From the NCBI RefSeq assembly GCF_022524345.1, contig NZ_JAKWJU010000002.1, positions 4,936,501-5,000,500 on the forward strand: a DNA stretch of 64,000 nucleotides. Direction: 5' to 3'. A program made the position numbers and the translations under genes. Origin of the DNA: Streptomyces marispadix. Its GTDB lineage: Bacteria > Actinomycetota > Actinomycetes > Streptomycetales > Streptomycetaceae. Shown one piece after another: positions 1 through 64,000 of this stretch (position 1 is its first letter; every line of letters begins with the position of its first letter). Below the pieces are notes generated by a model. That model ran no database searches. It saw nothing but the letters and a program-made list of their open reading frames with translations, and was not told the origin of the DNA.

Positions 1-235
1 GGGCGGGCTCCGCGCTGCGCCCGGCGAGCTGACCCGGCGCGCGGAGAGCCGTGCGCGGTCTCGCGGCCCGGTGATTGACGCCCCTCACGCGGGGAAAGAA
101 ATCGCGACGGAACGGTGACACTCTCGGGGATTCCATCTCCATCTCGGTGTGATTACCTAGCGCCTGCACAGTCGTATTTTCGGTTTCGGGGGCCGCCCGA
201 TGGTGCTTGCAGCCGTGCGAGGGGAGTAGCCCGCT

Positions 236-1564
236 GTGGATCTGAAGACCGTCGCCAGGGAAGCCAAGGGAAAGCTCAACCCTGAGGCGATACGGGGGGC
301 CGTGCAGGGGGCCGTACAAGGTGTGCGGGGTGCGGTCCAGGGGGACGGCAGAGCTCAGGTCATAGGCGGGTCCGCCGTCGGCCTCGTCGTCATCGGGCTG
401 GTGCTGCTGCTGACGCTCACGACGTGCGGCGGCGCGGGCGGAGCCGGCGGCGCGGGCGCCCAGGAGAAGCCCGAGAAGTCCCGTGCCGTGGTGGAGATAT
501 CACCCAAGGACGGCGCCGACGGCGTCGGCACAGAGGACGCCCTGAAGGTCACCGCGGAAAAGGGCAAGCTGGTCAAGGTCGACGTCAAGGACGAGGACGG
601 CAAGGCCGTCGAGGGTGAACTCGCCGACGGCGGCAGGACCTGGAAGCCCGCGAAGCACCTGACGACGAAGACGAAGTACACCGTCGAGGCACACGCCAAG
701 GACACCCACGGCCTCAAGGCCACCAAGCGGGCACGGTTCACCACCCTCACCCCCGACAGCACCTTCATAGGCCGCTTCACCCCCGAGGACGGCGACAAGG
801 TGGGCGTGGGAATGCCCGTCTCGATCAACTTCAACCACGCCATCGAGGACCGCGAGGCAGTGGAGAAGGCCATCTCCGTCACCGCCGATCCGGAGGTCGA
901 CGTCGAGGGCCACTGGTTCGGCAACAACCGCCTCGACTTCCGGCCCGAGGAGTACTGGGAGTCCGGTACGAAGGTGAAGCTCGACCTCGACCTCGACGGC
1001 GTGGAGGGCTACGACGGCGTCTACGGTGAGCAGGACAAGTCGGTGGGCTTCACCATCGGCCGCAGCCAGGTCAGCGTCGTCGACGCGAAGACGAAGAAGA
1101 TGACCGTGAAGCGCGACGGCAAGACGCTGAAGAAGGTCGACATCAGCTCCGGAAGCCCCGAACACCCCACGTACAACGGCCGCATGGTGATCAGTGAGCG
1201 TCACAAGGAGACGCGCATGGACGGCAACACCGTGGGCTTCGGACGTGACGAGGAAGCAGGCGGCTACGACATCAAGGACGTGCCGCACGCCATGCGGCTG
1301 TCGACCTCCGGGACCTTCATACACGGCAACTACTGGCTGACGCAGGGACAGTTCGGGACGGTCAACGCCAGCCACGGCTGCGTCGGGCTCTTCGACAAGA
1401 GGGGCGGCGGCGACAAGAGCACGCCGGGCGCCTGGTTCTTCAGGGAGTCGATCATCGGCGACGTCGTCGAGATCAAGAACTCCAAGGACAAGACGATCCA
1501 GCCGGACAACGGCCTCAACGGCTGGAACATGGACTGGGACGAGTGGAAGGCGCCGCAGAAGTAG
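236..1564 (+). CDS. L,D-transpeptidase (YkuD) with Ig-like domains
   Basis: Predicted cell-wall cross-linking enzyme that forms 3-3 bonds between peptidoglycan stem peptides outside the membrane. The 442-residue protein has a cytoplasmic N-terminus of about 44 residues, a hydrophobic segment near residues 45-62 ending in LTTC, two Ig-like domains (about 85-275) and a C-terminal YkuD domain. The catalytic motif is visible as HGNYW followed by SHGCVG, with the nucleophile at Cys382. The LTTC is a poor lipobox because Thr precedes Cys, so anchoring could be by a transmembrane helix or by lipid. The GTG start is chosen because GAGGGGAG lies about 9 bases upstream. It is monocistronic, with a strong hairpin downstream. 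The family call is firm; the physiological substrate is inferred. Confidence 0.93.
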   Translation: MDLKTVAREAKGKLNPEAIRGAVQGAVQGVRGAVQGDGRAQVIGGSAVGLVVIGLVLLLTLTTCGGAGGAGGAGAQEKPEKSRAVVEISPKDGADGVGTEDALKVTAEKGKLVKVDVKDEDGKAVEGELADGGRTWKPAKHLTTKTKYTVEAHAKDTHGLKATKRARFTTLTPDSTFIGRFTPEDGDKVGVGMPVSINFNHAIEDREAVEKAISVTADPEVDVEGHWFGNNRLDFRPEEYWESGTKVKLDLDLDGVEGYDGVYGEQDKSVGFTIGRSQVSVVDAKTKKMTVKRDGKTLKKVDISSGSPEHPTYNGRMVISERHKETRMDGNTVGFGRDEEAGGYDIKDVPHAMRLSTSGTFIHGNYWLTQGQFGTVNASHGCVGLFDKRGGGDKSTPGAWFFRESIIGDVVEIKNSKDKTIQPDNGLNGWNMDWDEWKAPQK

Positions 1565-1627
1565 CGCTCGTGGGGGCGGGGCCCGCTGCCGGGCCTGCCT
1601 GAACTCGCTCGTTCTGCACGGAGTTCG

Positions 1628-1653
1628 GCGGGGTCCGCTGCGGCGGGCCCCGC
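1628..1653 (+). terminator. Strong hairpin after the L,D-transpeptidase gene
   Basis: An 11-bp stem (GCGGGGTCCGC pairing with GCGGGCCCCGC, one G-T wobble) closes a 4-base loop. It lies 63 bases after the transpeptidase stop and before the next gene. There is no U-tract, which is usual for high-GC actinobacterial terminators. Confidence 0.6.
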
Positions 1654-1666
1654 GCAGTGCGGTACG

Positions 1667-1706
1667 TACTGCCGGTCCCGAACTGCCGGTCCGTACTGCC
1701 GATACG
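1667..1706. repeat. Three imperfect 13-14-nt tandem repeats
   Basis: Three copies based on TACTGCCGGTCCG stand head to tail between the transpeptidase terminator and the enoyl-CoA hydratase gene. No coding function is seen. They resemble other short tandem repeats found after stop codons in this window. Confidence 0.6.
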
Positions 1707-1806
1707 GTGCGTCGGCCCCGTACTTCAGCCCCCTGCGTCCCATGTGCCGAGGACGTCGTAAGCCGGCACCATCGGCCGCGGGCATAACGCCCGTTAACCT
1801 TCCCCC

Positions 1807-2574
1807 ATGACTGTGAATCTCGAAGTCGCCGAGGGCGTCGGCACGATCCGCCTGGACCGTCCCCCGATGAACGCGCTGGACGTCGCCACCCAGGACCGGC
1901 TGCGTGGACTCGCCGAGGAGGCCACGGAACGCGACGACGTGCGGGCCGTCGTGATCTACGGAGGCGAGAAGGTGTTCGCCGCCGGAGCGGACATCAAGGA
2001 GATGCAGGCCATGGACCACGCGGCCATGGTGAAGCGCTCCAAGGCGCTCCAGGACTCCTTCACCGCCGTGGCACGCATCCCCAAGCCCGTGGTCGCCGCC
2101 GTCACCGGCTACGCGCTGGGCGGGGGCTGCGAGTTGGCGCTCTGCGCGGACATCCGGGTCGCGGGGGAGGGCGCCAAGCTGGGCCAGCCGGAGATCCTGC
2201 TGGGGCTGATCCCCGGAGCGGGCGGCACCCAGCGGCTCGCACGGCTCGTCGGGCCGTCGAAGGCCAAGGACATGATCTTCACCGGGCGTCAGGTCAAGGC
2301 CCCGGAGGCGCTGGAGATGGGCCTGGTCGACCGGGTCGTGCCCGACGAACAGGTCTACGAGGAGTCGCGGGCGTGGGCGGAGCGGCTGGCCAAGGGCCCG
2401 GCGATCGCGCTGCGTGCGGCCAAGGAGTCCGTCGACGCCGGCCTGGAGACGGACATCGACACCGGCCTCGCGGTCGAACGCAACTGGTTCGCGGGCCTGT
2501 TCGCTACGGAGGACCGCGCCACGGGCATGCGCAGCTTCGTCGAGGAGGGGCCGGGCAAGGCGAAGTTCGCCTGA
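1807..2574 (+). CDS. Enoyl-CoA hydratase/isomerase family protein
   Basis: Crotonase-fold enzyme of 255 residues, the usual family length, expected to hydrate 2-enoyl-CoA thioesters in fatty-acid or amino-acid breakdown. The first oxyanion-hole segment is AGADIKEM. The second is the GYALGGGCELAL block, followed by GQPEILLGLIPGAGGTQRL, which holds the catalytic glutamate. No ribosome-binding site precedes the ATG; the upstream GTTAACCT may be a -10-like element of a leaderless transcript. It stands alone, so the pathway cannot be read from its neighbours. Family is certain; exact substrate is unknown. Confidence 0.92.
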   Translation: MTVNLEVAEGVGTIRLDRPPMNALDVATQDRLRGLAEEATERDDVRAVVIYGGEKVFAAGADIKEMQAMDHAAMVKRSKALQDSFTAVARIPKPVVAAVTGYALGGGCELALCADIRVAGEGAKLGQPEILLGLIPGAGGTQRLARLVGPSKAKDMIFTGRQVKAPEALEMGLVDRVVPDEQVYEESRAWAERLAKGPAIALRAAKESVDAGLETDIDTGLAVERNWFAGLFATEDRATGMRSFVEEGPGKAKFA

Positions 2575-2909
2575 GCGGTGGGCAGTCGGGCCCCGGCGCT
2601 CCGCGGCTCAGGCAGGCGTGGCGGGAGGGCGGCGCGATGCGCACCGTCCTCCCGCGTCCCATCTTGTAGGGGATGATCCCGTCAGAAGTCCGGATGTGCC
2701 TCATACTGCCCGGCATGGCCTTACGGACGTGCACCCGGGATGCTGTAGCAGGTCAGGGCCGGTGTGCGCACGCGGAAGCGCCGACGGCGCCCAACGGCGC
2801 GGCGCGCCGCGCGAGTTGCCCCGTGCACCGGGATCTGGTTGAACGGCCACACGATTCCCCTGCTCGCGCCATGATGGTGGCCATGGCGGGACAGGGAGAA
2901 GTGGCGAGC

Positions 2910-3375
2910 GTGAGCGAGCGGATGCCAGAAGTCCCGGGCGAACCGGCGAGCGACGACGTCTCCGGCGGTGTTCTCGATCTCGTCGGCGACCCGACGATCG
3001 GTGAAGTACGTCTGCCCAACCGTCCCGAGTCGGCGAGATGCGCCCCGCCGGCTCGCCCGTACCGTACTCGAGTCGCACTGGTCCCTGCCGGGCCCGGTCA
3101 CGGACGAGGCGGTCCTGCTCGTGTCCGAACTCGTCGGCAACGCCGTACGGCACACCGGCGCGCTGGTCTTCGGGCTGCGCATGATGCGCCGCCGCGGCTG
3201 GATCAGAGTCGAGGTGCGAGACCCTTCGCGCGGTCTGCCGTGCCTGCTGCCCGTGCACGGTCTGGACACCAGCGGGCGCGGGCTGTTCCTCGTCGACACT
3301 CTCTCCGACCGCTGGGGGGTCGATCTGCTGCCGCGCGGCAAGACGACGTGGTTCGAGATGCGCATCAGCGCCTGA
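2910..3375 (+). pseudogene. Anti-sigma-type ATP-binding protein (HATPase_c), frameshifted
   Basis: RsbW/SpoIIAB-like ATP-binding regulator of the kind common in Streptomyces, thought to act as anti-sigma factors or partner-switching kinases. The sequence is split. One frame, from a GTG at 2910 (AGGGAG 11 bases upstream; ATG 2883 is an alternative), carries an N-terminus ending RLPNRPESAR. The next frame, readable as a separate ORF from GTG 2968, continues as APRRLARTVLESHW, then the N-box ELVGNAVRHTG and the G-box SGRGLFLVDTLSDRWG. The switch lies near 3038-3046 and fits one extra base, possibly the T of AGATGCG, or a 2-base loss. The ATP-binding half is intact. Sequencing error and a real lesion are both possible. 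Confidence 0.75.
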
Positions 3376-3613
3376 CGGGCGGTCCGACGACCGCGAGGCG
3401 CCGGGCAGGCCCGCTGACGGTACCGAGCCGCCGGGGGCAGGCCGCTGACGGTACGCGGTCCGGCAGCATGCGGCCGACCGAACGCCGCCGGCGGCAGGCT
3501 TCGCAGGGCCGCGATGTCAGTCATGTCCGGCATACTGTTCCGCGTTGGCACGAAGGCTGTTGGAAGGCGCGGGCGGACCAGTGCCCGTCGCCGGATTCAC
3601 GGGGGAGCAGAGC

Positions 3614-4234
3614 ATGACCGGTGTGTGCGGGGGACGTTCCACGAGGGCGCTGTTCCGTGCGCCGCTGCTGACTCTCGTCCTGCTCGCGGGCGCGACCGGC
3701 TGCGCGGACGACGACGGGGACAGCGACGCGCGCAAGGCCTCGCCGCGGACCTCGAAGGAGGCGCAGTCGTCCGAGTCGCCCGGGGGCAAGAACGGTTCGT
3801 CGGCGCCTGACGGCGAGAAGGACGGCGAGCGGGGCCCGGACGAGGGTCCCGGCGAGGACGAGGGCGGCAAGGCAGCGGAGAAGGGCACCGGCGGGGCAGC
3901 CGACGGCAAGGACCTCGGCGCCTGCGACGACGCGAAGTGCGAGGTGGAGCTGTCGGCGGGCGACGAGCTGCACCCGCGCGGCTCGTACGGCATCGACGAG
4001 TTCACCGTCGAGAGCGTCAAGGGCCACGTGATCACATGGACGGCGCTCTTCAGCGGCGGACGAGTCTCGATGGCGGCGAACGGCGCGGAGGTCTCCTCCA
4101 CTTCCTGTACCAACGGCTCGTGCAGCGGACGCCTCGGCAAGACCAAGGGCAAGCTCCGAATGAACGGCGTCACCGTCGAGTTCACCTCCATAGACGAGGA
4201 CAGCGCCGTGGCGAAGCTGTCGCCGGGGAAGTGA
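3614..4234 (+). CDS. Putative secreted lipoprotein
   Basis: A 206-residue protein with a basic N-terminus, a hydrophobic segment and the lipobox AGATGC near residue 29, so it is probably a lipid-anchored extracellular protein. Residues about 30-100 form a low-complexity linker rich in Asp, Glu, Gly, Ser and Lys. The C-terminal 100 residues form a compact domain with four cysteines in two pairs (CDDAKC and CTNGSC) that could make disulfides. The ATG at 3614 is preferred over an upstream in-frame start because GGGGGAGC sits 6-8 bases before it and the signal peptide then begins correctly. I recognise no functional family. Confidence 0.75.
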   Translation: MTGVCGGRSTRALFRAPLLTLVLLAGATGCADDDGDSDARKASPRTSKEAQSSESPGGKNGSSAPDGEKDGERGPDEGPGEDEGGKAAEKGTGGAADGKDLGACDDAKCEVELSAGDELHPRGSYGIDEFTVESVKGHVITWTALFSGGRVSMAANGAEVSSTSCTNGSCSGRLGKTKGKLRMNGVTVEFTSIDEDSAVAKLSPGK

Positions 4235-4245
4235 CGCGGTGACGC

Positions 4246-4282
4246 GGCAGGCCCTGCGTCCTCGGACCTTACGGGGCCTGCC
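4246..4282 (+). terminator. Hairpin after the lipoprotein gene
   Basis: A 9-bp perfect stem (GGCAGGCCC with GGGCCTGCC) encloses a 19-base loop, starting 12 bases after the lipoprotein stop codon. It probably ends that transcript before the glycoside hydrolase gene. Confidence 0.6.
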
Positions 4283-4379
4283 CCACGCACTCGCCCCTTG
4301 CCCTTGATCGCCTCCGCGGCGGAGGGTGGATCTCCGTAGCGGCGGCGCTCGGGCCGCCTCGTACGAGGAAGGGCAGGGC

Positions 4380-6338
4380 ATGCAGCGCCACTCCGCGAAA
4401 CTCCTCAGCCCCGACGGTTCCCCGCTGCTGTGGATCGGCGTCAACTACTGGTCCCGTACGGGCGGTCCGCTGATGTGGCGTCACTACGACGCCGCGGTCG
4501 TCGACGAGGAGTTGCGCACGATGCGCGACCACGGCATCACCCTCACCCGCAGCTTCCTCTACTGGCCGGACTTCATGCCGGAGGAGAACTCTCTGGACCA
4601 GGCGATGCTGGAGCGCTACGACGACTTCCTGGAGCGGCACGCCGCCCTCGGCATGCACACCGTCCCCACCTTCCTGGTCGGCCATATGTCCGGGCAGAAC
4701 TGGGACCCGGCCTGGCGCGACGGCCGCGACGTCTTCGCGGACGCCTCGTTCGTCGCCCAGCAGGAGTGGTACGTGAGGGAGACGACCGCACGCTGGAAGG
4801 ACCACCCTGCCGTCGCGGGCTGGCTGCTGACGAACGAGATGCCCATCTACGCCGACTGGCCCTCGCGCGGTATCGGCACGCTTGACGCGGCCACCGTCAC
4901 GGCGTGGGCGAAAACCCTTGTGGGCGCTGTCCGTTCGGCAGGGGCGACCCAGCCGGTGTCCATCGGCGACGGAGCCTGGGGCGTGGAGACCTCGGGAGCG
5001 GACAACGGCTTCCGCGTCCGTGATCTGGCGCCCCTCGTCGACTTCCACGGGCCGCACGTCTACAACATGGAGACCGACGCCGTACGCCAGCACCTGGGCG
5101 CGGCCTTCGTCTGCGAGCTGCTCGACATCGGCGGAAAGCCCGTGATCCTGGAGGAGTTCGGGCTGACCTCCGACTACGTCTCGGAGGAGAACGCCGCCCA
5201 CTACTACCGGCAGATCCTCCACAACTCCCTGCTCGCCGGAGCCACCGGCTGGATCGCCTGGAACAACACCGACTACGACGCGCTGGAGGATCAGGAGCCC
5301 TACAGCCACCACCCGTTCGAGATGCACTTCGGCATCACCGACAGCGAGGGCCGCCCCAAGGAGCAGCTTCGCGAGGTCAAGCGCTTCACGGAGGTGCTGC
5401 GCCGCACCGACGCGGCCCGGCTGCACCGGCCGCCGGCACGCACGGCGATCGTCGTCTCGTCGTTCCTGGAGAGGATGTATCCCTTCACACAGGCCGACGA
5501 CCGCACCAGCGTCGCCGTCAACACCCGCCAGGCTTATGTCGCGGCACGCGAGGCCGATCTGGGAGTGGGACTGGCGAGGGAGGCCGACGGGCTGCCCGAC
5601 GACTGCGCCCTGTATCTGCTGCCCTCGGCGAAGCAGCTCACCGCGCCCGGCTGGACGCGGCTGCGGGCGCTGGCGGAATCGGGCGCCACGGTCTACGCCT
5701 CGTACTTCGCGGGTGAGCACGCCCATCAGCGCGGTGCGTGGTGGCCGAAGCTCGACGAGACCTTCGGGGTGCGCAAGCAGCTTCGCTACGGGCTGGCCGA
5801 CCCGATCGAGGGCGACGAGCTGCGCATGGTCTTCCGGCGGGACTTCGGCGGCATCGCCGAGGGCGAGGAGCTGGTCTTCCCCGTCGAAGGCACGGAGAAC
5901 TCGCGTTCCTACCTGCCCGTCGAGGCGGACGGCGCCGAGGTCGTCGCCACCGACGAACACGGCCGCCCTGCGCTGCTGGTGCGCCGTACCGGCGAGGGCG
6001 CGTTCGTGCTGTGCACATATCCCGTGGAGCACATGGCTGCCCGTACGCCGCGCGTCAACCCGGAGCCCACGTGGCGGCTGTATGCCGCGCTCGCGGCCGA
6101 GGCAGGCGCCGCACCGGAGGTGTCCACGGCAGACCCCAGGGTGATGACGGCGCGGATGGAGCACGAGGACGGCCGTGGCTATGTGTGGTTCGTGAGCCAG
6201 CACGACGCGCCGCTGACGGCCCGGCCGGTGCTCACCGGCGGTGCCGCCTCAGCGAGGCTCATCGGGCTCGACGGCGCGGACCTGCGTGAATTCGAGCTGC
6301 CCCCCTTCGGAGTCGTCGTCGCGGAGATGGCACCGTGA
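4380..6338 (+). CDS. GH5-like glycoside hydrolase
   Basis: Predicted retaining glycosidase of 652 residues with an N-terminal (beta/alpha)8 barrel (about 1-350), similar to cellulase/mannanase-type GH5 enzymes, and a C-terminal region resembling the accessory domains of GH42-type beta-galactosidases. The likely acid/base is Glu153 in LLTNEMP and the nucleophile Glu259 in VILEEFG. There is no signal peptide, so it is probably cytoplasmic and acts on imported oligosaccharides. The ATG at 4380 is chosen because AGGAAGG stands 6-8 bases before it. A mannonate dehydratase gene follows about 200 bases later, suggesting a sugar or sugar-acid pathway. The substrate is not determined by sequence. Confidence 0.8.
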   Translation: MQRHSAKLLSPDGSPLLWIGVNYWSRTGGPLMWRHYDAAVVDEELRTMRDHGITLTRSFLYWPDFMPEENSLDQAMLERYDDFLERHAALGMHTVPTFLVGHMSGQNWDPAWRDGRDVFADASFVAQQEWYVRETTARWKDHPAVAGWLLTNEMPIYADWPSRGIGTLDAATVTAWAKTLVGAVRSAGATQPVSIGDGAWGVETSGADNGFRVRDLAPLVDFHGPHVYNMETDAVRQHLGAAFVCELLDIGGKPVILEEFGLTSDYVSEENAAHYYRQILHNSLLAGATGWIAWNNTDYDALEDQEPYSHHPFEMHFGITDSEGRPKEQLREVKRFTEVLRRTDAARLHRPPARTAIVVSSFLERMYPFTQADDRTSVAVNTRQAYVAAREADLGVGLAREADGLPDDCALYLLPSAKQLTAPGWTRLRALAESGATVYASYFAGEHAHQRGAWWPKLDETFGVRKQLRYGLADPIEGDELRMVFRRDFGGIAEGEELVFPVEGTENSRSYLPVEADGAEVVATDEHGRPALLVRRTGEGAFVLCTYPVEHMAARTPRVNPEPTWRLYAALAAEAGAAPEVSTADPRVMTARMEHEDGRGYVWFVSQHDAPLTARPVLTGGAASARLIGLDGADLREFELPPFGVVVAEMAP

Positions 6339-6402
6339 GCACAGGGCCGTACTGAGCACAGGGCCGTACTGAGCACAGGCCGTACCGAGCACATTGGCCG
6401 TG
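6336..6402. repeat. 17-nt tandem repeat starting at a stop codon
   Basis: Two identical copies of TGAGCACAGGGCCGTAC start exactly at the TGA stop of the hydrolase gene, at 6336 and 6353. A third copy, one base shorter, starts at 6370, and a decayed fourth follows at 6386. Each copy offers a further TGA in the hydrolase frame or near it. Confidence 0.75.
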
Positions 6403-6535
6403 ATGAGCGACGGGCCGTACGCATCGGACCCACGGGCCCCGCCCAGCGGGGTGCACCGTGCCGCGGCGGCCGTGGCCGGGAAGCCGCGGGAAGGGCGGCC
6501 CCGACGGGACCGTGACGAGAGAGGAACAGCGCCAG

Positions 6536-7777
6536 ATGAGGATCGAGTCCGCGGAGACGGTCGTCACCAGTCCGGGCCGCAATTTCGTCACCCTGCGTGT
6601 GGTGACCGCCGACGGCGTCACCGGCCTCGGCGACGCCACCTTGAACGGCCGGGAGCTGGCGGTCGCGTCGTATCTGCGCGACCACGTGGCGCCGCTGCTG
6701 GAGGGCCGGGACGCCCGCAACATCGAGGACACATGGCAGTACCTCTACCGGGGGGCCTACTGGCGCCGCGGCCCGGTCACCATGGCCGCGATCGCCGCCG
6801 TCGACATGGCCCTGTGGGACATCAAGGCGAAGGCGGCAGGCATGCCGCTGTACCAGCTTCTCGGCGGCGCCAGCCGTCGTGGCGCCCTCGCCTACGGACA
6901 CGCCTCGGGACGCGACATCCCCGAACTCCTCGACTCCGTAAGGGCGCACCTCGAAGACGGCTACCGGGCGATCCGGGTGCAGACCGGCGTCCCCGGCCTC
7001 GACTCGGTCTACGGAGTGGCCGCCTCCAGCGCCGGTTCCGGCGAGCGCTACGACTACGAACCGGCCCGCCGCACCACCGGCGGCCCCGCCCTCCCCGTGG
7101 AGGAGACCTGGGACACGCGCGCCTATCTGCGCCATGTGCCGAGGGTGTTCGAGGCCGTACGGGAGGAGTTCGGGCCCGAACTGCCGCTGCTGCACGACGG
7201 GCACCACAGGATGACGCCGATCCAGGCGGCGAAGCTCGGCAAGTCCCTGGAGCCCTACGACCTGTTCTGGCTGGAGGACGTCACGCCCGGCGAGGACCAG
7301 GCCGCACTGCGTCTGATCCGTCAGCACACCACGACGCCGCTCGCCATCGGCGAGGTCTTCAACTCCGTGCACGACTACACCACGTTGCTGAGCGAGCGGC
7401 TCATCGACTACGTGCGCTCGGCGGTCACCCACACCGGCGGCGTCACCGCGATGAAGAAGCTGCTGGACCTCGCCGCCGTCTACGGCATCCGCTCCGGCAT
7501 GCACGGGCCGACCGACATCTCACCCGTGGGGATGGCCGCCGCGCTCCATCTCGACCTGGCCGTGCACAACTTCGGCATCCAGGAGTACATGCGCCACTCC
7601 GCCACGACCCTGGAGGTCTTCCGTACGTCCTACACGTTCGAGGAGGGGCTTCTGCATCCGTCGGAGAACCCGGGGCTCGGTGTGGAACTGGACTTGGACG
7701 CGGCGGCCCGCTTCCCCTACGAGCCTGCCTATCTGCCCGTCAACCGCCTCGCCGACGGGACCGTCCACGACTGGTGA
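6536..7777 (+). CDS. manD: Mannonate dehydratase (ManD, enolase superfamily)
   Basis: Cytoplasmic Mg-dependent enzyme expected to dehydrate D-mannonate, or D-gluconate in some members, to 2-keto-3-deoxygluconate. The 413-residue protein has the ManD hallmarks: [25 protein letters not shown] and GEVFNS. The metal ligands are Asp221, Glu247 and Glu273, spaced 26 and 26 residues apart as expected for ManD. The ATG at 6536 is chosen because the conserved N-terminus ([17 protein letters not shown]) starts there with AGAGG upstream; an earlier in-frame ATG would add 26 atypical residues. ManD proteins differ in activity, and some have very low dehydratase activity, so the substrate remains inferred. 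It is likely co-regulated with the upstream hydrolase. Confidence 0.9.
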
Positions 7778-7785
7778 GCCGTGGG

Positions 7786-7879
7786 CGGCCCCGCCGAACG
7801 GGCCCGTACTCCGGGGCCGTTGCAGATCGGAGCTCGTGCTTCGGCGCTCCCCGTACGCCGGCGCATCCCTGCGCCGGCG
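7786..7879. terminator. Two hairpins between convergent genes
   Basis: Two stems stand between the convergent manD and solute-binding protein genes: CGGCCCC with GGGGCCG (7786-7819), and a perfect 9-bp stem CGCCGGCGC with GCGCCGGCG around a 6-base loop (7856-7879). The second could stop transcription from both sides. Confidence 0.6.
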
Positions 7880-7889
7880 GTTCGCCGCG

Positions 7890-9263
7890 TCAGCGCCTCT
7901 TGTACTTCGCCCCGATCCGCTGTGCCTCCAGCTGCGACTTGCGCAGCGCCGAGCCCACGGACTGCTCCCCCTTGATGGCTGCGCTCAGCTCCTGCGAGAC
8001 GCTGTCACCGAGGCCCGTGAACTCCGGTATCCCGACGAACTGGATGCCGAGGGTCGGCCGCTTCTGCACTCCGGGCTTACGCGGGTCGGCCTCGAGTATC
8101 GCCTTCTCCGTCGCGTCGTCGAAGGCGCCCGCCGCCTCCTTGTACGCGGGCTGTTTGAACGTCGACTGCCGTTTCCCGGCGGGGACGTTGGCCCAGCCGA
8201 TCTCACGGCCCACCAGCTCCTCGTACTCCTTGCTCGACGCCCACGACATGAACTCCCATGCGGAACGCGGCTGTTTCGACGCCTTCTGGATGCCCCACGC
8301 CCAGGTGTAGAGCCATCCCGAGGAACTGGTCTCCTCTATCGGCGCCGGTACGTATCCGATCTTGCCCTTGACGGGTGACCCGTCGGCCTCCAGAGGGCCG
8401 GCGCCCGCCGTCGCGTCGTACCACATCGCCGATTTGCCGCGTTTCATGTTGCGCAGGCAGCCCGCGTATCCGGCCTTCTCGGGGGCGTCCTCCCCGTGGT
8501 CGCGCACGAGATCGACGTAGAACTGCGCGGCGTCGGCGAAGGCCGGGTCGGTGAGCTTCGCGTTCCAGTTCTTGTCGAACCAGGTGCCGCCGAAGGTGTT
8601 CACGACCGTGGTCAGCGGTGCCGTCATCTCTCCCCAGCCCGGCTGGCCCCGCAGGCAGATGCCGCTCATGCCCTTCTCGGGGCGGTCCGCGCGCTCGGCC
8701 AGTTCCGCTACCTGTCCCCACGTGGGCTTCTTCGGCATCTTCAGGCCGAGGTCTTCGAAGACGTCCTTGCGGTACATCAGGAACGAGGACTCGCCGTAGA
8801 AGGGCTCCGCGTAGACCTTGCCGTCCGCGCCGCTGAGGGAGAGCTGCATCGGCAGCAGGATGTCGCTCTGGTCGAAGGAACGGTCGCGGGTGATGAAGGA
8901 GTCCAGCGGCCTCAGCCAGCCGTGGGCGGCGAAGTCGCGCGTCTCGAAGTTGCTGATGGTCGCGACGTCGTAGCGCCCGGACTGGGTGGCGAAGTCCGAG
9001 TGGACCTCCTTGCGGACCTCGTTCTCGGGAAGCGTGGTGAAGCTGACCTTGATGCCCGTCCGCTTGGTGAAGTGCTCGGCGGTGAGCTTCTTCAGCTCCA
9101 GCATCTGCGGATTGTCGACCATCAGGACTCTGATGGACTTCTTCTCCGGCGGAGCGTCGTCCTGCGAGCTGCACCCCGTAAGCAGACCCGCCGTGACGGC
9201 CGCCGCCGTCACCACCCTTACCGTCCTTCCTCTGCATCCGGACTCGAACCGGGACTTGAACAC
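7890..9263 (-). CDS. Sugar ABC transporter substrate-binding lipoprotein
   Basis: Family 1 extracellular solute-binding protein of 457 residues, expected to capture a sugar at the outer membrane face and pass it to ABC permeases. The N-terminus has a basic region and the lipobox LLTGC near residue 31. The body has the features of carbohydrate binders, including YAEPFYGESSFLMYRKDVF and a Trp-rich C-terminal half. The GTG start at 9263 is supported by AGGAG 7 bases upstream. No permease or ATPase genes lie nearby, so it must use partners elsewhere, as many Streptomyces sugar binders use a shared MsiK-type ATPase. Its position opposite the hydrolase/manD pair suggests a related substrate. Confidence 0.88.
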   Translation of the reverse strand: MFKSRFESGCRGRTVRVVTAAAVTAGLLTGCSSQDDAPPEKKSIRVLMVDNPQMLELKKLTAEHFTKRTGIKVSFTTLPENEVRKEVHSDFATQSGRYDVATISNFETRDFAAHGWLRPLDSFITRDRSFDQSDILLPMQLSLSGADGKVYAEPFYGESSFLMYRKDVFEDLGLKMPKKPTWGQVAELAERADRPEKGMSGICLRGQPGWGEMTAPLTTVVNTFGGTWFDKNWNAKLTDPAFADAAQFYVDLVRDHGEDAPEKAGYAGCLRNMKRGKSAMWYDATAGAGPLEADGSPVKGKIGYVPAPIEETSSSGWLYTWAWGIQKASKQPRSAWEFMSWASSKEYEELVGREIGWANVPAGKRQSTFKQPAYKEAAGAFDDATEKAILEADPRKPGVQKRPTLGIQFVGIPEFTGLGDSVSQELSAAIKGEQSVGSALRKSQLEAQRIGAKYKRR

Positions 9264-9763
9264 AGAGCTCTCCTAGCCTTGAAACTTGCGCGGCCCTGCG
9301 TGGGGGTGTGGTCGGTCGGCCCCGTACGCAGTGTGACGCCGATCGTGCGGAGAGTTCTACATGCCCGCGAAGGCCGAGAAAAAGCCCGAATGGCCTTCAA
9401 TCATGTTTGCTTTTGCCTGAGTTGAGGCCGAATTCGACTTCGCTGACCAGCGAGAGGATCGATACGCGCCCGTAGCGGATGCCCGTTTCCCGCTCTGGGG
9501 GTGCCCGTTCCGCTTCCGTCGGACCAGACCAAGTCCCGTCGCTACGCGGGTAGTTGGGACTGAAGTGTGATCGAGGCGCGGCGGGGAGCCCTTCACGCTC
9601 CCCCCGCCACACCGCTGCGATTCCCTCACAGAAGCGGGAAGCGTCGAAAACGGCGGCAAAGCGGCCGAAAGGGCGGGCAGGGGCGGGCAGTTCAGCGCCC
9701 AGTCGCCCGGTCGTGCAACGGGCGCCGTGGGCCGACCACGGCGCTCCCGGTGCGAACGCCGTA
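9264..9763. other. Intergenic, no gene recognised
   Basis: About 500 bases separate the start of the sugar-binding protein gene from the 3' end of the methyltransferase gene, both on the minus strand. ORFs here are short and have no recognisable product. The part next to 9263 must hold the binding-protein promoter, but I see no convincing -35/-10 pair or operator. Confidence 0.5.
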
Positions 9764-10429
9764 TCAGTGCACGGACGTTGGATCGGACACGCCCGCAGGC
9801 TGACGCCGGGAGGGCACCATGGCGACGCTACGGGACGCCTGCGTCCGCGGGCGGCGTGCGTGGTAGACCAGCGCCGGCGGCAGATTGCGCCACACCGTAC
9901 GGCCGAGGACGACCTCCTCGAACGTCGTGCACAGCAGTTCCCGGAAGCGCAGCGCCGAGGCGAGCCGCATGGCGTGCACATAGCCGAAGGTCGTGAACGC
10001 GCCCCCCGGTGCGAGCACCCGGCTCACGGCACTGAGGATCTCGTTCTGCACCTGCGGTGAGAAGGACGCCCAGGGCAGACCGCTGACGACCACGTCAGCC
10101 TTCTCCAGACCGCGCTCGGCGAGCAGGCGCGGCAGTGTCGAGGCGTCGGCGTTCAGCACCTCCACGCGACGGCAGCGGCTACGCAACTGCTCCGCCAGCC
10201 GCGGGTTCATCTCGACGGCGAGCTGATGGCCGCGTCCGGCGAGCTGTTCCTCGATGGCGCTGGTGAACGCCCCGGTACCGGGCCCTAGTTCGACCACCAC
10301 CGGATCACCGAGTTCCGGTACGGGCGCCGTCACCGCTTCGGCGAGTCTGGAGGAACTGGGGGCCACAGCACCGATGTCGGCGGGTGATCGAAGGAACTCA
10401 CGCAGCATCACGCCGGTCTCGCTCGTCAA
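9764..10429 (-). CDS. Class I SAM-dependent methyltransferase, phospholipid-methylase-like
   Basis: A 221-residue methyltransferase resembling PmtA-type phosphatidylethanolamine N-methyltransferases and KsgA-like folds. Motif I is VVELGPGTGAFT (residues about 44-55), the acidic residue after strand 2 is in AVEMNPRL, and motif IV is VVSGLPWASF. The N-terminus FLRSPADIGAVAPSSSRLA is typical of the phospholipid-methylase-like group. The start is a TTG at 10429 with GAGAGG 9 bases upstream; an ATG 7 codons later is an alternative. The last 25 residues are low complexity. The substrate (lipid or other) is not settled by sequence, and the gene has no operon partner. Confidence 0.8.
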   Translation of the reverse strand: MTSETGVMLREFLRSPADIGAVAPSSSRLAEAVTAPVPELGDPVVVELGPGTGAFTSAIEEQLAGRGHQLAVEMNPRLAEQLRSRCRRVEVLNADASTLPRLLAERGLEKADVVVSGLPWASFSPQVQNEILSAVSRVLAPGGAFTTFGYVHAMRLASALRFRELLCTTFEEVVLGRTVWRNLPPALVYHARRPRTQASRSVAMVPSRRQPAGVSDPTSVH

Positions 10430-10925
10430 CGCTCTTTGCCTCTCGGGGACGTCAAGGGCTCGAGACCGGCCAGGAACGCAGCGCCTTCAGCGGCATGAGG
10501 GAGGGGCTGCGACGGGGACGGCGCGACCTCGCGGGGACCACCGTACCCATGGATCGGGCCGCTGCGGGCACGCCCCGGGATCTTGCCGATCATGACCCCT
10601 GTGACCTGGCCTTACGTGCCTCGGACGAGGGATCGCCGTATCCGGCGCATCGGCGCGAAACGGTAGCGGCGAGGCCGATGCCGCAGCAGGGGGCGGAGCG
10701 GTCGGAACGGCGCGCAAGGGACTTTACGGGGGCGTGCGGCGGGTGGCCGGAAGCTTTCGCCGGATGCGCCACGGGCGAGGCGTCAGGGGCAGGGCCGGGG
10801 CGTCGTGTGTGAGATCTCACGCAGGGGGCGCGGGACTCGGCGGCGGTCCGCGGCATCGGCGACACCGCCACCGGCACCCTCTACGGCACCGCCACCGGCA
10901 CCCCTTACGGCACCGGCCCCCGCGC
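10430..10925. other. Intergenic; contains a 24-nt direct repeat after sdaA
   Basis: No credible gene is seen in these 496 bases between the methyltransferase start and the sdaA stop. At 10864-10911, about 15 bases beyond the sdaA stop, two 24-nt direct repeats (ACCGCCACCGGCACCC then TCTACGGC or CTTACGGC) stand head to tail with two mismatches. Confidence 0.6.
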
Positions 10926-12323
10926 TCAGCACTCGATGACGTTGACCGCGAGTCCGCCCCGCGCCGTCTCCTTGTACTTGACCTTCATGTCCGCGCCGGT
11001 GTCCTTCATCGTCTTGATGGCCTTGTCGAGCGACACGTGGTGCCGCCCGTCGCCCCGCAGCGCCATGCGGGCGGCCGTGACGGCCTTCACCGCGGCCATG
11101 CCGTTGCGCTCGATGCACGGGATCTGGACGAGCCCGCCGATCGGATCGCAGGTGAGCCCCAGATTGTGCTCGATGCCGATCTCCGCCGCGTTCTCCACCT
11201 TCTCCGGGCCGCCGCCCAGCACCTCGGCCAGGCCGCCCGCCGCCATGGAGCACGCCGAGCCGACTTCTCCCTGGCAGCCGACCTCCGCGCCGGAGATCGA
11301 GGCGTTCTCCTTGAACAGCAGCCCGATCGCCCCCGCCGCCAGCAGGAAACGTACGACCCCGTCCTCGTCGGCACCCGGCACGAACTCGGTGTAGTAGTGC
11401 AGCACCGCCGGGATGATGCCCGCCGCCCCGTTGGTGGGCGCGGTGACGACGCGGCCGCCCGCCGCGTTCTCCTCGTTCACCGCCATCGCCCACAGCGTCA
11501 GCCACTCCGTGGCGTGCGCCGCGCGGTCGCCCTCGGACCTGAGCTGGCGTGCGGCCGTCGCCGCCCTGCGGCGCACCTTCAGACCACCCGGCAGGATGCC
11601 CTCACGGCTCAATCCGCGTGCCACGCACGCCCGCATCACCTCCCAGATCTCCAGCAGGCCGTCGCGGATCTCCGCCTCCGAGCGCCAGGCCCGCTCGTTC
11701 TGGAGCATCAGCTCGGAGACGGAAAGCCCGGTCTCCCGGGTGAGCCTCAGCAGTTCGTCGCCCGTACGGAACGAGTGCTTCAGCACGGTGTCGTCGGGCT
11801 TGATACGGGCCTCGCCCGCCTCCCCCTCACCGAGCACCGTCTCGTCGACGACGAAGCCTCCGCCCACGGAGTAGTACGTCTTCTCCAGCAGCGGGGCGCC
11901 GGAGGCGTCGTAGGCGTGGAGCGTCATCCCGTTCGCGTGGTGCGGCAGCGAGCGGCGGCGGTGGAGTACCAGCTCGGACGCCTCGTCGAAGTCGATCTCG
12001 TGGGCGTCCCCTATGTCGGCGGCGAGCAGCCGCAGCCGCTTCGACGAGCGGATACGGGCCGCTCTGTCGTCGGCGTTCTCGACGTCCACGGTGCGCGGCG
12101 ACTCGCCCTCCAGACCCAGCAGTACTGCCTTGGCGGTGCCGTGCCCATGGCCGGTCGCGCCCAGCGAGCCGTACAGCTCGGCCTTTACGGACGCGGTGTG
12201 GGCCAGCACGCCCTCGTTCTTCAGACGGCGGGCGAACATGCGGGCTGCGCGCATCGGGCCGACCGTATGGGAGCTGGACGGGCCGATGCCGATCGAGAAG
12301 AGGTCGAAGACGGAGACCGCCAT
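10926..12323 (-). CDS. sdaA: L-serine ammonia-lyase, single-chain iron-sulfur type
   Basis: Converts L-serine to pyruvate and ammonia using a [4Fe-4S] cluster; cytoplasmic. At 465 residues it is the one-chain form with the beta domain ([18 protein letters not shown], residues about 9-26) fused to the alpha domain. Likely cluster cysteines are seen in [11 protein letters not shown] and in CDPIGG followed by IPCIERNGM. The start is firm: AAAGGAGG precedes the ATG by 9 bases. It is the last gene of the minus-strand gcvT-gcvH-glyA-sdaA group, 76 bases after glyA. This suggests that glycine excess is channelled through serine to pyruvate under riboswitch control. Confidence 0.95.
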
Positions 12324-12399
12324 GACAGGCGCCTCCTTTCCGTGCGGTGGCCGTGCCGCCGCGGCGCGGAGGTCCCGCGCCGCGGCACAGGGGCCTGGT

Positions 12400-13674
12400 C
12401 TACGAACCCAGGCCCGGGTAGAGGGGGTGCTTCTCGGTGAGCGCGGTGACGCGGGCGCTCAGTGACTTCGCCTTGTCCTCGTCGAAGCCGGGCAGCAGCG
12501 CCTCGGCGATGACGTCGGCGACCTCGCGGAAATCCTCCTCCTGGAAGCCGCGGGTGGCGAGCGCGGGCGTGCCGATGCGCAGTCCGGAGGTGACCATGGG
12601 CGGGCGCGGGTCGTTCGGCACCGCGTTGCGGTTGACGGTGATGCCGATCTCGTGCAGCCGGTCCTCGGCCTGCTGCCCGTCCAGTTCGCTGTTGCGCAGG
12701 TCCACGAGGATCAGATGGACGTCCGTGCCGCCCGAGAGGACGGACACGCCCGCCTCCACCGCGTCGGGCTGAAGCAGACGCTCGGCGAGCAGCCGGGCAC
12801 CGGTCAGGGTGCGCTGCTGGCGCTCCTTGAACTCCTCGGACGCCGCGATCTTGAACGAGACCGCCTTCGCGGCGATGACGTGTTCCAGCGGGCCGCCCTG
12901 CTGACCGGGGAAGACCGCAGAGTTGATCTTCTTGGCGTGCTCCTTCTTGGAGAGGATCACGCCGCCGCGCGGGCCGCCGAGGGTCTTGTGCGTGGTGGTG
13001 GTGACCACGTCCGCGTACGGGACGGGCGAGGGGTGCAGCCCCGCCGCGACCAGCCCCGCGAAGTGCGCCATGTCGACCATGAGCAGCGCGCCGACCTCGT
13101 CCGCGACGCGGCGGAAGGCGGCGAAGTCGAGCTGCCGGGGATACGCGGACCAGCCCGCGATGATCATCTGCGGGCGGTGCTCACGGGCCAGCCGTGCCAC
13201 CTCTTCCATGTCGACCTGGCTGGTCTCCTCGTCGACGCGGTAGGCGACGACGTTGTAGAGCTTGCCCGAGAAGTTGATCTTCATCCCGTGTGTGAGATGG
13301 CCGCCGTGTGCCAGGTCCAGGCCCATGATCGTGTCGCCTGGCTTGAGCAGGGCGAACATCGCGGCGGCGTTCGCGGAGGCGCCGGAGTGCGGCTGTACGT
13401 TCGCCGCGTCCGCGCCGAAGAGGTCCTTGATGCGCTGGCGGGCGATGTTCTCGATGACGTCGACGTGTTCGCAGCCGCCGTAGTAGCGGCGCCCCGGGTA
13501 GCCCTCGGCGTACTTGTTGGTGAGGACGGAGCCCTGGGCCTCCAGGGACGCCACGGGGGCGAAGTTCTCCGACGCGATCATCTCGAGGGTGGACTGCTGG
13601 CGGTGGAGTTCGGCGTCGACGGCGGCGGCGACGTCCGGGTCCACCTCGTGGAGAGAGCTGTTGAGAAGCGACAT
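12400..13674 (-). CDS. glyA: Serine hydroxymethyltransferase
   Basis: PLP enzyme that interconverts serine and glycine with tetrahydrofolate/methylene-tetrahydrofolate. The 424-residue protein has the full SHMT signature, including EMIASENF, the PLP lysine at about Lys230 in [14 protein letters not shown], and [11 protein letters not shown]. The ATG at 13674 is chosen because AGGGATGG lies just upstream; an in-frame ATG at 13722 would add 16 residues. It lies between gcvH (137 bases upstream) and sdaA. Together with the glycine cleavage proteins it can turn two glycines into one serine. Streptomyces often have a second glyA, so this copy is probably the glycine-degradation one (inference from context). 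Confidence 0.95.
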
Positions 13675-13811
13675 GGAACCATCCCTGGTGGCAGGCCGGT
13701 CGGGCACATTGGCGGACATACGGGCTTCGGCGTTGCTGTACGTGGCGCGGGCGCCGGGTCCCGGCGAGCGGGCCCGGTGCGGACCCGGCGAGGGTGCTGC
13801 TGAGCCGGGAG

Positions 13812-14192
13812 TCAGCTTCCGGAGGTGAACGAGGTGTACTCCTCGGCGGACAGCAGGCCCTGCGGCTCGTCCGAGACACGGACCTTGAACAGCCAGCCGC
13901 CCTCGAACGGCGCGGAGTTGACCAGCGCCGGGTCGTCCACGACGTCCTGGTTGACCTCCGTGATCTCGCCGGAGACCGGTGAGTACAGGTCGCTGACCGA
14001 CTTCGTCGACTCCAGCTCGCCGCAGGGCTCGCCCGCGGTGACCGCATCCCCGGTCTCGGGGAGCTGCACGAAGACGACATCGCCGAGCGCTTCGGCTGCG
14101 TGCGCGGTGATCCCGACCGTCGAGACGCCGTCCTCGGCGTCCGACAGCCACTCGTGCTCCTTGCTGTAACGAAGCTGCTGCGGGTTGCTCAT
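13812..14192 (-). CDS. gcvH: Glycine cleavage system H protein
   Basis: Lipoyl carrier protein of the glycine cleavage system, which shuttles the aminomethyl group from the P protein to the T protein. Length is 126 residues, normal for the family. The lipoylation lysine is in [18 protein letters not shown]. The ATG at 14192 is chosen because AGGAGA precedes it by about 7 bases and the N-terminus ([15 protein letters not shown]) is typical; a longer frame upstream adds 26 unconserved residues. It lies between gcvT and glyA on the same strand. The P protein (gcvP) is not in this window and must be encoded elsewhere. Confidence 0.95.
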
Positions 14193-14330
14193 GTTGCGAT
14201 TCTCCTGGATGAGAGGGGTACGGGGGGAATCAGTCTTGGTCAGTGGGACGGACGGCACGGCGGCAGGCACGGGCCCCGGAGCGCCGAGGGCACTTCCGGC
14301 TGCCCGCCCCGCCCTCCGAACGGACGGATC

Positions 14331-14378
14331 GACGGACGGTCGACGGACTGATGGACGAACGGACTGACGGACACGGGC
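14331..14378. repeat. GACGGAC-type tandem repeats after gcvT
   Basis: A run of imperfect 9-13-nt repeats built on CGACGGAC/CGGACTGA fills the gap just beyond the gcvT stop at 14392. It separates gcvT from gcvH on the same strand. Confidence 0.55.
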
Positions 14379-14391
14379 ATCAACGGGCGGG

Positions 14392-15576
14392 TCAGCGCTG
14401 CCGCTTGTAGAACGGGAGCGCCACGACTTCGTAAGGCTCGTGCCTGCCGCGGATGTCGACCGCGACGCCCTCGGTGCCGGGCTCGGCGTACGCGGGGTCG
14501 ACGTAGGCGATGGCGATCGGCTTGCCCAGCGTCGGCGAGGGCGCTCCAGAGGTGACCTCGCCGATCACCGAACCGTCCGCCGAGACCACCTCGTACCCGG
14601 CACGCGGCACCCGGCGGCCCTCGGCGATCAGCCCCACGAGCTTGCGCGGCGGCGCCTCCTCGGCCTGCGCGGCGGCGGCCTCCAGCGGCTCACGCCCGAC
14701 GAAGGCACCGTCGTTCGTGCTCTTCCCGAACTTCACGATCCGGCCCATGCCCGCGTCGAACGGCGTTGTACGCGTGGTGAGTTCGTGCCCGTACAGCGGC
14801 ATGCCCGCCTCGAGGCGCAGGGTGTCGCGGCAGCTCAGCCCGCACGGCACGAGACCCGCGGGCTTGCCCGCCTCGGTGAGCGCCTCCCATACGGTCACGG
14901 CGTCGGCGGGGGAGACGAACAGCTCGAAGCCGTCCTCGCCGGTGTATCCGGTACGGGCGATGAGCGCTTCACACCCGGCGACCTCGCCAGGCAGCCCGGC
15001 GTAGTACTTCAGCCCGTCCAGGTCGGCGTCCGTGAGGCCCTTGAGGCTGTGCTTCCCCGAGAGAATGGCCGCCGCCTCCGGGCCCTGCACGGCGATCAGC
15101 GCGTAGGAGTCGCGGTCGTCACGCACCTGAGCGTCGGCGAAGCCGCTGCCGCGCTCGCGCAGGGCGTCCAGCACGGTCTGCGCGTTGGCGGCGTTGGCGA
15201 CGACCATATACGTCTCCTCGCCGGTGCGGTACACGATCAGGTCGTCGAGGATGCCGCCCGAGGCGTCGCAGATCATGGTGTAGCGGGCGCGGCCCACGGC
15301 CAGCCGCGAGAGGCTGCCGACCAGCGCGTAGTCCAGCAGCTCGCCCGCCTGCGGCCCGGCGACGGTGATCTCGCCCATGTGGGACAGGTCGAAGAGGCCC
15401 GCACGCGTGCGTACGGCTACGTGCTCGTCGCGCTCGCTGCCGTAGCGCAGCGGCATGTCCCAGCCGGCGAAGTCGGTCATCGTCGCGCCGAGGGCGCGGT
15501 GCACGGCGTCCAGTGCGGTGGTGCGGGGGCCGCCGCCGGAACCCTCGCCGGTGGCATCGCTGTGAATGTCGCTCAT
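14392..15576 (-). CDS. gcvT: Glycine cleavage system aminomethyltransferase (T protein)
   Basis: Transfers the methylene carbon from the aminomethyl-lipoyl H protein to tetrahydrofolate and releases ammonia. It is 394 residues from the ATG at 15576, slightly longer than usual because of a Gly/Ser-rich start (residues 1-20). The conserved folate-binding and catalytic segments are visible: [26 protein letters not shown] and [23 protein letters not shown] stands 5-7 bases before the ATG. It is the first gene of the minus-strand glycine/serine group and is preceded by a tandem glycine riboswitch, so glycine should switch the operon on. Confidence 0.95.
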
Positions 15577-15604
15577 GTCAGGCTCCCGAGACTCGGTGAC
15601 GCGG

Positions 15605-15826
15605 ATGTCCTCCCCATCTGTCATCGGAACCTGAGAGGTTCGCCACGAGCCCTCGTGCACGGGCGGCGGCTTGCACCGTGGGTGGGACCGCACCCGGGCG
15701 GCCCGCTTTTCAGATCTGCCTCGTCCTGCGCGGTATCGGTGCCTGAGAGATTCAAGGGAGGACTTGCTCCTTCGGCGCCCCGTGCGTGCCCGCGCGCTGC
15801 GCGCGGCCGGGGACTCTCCCGCGTGG
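15605..15826 (-). ncRNA. Tandem glycine riboswitch upstream of gcvT
   Basis: Read on the minus strand, this leader has two consecutive glycine-aptamer patterns. The first has GCGGGAGAGTCC, then CGCCGAAGGAGCAAG, then AATCTCTCAGGCACCGA and an AGGACGAGGCAGA tail. The second has GGTGCAAGCC, then GAACCTCTCAGGTTCCGA and GACAGATGGGGAGGACAT. The doubled CTCTCAGG cores about 130 bases apart are diagnostic of the glycine riboswitch. The element ends about 30 bases before the gcvT start, so control may be translational or by transcription elongation; in actinobacteria such elements generally activate gcv genes when glycine binds. The exact 5' end and the promoter are not resolved. Confidence 0.92.
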
Positions 15827-16004
15827 ATTCAAACGGCCGTTATGCAGTTGACTGGCTGGCCCGCTCATCATGGCACGGAGGAACGGGGGCGTCGACGGTG
15901 CGTTCGACCGGCGGGGAGGATGCCGCCTTGCTGCGCATTACCATTTCTTGACACTCTCAGGGGCGAGCCGCCGGACGGCGGCCTTATCCGGGGAGGGCGA
16001 TCAG

Positions 16005-16958
16005 GTGGGCAGCCTGCGCAGTGCGTACGCGACCGTGACGGGCCGGGGGTATCCGGCCTCCGGTCAGCGCAGAGACGCCGGCGCGTCGGCCCGTGCGCCC
16101 GCGACTGCGCGTGCCCCGGCGGAATCAGCCGCCCAAGGAGCCGCCGATCCGAGGACTCAGGGGCCCGCCGCCGCGGAGCCGGTCGTTCCGAGGCCCGCCG
16201 CGGAACCTGGTGCTCCCGGCGCCGGCGCGGCTCACGGCCCGGCCTCCGGTGCCGGCTCAACTCCCGTAGCCGACGCGGCTCCTGGCACGCCTGACGGCAC
16301 GTCTACCGGCCCCGCTGTCGCCCCCGCCCCCGTCCCGGTCTCCGCCACGGCCGCCCGGCTCCCGGCCGCCGACGGCGGTTCCGTACTGCGGGAGGACCTT
16401 CGCGGCACCGTCACGCGCCGCACGCTGCGCTTCCCCACCGGCGACCGCGTCGTCGTCTCCGGCCTGCCCGGCAGCGGCAAGTCGACCCTGATCCGCCGCG
16501 TGCTCGCCCTTGAGGACGCCGTGTGCCGCATCGACTCCCAGGACGTACGCGAGCGGTGGGCCGCCGCGCTGCCGCGCCTGCTGCCGTACGCCGTCTACCG
16601 TCCGCTCGTCCGCATAGCGCACTACACGGGTCTGCGGCGCGCGCTGGCCTCCGGCGCGAGCGTCGTCGTACACGACTGCGGCAGCCAGGCATGGGTGCGC
16701 AACTGGCTCGCCCGCGACGCCCGCCGACGCGGACGCGCGCTCCATCTCGTCCTCCTCGACGTGCCGCCCGAGACCGCGCTGCGCAGCCAGGCCGAACGCG
16801 GACGCACGGTGTCCGACTACGCGTTCATGCGCCACCGCCGGGCCGTACGGCGGCTGATCGCGGACGCAGAGTCCGGGCGACTGCCCCGGGGCATCGAGTC
16901 GGTTGTGCTCCTCGACCGGGGCGCCGCGGGAGCGCTCGCGGGAATGGCCTTCGACTAG
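16005..16958 (+). CDS. P-loop ATPase/kinase-like protein
   Basis: A 317-residue protein with a disordered Ala/Pro-rich N-terminal third (about 1-125) and a C-terminal P-loop domain of the small-kinase type. Walker A is GLPGSGKST, and the body contains SGASVVVHDCGSQ, a cysteine-bearing Walker-B-like segment. The GTG at 16005 is chosen because GGAGG lies 8 bases upstream; an earlier in-frame ATG (15870) would cover the gcvT promoter region. It runs divergently from the glycine operon and towards the SseB-like genes. The phosphate acceptor, if any, is unknown; similar Streptomyces proteins are annotated only as AAA-family ATPases. Confidence 0.82.
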   Translation: MGSLRSAYATVTGRGYPASGQRRDAGASARAPATARAPAESAAQGAADPRTQGPAAAEPVVPRPAAEPGAPGAGAAHGPASGAGSTPVADAAPGTPDGTSTGPAVAPAPVPVSATAARLPAADGGSVLREDLRGTVTRRTLRFPTGDRVVVSGLPGSGKSTLIRRVLALEDAVCRIDSQDVRERWAAALPRLLPYAVYRPLVRIAHYTGLRRALASGASVVVHDCGSQAWVRNWLARDARRRGRALHLVLLDVPPETALRSQAERGRTVSDYAFMRHRRAVRRLIADAESGRLPRGIESVVLLDRGAAGALAGMAFD

Positions 16959-17053
16959 CGGACCGCGCGGCGACCGACGGACCTCGCGGCGACCGACGGA
17001 CCGCGCGGCGACCGACGGACCTCGCGGAGACCGGCGGACCTCGCGGAGACCGG
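16959..17053. repeat. Five 19-nt tandem repeats directly after a stop codon
   Basis: Five head-to-tail copies of a 19-nt unit (CGGACCKCGCGGMGACCGR) fill 95 bases. The first copy begins at the base after the TAG stop (16956-16958) of the P-loop gene. Copies 1 and 3 are identical and copies 4 and 5 are identical. The block is followed by a degenerate remnant. Confidence 0.85.
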
Positions 17054-17210
17054 TGACCGGCGACCGGCGGGGCCGCCGGACCCGGTCGGGCGGTGTCCCG
17101 GCGTGCGCACGCCCGCGCTTCCTGGGAGCGGGGCCGTCCGCCCAGCGGACCGACGATCTACGGCGGGACCGGCCGCGACCCGCTGTGACCACCGCACTAG
17201 GGTTGCCGTC

Positions 17211-17981
17211 ATGACCATTCCTCAGCAGTACGGACCGGGCCACGGCGGAGGCTGGCCCGGCAACGAGCTGGAGGAGGCCCTCGCCGCCTCCCTCGAAGTG
17301 CCCGGCGCGGGCGCCCGGCTGCTGGAGGTGCTGGGCCGCAGCAGCGTCTGGGTGCCGCTGCCCGAGGGCGGAGGGCCCAACAGCCCCGATCTCGACCTGC
17401 CCACCGTGGAGTTGGACGGCCAGGTGTACGTGCCCGTCTTCAGCTCCGAGCAGCAGTTCCTGCATGTGGTGGGCACCCATATGTCCTTCACGGTCGCGCC
17501 TGCCCGGGAGTTCGCCCGGGGCCTGCCGCCGCAGGTCGGCATCGCCGTCAACCCGGAGGGCACGGTCGGCATGCCGCTGCCGCCCGAGGCGGTCGCCGAG
17601 CTGTGCGCCAACACCCCTGCTGAGCAAGCGGCTTGGGGCGTGGCGCGGGGCGCTCGGGTGCGGCTCTTCGAACCCGACTGGCAGGACGAGCCGGTCGACT
17701 TCCTCGCCGCCGCGGCCGGGGAGTTCTCCGCGCTGCCGTGGCTGCGTACGGCACGGCGCGCGCTCGCCAGCTCCGAGGGCGACCCGCCCGCGCTCTTCGT
17801 AGGCATCGAGCTGGACCAGCTCGACCCGCAGATCCGCCAGGCCGCACACGACGCGCTCGCACGCGCCCTGGGCCAGGTCCCGGTCGACTGGCTCGTACAA
17901 CTCGTGCTGATGGACGCGGCGCAGGACCCCGTCGTGGACTGGATGCGCCACTGCGTGCGGCCCTTCTACACCCGCGACTAG
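17211..17981 (+). CDS. SseB-family protein
   Basis: A 256-residue soluble protein with an N-terminal SseB domain (about 20-130, including the PVFSSEQQFLHV stretch) and a C-terminal SseB-like domain (about 140-256). SseB was named for the enhanced serine sensitivity of an E. coli mutant; its molecular role is unknown. The ATG at 17211 is chosen by the conserved N-terminus, although no strong ribosome-binding site is visible and an upstream in-frame start exists. It sits next to the serine/glycine operon and 350 bases before a second SseB-like gene, which makes a role in serine or one-carbon balance plausible but unproven. Confidence 0.85.
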   Translation: MTIPQQYGPGHGGGWPGNELEEALAASLEVPGAGARLLEVLGRSSVWVPLPEGGGPNSPDLDLPTVELDGQVYVPVFSSEQQFLHVVGTHMSFTVAPAREFARGLPPQVGIAVNPEGTVGMPLPPEAVAELCANTPAEQAAWGVARGARVRLFEPDWQDEPVDFLAAAAGEFSALPWLRTARRALASSEGDPPALFVGIELDQLDPQIRQAAHDALARALGQVPVDWLVQLVLMDAAQDPVVDWMRHCVRPFYTRD

Positions 17982-18330
17982 GCCCGGGACGCGTCCTGTA
18001 CCGCCTCGGCCGGTCCGGCGTCACACCGCGACCGGCCCGGCCCCGCCCGCACCCCGGTCGGAGCGTCCCGGGCAGAATCCGCCCCAGGATGTAGCGCTTC
18101 AGCACGACGTACCGTGTCGGTGCCTGCTCTTAAGCTGGTTTGATGACGGGGACAACGGGGAGGGCCGCGTTCGCGGGCCCGGTTCGGATCATGGTGGAAT
18201 ACCGCTCCCTCACCGGCCGTGCCGCTTGGGGGCATTCCCCCTCGCTGCGCTGGGGGGACCCCCACCCAGGCCGCAGGCTCTGGGGGAGGCCGGTGAGGCG
18301 CGGGAGCGGCTACGCAGGAAGGGCGGCCAG
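17982..18330. other. Intergenic with G/C-run foldback element
   Basis: No gene is seen. The last 100 bases hold a foldback element: TCCCCC and GGGGGGA (about 18236-18258) separated by TCGCTGCGCT, followed by CCCACCCAG...CTGGGGG. A similar hairpin lies at 50009-50035. Such elements recur between Streptomyces genes and may act as terminators or RNA structures. Just before 18331, AGGAAGGG provides the ribosome site of the next gene. Confidence 0.5.
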
Positions 18331-19089
18331 GTGAGCGCGGGTGCAGGCGTCGAGCAGCGGCTGGGGCAGGTGTCGCCGGGGAGGTACGACACCTATGAGG
18401 CGCTGCTCGATGCGCTCACCGACGGCGAAGTGTGGATGCTGCTGTGGAACGGCCGCCCGGGCGCGCCCGACGCCCAGTACGGAAACATGGAGGTCGGCGG
18501 GTACGGCTACGCGCCTTGTGTGACCTCCGCCCAGGAGCTGGCCGCCTCCGGCTGGGACCGGTCGCACGAGATCGTCACCGGCCGCGAGATCGCGGCGGCG
18601 CTCTTCCCCGAGCGCTGGGGCATCTGGCTCAACCCGCACGCTCCCGGCGGCGGCGTCGGCATCCCATGGCTCGATCTGCGGCGCATCGCCCTGGGCCTGG
18701 ACCAGTTGCCCGCCGGGCCGCTGCGCATCAGTGAACCGAGCCTGGACGTCGCGCAGTTCTACGCCCTGCTCAGCCAGAACGCACACAGCACCCCGGCCGT
18801 GCGCTCGCTGCGCCGCGCCTGGGTGCAGCCCGCGCTGGGCGCCGGATATCTCGCGATCGGCCTGGATCTCTACGACACGGGGCAGCAGGCGGTCGAGTCG
18901 GCGCAGCAGATGATGCGTCAGTCCGTGGCGGCCGTTCCGGAGGGGCTGCCGGTCTCCAGCGTCTCGATGTCCGACGACTACGACCCGGTGGCGATGTGGC
19001 TCCGGCGCAATTCGCGGCCGTTCTTCGACCGTGACGTGTCGACGGCGCACGCCGGGCCGCAGCACGGCTACGGCTATCCGCGCACCTGA
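18331..19089 (+). CDS. SseB-like protein (second copy)
   Basis: A 252-residue protein related in its C-terminal half to the preceding SseB-like gene; both end in a PVxxWxR-type segment followed by RPFF or RPFY. The N-terminal half (GRYDTYEALLDAL, GEVWMLLWNG) matches the SseB N-domain. The GTG at 18331 is chosen because AGGAAGGG lies 7-8 bases upstream; an earlier in-frame start would run through a foldback element. It is not a close duplicate of its neighbour, so the pair is old. A physical or functional partnership between the two is an inference from adjacency. Confidence 0.82.
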   Translation: MSAGAGVEQRLGQVSPGRYDTYEALLDALTDGEVWMLLWNGRPGAPDAQYGNMEVGGYGYAPCVTSAQELAASGWDRSHEIVTGREIAAALFPERWGIWLNPHAPGGGVGIPWLDLRRIALGLDQLPAGPLRISEPSLDVAQFYALLSQNAHSTPAVRSLRRAWVQPALGAGYLAIGLDLYDTGQQAVESAQQMMRQSVAAVPEGLPVSSVSMSDDYDPVAMWLRRNSRPFFDRDVSTAHAGPQHGYGYPRT

Positions 19090-19618
19090 CCACGCGGACC
19101 ACGGCCCGCGGAGCACGGACTGCGACCTCGGCTGCGGACTGGGGAACGCGGACCGCGGACCACGACCGGAACCCGGCCCGACTCGCAGCGGACGCACGCG
19201 ACTTCGGCGCGTCCGGGCCGAGTCCTGCCTCGGCCCGGCCCCGCACGCCGTACAACCGGCGGGCGGGGCGCTCCCGTTCGGCACGCGCCCGTACTGCTGT
19301 TTCCTGGCCGTCCGGCCGGTCGGCTGCCAACCCGCCCCGCGCCGGGGGAGCTTGGCGCAAGGAACCGCAGGTGGGCGGTTGTCCACGCGCATTGACAGAA
19401 TTCCGATAGTCGTCGGCTCCCGTTCGTATAACGGAATCTGACGCGCCACATCACAGTTAGGCATCCTTTCCACATGGGGACTGGCGGGTGATCGCGGGCC
19501 CGATGAAGACTCCCGACCGTCGAGGCCACTCGGCCTTGTGAACGCGTTACCTGCGAACTGGCCGCTACAGCGGCGGACGTGGCTGGTCACCCCCCGGCCG
19601 AGAGAGGGTTCCCCCACG
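19090..19618. other. Long leader before the oligopeptide ABC operon
   Basis: No gene is recognised in 529 bases. Features seen are a TTGACA at 19392-19397 without a matching -10 at normal spacing, and a small inverted repeat CCGTT-CGTAT-AACGG at 19420-19434. The latter contains TATAAC and could be a -10 or an operator. GAGAGAGG stands just before the permease start. Confidence 0.45.
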
Positions 19619-20620
19619 ATGACGGCACCACTGCACGACACGACCGCGGAGACCGCGCCTGTCGATCCTGCTCTCGGTGACGGCACGAACAGCAAGTCCA
19701 TCGAGGGGCGTTCTCTCGGACGGATCGCCTGGAACCGCCTCAAGCGCGACAAGGTGGCGCTCTCCGGCGGCGCGGTGGTCCTTCTGCTGATCGTGGTCGC
19801 GGTGTGCGCGCCGATCATCGTCAGCCTGCTGGGGCACCCGCCGGACCAGCACAACGAGAGCGCCATCGACCCGCTCTTCCAGACGCCGAAGGGCGCCCTC
19901 GGCGGCATCAGCGCCGACCATCTCCTCGGCGTGGAGCCCGGCAACGGACGCGACATCTTCAGCCGCATCGTCTACGGAGCGCGCGTCTCGCTGCTCGTCG
20001 GCTTCCTCTCCGCGGTGGTCGCCGTGGTCGTCGGCACCGTACTGGGCGCTCTCGCGGGCTACTTCGGCGGCTGGCTGGACGCGGCCATCAGCCGCGTGAT
20101 GGACATGCTGCTGGCCTTCCCGCAGCTTCTGTTCATCATCTCCCTGATCTCCGTGGTGCCGAACGAGATGTTCGGGCTGACGGGGACGGGAGTACGGCTG
20201 ACCGTGATGATCCTCGTGATCGGCTTCTTCGGCTGGCCGTACATCGGCCGCATCGTCCGCGGCCAGACCCTCTCGCTCCGCGAGCGTGAGTACGTGGAGG
20301 CGGCGCGCAGTCTCGGCGCCGGGCGGCGCTACATCCTCTTCAAGGAGCTGCTGCCCAACCTGATCGCGCCGATCACCGTCTACACGACGCTGATGATTCC
20401 CACCAACATCCTCACCGAGGCGGCACTCAGCTTCCTGGGCGTGGGAGTCAAGCCGCCGACCGCCTCGTGGGGGCAGATGCTCTCGCAGGCGGTCCGGTAC
20501 TACGAGGCGGACCCGATGTTCATGGTGGTGCCGGGTGTGGCCATCTTCATCACCGTCCTCTCCTTCAACCTCTTCGGAGACGGCGTGCGTGACGCGCTCG
20601 ATCCCAAGGGTTCCCGATGA
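19619..20620 (+). CDS. Oligopeptide ABC transporter permease (DppC/OppC type)
   Basis: Inner-membrane permease of 333 residues, one half of the channel of a peptide importer. It has the N-terminal OppC_N region (RIAWNRLKRDKVALSGG), about six transmembrane helices, and the EAA loop EYVEAARSLGAGRRYILFKE that docks the ATPase. The ATG at 19619 is used, with GAGAGAGG about 10 bases upstream; an upstream in-frame GTG is less likely. It is the first gene of a five-gene operon with the unusual order C-permease, binding protein, B-permease, two ATPases. Confidence 0.93.
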   Translation: MTAPLHDTTAETAPVDPALGDGTNSKSIEGRSLGRIAWNRLKRDKVALSGGAVVLLLIVVAVCAPIIVSLLGHPPDQHNESAIDPLFQTPKGALGGISADHLLGVEPGNGRDIFSRIVYGARVSLLVGFLSAVVAVVVGTVLGALAGYFGGWLDAAISRVMDMLLAFPQLLFIISLISVVPNEMFGLTGTGVRLTVMILVIGFFGWPYIGRIVRGQTLSLREREYVEAARSLGAGRRYILFKELLPNLIAPITVYTTLMIPTNILTEAALSFLGVGVKPPTASWGQMLSQAVRYYEADPMFMVVPGVAIFITVLSFNLFGDGVRDALDPKGSR

Positions 20621-20714
20621 CCCCCCACACCAGCCATCGCCAGGCCCGCCCTGGTTCTGGACCCCGGCCCGGCGCAGCAGTGCGGGCCGTGACTCACACC
20701 GGAGGATGCAGATC

Positions 20715-22484
20715 GTGACAACCCAACGCTCATCGAGGCGCAGGATCGCCGCGTCGGCCGTCGCGGTCGCTGCCCTCCTGTCCACCGCGGCCTGTGGTGG
20801 CGGCGGCAGTGACGACAGCGGAGACGGCAAGGCGCCCGGATTCAACGCGGCCAGGGCCAAGTTGGCCAACCCGTCCGACAAGAAGGGCGGCACGCTGAAG
20901 TTCATAGGCACCCAGGACGCCGACTCGTGGGACACCACGCGCGGCTACTACGGGTTCGCCTGGGACTTCATGCGCTACTACAGCCGCACGCTCATGACGA
21001 GCAAGCCCGTCGCCGGCAAGGAGAGCTCCGAACTCGTCCCGGACCTCGCCAAGTCCAAGGCGAAGATCACGGACGGCGGCAAGACCTACAGCTACGAGCT
21101 GCGCGACGGCATCACCTGGGAGGACGGCAAGCCCGTCACCTCCAAGGACATCAAGTACGGCATCGAGCGGCAGTGGGCACAGGACGTGCTGTCCGGCGGT
21201 CCCATCTACCTCAAGGACGTGCTCGACCCGGACGGCAAGTACAAGGGCCCGTACAAGGACAAGTCCAAGGACAAGCTGGGCCTCGACGCCATCGAGACGC
21301 CCACGGACAAGAAGATCGTCTTCCATCTGCCCAAGCGCAACGGCGACTTCGAGCAGATGATCGCGATGCCGGCTGCGGCGCCGGTGCGCCAGGACAAGGA
21401 CACCAAGTCCAAGTACGGCCTCAAGCCCTTCTCCAACGGCCCGTACAAGTTCCAGTCGTACACGCCGAACAAGAAGCTGACGCTGGTCCGCAACCCCGAG
21501 TGGAAGAAGTCCTCGGACAACATCCGCAAGGCGCTCCCTGACAAGATCACGCTGACGCTGCTGACCAACGCCGACGAGATGGACAAGCGTCTGATCAACG
21601 GCGACTACGACCTGGACATCAACGCCACCGGCATGGAGGCGGCAGGCCGTCAGAAGGCGCTCAAGGAGCACAAGGACAACATCGACAACCCGAGCACGGG
21701 CTACATCCGCTACGCGGTCTTCCCGCAGACGGTGAAGCCCTTCGACAACATCCACTGCCGCAAGGCGATGATCTACGGCTCGGACCACAAGTCGATCCAG
21801 AACGCCCGCGGCGGCCCGCTCGCCGGCGGCGACATCGGCACCAACATGCTGCCGGCCCTCGTCCCGGGCTCCGACCTGAAGTTCGACCCGTACGGCATCG
21901 CCAAGAACGACGGCGCCGCCGACGTGAAGAAGGCCAAGGCCGAGCTGAAGAAGTGCGGCAAGCCGAACGGCTTCAAGACCACCATCGCCGTCCGCAACAA
22001 CAAGCAGGTCGAGGTCGCCTCGGCCGAGGCGATGCAGGCGTCGCTGAAGAAGATCGGCATCGAGGCCGAGGTCGACGAGTACGACGGCGCGCAGACCACG
22101 GGCATCATCGGCAACCCCGACGTGGTCAAGAAGAAGAACTACGGGATCATCATCATGGGCTGGGGCCCGGACTTCCCGTCCGGCCAGGGGTACGGCATGC
22201 CGCTGTGGCACAGCAAGTACATCCTGGACAACGGCAACAACAACTACGCCATGATCGACGACCCGAAGATCGACAAGATGTTCGCCGACGCGATCGCCGA
22301 ACTCGACAAGAACAAGGCGGCCCAGAAGTACGCGGCCATCAACGCCGAGGTCATGAAGGGCGCTTACTACCTGCCCTTCACGTTCGAGAAGAACATCATC
22401 TGGCGGTCCAGCAGGCTGACCAACGTCGGCACGGCAGACGCCTGGAGCGGCCGTTACGACTACGCCCTGCTGGGCGTCAAGTGA
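20715..22484 (+). CDS. Oligopeptide-binding lipoprotein (family 5)
   Basis: Extracellular peptide-binding component, 589 residues. The signal peptide ends in STAACGG with the lipid-anchored Cys near residue 27. The mature protein has the DppA/OppA fold signature, such as YSYELRDGITWEDGKPVTS and the C-terminal YYLPFTFEKN. It is unusually rich in lysine (runs of DKK, KSKDK) compared with its neighbours. GTG at 20715 is chosen because GGAGG ends 9 bases before it; an ATG at 20706 would touch the GGAGG. Substrates could be di- or oligopeptides; nothing here shows specificity. Confidence 0.93.
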   Translation: MTTQRSSRRRIAASAVAVAALLSTAACGGGGSDDSGDGKAPGFNAARAKLANPSDKKGGTLKFIGTQDADSWDTTRGYYGFAWDFMRYYSRTLMTSKPVAGKESSELVPDLAKSKAKITDGGKTYSYELRDGITWEDGKPVTSKDIKYGIERQWAQDVLSGGPIYLKDVLDPDGKYKGPYKDKSKDKLGLDAIETPTDKKIVFHLPKRNGDFEQMIAMPAAAPVRQDKDTKSKYGLKPFSNGPYKFQSYTPNKKLTLVRNPEWKKSSDNIRKALPDKITLTLLTNADEMDKRLINGDYDLDINATGMEAAGRQKALKEHKDNIDNPSTGYIRYAVFPQTVKPFDNIHCRKAMIYGSDHKSIQNARGGPLAGGDIGTNMLPALVPGSDLKFDPYGIAKNDGAADVKKAKAELKKCGKPNGFKTTIAVRNNKQVEVASAEAMQASLKKIGIEAEVDEYDGAQTTGIIGNPDVVKKKNYGIIIMGWGPDFPSGQGYGMPLWHSKYILDNGNNNYAMIDDPKIDKMFADAIAELDKNKAAQKYAAINAEVMKGAYYLPFTFEKNIIWRSSRLTNVGTADAWSGRYDYALLGVK

Positions 22485-22607
22485 TCCGTCCGACCCTGTC
22501 GGCGCACCCGCCGCCAGTCACGAAGGGCAGGTGAGGGCCGCAGCGGTGGCCCGGTGAACTCCCTGTGAAAGCAGGCGAGTTCACCGGGCCCTGCCGGGCC
22601 GGAAGCA

Positions 22608-23602
<995 letters not shown>

Positions 23603-23606
<4 letters not shown>

Positions 23607-24703
23607 CGGAATCGCACAAGACGGGTGCCTCGGCGGTCGGCGAGCCCGTGGCCGACCGCAGCCCCTCCCGTTCGTTCCTCGAAGTACGCGATCTGCACGT
23701 GCACTTCCCCACCGAGGACGGCCTGGTGAAGTCCGTCGACGGGCTCTCCTTCAAGCTGGAGAAGGGCAAGACCCTCGGCATCGTCGGCGAGTCCGGGTCC
23801 GGCAAGTCCGTGACGTCCCTCGGCGTCATGGGCCTGCACACCGTAGGGCAGTACGGGCGGGAGAAGGCACGTCTGTCCGGTGAGATCTGGCTCGACGGGC
23901 AGGAACTGCTCTCCGCCGACCCGGACTCGGTGCGCAGGCTGCGCGGCCGTGAGATGGCGATGATCTTCCAGGACCCGCTGTCCGCGCTGCATCCGTACTT
24001 CACCATCGGCCACCAGATCGTCGAGGCGTACCGCGTCCACCACGACGTGGACAAGAAGTCCGCCAAGAAGCGGGCCGTCGAACTCCTCGACCGCGTCGGC
24101 ATTCCCCAGCCCGACCAGCGCGTCAACAGCTATCCGCACGAGTTCTCCGGCGGCATGCGCCAGCGCGCCATGATCGCCATGTCCCTGGTGAACAACCCCG
24201 AGCTGCTGATCGCCGACGAGCCGACGACGGCGCTCGACGTCACCGTGCAGGCGCAGATCCTCGACCTGATCCGCGATCTCCAGAAGGAGTTCGGCTCGGC
24301 GGTCATCATCATCACCCACGACCTGGGCGTCGTCGCCGAACTCGCGGACGACATCCTCGTGATGTACGGGGGCCGCTGCGTCGAGTACGGCACCGCCGAG
24401 CAGGTCTTCTACGAGCCGCAGCACCCCTACACCTGGGGCCTGCTGGGTTCCATGCCGCGCATCGACCGTGCCCAGAGCGAACGGCTCATCCCCGTCAAGG
24501 GCTCGCCGCCCAGCCTGATCAACATCCCCGCCGGCTGCGCCTTCAACCCGCGCTGCCCGTACGCGGATGTGCCCAAGGGCGATGTCACCCGCACCGAACG
24601 TCCCGAGCTGAGGGACCTGGGCAGCGGGCACCTCTCGGCCTGCCACATGGACAAGGCCGACCGGGACCGCGTCTGGAACGAAGAGATTGCCCCGAAGCTG
24701 TGA
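23603..24703 (+). CDS. Oligopeptide ABC transporter ATPase (DppD/OppD type)
   Basis: Cytoplasmic ATPase, 366 residues, that powers peptide import. Walker A is GESGSGKS, the ABC signature is [12 protein letters not shown], Walker B is [12 protein letters not shown] and the switch histidine is in IITHDLG. The C-terminal oligopeptide-transporter extension has [10 protein letters not shown] followed by a further Cys, resembling the cysteine cluster reported in some DppD/OppD proteins. The ATG overlaps the upstream permease stop. Confidence 0.95.
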
Positions 24704-24717
24704 GTGAGGACGAGCAG

Positions 24718-25824
24718 ATGACGATCCCGTCCCAGCGCGCGACCGGCGACGGCGCCGAGGCGGCAGCCGGCACCGTGCAGACCAAGGCCGACCCGGCGCC
24801 CGGGGAGTCGCTGCTGAAGGTCACCGGCCTGAAGAAGCACTTCCCCATCACCAAGGGAATCCTCAAGCGCCAGGTCGGCGCGGTCAAAGCGGTCGACGGC
24901 ATCGACTTCGACGTACGCGCGGGGGAGACCCTGGGCGTCGTGGGGGAGTCCGGCTGCGGCAAGTCCACGATGGGCCGGCTCATCACGCGGCTGCTCGAAC
25001 CGAGCGCCGGGACCGTCGAGTTCGAGGGCCGCGACATCACGCACCTCGGCGTGAGCGGCATGCGTCCGCTGCGGCGCGACGTCCAGATGATCTTCCAGGA
25101 CCCGTACTCGTCGCTGAACCCCCGGCACACCGTCGGTGCGATCGTCAGCGCCCCCTTCAAGCTCCAGGGCGTCACGCCCGAGGGCGGCGTGAAGAAGGAG
25201 GTGCAGCGGCTGCTGGACCTCGTCGGCCTCAACCCGGAGCACTACAACCGCTATCCGCACGAGTTCTCCGGCGGTCAGCGGCAGCGCATCGGCATCGCCC
25301 GCGCGCTGGCCCTCAATCCGAAGCTCGTCGTGGCGGACGAGCCGGTCTCGGCGCTGGACGTGTCGATCCAGGCGCAGGTCATCAATCTGCTCGACGACCT
25401 ACAGGACGAACTCGGCCTCACCTACGTGATCATCGCTCACGACCTGTCGGTGATCCGCCACGTCTCGGACCGGATCGCGGTCATGTACCTCGGCAAGATC
25501 GTGGAGTTGACCGACCGGCGGTCGCTCTACGAGTCGCCGATGCACCCCTACACACGGGCGTTGCTGTCGGCCGTACCGGTCCCCGACCCGCGCCGCAGGG
25601 CGGAGGGCGGACGCGAGCGAATCCTGCTCCAGGGAGATGTGCCCTCGCCGATCAAGCCGCCGAGTGGCTGCCGGTTCCACACCAGGTGCTGGAAGGCGAC
25701 GGAGGTCTGCAAGACGGCCGAGCCGCCGCTGGTCTCCCTGGCGCCCGGACACGAGGCGGCCTGCCACCACCCGGAGAACGCCCCGGACCAGCACCCCGAG
25801 GACAAGCTTCCCGCGGCGGGCTGA
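24718..25824 (+). CDS. Oligopeptide ABC transporter ATPase (DppF/OppF type)
   Basis: Second ATPase, 368 residues from ATG 24718. Walker A is GESGCGKST, the signature FSGGQRQRIGIA, Walker B VVADEPVSALD, with the C-terminal CRFHTRC extension. A GTG at 24700 overlaps the previous stop (GTGA) and would add six residues, but TGAGGA 7 bases before the ATG makes 24718 the better ribosome-site choice. It is the last gene of the operon and is followed by a strong hairpin. Confidence 0.93.
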   Translation: MTIPSQRATGDGAEAAAGTVQTKADPAPGESLLKVTGLKKHFPITKGILKRQVGAVKAVDGIDFDVRAGETLGVVGESGCGKSTMGRLITRLLEPSAGTVEFEGRDITHLGVSGMRPLRRDVQMIFQDPYSSLNPRHTVGAIVSAPFKLQGVTPEGGVKKEVQRLLDLVGLNPEHYNRYPHEFSGGQRQRIGIARALALNPKLVVADEPVSALDVSIQAQVINLLDDLQDELGLTYVIIAHDLSVIRHVSDRIAVMYLGKIVELTDRRSLYESPMHPYTRALLSAVPVPDPRRRAEGGRERILLQGDVPSPIKPPSGCRFHTRCWKATEVCKTAEPPLVSLAPGHEAACHHPENAPDQHPEDKLPAAG

Positions 25825-25845
25825 ACGCTGCCGCGGGCTGAACGC

Positions 25846-25916
25846 GGCGGCGGGGCGCCCCGCCGCCGGGGATGAAGACGTGAGAGGGGCGGCCGCGTGC
25901 TTCGCGGCCGCCCCTC
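25846..25916. terminator. Palindrome and 14-bp hairpin between convergent genes
   Basis: A perfect 22-bp palindrome (25846-25867) is followed by a perfect 14-bp stem, GAGGGGCGGCCGCG with CGCGGCCGCCCCTC, around the loop TGCTT (25884-25916). They lie between the peptide ABC operon and the convergent transglycosylase gene and probably terminate both. Confidence 0.75.
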
Positions 25917-26001
25917 CCGTACGCCTCGTACTTGTGCGGTTTTCCCGGCAGTTGTCTCTTCTGCTGTGTCTCCAGTTGTACTGCTCATCTGCCGCGCCGG
26001 A

Positions 26002-26760
26002 TCAGTAGGCGCTGTTGACGTTGTCCATCGAGCCGTACTTGTCCGCCGCGTAGTTGCACGCGGCCACGATGTTCGCCACCGGGTCGGTCACCTCATGCTT
26101 GGTGCCCTTGACGTGGTACTGGTCGAAGGTCGGCTGGATGGTCTGGAGCAGACCCTTGGAGGGCGTGCCCTTCTTGGCGTTGACGTCCCAGTCGTTCATG
26201 GCGTTGGGGTCGCCGCCGGACTCACGGATGATGTTCTTCTTGATGCCGTGGTACGAGCCGGGGATGCCCTCCTCCTTCATGATGGAGCGGGCCTGCTTGA
26301 TCCAGCCGTCCAGGTTGTCGGCCTTCGTGGCGCGCTCGGCGCTGAGGGTGCTGCGACCACTGCGGTCGGCCTTCTCGCCACGGGCCTCCTCGGCCTTGGC
26401 GGTCTGCTTGGCCTTCTCGGCCTTCTCCGCACGGCCGGCCTCGTCGGCCGGCTTGGCGGCGGAGATCTGCTTGGTCTTCTCACCCTTCACCAGCGGCTTG
26501 GCCGGCGAGTGGCTGCGCGTGTTGTCGGTTGCGTGGTCGCCGGCGCCCGTCGCGGCCTTGGCGGCCTTGGCCGAGGGATGGCCGGATACGTCCACCGAGT
26601 GTCCGGCTACCGGCTTGGCCGGGCCCTGGCCCGTGTGGGCGTCCGAGTGGCCACCGGGCGCTGCGCCGGCGGTCAGGGCGGCGACACCTGCGGCAGCCGC
26701 GAGGCCGACGGCGGCGGACTTCTGGGTCCTGGTCAGGCGGTTGACAGCGGAAATGCGCAT
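26002..26760 (-). CDS. Secreted SLT-type lytic transglycosylase
   Basis: Predicted secreted muralytic enzyme, 252 residues. It has a signal peptide (MRISAVNRLTRTQKSAAVG..., cleavage likely after GAAPG near residue 36), a long Lys/Ala/Glu-rich linker (about 60-150), and a C-terminal SLT domain with the catalytic Glu in KNIIRESGGDPNAMN (about residue 180) and GLLQTIQPTF. The ATG at 26760 gives a proper signal peptide; a longer frame to 26901 would not. Similar Streptomyces proteins act in cell-wall remodelling. I looked for a c-di-AMP riboswitch upstream and did not see one. Confidence 0.88.
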   Translation of the reverse strand: MRISAVNRLTRTQKSAAVGLAAAAGVAALTAGAAPGGHSDAHTGQGPAKPVAGHSVDVSGHPSAKAAKAATGAGDHATDNTRSHSPAKPLVKGEKTKQISAAKPADEAGRAEKAEKAKQTAKAEEARGEKADRSGRSTLSAERATKADNLDGWIKQARSIMKEEGIPGSYHGIKKNIIRESGGDPNAMNDWDVNAKKGTPSKGLLQTIQPTFDQYHVKGTKHEVTDPVANIVAACNYAADKYGSMDNVNSAY

Positions 26761-27174
26761 GGAAGAGCGAATACCTTTCGATTGCCGTTGTCGCGTAGGG
26801 CCGGATTCGGCGGAGCGCCGAGTTCGGTCTTCGGCGCGAAGCGACGCTGACATTGGTAAAGGCTCGTGATGCGGGGGCCAAATATGTGACGTACTAAGCA
26901 AGTACGGAGTGATATGCCCGTATTGAGATGGATGCCGGAGTAGGGGCCATCGATATGGCGCAGCCCGTGGGGGACCGCCGTGCCCCTCCCACTAAACGGA
27001 TTCGTATGTGACGTGGGTCTTATGCGGCGCCTCACACGCGGCGCCTTCCGGATCGACGGAATGTGTTCGCCGGAACGCACAGCGACACCGGCCTGCCGGG
27101 CTTTGTCCGTATTCGCGGCGAACGTCGTCGTCCCAGGTCACGGCGGTACGAAAGCCACGGAACCGAGGGGAAGA
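26761..27174. other. Divergent regulatory region, nothing firm
   Basis: These 414 bases separate the divergent transglycosylase and TRIC-channel genes and have a lower GC content near 26880-26945. No gene or known riboswitch is recognised. GAGGGG at 27165-27170 is the ribosome site of the next gene. Confidence 0.45.
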
Positions 27175-27858
27175 ATGGGCCGGGTGAATCAGTACCCGCT
27201 CGACCCGGACGTGCAGCACTGGCTGGACATCGCCGGGATCTTCGTCTTCGCGATATCCGGGGCGCTCCTCGCCGTACGCAAGAACTTCGACGTCTTCGGA
27301 ATGGCCGTACTGGCCGAGGTGACCGGGCTCGGCGGCGGGCTTTTCCGTGACGTCGTCATCGGTGCGGTGCCGCCCGCCGCCTTCACCGACCTCGGCTATT
27401 TCCACGCCCCGCTGATCGCGACCGTCTTCGTCTTCTTCCTGCATCCGCAGGTGGAGCGGATCAACAAGGCGATCAACGTCTTCGACGCCGCCGGGCTGGG
27501 CCTGTTCTGTGTCGCAGGCACCATGAAGGCCCATGAGTACGGCCTCGGCCTGGTCGCCTCCGTCGTCCTCGGCCTCGCCACGGCGGCCGGGGGCGGTGTG
27601 CTGCGCGACGTACTCGCCAACGAGGTGCCCTCGCTGCTGCGCTGGGACCGTGACCTGTACGCCGTGCCCGCGATCGTCGGTGCCACCATGACGGCCCTGC
27701 TGCTCAACGAGGGCGCCCTGAACGCCGGGACGATGCTGCTGGCCGCGGCACTGGCCTTCGTCGTCCGGCTGCTGGCGCTGCGCTTCGGGTGGCGGGCGCC
27801 GCGTGCGTGGCACCGCCGCTCGACGGTGGAGGAGCCGGAACCGGGGTCGGGCGCCTGA
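27175..27858 (+). CDS. TRIC-type (UPF0126) cation channel family protein
   Basis: Membrane protein of 227 residues with two repeats of three helices plus a seventh, the layout of prokaryotic TRIC channels. Both repeat hallmarks are seen: GLGGGLFRDVVIG after helix 2 and TAAGGGVLRDVLANEVP after helix 5. It probably conducts monovalent cations; in bacteria the physiological role is unclear. ATG 27175 is chosen because AGGGG lies 5 bases upstream. The last 25 residues are basic then acidic and extend beyond the membrane core. A tandem repeat begins at its stop codon. Confidence 0.88.
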   Translation: MGRVNQYPLDPDVQHWLDIAGIFVFAISGALLAVRKNFDVFGMAVLAEVTGLGGGLFRDVVIGAVPPAAFTDLGYFHAPLIATVFVFFLHPQVERINKAINVFDAAGLGLFCVAGTMKAHEYGLGLVASVVLGLATAAGGGVLRDVLANEVPSLLRWDRDLYAVPAIVGATMTALLLNEGALNAGTMLLAAALAFVVRLLALRFGWRAPRAWHRRSTVEEPEPGSGA

Positions 27859-27909
27859 CGTGGCCGGTGCCTGACGTGGCCGGTGCCTGACGCAGTCGGT
27901 GTTTGACGT
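27856..27909. repeat. 16-nt tandem repeat starting at a stop codon
   Basis: Two identical copies of TGACGTGGCCGGTGCC (27856-27887) begin with the TGA stop of the TRIC gene. A diverged third copy and the start of a fourth (TGACG) follow. A separate GCGGGTG run lies at about 27959-27985. Confidence 0.8.
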
Positions 27910-28052
27910 ATCTGGGCACGGTTTTTTTCGGCAGCGGACGGGTGCCTGGCGGAAGGCGGCGGGTGGCGGGTGGCGGGTGGCGGCGTGACGTTTGCGGTCT
28001 GCGCGCCCCCACTGGGCTACCTGTCGGTAACTTCTCCGTGTACGGTGCTTCC

Positions 28053-28928
28053 ATGTCCGGAACCATCTCCGAAGCAACGCTCAGCGAGTTCGACCGCGAC
28101 ACCGCCGTACGGCTGCGTGAGCCCGGTGTCCACGACACTCACCTCTCCCCGGGATGGGCCATCGGCCACGCCCTCAACGGCGGCTATCTCCTGGCGACCG
28201 TCGGCCGCGCCCTCGGCGAGACGCTGCCGCACTCCGACCCCTTCACCATCACCGCGCACTACCTCTCAGCGACCGTCCCCGGCCCGGCCGTGATCCGTAG
28301 CGAGACGGTCCGCACGGGCCGCACCCTCTCCACCGGGTCGGCGAGCCTCCTCCAGGCCGGCGCGGACGGACGCGAGATCGAGCGCATCCGCGTTCTCGCC
28401 TCCTACGGCGACCTCGACACCGTCGACGGCGACATCCGTACGAGCGCCGAGCCGCCCGCGATGCCGCCGCGCGAACAGTGCTTCAGCGCCAAGGACAACC
28501 CCGCAGGGCCTGACGCCGGCCCCGAGATGGGCAAGCGCCTCGACCTGCGGCTCGACCCCGCGACCTGCGGCTGGGCGGTCGGAGCGCCGAGCGGGCGCGG
28601 TGAGATGCGCGCCTGGTTCGGCCTGGCCGACGGCCGCGACGCGGACCCGCTCTCGCTGCTGATGGCGGTGGACGCTCTCCCGCCCACCGCGTTCGAACTG
28701 GGCCTCACCGGCTGGGTCCCGACCGTCGAACTCACCGTCCACGTGCGCGCACGCCCCGCTCCCGGGCCGTTGCGGGTCTCCGTCACCACCGCCAACCTCG
28801 CCGGGGGCTTCCTGGAGGAGGACGTGGAGATCTGGGACAGCGCGGGGCGGCTGGTCACCCAGTCACGGCAGCTCGCCAGGGCCAAGCTGGGCGAGCCTTC
28901 GGGCCAGGGGTTCGGCGCCGGGGACTGA
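28053..28928 (+). CDS. Acyl-CoA thioesterase family protein (double hotdog)
   Basis: Predicted thioesterase of 291 residues made of two hotdog domains. The N-terminal one has GWAIGHALNGGYLLATVGRA and ITAHYLSATVPGPA; the C-terminal one has ELTVHVRARPAPGPL and EEDVEIWDSAGRLV followed by QSRQLA. These match the TesB/thioesterase-like group that hydrolyses acyl-CoA. No ribosome-binding site is visible before ATG 28053, so translation may be leaderless. It is convergent with the acyltransferase gene, ending 46 bases from it. Substrate chain length cannot be inferred. Confidence 0.85.
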   Translation: MSGTISEATLSEFDRDTAVRLREPGVHDTHLSPGWAIGHALNGGYLLATVGRALGETLPHSDPFTITAHYLSATVPGPAVIRSETVRTGRTLSTGSASLLQAGADGREIERIRVLASYGDLDTVDGDIRTSAEPPAMPPREQCFSAKDNPAGPDAGPEMGKRLDLRLDPATCGWAVGAPSGRGEMRAWFGLADGRDADPLSLLMAVDALPPTAFELGLTGWVPTVELTVHVRARPAPGPLRVSVTTANLAGGFLEEDVEIWDSAGRLVTQSRQLARAKLGEPSGQGFGAGD

Positions 28929-28974
28929 GAGCGCGAGGGCGACGGCGCAGCGCGCGGCGAAGGCGTACGAGACG

Positions 28975-30585
28975 CTACGGCGGCGGACCCGAGGGCGGCC
29001 CGGCCGCCGCCGGTGGTGATCCGGTGTCGGTGGGCCGCGCCGGGTCGGCTGCCACCGGGTCGGCTGCCACCGGGTCGGCTGCCACCGGGTCGGCCGGCGT
29101 CGGGTGTGCCGCGGGCTCGGCGGGCGCCGGGCCGCTGATCACCGCGTCGATACGCGCCGGTGCTGCCTTGTTCGCAGCCTTGTCCGCTGCGTCGTTCGCC
29201 GGTCCGTTCGCCGCTTCGTCCGCCGGTCCGTTCGCCGGTCCGTTCGCCGGTTCGGGAGCCGGGACGGCACCGGACCCCGGTGGCAGCTCAAGGGGCCGCC
29301 CCCGTGCGGAGGCGGCCGAACGCCCGGGCGGAAGCTCCCGCGGACCCTCCGCCGGTGCCCCTGCCGGTGCCGCCTTCCGGTCCTCGGTGGCGCTCGCCTC
29401 GGCAGCGCCGTTCGCCTCCGGCGTGAAGAACCACGTGAGCCCCGGCTCCAGCACGAACCGCAGCGCCCGCCGCACCGGCCAGGTACAGAGCAGGGTCATC
29501 ATCACCGCGGCCAGCACCGTGATCGCGAAGCGGTCGAGGGGATGCCTCGCGCCCTCCGCCTCGAACCAGCCCGCCTCCTTGGCGTACTGGATCGGATAGA
29601 CGTGCAGCAGATAGGCGCAGAGCGTCCCGGCGCCCAGCGACGTGAACCACGTGCGCCCGCGCGGCACCCACGCCAGGAAGCACACCGTCATCACCAGTGC
29701 GCAGCCGAACGCCGACAGCGTCATCGCTCCGCCCAGCCACGCTGGAAGCCCCAGTCCCTGAGCGTCCCTGTCGTGCAGGAACGGCGCGGCGGAGATGTAC
29801 GGCACCGAGGCGTACGACACCACAAGCGCGCCCGCGGTCACAGGCACGGCGAGTATCCGTACGGCCCGGTGGCGCACCATCTCGAAGTGCTCGGGCCGCA
29901 GCCGCAGACCCAGCACGAAGAACGGCAGGAACTGCGCCACCCGCATCAGCCCGAGATCGTCGCTCATCGTCGGCGTCACGCTCGCGGCGACCGCGACGGC
30001 CACGGCGACGGGCAGCGGCCACCGCAGCAGCCGCCACACGGGCGTCGTCAGCCGCCACAGACACAGCGCCGCCAGGAACCACAGCGCGAACCCCGGTTCC
30101 TGGTAGCTGAATTCACGCTCCGGGTCGTCGGCCGCCCACCGCATGAAGAGGGTGAAGACCGTCTGGAAGACGAGGTACGGCACGACGATGCCCGTCAGCA
30201 GACGCTTGATCTGGCGCGGACGGCACTCGAAGTTCCGTGAGAGATAGCCGGAGATGACGATGAACGCCGGCATGTGGAACGTGTACAGCAGGTAGTACAG
30301 CGCGCTGGTCGAGCGGCTGCCCTCGGCGAGCGGTGCCCAGGCGTGCCCGACGGCGACGAGCACGATGGTCAGATACTTCGCGTTGTCGAGATACGGGTCG
30401 CGTGTCGGGCCGCTGTCCCCTCCGCCCTGCCTCTTCTCCGCGGTGACGGCTCGTACTGCTTCGCTTGTGCGATCCGTCGCGCCCGTACCGTCCCGGTCCG
30501 GCACCGTCGCTGAACCAGGGGCACCGGGGGCGGGTTCGGCACGCAGTGGGGGGAGCGGCGCCCGTTCGATACCGGCCTGAAGCAT
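28975..30585 (-). CDS. Acyltransferase-3 family membrane protein
   Basis: A 536-residue integral membrane protein related to acyltransferase-3/OafA-type enzymes that acylate surface sugars or other exported molecules. After a 65-residue N-terminal tail, DPYLDNAKYLTIVLVAVGHA marks the start of about ten helices; TFHMPAFIVISGYL follows. The last 140 residues are a cytoplasmic Ala/Pro-rich tail with repeats (ADPVA four times, and GPAN/GPAD units). The start at ATG 30585 has no ribosome site; TAGCGT 7 bases upstream on the minus strand could be the -10 of a leaderless promoter. The transferred group and the acceptor are unknown. Confidence 0.82.
   Translation of the reverse strand: MLQAGIERAPLPPLRAEPAPGAPGSATVPDRDGTGATDRTSEAVRAVTAEKRQGGGDSGPTRDPYLDNAKYLTIVLVAVGHAWAPLAEGSRSTSALYYLLYTFHMPAFIVISGYLSRNFECRPRQIKRLLTGIVVPYLVFQTVFTLFMRWAADDPEREFSYQEPGFALWFLAALCLWRLTTPVWRLLRWPLPVAVAVAVAASVTPTMSDDLGLMRVAQFLPFFVLGLRLRPEHFEMVRHRAVRILAVPVTAGALVVSYASVPYISAAPFLHDRDAQGLGLPAWLGGAMTLSAFGCALVMTVCFLAWVPRGRTWFTSLGAGTLCAYLLHVYPIQYAKEAGWFEAEGARHPLDRFAITVLAAVMMTLLCTWPVRRALRFVLEPGLTWFFTPEANGAAEASATEDRKAAPAGAPAEGPRELPPGRSAASARGRPLELPPGSGAVPAPEPANGPANGPADEAANGPANDAADKAANKAAPARIDAVISGPAPAEPAAHPTPADPVAADPVAADPVAADPARPTDTGSPPAAAGPPSGPPP
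29037..29100. repeat. 15-nt in-gene repeat encoding ADPVA units
   Basis: Three near-perfect copies of GGGTCGGCTGCCACC with flanking partial units encode the ADPVA repeats at the C-terminal end of the acyltransferase (minus strand). A second repeat of CGGTCCGTTCGC units lies at about 29200-29265. Confidence 0.7.
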
Positions 30586-31113
30586 TTGCAGCACGCTAGG
30601 AGCGGAACCGGAGGTGCGGAATTTTTCTGTACGATACAGCGATTTCGCGAAGACCGAGGGGGAGTTGCGGGTACCTTCTGCCTTGCACGGTCGGCCAGCC
30701 GGTGCTGCGGGAGGCGGTCGTTGCCGTTTGCGCTGCGTGAAGTGCTGTGAAGTGCCGTGATGAGACGGCCAGTTGGGCCGGTGCGTCTGTACGTACGGGC
30801 GCCGCCGAGTCCAACTCCTCTGCCACTGCTGCCGGTTGACGCTTCGCGCCCTGACTCGGGACCTCGCCCCGGGCTCAGGTTCCGGGCACGCCGCCCGGCT
30901 GTCCGCGCCGGGCGGCGGCGATCTCTTGTGACCTTTCGTATGCGACTGGTCACGCACGGATGGCGACGCTCGGATTCCGTAGGGCTGCCGGACCTGCCTG
31001 CGCCGGTGGTGGTGCCGGTCCCGCTGCCCTGTGGCGGGCCATGAATCGCGAGCGCTCATCCGGTTACCCGGCGGATGAGAACACAGGGCCGGGCGAGAGA
31101 AAGCGAGAAGGTT
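30586..31113. other. Divergent region between acyltransferase and dps
   Basis: No gene is recognised in 528 bases. An inverted repeat, CTGTA-CGA-TACAG, lies at 30627-30639, about 42 bases upstream of the acyltransferase start, inside a locally AT-rich stretch; it could be an operator. I cannot assign the dps promoter. Confidence 0.45.
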
Positions 31114-31590
31114 GTGACCTACGCAGTGAAGAGCACACTCCGGGACGACGACCTGAAGACCGTCGGCGAGGCATTGCAGGGCGCGCTCGTGGACCTCGTC
31201 GATCTCTCCCTCGTGGCGAAGCAGATCCACTGGAACGTGATCGGCCCCCGTTTCCGTTCCATCCACCTTCAGCTCGACGACGTGGTGTCCACCGCGCGCT
31301 CGTACTCCGACACCGTCGCGGAACGCGCCTCCGCCGTCGGCCTGCCCCCTGACGGCCGCTCTTCGACCGTCTCGGCCACGAGCGGAATCGACAGGGTCAC
31401 GGAGGGCTGGCAGAAGGACACCGACGCCGTACGGACGATGGTGCACGCCCTGGAGTCGGTCATCGGCCGCTCCCGCGAACGCATGGCGTCGGTGAGCGAA
31501 CCGGACCCCGTGACGGAGGACATCTTCATCCAGCTCACGGGCGACTTGGAGAAGCATCACTGGATGTTCCAGGCGGAGAACGGGAGTTGA
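31114..31590 (+). CDS. dps: Dps family ferritin-like DNA-protection protein
   Basis: A 158-residue Dps-type miniferritin that should form a dodecamer, oxidise and store iron and protect DNA. The inter-subunit ferroxidase ligands are all present: His in KQIHWNV, His and Asp in SIHLQLDD, and Asp/Glu in SDTVAERA. The N-terminus is short, without a lysine-rich tail, so DNA binding may be weak. The GTG at 31114 follows GAGAAGG closely; an in-frame GTG/ATG 13 codons earlier is less likely. A 15-bp hairpin follows the gene. Confidence 0.92.
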   Translation: MTYAVKSTLRDDDLKTVGEALQGALVDLVDLSLVAKQIHWNVIGPRFRSIHLQLDDVVSTARSYSDTVAERASAVGLPPDGRSSTVSATSGIDRVTEGWQKDTDAVRTMVHALESVIGRSRERMASVSEPDPVTEDIFIQLTGDLEKHHWMFQAENGS

Positions 31591-31689
31591 GACCGCGGCT
31601 TCGGTTGCCGCGGCAGGCCCCGAGTACGTCGCGCCGGCAGTGAGCCGCGCCCGCGGCCTGACCTGTGCGTTGCGAACTCACCCCCAACT

Positions 31690-31730
31690 CACCCGCCCCA
31701 GGCGAGAGATCCGAGCGCCTGGGGCGGGTG
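31690..31730. terminator. 15-bp hairpin between dps and prepilin peptidase
   Basis: A perfect 15-bp stem (CACCCGCCCCAGGCG with CGCCTGGGGCGGGTG) with an 11-base loop lies between the convergent dps and prepilin peptidase genes. It is the longest perfect stem seen in the window and probably terminates in both directions. Confidence 0.75.
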
Positions 31731-31822
31731 ACGTCCGCTGGGCAGAAGCGTCGGCGCATGCCGGCGTGACTCACGGGCCGCCTCCGCAGACGGGCCCACG
31801 GAAACCCGTCAGTCCAGCACCC

Positions 31823-32662
31823 TCACGCCGTGACCCCTCCCATCACCACCCCCGCCAGCGTGCCCGCGATCATGAAGGGGCCGAAGGGAAGCTCCGTCTT
31901 CCAGCCCGCGCGCTTGGACAGCATCAGCGTCACGCCGTAGCCGAAGTGGAGGAGGAAGGACAGGAGGGTGGCGGTGAAGAGGACGTCCCAGCCGTACCAG
32001 CCGAGGGCGAGGCCGACGGAGGCGGCGAGCTTCACGTCGCCGAAGCCCATGCCGCGGCGGTTGATCAGGTGGAGCAGCCAGTAGGCCCCGGTCAGTACGG
32101 CGCCGCCGAGCAGTGCGCCCTTCCAGCTTCCGCCGGTGCCGGGGACGAGGGCGGCCAGGCCGAGCAGCGCCGCAGTCGTGGCGGCGAGCGGCAACGTCAG
32201 TACGTCCGGGAGGCGTCGGGTGCGGGCGTCGACCGACGCGAGCAGCAGCGCGAGAGGCGTGGCGATCAGCCAGACGCCCAACTCCGGCCGTACGCCTACG
32301 GAAAGCGCCAGCACGGCACACACCGAGGCGCACACGGAGACGAAGAAGCGCGTGGAGGTCTCGAACGGCTCGGAGGTCTCGAACGCTTCGGAGGGTTCGA
32401 AGGGGCCGGAGGGTTCGAAGTCCCCGGGAGATTCGGGGGGTTCGGAGGCTTCGGGGGGACGTGAGGCCGCGCAGGGCGGGCAGTGGGCGCGGCCCAGCCA
32501 GCCGTGGGCGGGGCCTTCGAGCCGGTGGCCCGAAGGACAGCGCTCACGCGGGGGAGTCGACGGCGGCACCGCCAGCCGGTAGGCGGCGCGGGGGAGCAGG
32601 GCGCCGGCGGCCGCGCCGTAACCCGCCGCGCACAGCGCGAGTATCGCGACGATCACAGGCAT
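31823..32662 (-). CDS. Type IV prepilin peptidase-like protein (A24 family)
   Basis: A 279-residue membrane aspartic protease of the kind that cleaves type IV-pilin-like leader peptides (TadV/PilD family). The catalytic aspartates are in ASVDARTRRLPD and in the GxGD motif MGFGDVKL. A cytoplasmic zinc-type cluster near the N-terminus (CPSGH... and CPPC) is partly kept. An insert of about 45 residues (ESPGDFEPSGPFEPSEAF...) is made of tandem SEPFE-like repeats. GGGGAG precedes the ATG at 32662. The gene runs divergently from the HTH-Clp_N gene, 127 bases apart, across two palindromes. No pilin genes are in the window. Confidence 0.85.
   Translation of the reverse strand: MPVIVAILALCAAGYGAAAGALLPRAAYRLAVPPSTPPRERCPSGHRLEGPAHGWLGRAHCPPCAASRPPEASEPPESPGDFEPSGPFEPSEAFETSEPFETSTRFFVSVCASVCAVLALSVGVRPELGVWLIATPLALLLASVDARTRRLPDVLTLPLAATTAALLGLAALVPGTGGSWKGALLGGAVLTGAYWLLHLINRRGMGFGDVKLAASVGLALGWYGWDVLFTATLLSFLLHFGYGVTLMLSKRAGWKTELPFGPFMIAGTLAGVVMGGVTA
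32353..32462. repeat. 18-nt in-frame tandem repeats in the prepilin peptidase gene
   Basis: About six degenerate copies of an 18-nt unit (CGGAGGTCTCGAACGCTT-like) encode the Ser/Glu/Pro/Phe repeat insert of the prepilin peptidase. Unit length is a multiple of three, so copy-number change would keep the frame. Confidence 0.7.
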
Positions 32663-32742
32663 CGGCCACTCCCCTGGGAACGAGGGCGGGCTTCTGCCGG
32701 GCAGCGCTCTGCGCGTCCGGGCAGGGTCCCCAACCCACAACT

Positions 32743-32787
32743 GTCAACCGGCGGTTGACGCCTCGAAGCTGTCAACCTAAGGTTGCC
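32743..32787. promoter_or_regulatory. Pair of GTCAACC palindromes upstream of the HTH-Clp_N gene
   Basis: Two 17-bp inverted repeats lie 28 bp apart centre to centre: GTCAACCG-G-CGGTTGAC (32743-32759, perfect) and GTCAACCT-A-AGGTTGCC (32771-32787, one mismatch). The second ends two bases before the ATG at 32790, so it would overlap the promoter or start of that gene. Both also lie in the region shared with the divergent prepilin peptidase gene. They look like operators for a dimeric regulator. Confidence 0.75.
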
Positions 32788-32789
32788 AT

Positions 32790-33530
32790 ATGACGGATCC
32801 TCTTCCCATAGCCGGTCGGGTACGCCTGGACGACCTGATCGATGCCATCAAGAACGCACACTCCGACGCGCTCGACCAGCTCTCCGACGCCGTGATCGCG
32901 GCGGATCACCTGGGAGACGTGGCCGACCACCTCATCGGCCACTTCGTGGACCAGGCCCGGCGGTCGGGCGCCTCATGGACGGACATCGGAAAGAGCATGG
33001 GGGTCACGAGGCAGGCCGCGCAGAAGCGGTTCGTGCCCAAGGCGCCCGGCGACGGCTCGGACCTCGACCCCGCACAGGGCTTCAACCGGTTCACCGTTCC
33101 GGCCAGGAAGGTCGTGGTGCAGTCCCAGGCAGAGGCCCGCAGGGCGGGCAACAAGGAGATCACCACAGGGCACTTGGTGCTCGGGCTGATCGGTGAGACG
33201 GAAGCGCTCGCGGCGAGGGCGATCGTCTCGCAGAAGGTGTCGCTGGACGATGTACGCCGGGCAGTGACCGGGAAGCTGCCGGAGGCGGCGGACGAGGTGC
33301 CCGAACTGATCCCGTTCGACGCGCAGACGAAGAAGGTCTTGGAACTCACCTTCCGCGAGGCCCTTCGCCTTGGGCACAACTACGTCGGTACGGAGCACAT
33401 CCTGCTCGCGCTCCTGGAATTCGAGGACGGGGACGGGACGCTGACGGGCCTCGGCGTCGACAAGTCGGCGGCGGAGACCGCGATCACGGCCGCCATCGCG
33501 GCGAAGTCCGCGGCCACCGACGGCGAGTGA
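32790..33530 (+). CDS. HTH and Clp N-domain protein
   Basis: A 246-residue cytoplasmic protein with an N-terminal helix-turn-helix (about 61-81, SWTDIGKSMGVTRQAAQKRF) and a C-terminal Clp repeat domain (about 98-240, FNRFTVPARKVVVQ and LGHNYVGTEHILLALLE), but no ATPase module. Clp N-domains bind adaptors or substrates of ClpA/ClpC, so this may link a DNA-binding function to Clp proteolysis. Two palindromes precede the ATG with no room for a ribosome site, suggesting a leaderless transcript and autoregulation. The domain assignment is strong; the regulatory role is inferred. Confidence 0.88.
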   Translation: MTDPLPIAGRVRLDDLIDAIKNAHSDALDQLSDAVIAADHLGDVADHLIGHFVDQARRSGASWTDIGKSMGVTRQAAQKRFVPKAPGDGSDLDPAQGFNRFTVPARKVVVQSQAEARRAGNKEITTGHLVLGLIGETEALAARAIVSQKVSLDDVRRAVTGKLPEAADEVPELIPFDAQTKKVLELTFREALRLGHNYVGTEHILLALLEFEDGDGTLTGLGVDKSAAETAITAAIAAKSAATDGE

Positions 33531-35165
33531 CGCAAGCCGGACCGATGCGATCCCGGTGCGGTGAGCGGTGGTTCCAAGCGTTACGGGTTCCATGAGCCCA
33601 CCGCACCGGGGCCGTACGCCGGTTGACCGCTTCGCTGCGTCGACTGGCCATGTGCGTAAGGCGATTGACGCGATCGTCCGCGTCCGTACGTCAGTAGACC
33701 GGCGGTGGCCCGAAGGCGCCGCCAGGGCCCTCAGGCTTGTCGCCGTCACCGCCGCGGCGGTCTGGTCGCCGTCGGTGCCGTCCCGGGGTGGCGGGTCAGC
33801 TGGCTGGGCCGGGGGGTGAGCGGGGGGCGGTGCGTATGCCGGGCCGGGCGGTCCCGGCGGAGCTGCCGGACCTGCGGGACCTGCCGGTCCCGTGCCCGGC
33901 TGGGGCGGGAAGTACGGCTGCGGCTGGGCCTGCTGCGGCTGCGGTCCGGGCGGTCCGGGCGGTGCACCGAACGGCGCCGGGCCACCAGGCATCGCGCCGC
34001 CAGCCATCACCGCACCGGGCATCGCCCCACCGGGCATCGCGCCACCCGGCATGGGCCCGCCCGCCATTCCGGCGGCGCCCGGCCGCGCCGGTACGCCCGG
34101 ACGCAGCGTGAGCACGATCAACGTCACCGCACCGGCCAGAGTGATCAGCAACTGGAGCCTGCTGAACGCGCCCGAGACGGGAGCCACCTCGCCCAGTTCG
34201 AAGAATGTGCCGGCGTCGATGTAGGACCACAGCACGGTGACGGCCTGCGGCAGCAGCGCGATGGCCAGGCCGAGCGAGAAGCCGCGGGCGGAGACCGTGC
34301 GGGCGAGGGCGAGGACCGCGCCGGTGCCGCCGACGAGGATCAGCGTCAGCCAGGTCCAGCCGGAGGCGACGTCGAGCAGCGTGAAGACGGTGCCTTCGCC
34401 GGTGATGAGCCGCAGCCAGTAGCCGCCGCCCGCCGTCGAGACGGCCTGGATGTTCCAGCCGATGGAGAACAGCGCCAGCACTCCCAGGAAGGCCGCGGCG
34501 ACCGCCCCGTGCGCACCGGTCGGGCGCTGCGGTGACTCGCCGGGCAGCGGAGGCTCGTACGGCTGGTGACCGTGCTGCGGCTGGGGTTGGGGCGGCCCCG
34601 GCACCGGCGCGCCGTACGGCTGCGGCTGACCGTAGGGCTGCGCCGCGGGACCCGGAGTTGCGCCGGTGGACGGATGGCCCGTCCACGGCCGGTTCCCTGC
34701 CATGAGCACGATGCCGAGCACGGCGCAGAGGATCACGGCGAAGACGCAGCCCACCAGGGCCGCGACCATGGACGGGTCGTCGGAGAAGCCCGGCAGCGCG
34801 TACTGCTGCGAGGACTCGGAGTGGAGCCCCGCGTGCCAGATCACGGGCAGCCGCCATGCGAGGGTGAGCACCGCGGTGACGGCCGTCAGGCCGCCTGCCG
34901 TCCAGGCGCCGGTGAACGCCGCGAAGACGGCGGCGAGTTGGAGAAGCCCGAGGCCGACGTCGTCCGGGGTGGTGGCGGGGATGTGCGCCAGATGGTCCGC
35001 GCTGCCGCCGAGGGCGAACGCTCCCGTCCACACCCTCCAGGTGGTTTCGGGGTCCAGTTCCAGGAAGTCGCGCAGCACCCAGATCCATGTGTGCAGTGCG
35101 AAGAGGAGACAGAAGATCCCCCCGGTGATCCGTGCGCCCTTGCCCAGCACCTGCACCTGTGGCAT
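32973..35165 (-). CDS. Multi-pass membrane protein, frame runs through a convergent gene
   Basis: The open frame codes for about 730 residues, but only the first 460 or so look real. They contain eight or so hydrophobic segments in two groups, separated by a Pro/Gln/Tyr-rich linker (about 175-225), followed by a Pro/Gly/Met-rich tail with PGGAMPGG repeats. Beyond about 33760 the reading becomes basic and featureless, passes through the shared terminator hairpin and then lies antisense to 558 bases of the HTH-Clp_N gene. The natural stop was probably lost by an indel or mutation between about 33610 and 33830; the other two minus frames stop at 33796 and 33746. ATG 35165 follows AGGGGGG by 7 bases. 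No function recognised. Confidence 0.6.
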   Translation of the reverse strand: MPQVQVLGKGARITGGIFCLLFALHTWIWVLRDFLELDPETTWRVWTGAFALGGSADHLAHIPATTPDDVGLGLLQLAAVFAAFTGAWTAGGLTAVTAVLTLAWRLPVIWHAGLHSESSQQYALPGFSDDPSMVAALVGCVFAVILCAVLGIVLMAGNRPWTGHPSTGATPGPAAQPYGQPQPYGAPVPGPPQPQPQHGHQPYEPPLPGESPQRPTGAHGAVAAAFLGVLALFSIGWNIQAVSTAGGGYWLRLITGEGTVFTLLDVASGWTWLTLILVGGTGAVLALARTVSARGFSLGLAIALLPQAVTVLWSYIDAGTFFELGEVAPVSGAFSRLQLLITLAGAVTLIVLTLRPGVPARPGAAGMAGGPMPGGAMPGGAMPGAVMAGGAMPGGPAPFGAPPGPPGPQPQQAQPQPYFPPQPGTGPAGPAGPAAPPGPPGPAYAPPPAHPPAQPADPPPRDGTDGDQTAAAVTATSLRALAAPSGHRRSTDVRTRTIASIALRTWPVDAAKRSTGVRPRCGGLMEPVTLGTTAHRTGIASVRLASLAVGGRGLRRDGGRDRGLRRRLVDAEARQRPVPVLEFQEREQDVLRTDVVVPKAKGLAEGEFQDLLRLRVERDQFGHLVRRLRQLPGHCPAYIVQRHLLRDDRPRRERFRLTDQPEHQVPCGDLLVARPAGLCLGLHHDLPGRNGEPVEALCGVEVRAVAGRLGHEPLLRGLPRDPHALSDVRP
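33552..33610. terminator. 12-bp hairpin after the HTH-Clp_N gene
   Basis: A perfect 12-bp stem (CCCGGTGCGGTG with CACCGCACCGGG) with a 35-base loop starts 21 bases after the HTH-Clp_N stop. It looks like the shared terminator of this gene and the convergent membrane protein gene, but at present it lies inside that gene's open frame. Confidence 0.65.
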
Positions 35166-35444
35166 CGCCACACCCCCCTGACCTGTTCTCCTGTGGCCCC
35201 CGCCCCTGCGGGGTTCTCCGGTAGCCCCGCCCCCGAGGCTTCCGCGGCTGCCTCGGCTCCGCGTCCGTGAATCCCGTGGAGTCGCGGAATACGGCCGCAG
35301 GCCGGGGCGTTGACACGGGCTGTGTTCAGGCCCGTCCCCGCCGTAGCGGCGCCTGGAACATTAGCAGCGGGCCCGGCGCGGCCCACTGCCGCCCGGCCCC
35401 GTGCGCAGGCCCTTCCCGCCGTACGCGGGCGAAGACCACGTACG

Positions 35445-35450
35445 TAGAAT
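35445..35450 (+). promoter_or_regulatory. TAGAAT -10 box of a probable leaderless promoter
   Basis: TAGAAT lies 10 bases before the ATG of the cysteine desulfurase gene, which has no ribosome-binding site. Transcription would start at or within 2-3 bases of the ATG. No clear -35 is seen. Confidence 0.5.
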
Positions 35451-35459
35451 CGAGAGATC

Positions 35460-36638
35460 ATGGCTCGCTCCGCCTACCTCGATCACGCCGCCACGACGCC
35501 CATGTATCCCGAGGCGGTGCAGACGATGACCGCCCACCTCGCGGTCACCGGCAACGCATCGTCGCTGCACGGTTCCGGACGGCGTGCCCGGCGCACCGTA
35601 GAGGAGGCGAGAGAGGCGCTCGCGGCGTCGCTGGGCGCACGGCCGAGCGAGGTGGTCCTCACGGCGGGCGGCACCGAGGCCGACAATCTCGCGGTGAAGG
35701 GCCTCTACTGGTCGCGCAGGGACGCCGACCCGGCCCGCACCCGCGTTCTCGCCAGCCCCGTCGAGCACCACGCCGTACTGGACACGGTCGGCTGGCTCGC
35801 CGAGCACGAGGGCGCCGACGTGGAGTGGCTGCCCGTGGACGGCTACGGGCGGGTGCATGCGGAGGCGCTGCGCGAAGCGATCGCACGAGACCCCGGCAGT
35901 GTCGCTCTGGCCACCGTCATGTGGGCGAACAACGAGATCGGCACCATGATGCCGGTGCCCGAACTGGCCGCTGCCGCCGCCGAGTTCGACGTCCCGCTGC
36001 ATTCCGACGCGGTGCAGGCCGTGGGGCAGGCCGAGGTGGACTTCGCCGCGTCCGGGCTCGCCGCGCTGACACTGACCGGGCACAAGATCGGCGGCCCCTA
36101 CGGGGTGGGCGCCCTGCTGCTGCGGCGCGAGCAGACGCCCGTACCGCTGCTGCACGGCGGAGGGCAGGAGCGCGACGTGCGTTCCGGGACGCTGGACGTG
36201 CCGGCCGTCGCCGCCTTCGCCACGGCCGCCGAGCTGGCGGCCGAGCGGCGCCCGGACTTCGAGCGTGAAGTGGGCGCGCTGCGGGACAAGTTGATCGAGC
36301 GGGTACGTACGGAGGTGCCGGACGCCGTGCTCAACGGCGACCCCGGCCCGCACGGACGGCTCCCCGGCAACGCGCACTTCTCATTCCCCGGCTGCGAGGG
36401 CGACTCGCTGCTCCTGCTGCTGGACGCGCAGGGCATCGAGTGCTCGACCGGCTCCGCCTGTACGGCCGGGATCGCCCAGCCCAGCCATGTGCTGCTCGCC
36501 GCCGGTGCCGATCCGGACCTCGCACGCGGCACGCTGCGCTTCTCACTCGGGCACACCTCCACCGAGGCGGACGTGGAGGCGCTGGCCACCGCGATCGGCC
36601 CGGCGGTGGAGCGGGCTCGTGGCGCGGGCCTGAGCTGA
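35460..36638 (+). CDS. Cysteine desulfurase (IscS/NifS type)
   Basis: PLP enzyme that takes sulfur from cysteine and passes it as persulfide to acceptors such as MnmA. Length is 392 residues. The PLP lysine is Lys209 ([14 protein letters not shown]) and the persulfide cysteine is Cys334 in the loop [11 protein letters not shown]. Its closest functional partner in the window is mnmA about 9 kb downstream, which needs such a sulfur donor for tRNA 2-thiouridine. In S. coelicolor the two are, from memory, much closer, so the genes between them here may be an insertion. No Fe-S scaffold gene is adjacent. Confidence 0.93.
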
Positions 36639-36735
36639 GGCGCTGGGCCGGGGTGCCAAGTCCCGGCTGTGCGCGGGGAGTTAGGGCGGACCGGCGGGGC
36701 CGAGCCGTTACGGGCCGTCGGCGTTTCCCGCTGCC

Positions 36736-36767
36736 GTTCCGCTGTTCCGCTGTTCCGCTGTTCCGCC
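36736..36767. repeat. Four 8-nt tandem repeats (GTTCCGCT)
   Basis: Four consecutive GTTCCGCT units (last base changed in the fourth) lie between the cysteine desulfurase and the transporter gene. No other feature is seen in that 290-base gap except AAGGAGAGG, the ribosome site before 36930. Confidence 0.75.
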
Positions 36768-36929
36768 GCGCCTGCGCGCCGTCGTGGCCCGCCCCGGCTT
36801 CCCGCGTCATCGATCCTCGATCACCGTCTGGACGCCCGCCCGGTTGTGCCGTTGACTGACGTCGCTCGTACTGCCCGTCCCGTGAACGGCGAGGGCCGAG
36901 GCCGCCGAACAGGCTGAAGGAGAGGCGCA

Positions 36930-38381
36930 GTGGGCGGTGAACCCCGAGACCATGCGCCCCCCGCCGAGCGGGGCGCCCGGCCGCCGCTGCCCGCCTCCGT
37001 ACGAATCGGATACGGGCTGGGATCGCTCTGCACGGGCACCTTCGCGACCGTGCCCGGCCTGCTGCTGCTCTACTACCTCACCGATGTGATGGCCGTCCCC
37101 GCGGCCGCGGCCGGTGTGGCGCTGTTCCTGCCCAAGGCATGGGACGTGCTGATCAATCCGCTGGTCGGCGCCGCGTCCGATCGCAGCCGCCTGGGTGCCG
37201 GGCCCCGCCGCCCTTTCCTGCTGGCGGGCGCGTGCACGCTGCCGCCGCTGTTCGCCCTGATCTTCGCGGGGCCCCCGCTGCGGGGCACTGCTGCCGCCCT
37301 GTACGCCGCCGTGTTCTTCCTGCTGGCGGCGACCGCGTACGCCGTCTTCCAGGTCCCTTACGTGACGATGCCCGCGGAGATGACCGCCGACCCAGAGGAA
37401 CGCGGCAGGGTGCTCGCCTGGCGCGTCGGCTTCCTCGGGGCGGCGATCCTGCTCTCCGGTGCCGTCGCCCCGGCCATCGCGCACTCGGGCGGCGACACCA
37501 CCGGCAGCTACCGGCTGATGGGCATCGCCGTGGCGGTCCTGCTCGCGTGCGGGATGTTCGCGGCCTGGTGGGGTACGAGGCGGGCGCCCTCGGTGGTCCG
37601 TACGACGGCCGAGCCCTCGCTACGGGCCCAGCTCACGGCGGCACGCGGCAACAGGCCCTTTCTGCATCTGGCCGGTATGTGGACGGCGCAGGCGCTGGCC
37701 GTGGGCGTGATGCTCGCCGGCGTGCAGTACTTCGCGACGTATGCGCTGGGCTCGCCGGGCGCAGTGACGCCGCTCTTCGCCTGCATGATCGGCCCGTTGG
37801 CGCTGGTGATGCCGCTGTGGAACCGGCTCGCGCGTGCGAGGGGCGTCAAGTACGCCCAGTACTGCGCGACTTGGCTGTTCCTCTCGGCGGCGGTGGTGCT
37901 CGTGCTGACGCCGCGCGGCGGCGAGTCGCCCGCCTACGTGGCGGTCGCGGCAGTCGGAGTCGCCTACGGGGGCTTGCAGTTGCTGCCGCTGCGGATGCTC
38001 GCCGACAACCTCGCGGCCGACGCCGTACGCACGGGGCGTCAGCGTGCGGCGACCTTCACCGGGCTGTGGACCGCCGCCGAGACGCTTGCGTTCGCACTGG
38101 GCGCGGGGGCCTTCGCTGCCGTGCTCGCCGTGAGCGGCTTCCGGTCCTCCGACGCCGAACACACCGTCGTACAGCCGGAGTCGGCGCTGACCGGGATCAC
38201 CCTGGGCATGAGCCTGCTGCCCGCCGCGCTGGCCGCCGTGAGCCTCTGGCTGCTGCGCGGGTACGACGAGGAGACGCCCGCTGGGGAGCGCTCCGGCGAA
38301 CAGGGCGCCGGCGAAGGGGAATTCGGGGTGCCGCGCCCCGGAATGTCATCCGAGGAGGACGAGACCAGCCGTGACCACTGA
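36930..38381 (+). CDS. Major facilitator transporter, GPH (MelB-like) type
   Basis: A 483-residue, 12-helix membrane transporter resembling glycoside-pentoside-hexuronide cation symporters. The N-terminal motif RIGYGLGSLCTGTF and DVLINPLVGAASDRSRLGAGPRRPF are the GPH hallmarks. It probably imports a small polar solute with a cation, but this group includes members with other substrates. GTG 36930 follows AAGGAGAGG. Its last 11 bases overlap the next gene, so the two are translationally coupled and probably act on the same or linked compounds. Confidence 0.85.
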   Translation: MGGEPRDHAPPAERGARPPLPASVRIGYGLGSLCTGTFATVPGLLLLYYLTDVMAVPAAAAGVALFLPKAWDVLINPLVGAASDRSRLGAGPRRPFLLAGACTLPPLFALIFAGPPLRGTAAALYAAVFFLLAATAYAVFQVPYVTMPAEMTADPEERGRVLAWRVGFLGAAILLSGAVAPAIAHSGGDTTGSYRLMGIAVAVLLACGMFAAWWGTRRAPSVVRTTAEPSLRAQLTAARGNRPFLHLAGMWTAQALAVGVMLAGVQYFATYALGSPGAVTPLFACMIGPLALVMPLWNRLARARGVKYAQYCATWLFLSAAVVLVLTPRGGESPAYVAVAAVGVAYGGLQLLPLRMLADNLAADAVRTGRQRAATFTGLWTAAETLAFALGAGAFAAVLAVSGFRSSDAEHTVVQPESALTGITLGMSLLPAALAAVSLWLLRGYDEETPAGERSGEQGAGEGEFGVPRPGMSSEEDETSRDH

Positions 38382-39999
38382 CCCTGCCGCCGGACCCGCC
38401 GGACCCGCCGGACCCGCCGGACCCGCCGGACCCGCCGGACCCGCCGGGGACTTCGGATATCCCGTGACCGCCGCCGCGCTGCCGCCCGGCCGCCCCGCCG
38501 ACGACGTACTGGCCGAACTGCGCGCCCTGCGCCTCTCGGACGCGCCGACGCGCGGCGGCCGTACCTTCGCCTACGTCTACGACTCAGGCCTCGACGGGCT
38601 CGATGAGCTGGCGTCCGCGGCCTATTCGGCCTACGCCACCGTCAACGGCCTCGACATGACGGTCTTTCCGAGCGTCGCGCGCCTGGAGAACGACATCGTG
38701 CGCAGCGCAGCCGCTCTGCTGGGCGCGCCCGGAGTTCAGGGCACCTTCACCAGCGGAGGCACCGAGAGCATCCTGCTCGCGGTGAAGACGGCCCGCGACC
38801 ACGCCCGTGCGGTGCGCGGGGTGCGTGAGCCGCGCATGGTGCTGCCGTCGACCGCGCACGCCGCGTTCCACAAGGCGGCCGCCTATCTGGGCGTCGAGCC
38901 GGTGGTCGTGCCCGTCGACCGGGAGACCTACCGGGCACCCGCCGCCGCCATGGCGGACGCCCTCGACGAGCACACGGCACTGGTGGTCGTCTCGGCGCCC
39001 TCCTATGCGCACGGCGTGATCGACCCCGTCGAGGAGGTCGCCGCCGCGGCGGCCGAGCGGGACGTGCTGTGCCATGTGGACGCCTGCATCGGCGGCTGGC
39101 TGCTGCCCTATCTGCGGCGGGCTGGGCGTGAGGTCCCGCCGTTCGAGATGACGTTGCCGGGCGTGACGTCGCTCTCCGTGGATCTGCACAAGTACGGATA
39201 CGCGGACAAGGGCGCCTCCGTGGTGCTCTACCGGGACGGGGAGCTGCGCCGCCACCAGTACTTCGCTCATGCGCGCTGGCCCGGCTATCCCGTCGTCAAC
39301 CCGACCGTTCAGGGCACCAAGTCGGCCGGGCTGCTGGCGCAGGCGTGGGCCGTGCTGCGGCACGTCGGCGACGACGGCTACACGGCGCTGGCCAGGCAGG
39401 TGTCCGTGGCATCGGACCGGCTGCTGGCGGGGCTTCGCGCGGTCGAGGGGCTGCGGATACTCGGGCGGCCGACGGGAGGGCTGGTGGCCTTCACCCTGGA
39501 CGGCGAACGCGGCGCCGGGGACGGCGACTTGAGCCTTGTGCTGCATCTCGCCGACGAGATGCGGCTGCGCGGCTGGTATCTCCAGCCTCAGCTCGGCTTC
39601 GACGGCATGCCGCCCAATCTCCATCTGACGCTGACCCCCGCGACCGTCGGCCAGGTCGACGCGCTCCTCGCCGACCTCGGTGCGGCGCTGACCGCCGCAC
39701 GCGCGCTCGCCCCCGTGGGCGTCGATCCCGAACTGGCGGCGCTCGCCGCGACTTTGGACCCCGACACGCTCGGACCGGACGAGGCCGCCTACGTACTGGC
39801 GTACGCGGGCCTCGACGGGAACGGAAACGGGAACGGGAACGGCGGCAGCGGCGAGGACGGCGACGGAAGCGGGGGAGGGGGCGGGGGCGCGGCGGTGAAG
39901 GAGAGGATGGCCCCCGTGCTCGCGATGCTGGACGCGCTTCCCGCGCCGCTGAAGGAACGGCTGCTGGCGGAGTTCGTCGGCTCGGTCTTCCGGATCTGA
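38371..39999 (+). CDS. PLP-dependent decarboxylase/lyase, sphingosine-1-phosphate lyase-like
   Basis: Group II PLP enzyme of 542 residues. The PLP lysine is in SVDLHKYGYADKGASVVLY, and HVDACIGGWLLPYLRR carries the aspartate that pairs with the pyridine ring. These segments match sphingosine-1-phosphate lyases more closely than glutamate or aromatic amino-acid decarboxylases. The N-terminus has six GPA repeats (9-nt units at 38392-38445), and residues about 485-510 are an Asn/Gly/Asp low-complexity linker leading to a helical end. It starts inside the transporter gene (11-base overlap). Actual substrate is unknown: a phospho-sphingoid base or another amine are both possible. Confidence 0.82.
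   Translation: MTTDPAAGPAGPAGPAGPAGPAGPAGDFGYPVTAAALPPGRPADDVLAELRALRLSDAPTRGGRTFAYVYDSGLDGLDELASAAYSAYATVNGLDMTVFPSVARLENDIVRSAAALLGAPGVQGTFTSGGTESILLAVKTARDHARAVRGVREPRMVLPSTAHAAFHKAAAYLGVEPVVVPVDRETYRAPAAAMADALDEHTALVVVSAPSYAHGVIDPVEEVAAAAAERDVLCHVDACIGGWLLPYLRRAGREVPPFEMTLPGVTSLSVDLHKYGYADKGASVVLYRDGELRRHQYFAHARWPGYPVVNPTVQGTKSAGLLAQAWAVLRHVGDDGYTALARQVSVASDRLLAGLRAVEGLRILGRPTGGLVAFTLDGERGAGDGDLSLVLHLADEMRLRGWYLQPQLGFDGMPPNLHLTLTPATVGQVDALLADLGAALTAARALAPVGVDPELAALAATLDPDTLGPDEAAYVLAYAGLDGNGNGNGNGGSGEDGDGSGGGGGGAAVKERMAPVLAMLDALPAPLKERLLAEFVGSVFRI
38392..38445. repeat. Six perfect 9-nt tandem repeats
   Basis: Six identical GGACCCGCC units code for the GPA repeats near the start of the S1P-lyase-like protein. 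The unit is a multiple of three, so slippage would change length without breaking the frame. Confidence 0.9.
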
Positions 40000-40431
40000 C
40001 GAGCACGTCTCGTACTTGGCTGCGTCCGTTTCCTCACGACGTCGTGTGATTCACAACATCGCGTGTTTCACGACGTCGAGTCCCTCAGACGCCGACTCCC
40101 CGACCGCGGTTCGCAAGCGGGGTCGCCCATACGTGCGCCGCACCGCCGTAGACCCGGTAAGGCCCGTAAGGCCCGTAAGGCCCGAGGCCCGTCAGTCCGG
40201 CAGGGCCCGAGTTCACGCGTGACCCCGAGGCCCGAACTCACGTGCCACCCCGATCCCTTGGTCCCCGTCTGCAACCGGCGCGGCGTACGCAGTCGTCCGC
40301 TCAGTTGACCGAACGGGGGCGCGTACACGAGGAGTCGGCCGCCCCGCGCACGCCATGAACGCGGACGGGCTGCGGCCGAAGCGCTTGAACACGGGGCCGT
40401 GTACGCGAGGACCGGAACACAGAGGGGAAGC
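40000..40431. other. Intergenic with palindromes and short repeats
   Basis: No gene is recognised in 432 bases. A 12-bp palindrome CACGACGTCGTG (40035-40046) recurs as the half-copy CACGACGTCG at 40069-40078, and three GTAAGGCCC units lie at 40157-40183. The palindromes are close to the end of the lyase-like gene and could be operator or terminator parts. Confidence 0.5.
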
Positions 40432-41646
40432 ATGAAGCCGTTGCATCTCAAGGGTGCCGCCGCGCTGGCCGTGGCCGCCCTCGCGGGAGTCGGTTACCAG
40501 ACCGCGATGGGCGGTGAGGCCACGCCGGAGCAGAAGCAGTCGGCGTCGGCGGCGCCGTCGATGGAGGTCTCGTACTACAGCAAGTCCCTGAGCGCCGAAC
40601 TCACGGATGTGACCGCCGTGTCGGCCGACGAGGGCTGGGCCATCGGCACGTCCCAGAAGGACGACGGCACGGGGGACCAGAAGCAGGTGCTCGTGCACCG
40701 TTCGGGCAAGACGTGGAAGCAGAGTCCGCTCCCCGAGGGAGCGGAGAAGGCCGTACTCGGGCAGATCGAGGGGTCCGCCCCGGACAACGTCTGGCTCTTC
40801 GCCTCGGCTTCCGGCGGCGACGGCAAGGCTCTCGCCTTCCGCTGGGACGGCGAGCAGTGGAAGACGGCGCCCGCACCGCCGTCCGTCAACGCCTGGACCA
40901 AGCGCACCGTGACCGTCCTCGGCGAGGACGACGCTTGGGCGCTCGACGACGAGCGCCAGTCGGTCCACCACTGGAACGGCAGCGAGTGGACCGAGTCGAA
41001 GCTCCCCGCCGGCGCCAACGCCGACGCGATCGACGCGAGCGGTCCCGACGACGTATGGGCGGTGGGCTTCCGCGACACCGGCGACGACGGCGGCGGCCCG
41101 ATGAGCCAGCCCTCGGCCGTGCACTGGGACGGCAAGGAGTGGAAGACCACGAAGACGCCGGAGTACCACTTCCCGGACCCCGCGCCGCCCGAGGAGAGCG
41201 CGAGCCTCGAATCCGTCGTAGCCGTCTCCGGGGACGAGGTGTGGGCGGTGGGCAGCCACACCTTCAACCACGGCGAGGGCGGCCCGGAGCCCGAGGAGGA
41301 GAACATCCTGCTGCGCTGGAAGGGAGGCAAGTGGCAGAAGGGCCCGGCGAAGGCCGCCGAGAAGGCGTCGATCGAGACGGCGTCGGACGGTGCGGGCGGC
41401 CTGGTGCTGGGCCGCTACTGGCACATGACCGCCGACGGCAAGCTCCATGAGATCGCCCGCCACAAGCCGGTTCCCGGCCGGTCGGGCAAGGTCGAGGAGA
41501 TCGACAAGAAGCAGCGCTTCTGGCCAGACGAGATGGTCGACGTGCCTGGTACGAAGCAGGTTTGGAGCGTGGGTGTGATCGAGCTGGGCGCTCAGGGCGA
41601 CGCCAACTTCCGCCGTGGCGCGGTGCTGAGCTACGACGCCGGATAG
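40432..41646 (+). CDS. Secreted beta-propeller-like protein
   Basis: A 404-residue protein with a signal peptide (MKPLHLKGAAALAVAALAGVG) that appears secreted without a lipobox. The body consists of repeated segments with the pattern xDVxAVSxDEGWAIG / DNVWLFA / DDAWAL / DDVWAVG / DEVWAVG and matching HWDGKEWK or RWDGEQWK strands, spaced about 45-60 residues. This fits a beta-propeller of five to seven blades. ATG 40432 follows AGGGGAAG. The function is unknown; such propellers commonly bind ligands or other proteins outside the cell. A hairpin terminator follows. Confidence 0.78.
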   Translation: MKPLHLKGAAALAVAALAGVGYQTAMGGEATPEQKQSASAAPSMEVSYYSKSLSAELTDVTAVSADEGWAIGTSQKDDGTGDQKQVLVHRSGKTWKQSPLPEGAEKAVLGQIEGSAPDNVWLFASASGGDGKALAFRWDGEQWKTAPAPPSVNAWTKRTVTVLGEDDAWALDDERQSVHHWNGSEWTESKLPAGANADAIDASGPDDVWAVGFRDTGDDGGGPMSQPSAVHWDGKEWKTTKTPEYHFPDPAPPEESASLESVVAVSGDEVWAVGSHTFNHGEGGPEPEEENILLRWKGGKWQKGPAKAAEKASIETASDGAGGLVLGRYWHMTADGKLHEIARHKPVPGRSGKVEEIDKKQRFWPDEMVDVPGTKQVWSVGVIELGAQGDANFRRGAVLSYDAG

Positions 41647-41676
41647 CTTCCGGAGCCCGGGAGAACGACCCAGGTG

Positions 41677-41720
41677 GAGGGCCGGATTGTCATTGGCATG
41701 AACACAACGGTCCGGCCCTC
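41677..41720 (+). terminator. 10-bp hairpin after the propeller gene
   Basis: A perfect 10-bp stem (GAGGGCCGGA with TCCGGCCCTC) encloses 24 bases, 31 bases after the stop. It separates the propeller gene from the penicillin-acylase homologue. Confidence 0.6.
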
Positions 41721-41791
41721 TACCCAGGGGTAGTAACGAGGGTTAACGTTCGTCGCACGCTGCCGCATCTCACCCCCCACAGGAGATTCCG

Positions 41792-44622
41792 GTGATCAAC
41801 TCCCGTGCTTCGTACGGAACATGGCGCACCTCGAAGAAGCTGCGCCGCTCGGTGGTCGCCGTCGTGGCGGCCGCCCTCCTCGCCCCGCTCGTGGGCACCT
41901 CACCGGCCCAGGCCGCCCCCGCCGACCCCTGCCAGGGCCAGTGCCGCGACATCCTCCCCGCAGGCGAGAACGGCCACGCGACTCTCGCGGCCATCCTGCT
42001 GCACAAGGCCATCGGCACCCGCCCGAAGCACTCCGCCGACCAACTCGACCCGTACGCCAAGCTGTTGCACGAATACTCCGGCCTCAGCGACGACAAGCTG
42101 GGCGAGTACTTCAACGACGCCTCCTTCGGAGTGCCCGAGGACGAGGTCGAGTCCGTCAAGTCGCCGCGTTCCGACGTCACCATCACCCGCGACAAGGCCA
42201 CCGGCACGCCGCACATCAAGGGCACGACCCGTGCGGGCACCGAGTTCGGCGCCGGATACGCCGCCGACCAGGACCGGTTGTGGCTGATCGACGTGCTGCG
42301 GCACGTCGGGCGCGGCGAGTTGTCGTCCTTCGCGGGCGGCGCCGAGGGCAACCGCGAGCTGGAACAGAGCCTTTGGGCCGTGGCCCCGTACACGGAGAAG
42401 GACCTGGAGCGTCAGGTCGAGCGGATACGGAAGTCGGGTGCGCGGGGTGCCCAGGCGTACGAGGACATCCAGAACTACGTCGGCGGTCTCAACGCCTATA
42501 TCGACGACACCGTGGGCGCCCTGAACTACCCCGGCGAGTACGTACTGACCGGCCACGGCTCGAAGATCGACGACTTCAAGGTCACGGACGTCGTCGCGAT
42601 CGCCTCCGTCATCGGCGCCATCTTCGGCAACGGAGGCGGCGGCGAGGTCGGCAACGCCCTTGCCAGGCTGGCGTTCCAGAAGCAGTACGGCAAGGCGGAG
42701 GGCGCGAAGGCGTACACGGCGTGGCGCGGCCAGAACGACGCGGGGGCCACAACCACCGTGCACGGCAAGGAGTTTCCGTACGCGCAGTCCCCGAAGGACC
42801 CGCGCGGAGTCGCCACTCCCGAGGGCGGATCGGTCGAAGCCTACGACCACTCGCAGAACGAAGAGGGCGGCGAGGGCGTCAAGGGAGCGGCCAAGGGCTC
42901 AGCCGAGGGGAAGACGAAGGGCGGCAGCAAGGGCGGGACCAACGGGGCGGGCGTGCTGCCCGGCGACCTCATCAGCGGCAAGAAGGGCATGTCCAACGCC
43001 CTGGTGGTCTCCGGCAAGCACACCGCGTCCGGCAACCCCGTGGCCGTCTTCGGACCGCAGACCGGCTACTACTCGCCCCAGATCATGATGGTGCAGGAGC
43101 TGGACGGCCCCGGACTGCGCTCACGCGGCGCCTCCTTCCCCGGACTCAGCTTCTACGTCGAACTCGGCCGCGGACTCGACTACTCCTGGAGCGCCACCTC
43201 GGCGGGCCAGGACATCACCGACACCTTCGCCGTCGAACTCTGCGAGCCGTCCGGCGCGAAGCCCACGACCGCGTCGCGGAGCTATCTGCTGCACGGCGAG
43301 TGCACCCCGTTCGACAGGCTCACCAGGCACAACGAGTGGAAGCCCACCCTCGCGGACGGCACCAAGGCCGGCTCGTACGACGTGGTGACGCTGCGCTCGG
43401 CCTACGGTCTGGTCAGCCACACCGGGAAGGTGGACGGCAAGCCGGTCGCCTTCACGGCGCTGCGCTCCACGTACCACCACGACGCCGACTCGGTGATCGG
43501 CTTCCAGAAGTTCAACGACCCGTCGGCCATCACGTCCGCGCGCAGCTTCCAGCGGGCGGCGAGGGACATCGGCTACACCTTCAACTGGTTCTACGCGGAC
43601 GCCGAGGACACCGCGTACTTCAACTCCGGCACCAATCCGGTGCGTTCGAAGAACACCGACCCCGACCAGCCGATCAGGGCAGGCAAGTCCTACGAGTGGA
43701 AGGACTGGGACCCGCAGGCCAACACCTCGGCGGTCACGCCTCCTTCGCAGCATCCGCAGTCCGTCGGCCAGGGCTACTTCGTCAACTGGAACAACAAGCA
43801 GGCGAAGGGCTACACCTCGGCGGGCTGGGGCGAAGGGCCCGTGCACCGGGGCGACCTGCTCGACTCCAGAGTCGCCTCCCTGGTGGGGAAGGGCTCCGTG
43901 ACCCGTACGAAGCTCGTGCAGGCCATGGAGGAGGCGGCGGGCGCCGACCTGCGCGCCGAGAAGGTGCTGCCCGAAGTCCTCGACGTCATCGGCTCGTCGG
44001 AGGTCACCGACCCCGAACTGGCCCGTACGGTCAAGGAGTTGCGCGCCTGGGTGGAGTCGGGCTCGCAGCGCCGCGAGGCCGCACAGGACGCCGGTACGTA
44101 TGAACACGCCGAAGCCATAAGGGTGCTGGACGCCTGGTGGCCGCTGCTGGTGAAGGGCGAGTTCGAACCGGGACTCGGCGAGGGGCTGTACAAGTCGCTC
44201 ACCTCGATCGCGCCGGTCAACGAGTCGCCGTCCGGCGGCCAGAACGGCGACGGCGACGGCGGCGGAGGAGTGGGCGCTACCAGCCGCACAAGGGCTCGGC
44301 GCTTCAGCACGGCTGGTGGTCGTTCGTGCAGAAGGATCTGCGAAGCGTGCAGGGCGAGGACGTCGCGTCGCCCCTCGACAGGCCCTACTGCGGCGGCGGT
44401 TCACTCGCCAAGTGCCGGAAGATGCTGCTGGCGACGCTCGCCGAGGCCGCCGCGACCCCGGCGGAGGAGATCTATCCCGGCGACAAGGAGTGCGACGCGG
44501 GCGACCAGGTGTGCGCCGACTCGATCGTGCACCGTGCGATGGGCGGCATCACGGTGCCCCGGATCGCCTGGCAGAACCGGCCCACCTATCAGCAGGTGGT
44601 GGAGTTCCCCTCCCGCCGCTGA
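41792..44622 (+). pseudogene. Penicillin acylase family protein, frameshifted near the C-terminus
   Basis: Secreted Ntn-hydrolase of the penicillin/acyl-homoserine-lactone acylase family. It has a signal peptide ending PAQA, an alpha-chain region with GAGYAADQDRLWLIDVLR, and the presumed autocatalytic cleavage site before Ser401 in KKGMSNALVVSGKHTASG. The frame from GTG 41792 (AGGAGA upstream) is good to about residue 826. There it shifts: the family-like C-terminus (YQPHKGSALQHGWW, then CGGGSLAKC, EYP-type Cys pairs, TYQQVVEFPSRR) continues in the -1 frame to 44622. The switch lies in GTGGGCGC at 44271-44276, where one missing G restores the protein (about 943 residues). Uncorrected, the frame runs on nonsensically to 45412. 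Substrate unknown. Confidence 0.85.
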
Positions 44623-44657
44623 GGAGGGCCGGCGAGCAGACGATCGGCGGGCGGACG

Positions 44658-44689
44658 CGCGGCGCCGGATCACGAGGTCCGGCGCCGCG
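44658..44689. terminator. 12-bp hairpin between acylase and amidase genes
   Basis: A perfect 12-bp stem (CGCGGCGCCGGA with TCCGGCGCCGCG) around an 8-base loop lies between the convergent acylase and amidase genes. It also supports 44622 rather than 45412 as the true acylase end. Confidence 0.7.
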
Positions 44690-44707
44690 TGCACCCGCGG
44701 CTGCGCC

Positions 44708-45358
44708 TTACGCCTTGCCGGAGCCCGCCCGCGCCTGACGCACGTATGCCATATAGCGCTTCCAGTCCCAGTGCGGCCCCGGGTCCGTGTGGTCCGCGCC
44801 GGGCACCTCGTTGTGCCCGACTATGTGCCCCCGGTCGACGGGGATGCCGTAGCGCTCGCATATCCGGGCCGTGAGGCGTGCGGACGAGCGGTACATCTCC
44901 TCCGTGAAGTTCCCGGGACGGTCCACGAACCCCTCGTGCTCGATGCCGATGCTGCGCTCGTTGTAGCCGCGGTTCCCCGCGTGGTAGGCGACGTCCAGCT
45001 CCCGCACCATCTGCACCGTCCGCCCGTCCTCGGCCCGTACCAGGTAGTGCGCCGCGGCCTCGTGCAGCGGGTCGCGGAAGACCTTCACGGCCGTACGGAA
45101 GTCGCTCTCGGTCACATGGATCACGACGCGGTCGATGACGTAGTCGGCGGGCCGGTCCGCGAAGCGGAGGTTCGCCTCCGAGGCGGCGATCCAGCGCACT
45201 CCCGGCTGGTCGACCTCCCCCTCCTTGCGCTGCTTGTCGACCCCCGGCACCCGCCACCACAGGCGCGACGCCGTGTCCCAGTTGAGGGCGGCGGCCGTGG
45301 CCAGCGCCACGCCGCTGCCGCCGCCGATGAGCAGAGCGCGCCGAGAGACCGGTTCCAT
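44708..45358 (-). CDS. N-acetylmuramoyl-L-alanine amidase (Amidase_2)
   Basis: A 216-residue secreted zinc amidase that should cut the lactyl-amide bond between MurNAc and the stem peptide. The N-terminus [15 protein letters not shown] is a twin-arginine-like signal. Zinc ligands of the amidase_2 fold are visible: His in VVIHVTES, His in [19 protein letters not shown], and the Glu/His pair in GIEHEGF. In S. coelicolor a comparable gene lies, from memory, between the desulfurase and mnmA. It runs divergently from mnmA, with 82 bases between the starts. Confidence 0.88.
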
Positions 45359-45425
45359 GACTGTGCAAACGCGTGCGGGCGCCGTCCCGGTTCCGCTCGC
45401 TTACGGGGATGAGGCCCGCTGCGTC

Positions 45426-45431
45426 TACTCT
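45426..45431 (+). promoter_or_regulatory. Possible -10 box of a leaderless mnmA promoter
   Basis: TACTCT lies 9 bases before the mnmA ATG, which lacks a ribosome-binding site. A weak TTACGG at 45401-45406 could be the -35, with a long 19-base spacer. Confidence 0.35.
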
Positions 45432-45440
45432 GGACGGGTT

Positions 45441-46631
45441 ATGACTGACGCTTCCAGCAGCCCACGCTCCGGCGCCGCCCCCAGGCTTCGCGTGCTCGCC
45501 GCCATGTCCGGCGGCGTGGACTCCGCGGTCGCCGCCGCCCGCGCCGCCGAGGCGGGCCACGACGTGACGGGGGTGCATCTGGCCCTCTCCGAGAACCCGA
45601 AGTCGTTCCGTACGGGCGCACGGGGCTGCTGCACGATCGAGGACTCCCGCGACGCGCGCCGCGCCGCCGACGTCATCGGCATCCCCTTCTACGTCTGGGA
45701 CCTGGCCGAGCGCTTCCGCGAGGACGTCGTCGAGGACTTCGTCGCCGAGTACGAGGCGGGCCGCACGCCCAACCCGTGCCTGCGCTGCAACGAGAAGATC
45801 AAGTTCGCCGCGCTGCTGGACAAGGCGCTCGCCCTGGGCTTCGACGCGGTGTGCACGGGCCACTACGCGACGATCGTCACCCGCGACGACGGCACCCGCG
45901 AACTCCACCGCGCCAGCGACGTGGCCAAGGACCAGAGCTATGTGCTCGGAGTGCTGGACGAACGCCAGCTCGCGCACGCCATGTTCCCCCTCGGCGACAC
46001 GCTCACCAGCAAGGACGAGATCCGCGAGGAGGCCGAGCGGCGCGGACTGGCGGTCGCGAAGAAGCCCGACAGCCACGACATCTGCTTCATCGCCGACGGC
46101 GACACCCAGGGCTTCCTCGCGGGCCGCCTCGGCACCTCCGAGGGCGACATCCTCGACGAGGACGGCCGGAAGCTCGGCACCCACGAGGGTGCCTACGGCT
46201 TCACCATCGGCCAGCGCAAGGGCTTGCGGATCGGCCACCCCGCGCCGGACGGCAAGCCGCGCTACGTACTGGACATCTCGCCGGCCGACAACACCGTCAC
46301 CGTAGGCCCGGCCGCCTCCCTCGACGTGGAGGGCCTGACGGCCGTCAGGCCGCGCTGGTGCGGTGCTCCGCCGGACGGCCCCGGCAGATACACCGCCCAA
46401 CTCCGCGCACACGGCGGCGAGACGGAGGTCACCGCCGAACCGTCCGCGGACGGCGACGAGTTGAGGGTCCGCTTCACCGAACCGGTGCGGGGCGTCGCCC
46501 CCGGCCAGGCGATCGTGCTCTACGACGGAGACCGCGTGATCGGCTCGGCGACGATCGCCACGACGGAACGGGCACGGGTGGGGGCGCACTCCGGGCCGGA
46601 CGCTCTGGGGAAGGGCGGCGAACCGGCCTGA
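45441..46631 (+). CDS. mnmA: tRNA 2-thiouridylase
   Basis: Adds sulfur to C2 of the wobble uridine of tRNA-Lys, -Glu and -Gln, with ATP and a persulfide donor. The 396-residue protein has the PP-loop MSGGVDS (residues about 22-28), the first catalytic cysteine in [16 protein letters not shown] and the second in [11 protein letters not shown], followed by the C-terminal beta-barrel. The longer frame starting at 45225 overlaps the divergent amidase gene, so ATG 45441 is chosen. The likely sulfur donor is the cysteine desulfurase at 35460. A 21-nt direct repeat starts at its stop codon. Confidence 0.95.
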
Positions 46632-46966
46632 GCGGACGCGAGTTCACCACTGTGCGCAGAGCGGACGCGAGTTCACCACCGTGTGTCCCTACGGTCCCGC
46701 ACGGCACCATCGGCCCGCACCGCACCGCACCGCAGTTGTGCGGGACCCCGTCGCGCCCCGCCAAGCCCCGCGCCGTCGCGCCCCGCCAAGCCCCGCACTG
46801 CCAAGCTCCCTTCGGCGGCAGTCGCCCCGCTCCCGTCCGCTGCGACGCATGAGCCGTAAGCGGTGACCGTAGAGCCGTACGAATGGGCGGGCATCCCGGG
46901 CAGAACGCGCTTGCCCCGCAAGTGAGTTGAGCGGCTCACGGTGACGGCGCCGGACGCGCCCACGGG
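46630..46966. repeat. Gap after mnmA made of direct repeats
   Basis: A 21-nt sequence starting GAGCGGACGCGAGTTCACC is repeated at 46630 (inside the TGA stop) and 46659, a 29-nt period. A 23-nt sequence starting CGTCGCGCCCCGCCAAGCC occurs at 46749 and 46774, a 25-nt period, and CCGCA runs lie between. No gene is recognised in the gap. Confidence 0.75.
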
Positions 46967-47980
46967 CTACGCCCCGTGCACCGTACCGCTGAAGACCTTC
47001 TCCAGCTTGTCGAACTCCTCCAGGCAGCGCCCCGTGCCCACCGCCACGCAACTCAGCGGCTCCTCCGCGACGTACACCGGCATGCCCGACTCCTTCGCCA
47101 GCCGCTCGTCCAGGCCGTGCAGCAGTGCGCCGCCGCCGGTGAGGACGATGCCGCGCTCCATGATGTCGCCGTAGAGCTCGGGCGGGCAGGCGTCGAACGC
47201 GGTGCGCACCGCGTCGACGATCGCCGCGACCGGCTTCTCCGTCGCCTCGCGGATCGCCTCCTCGCTCAGCTCCACCGTCTTGGGCATGCCGGTCTCCTTG
47301 TCCCGGCCGCGTACCGGCGTCGGGACGCCGCTGCCGAGCGACATCTTGACGTCCTCGGCGGTGCGTTCACCGACCCCTATGGCGAAGTTCTGCTCGATGT
47401 ACGAGGCGATCGCCGCGTCCAGGGCGTCGCCGGCGACGCGGGCGGAGTGCGTGACGACCGTGCCTCCCAGGGAGATGATCGCCACCTCCGTGCTGCCGCC
47501 GCCGATGTCGACGACCATCGAGCCGCGCGCCTCGTGCACCGGAAGTCCGGCGCCGATCGCGGCGGCCATCGGCTCCTCGATGAGGTGCACGGAACGCGCC
47601 CCGGCGCGCGCAGCGGTCTGAAGGACCGCCCGCCGCTCGACTCCCGTGACACCGCTCGGCACGCATACGACGACCCGCGGCCCTCTGCCGCGCCCCACTT
47701 TCGCCGCTCTGATGAAATGCCGCAGCATTCCCTCGGTCGCTTCGAAATCGGTGATGACCCCGCCCTTGAGGGGGCGTGTGGCGGTGATGGAGCCCGGAGT
47801 ACGGCCCACTGCCTCTTTCGCTTCGGTGCCCACGGCGAGCACCTTTCCGGTCCGCGACTCGACCGCTACGACGGACGGTTCGTTGAGGATGATGCCGCGT
47901 CCGCGTGCGTACACCAGCGTGTTGGCGGTGCCAAGGTCTATGCCGATGTCACGCGTGCTGAACGAGGTGCTCTTTGCCAT
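46967..47980 (-). CDS. MreB/Mbl-like actin homologue
   Basis: Bacterial actin family protein of 337 residues. Phosphate and nucleotide loops are intact: DIGIDLGTANTLVYARGRG, the VVDIGGGSTEVAII loop and IVLTGGGALLHGLDE. MreB-type filaments guide wall synthesis in rods; in Streptomyces MreB and Mbl-like proteins act mainly in spore-wall formation and stress resistance. The usual mreC/mreD/rodA/pbp neighbours are absent, so this is a stand-alone paralogue rather than the main mreB locus. ATG 47980 gives a canonical N-terminus but only a weak ribosome site. It is divergent from the betaine synthase gene. Confidence 0.9.
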   Translation of the reverse strand: MAKSTSFSTRDIGIDLGTANTLVYARGRGIILNEPSVVAVESRTGKVLAVGTEAKEAVGRTPGSITATRPLKGGVITDFEATEGMLRHFIRAAKVGRGRGPRVVVCVPSGVTGVERRAVLQTAARAGARSVHLIEEPMAAAIGAGLPVHEARGSMVVDIGGGSTEVAIISLGGTVVTHSARVAGDALDAAIASYIEQNFAIGVGERTAEDVKMSLGSGVPTPVRGRDKETGMPKTVELSEEAIREATEKPVAAIVDAVRTAFDACPPELYGDIMERGIVLTGGGALLHGLDERLAKESGMPVYVAEEPLSCVAVGTGRCLEEFDKLEKVFSGTVHGA

Positions 47981-48290
47981 GTGTGCTCGCGGTGTTCGTT
48001 CTTGGGGGTTCGGTGCAGGGTGTGCCGAATTGTCGTGCTGGGCTTGCAGCATACCCAACTGTCCTGGTTTAGGGGCAAGTCGGCCTCCGGAAACCTGAGA
48101 TCGCAAAGACGCTGGTGGGAGTGCGGTTCACGCTCGAACAAGGAGCCGACCGTTCGGTTCGGTGGCATAGACCCGGGCGAGGGTGGATAGCTATGCGCTG
48201 GAGTCCGAGCGCGCGGTGCCCGTGACTGAAGCCTTGGCGTCCCGGGTCGGCCGCGCCGTAGGCCACCCTCTCAGCAATCGGAGGTACCCC
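47981..48290. other. Divergent region between mreB-like and betaine synthase genes
   Basis: These 310 bases hold the promoters of both genes but no box I can assign with confidence. The betaine-synthase frame is open back to GTG 48183, yet that 36-codon extension (ESERAVPVTEALASRVGRAV...) shows no resemblance to the family. GGAGGT at 48280-48285 ends the region. Confidence 0.5.
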
Positions 48291-48293
48291 ATT
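48280..48293 (+). promoter_or_regulatory. GGAGGT ribosome site placed before an ATT codon
   Basis: GGAGGT is followed after five bases (ACCCC) by ATT, the first codon of TARPTQEFGENPV, where GSMT homologues begin. No ATG, GTG or TTG lies at a usable distance. It therefore marks an apparent non-canonical ATT start. Confidence 0.6.
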
Positions 48294-49949
48294 ACCGCGC
48301 GACCGACGCAGGAATTCGGAGAGAACCCTGTCGACGTCCGGGACACCGGGCACTACACGGAGGAATACGTCCCGAGCTTCGTCGACAAATGGGACTCTCT
48401 CATTGACTGGGAAAAGCGCTCACAGAGTGAGGGCAATTTCTTCATAGACCTGCTGCGCAAGCGGGGCGTGAAGAGCGTGCTCGACGTCGCCACGGGAACC
48501 GGGTTCCACTCGGTGCGACTGCTCGAGGCAGGATTCGACGCCGTCAGTGCGGACGGCAGTGCCGACATGCTGTCGAAGGCATTCAAGAACGGAATGGAGA
48601 ACGGAAGTCACATACTCCGCGTCGTCCAGGCGGACTGGCGATGGCTCAACAGGGACGTGCACGGCGAGTACGACGCCATCGTCTGTCTCGGCAACTCCTT
48701 CACGCACCTGTTCTCGGAGCGCGACCGCCGCAAGGCGCTGGCCGAGTTCTACGCGATGCTGAAGCACGACGGCGTGCTCATCCTGGACCAGCGCAACTAC
48801 GACGCGATGCTGGACCGCGGATTCTCCAGCAAGCACACGTACTACTACTGCGGCGAGGACGTCGCGGTCGAACCGGAGTATCTGGACGAGGGGTTGTGCC
48901 GCATGCGGTACAACTTCCCCGACAACTCCGTGTACCACCTCAACATGTTCCCGCTGCGCAAGGATTACACGCGGCTCATGTCCGAGGTGGGATTCCAGCA
49001 CATCGAGACCTACGGCGACTTCCAGCACACCTACCGTGAGGAACAGCCGGACTTCTTTGTGCATGTCGCGGAGAAGGAGTACCGCATGGACGAGGAGGGC
49101 GAGGGCGCCTACTCGGCCGCCGTGAGCACCGCCCGCACGTACTACAACTCGTCCGACGCGGACGAGTTCTACGCCTCCGTGTGGGGCGGCGAGGACATCC
49201 ACATCGGCCTCTACGAGAGCGACGAGGAGCCCATCGCCGACGCCAGCCGCCGCACGGTGCAGCGCATGGCCGAAAAGCTCGACCTGAACGATTCTTCAGT
49301 CGTGCTGGACCTCGGCGCGGGCTTCGGCGGTTCCGCGCGCTACGTGGCCGAGACGTACGGGTGCCGCGTGATCGCGCTCAACCTCAGCGAGGTCGAGAAC
49401 GAGCGCAACCGCGAACTCAACGCGCAGCGCGGGCTGACGGACAAGATCGAGGTGGTGGACGGCTCGTTCGAGACCATTCCCTACCCCGACGACAGTGTGG
49501 ACGTCGTCTGGTCGCAGGACGCGTTCCTGCACAGCGGCAACCGCACACGGGTGCTTGAGGAGGTCGCACGGGTGCTGCGCCCGGGCGGTCAGCTCGTGTT
49601 CACCGACCCGATGGCCGCCGACGGCACTTCGACTGCCGTACTGAAGCCGATTCTGGAGCGCATCCATCTCGACACGATGGGCTCGCCCGGCTTCTACCGG
49701 CGTGAACTCGCCCGGCTCGGGTTCAGTGCGGCAAGCAGCGGAGGTTTCGAGGAGCACCGCGAACAGCTCGTCAATCACTACGGGCGTGTGCTTCAGGAGA
49801 CCGAGCGGCAGGAAGCCGAAGGGGTCAACGGACTTGCGGGGAAGGTGAGTTCGGAATACCTCACGAACATGAAGAAGGGCCTCGGACACTGGGTCAACGG
49901 CGGCAAGGAACGTCAACTCACCTGGGGAATCTTCCACTTCAGGCTCTGA
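48291..49949 (+). CDS. Glycine/sarcosine/dimethylglycine N-methyltransferase (betaine synthase fusion)
   Basis: Bifunctional enzyme of about 552 residues that methylates glycine three times with SAM to give glycine betaine, an osmoprotectant. The N-terminal half is a glycine-sarcosine methyltransferase (VRDTGHYTEEYVPSFVDKWD, then VLDVATGTGFHSVRLLE, QADWRWLNRDVHGEYDAI). The C-terminal half is a sarcosine-dimethylglycine methyltransferase (YYNSSDADEFYASVWGGEDI, VVLDLGAGFGGSARYVAE, VVWSQDAFLHSGNR). Such fusions are known from the halophile Actinopolyspora halophila. The start appears to be ATT 48291; GTG 48183, 48216 or 48222 are alternatives without ribosome sites. The opening codons are more AT-rich than those of neighbouring genes, which may reflect transfer. 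No betaine transporter is adjacent. Confidence 0.93.
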   Translation: MTARPTQEFGENPVDVRDTGHYTEEYVPSFVDKWDSLIDWEKRSQSEGNFFIDLLRKRGVKSVLDVATGTGFHSVRLLEAGFDAVSADGSADMLSKAFKNGMENGSHILRVVQADWRWLNRDVHGEYDAIVCLGNSFTHLFSERDRRKALAEFYAMLKHDGVLILDQRNYDAMLDRGFSSKHTYYYCGEDVAVEPEYLDEGLCRMRYNFPDNSVYHLNMFPLRKDYTRLMSEVGFQHIETYGDFQHTYREEQPDFFVHVAEKEYRMDEEGEGAYSAAVSTARTYYNSSDADEFYASVWGGEDIHIGLYESDEEPIADASRRTVQRMAEKLDLNDSSVVLDLGAGFGGSARYVAETYGCRVIALNLSEVENERNRELNAQRGLTDKIEVVDGSFETIPYPDDSVDVVWSQDAFLHSGNRTRVLEEVARVLRPGGQLVFTDPMAADGTSTAVLKPILERIHLDTMGSPGFYRRELARLGFSAASSGGFEEHREQLVNHYGRVLQETERQEAEGVNGLAGKVSSEYLTNMKKGLGHWVNGGKERQLTWGIFHFRL

Positions 49950-49980
49950 TTCCAGGTCGAGAAACGATTTTGCTGCTTGT

Positions 49981-50035
49981 TCCCGCCCCTTGTACGGGGG
50001 CGGGACACGGTCCCCCTGGCACGTTCGGGGGGACC
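49981..50035 (+). terminator. Two hairpins after the betaine synthase gene
   Basis: A 9-bp stem (TCCCGCCCC with GGGGCGGGA, 49981-50005) is followed by GGTCCCCCT with GGGGGGACC (50009-50035). The second resembles the foldback element before the second SseB-like gene. Confidence 0.65.
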
Positions 50036-50205
50036 CCCCAAGGGGCCGGGCCAGTGCATAGGTACGCATCAGGTGCATAGGCGCGGGCTCGGTGACCCGG
50101 CGCGTACTCCGGGACCGGGCGCGTACCCGGGACCCGGCACGTGACTGAGGGCCCGGCGCATCAGGGCCTTGCGCGTCGACCGGCTGCGGCAGGCCGCCGT
50201 CGGCG

Positions 50206-52391
50206 TCAGGGGAAGCGCGGTTCGGGCAGGCGCAGCTCCCCGGTGCCCGGGATGCGCGGCCTGTCGCTCTCGGGACCGGCCGCGAGCAGCCTGCTGAGTC
50301 CGCGCCTGGTGGCGGCGACGACGACGCGGTCGCCTGCCTGGAGCACGTACCCGGGGTGCAGACGCCACTCCAACTCGCCCTCGCCCGTGGACGTCACGGA
50401 CGACAGGTCATGCTGCCGTTCGCCCTCGGAGGCGGTGTCCAGGGCGACCACCCGCCATGCCTCGGTCTGGAAGGCACGCTCGACCGTACGGCCCTCCAGC
50501 AGAGGGTTGCCCCGTACTTCGACGGCGGCGAAGACCAGCACCCTGCGGCCCACCGAGATCGCGCCCAGCACCTGCCGTCCCATCATCGCCCCGGCGAACG
50601 CCGGAGCTGCGAGGGCGGAGACGCTTCGGCTGTGGGTCTGGGCGGCGGGGTAGGTGTCGCGGAGCGTGCGGTAGACCGTGGTGGCGAAGGCGTCGTCGAA
50701 CAGCCGCATCACGACGCGCAGTTCGGGCTTGATCTGCCGCGCGTTGAGCGAGGCCTCCAGATTGATGCCGTCGTTGCTGGTGAGGGCGAGCAGCGCGCGG
50801 CTGCGCTTGATCTTGGCGTCCTCCAGCACACCGTCGTCCGTCACATCGGCGATCAAGGTGGGGACCCGCCGTCTGCGGGCGAGGGCGATGCCGCGTGCCT
50901 CGTCGTTCTGCTCGATGCACACGACGGGGATGTTCAGCTCCAGCAGCCGCTCCAGCACATGCTTGCCGACCTTGCCGAGGCCGACGAGCACCACATGGCC
51001 GCCGAGGCCGCGCGGGGAGTGGGCAGTGCCGCGGCCCTGCGGAACGAGCCGTAGCTCTCCAGGACGACCGCGAGCAGCAGCGGCAGGAGCATCATCCCCG
51101 CGAGCCCCGCGAGGAGTTGGAGGATCTGCTCGCCCGCGGGCTCGTGCAGATTGGGCTCGTTGATGGCGAAGATGTCCAGGAGCGTCACATAGGCCGCGTG
51201 GAGCGGGGAGTCCCGGCTGATCAGCCAGTTCACGGTGGCGAGGGCGAGCACCAGGCCCGTCATGGCCAGCAGCGAGTAGCGCAGCCTGCGCGAGAACAAC
51301 CGCTTGACCGCGGTCATCCTCGGGAACCTCGGGGCACGGGCACCTGCGGCGCGGCTGGCTCTGCGGGTGATGGCCTCCAGCACGACCGCCTCGCGCTCGG
51401 GCGGCAGCCCCCTCAAGTCCTCCTCGTCCGGGAGCAGTACGGGGCCTCGGCTCGCGGGGACGCGGCGACGGGCGGTGCGGGCGTGAGCGGTGCGGGCATG
51501 GGCGGTGCCGGGGTGGGCGGAGGCGCGTGCGTCAGGGGCTGTCTCCGTGCGGCTTCCACCGGAACCGGCGCTCCCGTCGGCTTCGGCGCTCCCGTCGCCG
51601 CCGTGCCCTCCGTCGCCGCGCTCCGAGCGCTCCCCGCCGACTGCGCCCTCCCCGGCGTCTGTGCCCTCCCCGGCGTCTGCCGCGTCCCCTTCGCCGGTCC
51701 CCTCGTCGTCCTCGTTGTCGTCGGAGGCGCCCTCGCCGTGCTCGGTGTCCCCTGTCGCGGGCATCAAGGCGAGCGTGCACAGCGGGTTCCGGCGGTCGAC
51801 GGTGCGCAGGGTGCGTTCCTTCGCACGCAGCAGCAGCCCGTCCGCGTAGAGCACCTTGGCGCTGCCGACCACGGCAGCCGCCACGATCGAGGGCGCGGCC
51901 GTGTCGGAGTCGGAGAGCACCGTCGTCGTGGCGTCCGTCGCGGCGTCGCCCGTGCCGCCGCCACCGGAACGCGGATTGTTCAAGCGGGCGGCCCTGTCCA
52001 GCAGGTCGGCGAGATACTGCCCCAGATTTCCGTTGAACATCCGGATGACCAGGCGCACTCGGGGATTGATCCTGCGGGCGCGCAGAGCGATGGAGATGTT
52101 GAGCTGGTCGTCGCCCGAGGTGAGCGCGAGCGCGCTGGCGCGCTCGATCCCGGCCCGTACGAGCGCGTCGTCGTCGGGCACCCGCGCCTCGACCGTCTCC
52201 ACCGACAGCCCGCGCCTGTCCAGCAGTCCGGCGATCTGCGGGCCGTGGCTTCCGCCGCGCAGCGACGGCAGTACGACGGTGACGTGCTGCCCGTAGACCG
52301 TGGCCAGCTCTCTGGTGACCCGCTGAGCGAGAGCGTTGTCACCGCAGACCACCATGTGCCCGCGCAGGCCGCGGCCTAGGCTGCTGTCCAT
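50206..52391 (-). pseudogene. RCK-2TM-RCK ion-transport protein (TrkA-N domains), frameshifted
   Basis: Predicted NAD-binding, ion-channel-related membrane protein with the order TrkA_N domain (GHMVVCGDNALAQRV), acidic Gly-rich linker, two hydrophobic helices (YSLLAMTGLVLALATVNWLI and LLAGLAGMMLLPLLLAVVLE), a second TrkA_N domain (VVLVGLGKVGKHVLERLL) and a TrkA_C-like end. The segment between the helices (TLLDIFAINEPNLHE) lacks a TVGYG selectivity filter. The reading frame breaks right after SYGSFRRAAALPTPR, at about 51008-51016. One missing G:C pair in the plus-strand run GCCGCGCGGGG would rejoin both halves. ATG 52391 follows GGAG and overlaps the divergent LOG-like start. Confidence 0.8.
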
Positions 52392-52938
52392 GGTCTCCAA
52401 GGACAGTTCCCCCTTGAACGTCTGCGTCTTCTGCTCGGCGGCCGAACTCGGCCCCGTATACACGGAGTCGGCCCGCGAGTTCGCCGAGCTTATCGGCCGC
52501 CGGGGACATTCCCTGGTGTGGGGCGGATCGGACGTCGGCCTCATGAAGGTGGTCGCCGACGGTGTACAGGGCGCCGGCGGACGGCTGGTGGGCGTCTCCG
52601 TGGAGTTCTTGCAGAGCAAGGCGCGTGCCGACGCGGACGAGATGCTCGTCACCGCGAATCTCGCCGAACGCAAGGCCCAACTCCTCGCCCGTGCCGATGC
52701 GTTCGTGATCATGGTGGGCGGCACCGGGACCCTCGACGAGGCCACCGAGATCCTGGAGCTGAAGAAGCACGGGCTGCACGCCAAGCCCGTCGTGCTGCTG
52801 AACACCGCCGGCTACTACGACGGTCTGCGCGAGCAGCTCCACCGCATGGAGGCCGAGGGTTTCCTGCCGTTGCCGCTGTCCGAACTGGTCGCCTTCGCCG
52901 ACGACGGGGCGAGCGCGCTGCGGCTGCTGGAGAGTTGA
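52390..52938 (+). CDS. LOG family protein (Rossmann-fold nucleotide hydrolase-like)
   Basis: A 182-residue protein of the LOG/TIGR00730 group, whose members include cytokinin-activating phosphoribohydrolases and nucleotide 5'-monophosphate nucleosidases. The family segments are present but altered: LVWGGSDVGLMK in place of the usual GGGxxGLMG, and MVGGTGTLDEATE with Val in place of Pro in PGGxGTxxE. LAERKAQLLARADAF is conserved. ATG 52390 is chosen from the conserved N-terminus (LNVCVFCSAAELGP); it overlaps the start codon of the divergent RCK gene and has no ribosome site. The reaction here is not certain because of the changed motif. Confidence 0.82.
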   Translation: MVSKDSSPLNVCVFCSAAELGPVYTESAREFAELIGRRGHSLVWGGSDVGLMKVVADGVQGAGGRLVGVSVEFLQSKARADADEMLVTANLAERKAQLLARADAFVIMVGGTGTLDEATEILELKKHGLHAKPVVLLNTAGYYDGLREQLHRMEAEGFLPLPLSELVAFADDGASALRLLES

Positions 52939-53005
52939 GACCGGAGGGGCGAGACGGGAGGGCGGGGCCAGGGCCGGGTCTCGATCGCCCCGCCCGCCGC
53001 CTCGT

Positions 53006-53785
53006 TCATCTGCGGTTGTACAGCCGCATCGTGAGCGTCCCGAACACCGCGGCCAGCACGGCCGCCGCCGTCAGCGTCCAGCCGATCTCGGCACCGATCC
53101 AGCGTCCCTCCATCAACCCCCGTACGGCCGCGACGAGATGGGTCACCGGATTGACGTCGACGAACGCCTGCAACCACCCCGGCATCGTGCGGGGCTCGAC
53201 GAGGATGTTGCTGAGGAAGGTCAGCGGGAAGAGCACCATCATGCTGACGCCCATCACCGACTTCTCCGTGCGCAGCAGCAGCCCGAACATCGTCCACAGC
53301 CAGGAGAAGGCGAAGGAGAACACCACCAGCAGCGCGATCCCGGCCAGCACCCCGGGCAGTCCGCCCGCCGGACGGAAGCCGAGCGCCAGGCCCACGCCCA
53401 GGATCACCGCGGAGGCCGTGGTGTAGCGGAAGGCGTCGCCGAGGAGATAGCCGACCATCGGCGCGGGACGCCAGATCGGCAGCGTACGGAAACGGTCGAA
53501 CACCCCTTTGTCGATATCGGTGTTGACCGCGACGCCCGTGTACATGGTGGTCATCACGACGCTCATCACCATGATCCCCGGCAGTAGGTACTGGAGGTAC
53601 TCGCCCGTCGAGCCCGCCAGCGCACCGCCGAAGAGATACGTGAACATCAGCGTCATCATGATCGGGAACGCCGTGACGTCGAAGAGCTGCTCCGGCACGT
53701 GCTTGATCTTCAGCATCGCCCGCCAACCGAACGTCACGCACACCGACAGCGCGCCCGGACGAGGCGGCCGGGTCCCGGCGAGCAC
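53006..53785 (-). CDS. ABC-2 type permease (DrrB-like), probable N-terminal frameshift
   Basis: Membrane subunit of a drug-type ABC exporter; six helices are predicted and the ABC-2 features LLPGIMVMSVVMTTMYTG and NPVTHLVAAVRGLMEG are present. The readable frame starts at GTG 53785 without a ribosome site (259 residues). However, an ATG at 53909 overlaps the upstream ATPase stop (ATGA) and is preceded by GGAGGAGA; it opens [18 protein letters not shown] in another frame. Removing one base from the plus-strand G5 run at 53805-53809 joins this N-terminus to the permease as ...HRRAPPVLPAAVLAGTRPPRPG. The true gene therefore probably spans 53006-53909. Confidence 0.85.
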   Translation of the reverse strand: MLAGTRPPRPGALSVCVTFGWRAMLKIKHVPEQLFDVTAFPIMMTLMFTYLFGGALAGSTGEYLQYLLPGIMVMSVVMTTMYTGVAVNTDIDKGVFDRFRTLPIWRPAPMVGYLLGDAFRYTTASAVILGVGLALGFRPAGGLPGVLAGIALLVVFSFAFSWLWTMFGLLLRTEKSVMGVSMMVLFPLTFLSNILVEPRTMPGWLQAFVDVNPVTHLVAAVRGLMEGRWIGAEIGWTLTAAAVLAAVFGTLTMRLYNRR

Positions 53786-53905
53786 CGCCGCGGGCAGTAC
53801 GGGCGGGGGCGCGGCGGTGCGCCTGGCGCCAGCCGGCCGTGCGGGGAGCCGGAGTCCGGGGCCGGGCGGAGGCCGTGCGCACGCCGTCGCTCGTCGTGCC
53901 GTCGT

Positions 53906-55141
53906 TCATGCCGTCTCCTCCGCCGGGGCCGTGTGAGCGTCGGCGGGCGCCGAACTCGCAGCGTTCTCCGTGCCGTCGGGGCCGTCCGCCGTGCCGGGTA
54001 CGTCCGCCGTGCCGGGTACGTCCGGCTCGGCGGCTTCGCCCGTGGCACGGTGATCGGTGAGGGCGAGGAAGACCTCGTCCAGGCTGGGCTGGCCCAGCGA
54101 GAAGTGGTCGACGGTGATCCCGGCACGCGCGAGTTCGGCCAGCGCCAGCGCGGCCTGACCGGTGGCACGGCCCTCGTCCCCGTCCCCGTCCCCGTTCCCC
54201 GGCACGCGGGCCGTCAGCGCCACCGGGTCGCTCTCCGGCTCGACCCGGGCGGCCAGCGCCCGCGAGAGCACCCTGCGCGCGTCGTCTCGCTGCCCGGCGT
54301 CCCGCAGCCGCATGTGCAGCGAGCCCGCACCGACGGACGACTTCAACTGCCCCGGTGTGCCTTCCGCGATGACCCTGCCGTGGTCGACGACGGCGATACG
54401 GTCTGCCAGCCGGTCGGCCTCGTCCAGGTACTGCGTGGTCAGCAGCACCGTCGTGCCCTGCGCGACGACCGCCCGCACGATGTCCCACACCTGGCTGCGG
54501 CTCCTGGGATCGAGGCCCGTCGTCGGCTCGTCGAGGAAGAGCAGATCGGGTGTGCCGAGGATGCTCGCCGCGATGTCGATTCGCCGCCGCATCCCGCCCG
54601 AGTAGTGCTTGACCTGCCGCTTCGCGGCCTCCGTGAGCCCGAACGCCTCCAGCAGCCGCGCTGCGCGCCCGCGTGCGTCGGCCTTGGAGTGGCCGAGCAG
54701 ACGCCCCAGCAGTACGAGGTTCTCCGTACCGGTCAAGTCCTCGTCCACGGAGGCGTATTGACCGGTGAGGCTGACCCTTGCCCGTACGGCTGACGGCTCA
54801 CGCAGCACGTCGTGCCCGAAGACCCGCGCCTGCCCGGCGTCCGGGCGCAGCAGCGTGGCCAGCATCCGCACGGTGGTCGTCTTGCCCGCGCCGTTGGGGC
54901 CGAGCACCCCGTAGACCGAACCGGCCGGGACGCACAGGTCGATGCCGTCCACCGCGCGGTTGCCGCCGAAGACCTTCACCAGACCGTGCGTCTCGACCGC
55001 GGGTGCGTCCGTACCGGGGCGGGCGCGTGGCGCACGGACCGCAGAGATGTCCGTCTCCGTGCCCCCGTCGCTCGCGTCGGTACCGGTCCCAGTGTCCGCG
55101 CCGTTGCCCGTGTCCGCGCCCGTGTCCGTCCTCGCCGGCAT
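53906..55141 (-). CDS. ABC exporter ATP-binding protein (DrrA-like)
   Basis: Cytoplasmic ATPase, 411 residues, of the daunorubicin-resistance DrrA type. After a 45-residue Thr/Asp/Gly-rich N-terminus come Walker A (GPNGAGKTT), the signature [13 protein letters not shown], Walker B ([13 protein letters not shown]) and the DrrA C-terminal domain ([16 protein letters not shown]). The tail holds two DVPGTA repeats. GAGGGAG precedes the ATG at 55141. It is translationally coupled to the DrrB-like permease. Its export substrate is unknown; no antibiotic genes are nearby. Confidence 0.92.
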
Positions 55142-55284
55142 CGCTGCTCCCTCGTACGAACCTGTGCGGACGGCCCCACGCGGGCGCCGCCCGGCTCACA
55201 GCGGTCAGACCGGGGGCCGTGGGGAAACTCATCGGTCCGCCACCGGGGTCATGGCGCGTGCCGCGGCTGGGAGACGATGGGGGC

Positions 55285-55970
55285 ATGGCAACGCATCTGA
55301 TCACCGGCGCCGGTTCCGGCATCGGCGCCGCCGTCACCCGGCGGCTCCTCGAACGCGGCGACGAACTGTGGCTGCTGGCGCGCGACGCCGGCCGAGCGAA
55401 GGAGCTGCGGCAGCGCTTCGAGGGCGCCCGTACGGTCGTGGGCGACCTGGGAGTGCCGGAGCGGCTTTCCTGGGCACTGGGCCAGCAGGAGCTGCCCGGC
55501 GAGCTGGACTCCCTTCAGCACATCGCCGGCGTGGTCGAGTTGGGCGAAGTAGGGGAACTCAGCGCGAGGGTCTGGAACCAGACCCTCGCCGCGAACCTCG
55601 TCTCGCCCGTGGAGCTGACGCGGCTGCTGCTGCCGCAGCTGCGTCTGGCCCGCGGCCACGTCCTCTTCGTCAACTCCGGCGCGGGCCTGCGCGCCAACCC
55701 GCAGTGGTCGGCGTACGCGGCGAGCAAGCACGGCCTGAAGGCCCTGGCGGACTCGCTGCGCGCCGAGGAGAGCGGCAACGGCGTCAGGGTCACCTCCGTC
55801 TACCCCGGGCGTACCGCCACGCCCATGCAGGAGAAGGTGCATCGCCAGGAGGGCAAGGAGTACGACCCCGGGCGCTGGATGCCCGCCGAGGCCGTCGCCA
55901 CGACGCTGCTCACCGCGCTGGACATGCCGCGCGGCGCGGAGGTCACCGATCTGACCGTGAAGCCGGGCGC

Positions 55971-55974
<4 letters not shown>
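55285..55974 (+). CDS. Short-chain dehydrogenase/reductase
   Basis: NAD(P)-dependent oxidoreductase of 229 residues, a little shorter than classical SDRs. The cofactor motif is TGAGSGIGAAV (residues about 7-17), the catalytic Ser is in FVNSGAGLRAN, and the Tyr/Lys pair is in WSAYAASKHGLKAL. A much longer open frame from 54778 overlaps the ABC ATPase gene and is rejected. GGGGG lies just before ATG 55285. Its stop overlaps the start of the MetE-like gene (ATGA), so the two are translated together. Substrate unknown. Confidence 0.92.
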
Positions 55975-59311
<3,337 letters not shown>

Positions 59312-59568
59312 GGCACTGAGGACTCGTCAAGTCATCGCAGTTTTCCCACTGTTGTGTGCCCGTCACAGGTGTCCCAGGCGTTTGCGCCCGGGTATGCACT
59401 CAGAAGCCGCACTGTCATCGGCAGTTGTGCGTGAACGGGGCCGGATCAGCCGGGTCGTACACAGCCAACCCGGGCCGATCGCTGCCCTGGAGGCGGTGTG
59501 CGGCCTACTGTTGATGTGTGTGCCTGGTTTGGGGAAGCAGGCACGGACGGTACGGCGGAGGGACGGGC

Positions 59569-61857
59569 ATGCAGGAAATTCCTGGGGGCCACGGCCCCCC
59601 GCACTCCAGCCTGCCCGACGGCACGAGCGGGAGTACGGGGTCCACGGCCGGAGCGGAGGACGCGCCGTGGGTACAGCGCCTGGCGGCGCTGCGAGTGCCC
59701 GGACTTCCACTACTCGTCGTCGTCGGGGCGGGAATCGTTCTCGGCACATGCGTCTTCCGCGTGGTGACGGACGGCAGAGCGCTCTTCCCGGACGCGGTCA
59801 CGGGCTGGTCGCTGGCGGTGCTGACCGGCGTGATCGTCGGTCATCTCGTCGCGCTCGGCCGTGACCGCTGGTGGAGCGGCACCGGCTCGGGCGCCGCGCT
59901 CACCCTGGCGATCCTCCTGCTCTACGGGTGGGCGCCCGCGGTGGTGGTGAGCCTCGCCGTCGTGGTGCTGGTGGGTGCGGTACGCCGTCACCGCTGGCGG
60001 CAGGCGGTCGTCCAGGGCGCCGTCGACATCCTCGGCATCGGGGCCGCGGCGCTGTCGCTGGCAGCCGTGGGCGTGCACCCGTCGGTCGCGCATCCCTGGC
60101 GGCCCGCCGACTGGGGCTACTTGGCGCTGCCCGAGGTCGTCATGGCGGCCTTCGCCTATCTGCTGGTCACCCGCCTCCTGCTGTGGTTCTCCCACGTTCC
60201 GCACAAGACCGGGCTGCCCACCGCGCTGCGCAGGGCCTTGCTGCGCCAGGGCCTCGTCGCCATCGCGTTGCTGGGCATATCACCGCTGATCACGGTGGTG
60301 GCCGCGTACCGGCCGATACTGCTCCCGCTGTTCGCGGTGCCGCTCATCGCTCTGGACTCCACGCTGTGGATCGCCCGCGTACGCGCCGAGGAGGCGCTGC
60401 GCGACCCGCTCACGGGACTTCCCAACAGGCAGTGGCTGCTGGAGCGCACCTGGACCGCGCTGGACGAGGCGGACCGTACCGAGGCCCGCTCCGCACTCGT
60501 CCTCATCGACCTCGACCGCTTCCGCTCCGTCAACGACACGCTCGGCCATCTCGCGGGCGACAGGCTGCTGTTGAAGATCGCGGAGCGGCTGCGCGCGGAG
60601 CTGCCGCGCGGAGCGGAGGCCGCCAGGCTCGGTGGCGACGAGTTCGCCGTGCTGCTGCCGCTGGCCGACTCCACCACCAGCGCGATGCGCGCCGCGCGCA
60701 CCCTTGTGTCCGCGCTCGGTTCGCCGCTCGACCTGGACGGGCTGACCCTGGTGCTGGAGGCGAGCGCGGGCGTCGCGGTCTTCCCTGAGCACGCCCGCGA
60801 GGCCGAGGGCCTGCTGCGCCGGGCGGACGTGGCGATGTACGAGGCCAAGCGCGACCGTACGGGCGTGGAGGTCTACGAGGCCACGCGCGACGAGAACACC
60901 CCCGACCGGCTCGGCCTGCTGGCCGATCTGCGCCGCGCCCTCGACGCCGGCGAGGTCGAGCTGCACTACCAGCCGAAGGTCGGATTCGACGGCGTCGTGG
61001 CGGGACTTGAGGCGCTGGTGCGATGGGTGCACCCGGAGCGGGGACGTGTCCCTCCGGACGAGTTCATCGCGATCGCCGAGACGTCGGGGCTGATGCCACG
61101 GCTCACCGAGTACGTGCTGGAGACGGCCCTCGCGCAGGTCTCCCGCTGGCGCTCGGACGGGCTGACGGTGCCCGTCGCCGTGAACGTCTCGCCCCGCGAC
61201 GTCCACGCGCCCGGCTTCGCGGGCGCCGTGGCGGGACGTCTCGCACGGCACGGAGTCCCCGCAGGCGCCCTCCAGTTGGAGATCACCGAGCACGTACTGC
61301 TGGAGGACCCGCACCGTGCGGCCGACACCCTGGCGGCGCTGGCAGGGCACGGCGTGAAGATGTCGCTCGACGACTTCGGCACCGGCTACTCCTCGCTCGT
61401 ACATCTGCGGCGGCTGCCGGTGAGCGAGCTGAAGATCGACCGCTCCTTCGTGGCGCGGCTCGCGGTGGACGCGGAGGACGCGGAGATCGTGCGCTGCACC
61501 GTCGATCTGGCCCATTCCCTGGGCTTGTTGGTGGTGGCCGAGGGCGTGGAGGACGACGAGACCTGGGAGCGGCTGCGGGACCTGGGCTGCGACGCGGTCC
61601 AGGGATGGCTCGTGGCGGCCGCGATGCCGCCGGACGAGACGACGGCGTGGCTGCGGGCGCGCGACGGGGTTCCGCACTCCCTGGAGCGCGCCCGTCCGCG
61701 ACCTCAACTGGAGTGCGGGCCTTCGGCGTCGACCGCCGGCTCGACCCGCTCGCACCCGGGCTCCACGGGCGGCTCCCAGCACTCCACGGGCGGGCCCTCC
61801 AAACCGACCCAGTCCCATGACGCGAACCGGCCGACGGGGTGGCAGCCGGTGCAGTAA
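59569..61857 (+). CDS. Membrane GGDEF-EAL protein (RmdB-like)
   Basis: Cyclic-di-GMP turnover protein of 762 residues. After a short tail, residues about 55-285 form a multi-helix membrane region. A GGDEF domain follows, with RLGGDEFAVLL at 355-359 intact, then an EAL domain with LEALVRW (Glu481) and the metal-site segments ITEHVLLEDP and MSLDDFGTGYSSL. Both catalytic signatures look active. The gene after ligA in S. coelicolor is, from memory, rmdB, whose product acts as a phosphodiesterase affecting development, so net c-di-GMP breakdown is likely here. ATG 59569 follows GGAGGG. The C-terminus ends in a Ser/Thr/Gly-rich tail. Confidence 0.93.
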   Translation: MQEIPGGHGPPHSSLPDGTSGSTGSTAGAEDAPWVQRLAALRVPGLPLLVVVGAGIVLGTCVFRVVTDGRALFPDAVTGWSLAVLTGVIVGHLVALGRDRWWSGTGSGAALTLAILLLYGWAPAVVVSLAVVVLVGAVRRHRWRQAVVQGAVDILGIGAAALSLAAVGVHPSVAHPWRPADWGYLALPEVVMAAFAYLLVTRLLLWFSHVPHKTGLPTALRRALLRQGLVAIALLGISPLITVVAAYRPILLPLFAVPLIALDSTLWIARVRAEEALRDPLTGLPNRQWLLERTWTALDEADRTEARSALVLIDLDRFRSVNDTLGHLAGDRLLLKIAERLRAELPRGAEAARLGGDEFAVLLPLADSTTSAMRAARTLVSALGSPLDLDGLTLVLEASAGVAVFPEHAREAEGLLRRADVAMYEAKRDRTGVEVYEATRDENTPDRLGLLADLRRALDAGEVELHYQPKVGFDGVVAGLEALVRWVHPERGRVPPDEFIAIAETSGLMPRLTEYVLETALAQVSRWRSDGLTVPVAVNVSPRDVHAPGFAGAVAGRLARHGVPAGALQLEITEHVLLEDPHRAADTLAALAGHGVKMSLDDFGTGYSSLVHLRRLPVSELKIDRSFVARLAVDAEDAEIVRCTVDLAHSLGLLVVAEGVEDDETWERLRDLGCDAVQGWLVAAAMPPDETTAWLRARDGVPHSLERARPRPQLECGPSASTAGSTRSHPGSTGGSQHSTGGPSKPTQSHDANRPTGWQPVQ

Positions 61858-62564
61858 CGGCCTTGCGGCCGTGGTGCGACGTGGGGCGGGTGCGACGTGA
61901 AGCGGGCGGCGTCCGCCCCCGGTGCGTATGGCGCCGGGGGCGCTTATGGAGCGGTTCGGGTGCGCTTCGGGTGCGTGCGTGGTGCCGGGTGCGGGCCGCT
62001 ACGGCGGCGGCACCGGGACGGCACGATTTTCGCCCGCGGCCCCACGGAGCCCGGAAGTGACCGCACGCTGCCGGGACGCAAATCGCGCTGAGTGTCCCGG
62101 AACCACCGCCTCCACGTCCCGCCCCCTCCTGCCCGCCGGCTGCTCTCCCCATCCGGCCCCACGGGCCGGTGTATCAGCGCCGCCGATGTCGGCCGGGTGC
62201 AACGCCCCCTCGCCGACGTGCAGTTGGTGCTGAGCGGGACGGCGTCGGGCACTGCGGGAAAGACGCGGGACGGCGGGAGGGGCGGGTCGTGTAGGCGTGC
62301 GTGTCCGGACACTCAAGCGTGATTTGCGGGCCACTCCCCGTGCGGTTCGAGGCCGGTATCCGTAAGTGTGGGCCGTAAATCATGCCGTCCGGACATGTGC
62401 GCCGGAACGGCCCGCCCCGCACCCGCCACGTACGGAACGCGCACACGTCGCCGTACCCCGGCGCCCATCGCGCCCACCGCCGAAAACCACCGGCGGCACG
62501 AGCCCGGTCGCGGGAGCCATAGGATTGGGGCGGAAAATCCAACACTCACCCAGAGGACCGCTGC
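61858..62564. other. Longest intergenic region, upstream of gatC
   Basis: No gene is recognised in these 707 bases; ORFs are short and do not resemble known proteins. CATAGGAT at 62518-62525 contains TAGGAT, a good Streptomyces -10 box, about 40 bases before the gatC start, though no clear -35 is seen. AGAGGA before 62565 is the gatC ribosome site. Confidence 0.5.
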
Positions 62565-62861
62565 ATGCCTGGCATCTCGCGCGAGGAGGTCGCCCACCTC
62601 GCCCGGCTGGCGCGCCTGGAGCTGAAGGACGAAGAGCTGGATCACTTCGCCGGTCAGCTCGACGACATCATCGGTGCTGTCGCCACCGTCTCAGACGTCG
62701 CCAACGAGGACGTACCGCCGACCTCCCACCCGCTGCCGCTCACCAACGTCATGCGCCCGGACGTCGTCCGTCCCGGCCTGACGCCCGAGCAGGCGCTCTC
62801 GGGCGCCCCCGCGCAGGAACAGCAGCGATTCAAGGTGCCGCAGATCCTGGGGGAGGACTGA
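62565..62861 (+). CDS. gatC: Asp-tRNA(Asn)/Glu-tRNA(Gln) amidotransferase subunit C
   Basis: Small (98-residue) subunit that holds together the GatCAB complex, which converts misacylated Glu-tRNA(Gln) and Asp-tRNA(Asn) to the correct forms. The family pattern is clear: [16 protein letters not shown], then [19 protein letters not shown] at mid-length and the C-terminal RFKVPQIL. It lies three bases before gatA in the normal gatC-gatA order. Confidence 0.97.
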
Positions 62862-62864
62862 GCG

Positions 62865-64000
62865 ATGGCCGATCTGACCAGACTGACCGCGGCCGAGACC
62901 GCGGAGAGGATCGCGAGCGGCGACGTCACCGCCGTTGAGGTCGCCGAGGCGCATCTCGCCCGTATCGACGCCGTCGACGAGAAGGTGCACGCCTTCCTGC
63001 ACGTCGACCGCGAGGGCGCGCTCGCCAAGGCCCGCGAGGTCGACGAGAAGCGTGCACGCGGCGAGCGGCTCGGCCCGCTGGCCGGCGTGCCGGTCGCGGT
63101 GAAGGACCTGTTCACCACGGAGGGCGTGCCCACGACGGTGGGTTCGAAGATCCTGGAGGGCTGGATCCCGCCGTACGACGCGACGGTGGTGCGGAAGCTG
63201 AAGGAGGCGGACGTCGTCATCCTCGGCAAGACCAACATGGACGAGTTCGCCATGGGCTCCTCCACGGAGAACAGCGCGTACGGGCCGACCGGCAACCCCT
63301 GGGACCTCACCCGCATCCCGGGCGGCTCCGGAGGCGGCTCCTCCGCGGCGATCACCGCGTACGAGGCGCCGCTGGCGATCGGCACCGACACCGGTGGTTC
63401 CATCCGCCAGCCCGCCGCCGTCACCGGCACCGTGGGCGTGAAGCCGACCTACGGCGGTGTCTCCCGCTACGGCATGGTCGCCTTCTCCTCCTCCCTCGAC
63501 CAGGCCGGGCCCTGTGCCCGCACGGTGCTCGACGCCGCGCTGCTGCACTCCGTCATCGGCGGCCACGACGAGCTGGACTCGACCTCCATCGACCAGCCCG
63601 TGCCGGACGTCGTCGCCGCCGCGCGCAACGGCGAGGTGTCGGGCCTGCGGGTCGGCGTCGTCAAGGAGTTCCGCGGCGAGGGCTACCAGGCGGGCGTGCT
63701 CCAGCGCGTCGACGAGACGGTGGAGCTGCTGCGGGAGCTGGGCGCCGAGGTCGTCGAGGTCTCCTGCCCGTCGTTCACCAAGGCGCTGGCCGCGTACTAC
63801 CTGATCGCACCCTCGGAGTGCTCCTCCAACCTCGCCCGCTTCGACGCGATGCGCTACGGGCTGCGCGTGGGCGACGACGGCACGCACTCCGCGGAGGAGG
63901 TCACGGCGCTCACCCGTGAGGCCGGGTTCGGCGACGAGGTCAAGCGCCGCGTCATGCTCGGCACTTACGCACTCAGCTCCGGCTACTACGACGCGTACTA
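62865..64000 (+). CDS. gatA: Asp-tRNA(Asn)/Glu-tRNA(Gln) amidotransferase subunit A (partial)
   Basis: Glutaminase subunit of GatCAB, an amidase-signature enzyme that releases ammonia for transamidation. The catalytic Ser-cisSer-Lys triad is visible: Lys in PVAVKDLF, and the serines in [14 protein letters not shown] and [12 protein letters not shown]. The first 378 codons are present without interruption and the gene continues beyond the window end, so roughly 110-120 residues are missing here. ATG 62865 lies three bases after the gatC stop with GGGGGAGG upstream. Confidence 0.97.

What the first reader, a model, noticed from the sequence alone, without database searches (positions are those of the whole stretch)
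32743..33530. HTH-Clp_N protein behind two palindromic operators: possible Clp-linked autoregulator
Two GTCAACC(N3)GGTTGAC-type inverted repeats, 28 bp apart, lie directly before a gene whose product joins a helix-turn-helix to a Clp N-terminal domain without an ATPase. The second palindrome ends two bases before the ATG. The simplest reading is that the protein binds its own promoter and that the Clp_N half connects it to ClpC or to substrate delivery. The same region also serves the divergent prepilin peptidase gene. I know of no described regulator of this architecture with this operator.
Basis: partly seen in the sequence, partly recalled or inferred. Interest (0 to 1): 0.72.

Follow-up and report, generated by a model that had tools for sequence, protein, structure and literature searches.

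The report
Self-repressing ClpC decoy protein (ClpC2)
The gene encodes ClpC2, an already described bacterial protein that switches off its own gene and mops up molecules that attack the cell's protein shredder; new here is evidence that its DNA-reading part is shared with a heat-shock repressor and with a look-alike built on another shredder part.

Summary
In detail: two 17-bp palindromes (32743-32759, 32771-32787) precede an HTH + Clp_N gene (32790-33530). Self-repression through them is not new. The protein is an orthologue of ClpC2 (Rv2667), shown in 2023 to repress itself through CGTCAAC-n5-GTTGACG sites and to act as a sponge for the ClpC1 poison cyclomarin (PMC10030653). Here 36 of 36 ClpC2 promoters read carry both sites, 28 or 29 bp apart, locked to -35 (TTGAC) and -10 (TAnnnT) with a 17/18-bp spacer. 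The divergent prepilin peptidase gene lies beside clpC2 in 1 of 36 loci.

What my searches did not find in print: the ClpC2 N-domain is homologous to the HTH of RheA, the hsp18 repressor, whose genes carry GTCATC-n5-GATGAC sites (30 of 30 loci), and to an HTH fused to the ClpX zinc-finger domain behind GTCA-n9-TGAC sites (23 of 27 loci). The N-terminal HTH, not the Clp_N domain as published, is therefore most likely the operator reader; its recognition helix lies outside the published crystal fragment. The common kind would be one GTCA-reading HTH with exchangeable sensors, two of them receptor domains of Clp unfoldases. No binding was measured here.

The parts
32743..32759 (.). distal operator GTCAACCGGCGGTTGAC (perfect palindrome)
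   Evidence: a distal site in 36 of 36 orthologues read
32755..32760 (+). predicted -35 element TTGACG, formed by the right half of the distal operator
   Evidence: sequence; TTGAC at this place in 36 of 36, spacer 17 (23) or 18 (13) bp; promoter function inferred. The sigma-70 scan tool did not call it (0 found, it asks for 4 of 6 in the -10)
32771..32787 (.). proximal operator GTCAACCTAAGGTTGCC (one mismatch), ends 2 bp before the ATG
32778..32783 (+). predicted -10 element TAAGGT inside the proximal operator; 6 bases to the ATG, so a leaderless mRNA is expected
   Evidence: TAnnnT in 36 of 36; leaderless transcript proposed for ClpC2 in PMC10030653
32790..33530 (+). clpC2 orthologue, 246 aa: N-terminal dimerising HTH domain plus C-terminal Clp_N domain, no ATPase
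32976..33032 (+). helix-turn-helix, residues 63-81 (helix 63-70, recognition helix 74-81, RQAAQKRF)
   Evidence: AlphaFold2 model; homologous to RheA HTH and to the ClpX-zinc-finger HTH
33081..33497 (+). Clp_N domain, residues 98-236; Q96, F98, F176 and E185 match the cyclomarin contacts Q94, F96, F172 and E181 of the M. tuberculosis orthologue
31823..32740 (-). divergent type IV prepilin peptidase ORF (A24); likely true start at the ATG at 32662 (my reading); not part of the system
   Evidence: beside clpC2 in 1 of 36 loci

Best explanation
This is the ClpC2 orthologue of a Streptomyces-like actinobacterium. A dimer reads two GTCAAC-n5-GTTGAC operators with its N-terminal HTH. The operators cover the -35 and -10 of its own leaderless promoter, so the protein keeps itself low. 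The Clp_N half copies the receptor face of the ClpC1 unfoldase. When that face is filled (a ClpC1-targeting peptide such as cyclomarin, or unfolded protein) or the protein is heated, DNA binding is lost, ClpC2 accumulates, and it soaks up the ligand that would otherwise reach ClpC1. Shown in print for mycobacteria: self-repression, operator binding, derepression by cyclomarin, mild heat induction, sponge effect. Shown here by sequence: orthology, operator and promoter anatomy in 36 of 36 loci read, and homology of the HTH with RheA and with a ClpX-zinc-finger protein that have the same operator geometry. Inferred: that the HTH is the specific reader, and that the window's protein behaves like the mycobacterial one.
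Against: No binding, expression or ligand experiment was possible here. In print, R185A/R189A in the CTD weakened DNA binding, and the M. smegmatis equivalent raised expression 2.0-fold (R57A in the NTD: 4.6-fold), so the CTD does contribute. The covariation in (c) largely follows two clades and is not a count of independent events. Of 20 weaker HTH relatives that I picked, only 8 have a strict GTCA palindrome near the start; two more (L259, L260) have what I read as degenerate ones. L259, L260 and L263 have lost both arginines and also lack a strict operator. The RelI antitoxin, with a related HTH, is reported without inverted repeats upstream. ClpC2 in print is not derepressed by every ClpC1 ligand (ilamycin and ecumicin are not effective).
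Confidence: 0.82

Rival explanations
1. Published reading: the Clp_N C-terminal domain, through the helix with R185 and R189 (R189 and R193 here), is the DNA reader; the N-terminal domain only dimerises.
For: R185A/R189A weakens the gel shift, and the M. smegmatis equivalent derepresses 2.0-fold; the cyclomarin site lies beside that helix. Both arginines are invariant in 51 close ClpC2 sequences. Three diverged relatives (L259, L260, L263) lack both arginines and also a strict operator.
Against: The same operator geometry precedes genes with a homologous HTH but no Clp_N: RheA 30 of 30, ClpX-zinc-finger 23 of 27. L252 (E, A) and L256 (S, G) lack both arginines, L253-L255 lack one, and all five keep GTCA palindromes. 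L261 keeps arginines at both aligned places but has an altered recognition helix and no GTCA palindrome (one case). In print, the dimer mutant in the NTD derepresses more (4.6-fold), and the CTD-alone variant was used as evidence that the dimer is needed for high affinity.
Confidence: 0.1
2. Adaptor reading of the first reader: the Clp_N half docks on ClpC or hands it substrates, and the HTH couples this to transcription.
For: Clp_N domains bind adaptors and substrates in ClpC; architecture alone allows it (established knowledge). The ClpC2 authors speculate that it may regulate delivery by competing for substrates or adaptors.
Against: In print ClpC2 in excess slows ClpC1 casein degradation and competes for cyclomarin; no delivery was reported in the sections read.
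Confidence: 0.08
3. The palindromes belong to another regulator, for example RheA, and ClpC2 is a target gene in a shared heat-shock circuit.
For: The proximal rheA site of this genome is a hybrid with one ClpC2-type half, GTCATCCGACGGTTGAC.
Against: In 36 of 36 clpC2 loci the AAC half-site fits better; in 29 of 30 rheA loci the ATC half-site does, with one tie. Self-repression by ClpC2 is shown in print. A GTCAAC half is rare in other rheA regions: 5 of 310 half-sites in the 80 named loci.
Confidence: 0.05

Closest known systems
ClpC2 (Rv2667) of Mycobacterium, Taylor et al. 2023, PMC10030653
   Same: Domain order, NTD residues D46 and R57, Clp_N with the cyclomarin contacts, two operators of the same core sequence, site 2 nt before the ORF (1-2 in print), -35/-10 overlap, leaderless start
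   Different: Different genus; no experiment on this orthologue; the HTH is proposed here, not the CTD, as the specific DNA reader
RheA, thermosensing repressor of hsp18 in Streptomyces albus (PMC11754652 abstract, section 22 and passages read; original 2000 paper not held)
   Same: Homologous HTH, negative autoregulation, 17-bp palindrome with GTCA...TGAC ends, usually in pairs
   Different: C-terminal part is not Clp_N (no Pfam match); half-site GTCATC instead of GTCAAC; pairs mostly 26-27 bp apart; gene divergent from hsp18; signal is temperature
'ClpX C4-type zinc finger protein' (about 124 aa, zf-C4_ClpX + HTH; L272-L298)
   Same: A Clp-unfoldase receptor domain without its ATPase, joined to the homologous HTH behind GTCA-n9-TGAC sites close to the start codon, often in pairs (19 of 27)
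   Different: ClpX zinc-binding domain in place of ClpC N-domain, HTH at the C-terminus, half-site GTCAGG or GTCAAG; function untested; not in the window's genome at E <= 0.01 (one search finds only ClpX, clpC2 and the third HTH family)
RelI antitoxin (PMC13284704, passages read; PDB 9sdc)
   Same: Related HTH region (E 4.2e-7 against the ClpC2 NTD)
   Different: Antitoxin of RelS; no inverted repeats found upstream by its authors

Membership tests
ClpC2 (window protein) | N-terminal domain homologous to Rv2667 residues 1-72 | tested here: met
   8ada_A E 2.1e-33, residues 1-72 aligned without gaps
ClpC2 (window protein) | C-terminal ClpC-type Clp_N domain, no AAA+ module | tested here: met
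ClpC2 (window protein) | CGTCAAC-n5-GTTGACG operator 1-2 nt before the ORF, second copy upstream, over -35/-10 | tested here: met
   2 nt; distal copy perfect on the 12 core letters, proximal 11 of 12. The outer C and G of the published form are not both present at either site
ClpC2 (window protein) | Dimer salt bridge D46-R57 and cyclomarin contacts | tested here: met
   D46, R57; Q96, F98, F176, E185; residues present, contacts not tested
ClpC2 (window protein) | Represses its own promoter; derepressed by cyclomarin; protects ClpC1 | not testable with these tools
   published for mycobacteria only, in what I read
RheA (window protein) | Gene divergent from hsp18 | tested here: not met
   0 of 36 clpC2 loci have hsp18 in the flanks
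RheA (window protein) | GTCATC-type operator and RheA C-terminal part | tested here: not met
   so related by HTH only, not a RheA
RheA (L005/L074 family) | hsp18 (Hsp20 family) upstream in opposite orientation | tested here: met
   30 of 30; 75 of 80 named loci; Pfam HSP20 E 1.2e-21 for the gene of this genome
RheA (L005/L074 family) | Operator in the intergenic region (TGTCATC-n5-GATGACA, recalled) | tested here: met
   30 of 30, 79 of 80; the consensus itself is recalled, not read
RheA (L005/L074 family) | Reversible thermosensing | not testable with these tools
   -

The most novel reading that the evidence does not exclude
ClpC2 is one member of an unrecognised actinobacterial family of self-repressors. 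All use the same HTH, which reads GTCA-n9-TGAC palindromes usually placed in tandem at their own promoter, but they carry different sensor domains: the ClpC receptor domain (ClpC2), the ClpX zinc-binding receptor domain, the RheA thermosensor and others. The two Clp-type members would be autoregulated decoys that sense and soak up whatever attacks ClpC1 or ClpX (antibiotics, phage proteins, misfolded clients). The published assignment of DNA reading to the Clp_N domain would be wrong.
Probability: 0.55. Interest if true: 0.75.

Novelty: new member of a known kind. Interest (0 to 1): 0.55.

Why it matters
The window gene itself extends a known antibiotic-sensing self-repressor to another genus. 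The comparison makes two open questions testable: which domain of ClpC2 reads DNA (a drug-target question, since ClpC2 blunts a ClpC1-directed compound), and whether ClpX has its own decoy. It also gives RheA, a thermosensor already used as a genetic switch and without a solved relative that my sequence search could assign, a structural relative and a set of natural operator variants.

Tried and rejected
Chance: rejected; only one perfect site in the genome, no tandem in 10,800 shuffles.

A wider ClpC2 regulon in this genome: one search lists 41 places within one mismatch of GTCAAC-n5-GTTGAC (11 for the pattern read backwards, so there is an excess). I checked the reading frames around 40 of the 41; the 41st is the proximal clpC2 site. 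Most of the 40 lie in an open frame with the G+C bias of coding DNA. Clearly between genes are the distal clpC2 site, one hybrid rheA site, and two of the TTCAACA-n3-TGTTGAA kind (5726248, 5773405), which look like another regulator's. Nine (806704, 882079, 1028604, 2071248, 2374584, 3304049, 4024944, 4082889, 4084336) gave no clear coding frame and were left undecided, so further targets are not excluded.

Conserved gene neighbour of clpC2: the largest cluster after ClpC2 itself touches 14 of 36 flanks and consists in part of ORFs antisense to clpC2; the next has 6.

Rows dropped: of the 30 loci I used 8 as ClpC2 proper (L001, L017-L023); L024 and L027 were checked later and have GTCA palindromes; L025, L026 and L028-L045 match mostly over the Clp_N part and were not examined for operators. 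Of the 75 matches, 35 were read; with L018 from outside the class that makes the 36. From, 30 loci of a longer list. From, the 80 best of 421 places. From, the 27 loci whose match spans the HTH and at least most of the zinc finger; a second two-domain match in G179 (contig C58) and an HTH-only piece in G361 had no locus and were not read; L299-L301 match only over the zinc finger, in open frames of 429-441 aa (ClpX-sized), and were left out. Of the 27, zf-C4_ClpX was tested with Pfam only for L272. L289 covers only part of the zinc finger and has no site; L295-L297 have none either.

Third HTH family (P0001, divergent from a formyltransferase gene): GGTCAA-n6/7-TTGACC or GTCAA-n7-TTGAC in 23 of 25; noted, not pursued.

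Full report
1. The observation. The product has a Pfam Clp_N domain (E 3.1e-22) and no ATPase. In the genome (6.7 Mb) the first site is the only perfect GTCAAC-n5-GTTGAC.

3. The circuit is published. Taylor et al. 2023 (PMC10030653; abstract, sections 7, 11, 12, 13 and passages of section 10 read) show that ClpC2 represses its own gene and binds a conserved CGTCAAC-n5-GTTGACG 1-2 nt before the ORF. In many actinobacteria that they analysed a second copy lies upstream, the sites overlap -35 and -10, and the mRNA is probably leaderless. Cyclomarin A binds the Clp_N half, hinders DNA binding, and the excess ClpC2 protects ClpC1. A 2026 paper (PMC12913811, passages) finds that ilamycin and ecumicin bind but do not trigger the response.

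4. Anatomy across relatives. In the 36 ClpC2 loci read, 36 have two sites scoring at least 10 of 12, spaced 28 (23 loci) or 29 bp (13). The proximal site ends 2-3 bp before the chosen start in 34. In 36 of 36 the right half of the distal site gives TTGAC and the proximal site contains TAnnnT, with a spacer of 17 (23) or 18 (13) bp and 6-7 bases from there to the start in 34. So the odd 28/29-bp distance is the promoter's own spacing. The promoter is read from this pattern; the scan tool called none. Shuffled 120-bp upstream regions gave one site in 33 of 10,800 and two in none. Two more distant ClpC2-like loci, L024 and L027, also have GTCA palindromes. The prepilin peptidase is beside clpC2 in 1 of 36.

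5. The HTH is shared with RheA. The window's genome encodes a second protein with the same HTH and no Pfam domain (G000:C2:520093-520746, locus L005/L074), divergent from an Hsp20 gene (Pfam HSP20 E 1.2e-21). RheA of S. albus/albidoflavus is described as the negatively autoregulated thermosensing repressor with hsp18 upstream in the opposite orientation (PMC11754652). In 30 of 30 related loci hsp18 is divergent upstream, and in 75 of 80 named loci, the best 80 of 421 places. I identify the family as RheA on this synteny; I had no RheA sequence from the founding strain. The upstream regions carry GTCATC-n5-GATGAC in 30 of 30 loci, 28 with two sites 26 (17) or 27 bp (11) apart. In named loci 79 of 80 have at least one site and 75 two; the miss, L191, is cut by a contig end; shuffles 39 of 7,500. 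The operator recalled from the RheA literature, TGTCATC-n5-GATGACA, agrees; I could not read that paper. Profile comparison of the ClpC2 N-domain with RheA gives 95.9% (E 5.8e-9) over 42 columns at the HTH; the C-terminal halves as controls give 0.1% and 0.3%. No held paper contains both names.

6. A ClpX counterpart. Among matches of the N-domain alone in 246 class genomes, 20 of which I fetched, was a 124-residue protein with a ClpX C4 zinc finger (zf-C4_ClpX, E 1.7e-17) joined to the same HTH. Its promoter repeats the window's anatomy: GTCAAGGTGTTCTTGAC, 27 bp later GTCAGGCTTACCTTGAC, 3 bp, ATG. Twenty-seven loci, one in each of 27 of 246 genomes, were read: 23 have a perfect GTCA-n9-TGAC within 110 bp upstream, 19 two; pair distances are 26-28 bp in 11 and range from 21 to 38 in the other 8; shuffles 7 of 5,400, coding control 0 of 27. 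By the same strict rule ClpC2 scores 34 of 36 (shuffles 6 of 7,200) and RheA 29 of 30 (4 of 6,000), coding controls 0. The HTH parts match at 98.1% (E 8.3e-14), the zinc part not (0.1%). Searched against the window's genome, the ClpX-type protein hits ClpX, the HTH of clpC2 (E 4.5e-7) and the third HTH family, and nothing else at E <= 0.01. Databases hold 1,616 relatives at E <= 1e-8 (1,641 candidates scored); among the 120 listed the commonest informative name is ClpX C4-type zinc finger (protein), many being 'hypothetical protein'.

7. Which domain reads the DNA. The authors assigned DNA reading to the Clp_N half on R185/R189. Four observations favour the N-terminal HTH. Families without Clp_N keep the operator geometry (sections 5, 6). 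In ClpX-type proteins the residue after the recognition-helix Gln covaries with operator base 5 (Ala: 22 A and 12 G; Ser: 1 A and 49 G), though this is largely one split between two clades. Diverged ClpC2 proteins that have lost one or both arginines keep operators: L252 has E and A there and still two perfect sites. Finally, the model puts the recognition helix at 74-81, beyond the crystallised 4-72 fragment and before the 94-252 construct, so it was not seen. Against: the arginine double mutant does weaken binding in print, so the CTD may add affinity, and that would also explain how a Clp_N ligand releases the protein. Three diverged relatives (L259, L260, L263) have lost both arginines and lack a strict operator. 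Twelve of the 20 weaker HTH relatives lack a strict palindrome near the start; several of these have uncertain starts, and one (L271) was not matched in the right frame.

8. Verdict. The window feature is an ordinary, well-formed member of a known system. The relatives suggest a wider kind: one GTCA-reading HTH with exchangeable sensors, two of them receptor domains of Clp unfoldases. Literature searches in which I saw no such statement: no paper with RheA and ClpC2; 15 of 133 listed, none of the 15 with the phrase 'ClpX zinc finger'; two papers, both on Firmicutes; they cover open-licence PMC only, and I read no more of those papers than the listing.

Noticed in passing
L266/L272 and L273-L298: HTH fused to a ClpX zinc-binding domain behind GTCA palindromes, often in tandem: a possible ClpX counterpart of ClpC2.
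   Followed up: yes
L005/L074 (G000:C2:520093-520746) and P0002-P0121: RheA-type repressors divergent from hsp18 are widely named 'type III effector protein' in public records, which looks like a misannotation.
   Followed up: partly
L105-L129: A third family with the same HTH, in the window's genome divergent from a formyltransferase (fmt) gene, has GGTCAA-n6/7-TTGACC-type repeats upstream in 23 of 25 loci.
   Followed up: partly
L074, 35 bp before the rheA start: In the window's genome the proximal rheA operator is a hybrid of a RheA half-site and a ClpC2 half-site, so cross-talk is possible; rare in relatives.
   Followed up: partly
L003 at 1642-2304 (G000:C2, near 1581879-1582541): A 220-aa protein with two Clp_N stretches (Pfam E 3.1e-21), no HTH seen and no ATPase: another possible Clp N-domain decoy.
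   Followed up: no
L262, L265: Proteins with the HTH first and a ClpX-type zinc finger last (Pfam E 1.6e-10 for L262), the reverse domain order.
   Followed up: no
L137 at 249-265, L138 at 406-422: TTCAACAAAGTGTTGAC and GTCAACAGATTGTTGAA before two genes, the second allantoinase-like by my own reading (no search made): probably a purine-catabolism regulator's sites.
   Followed up: no
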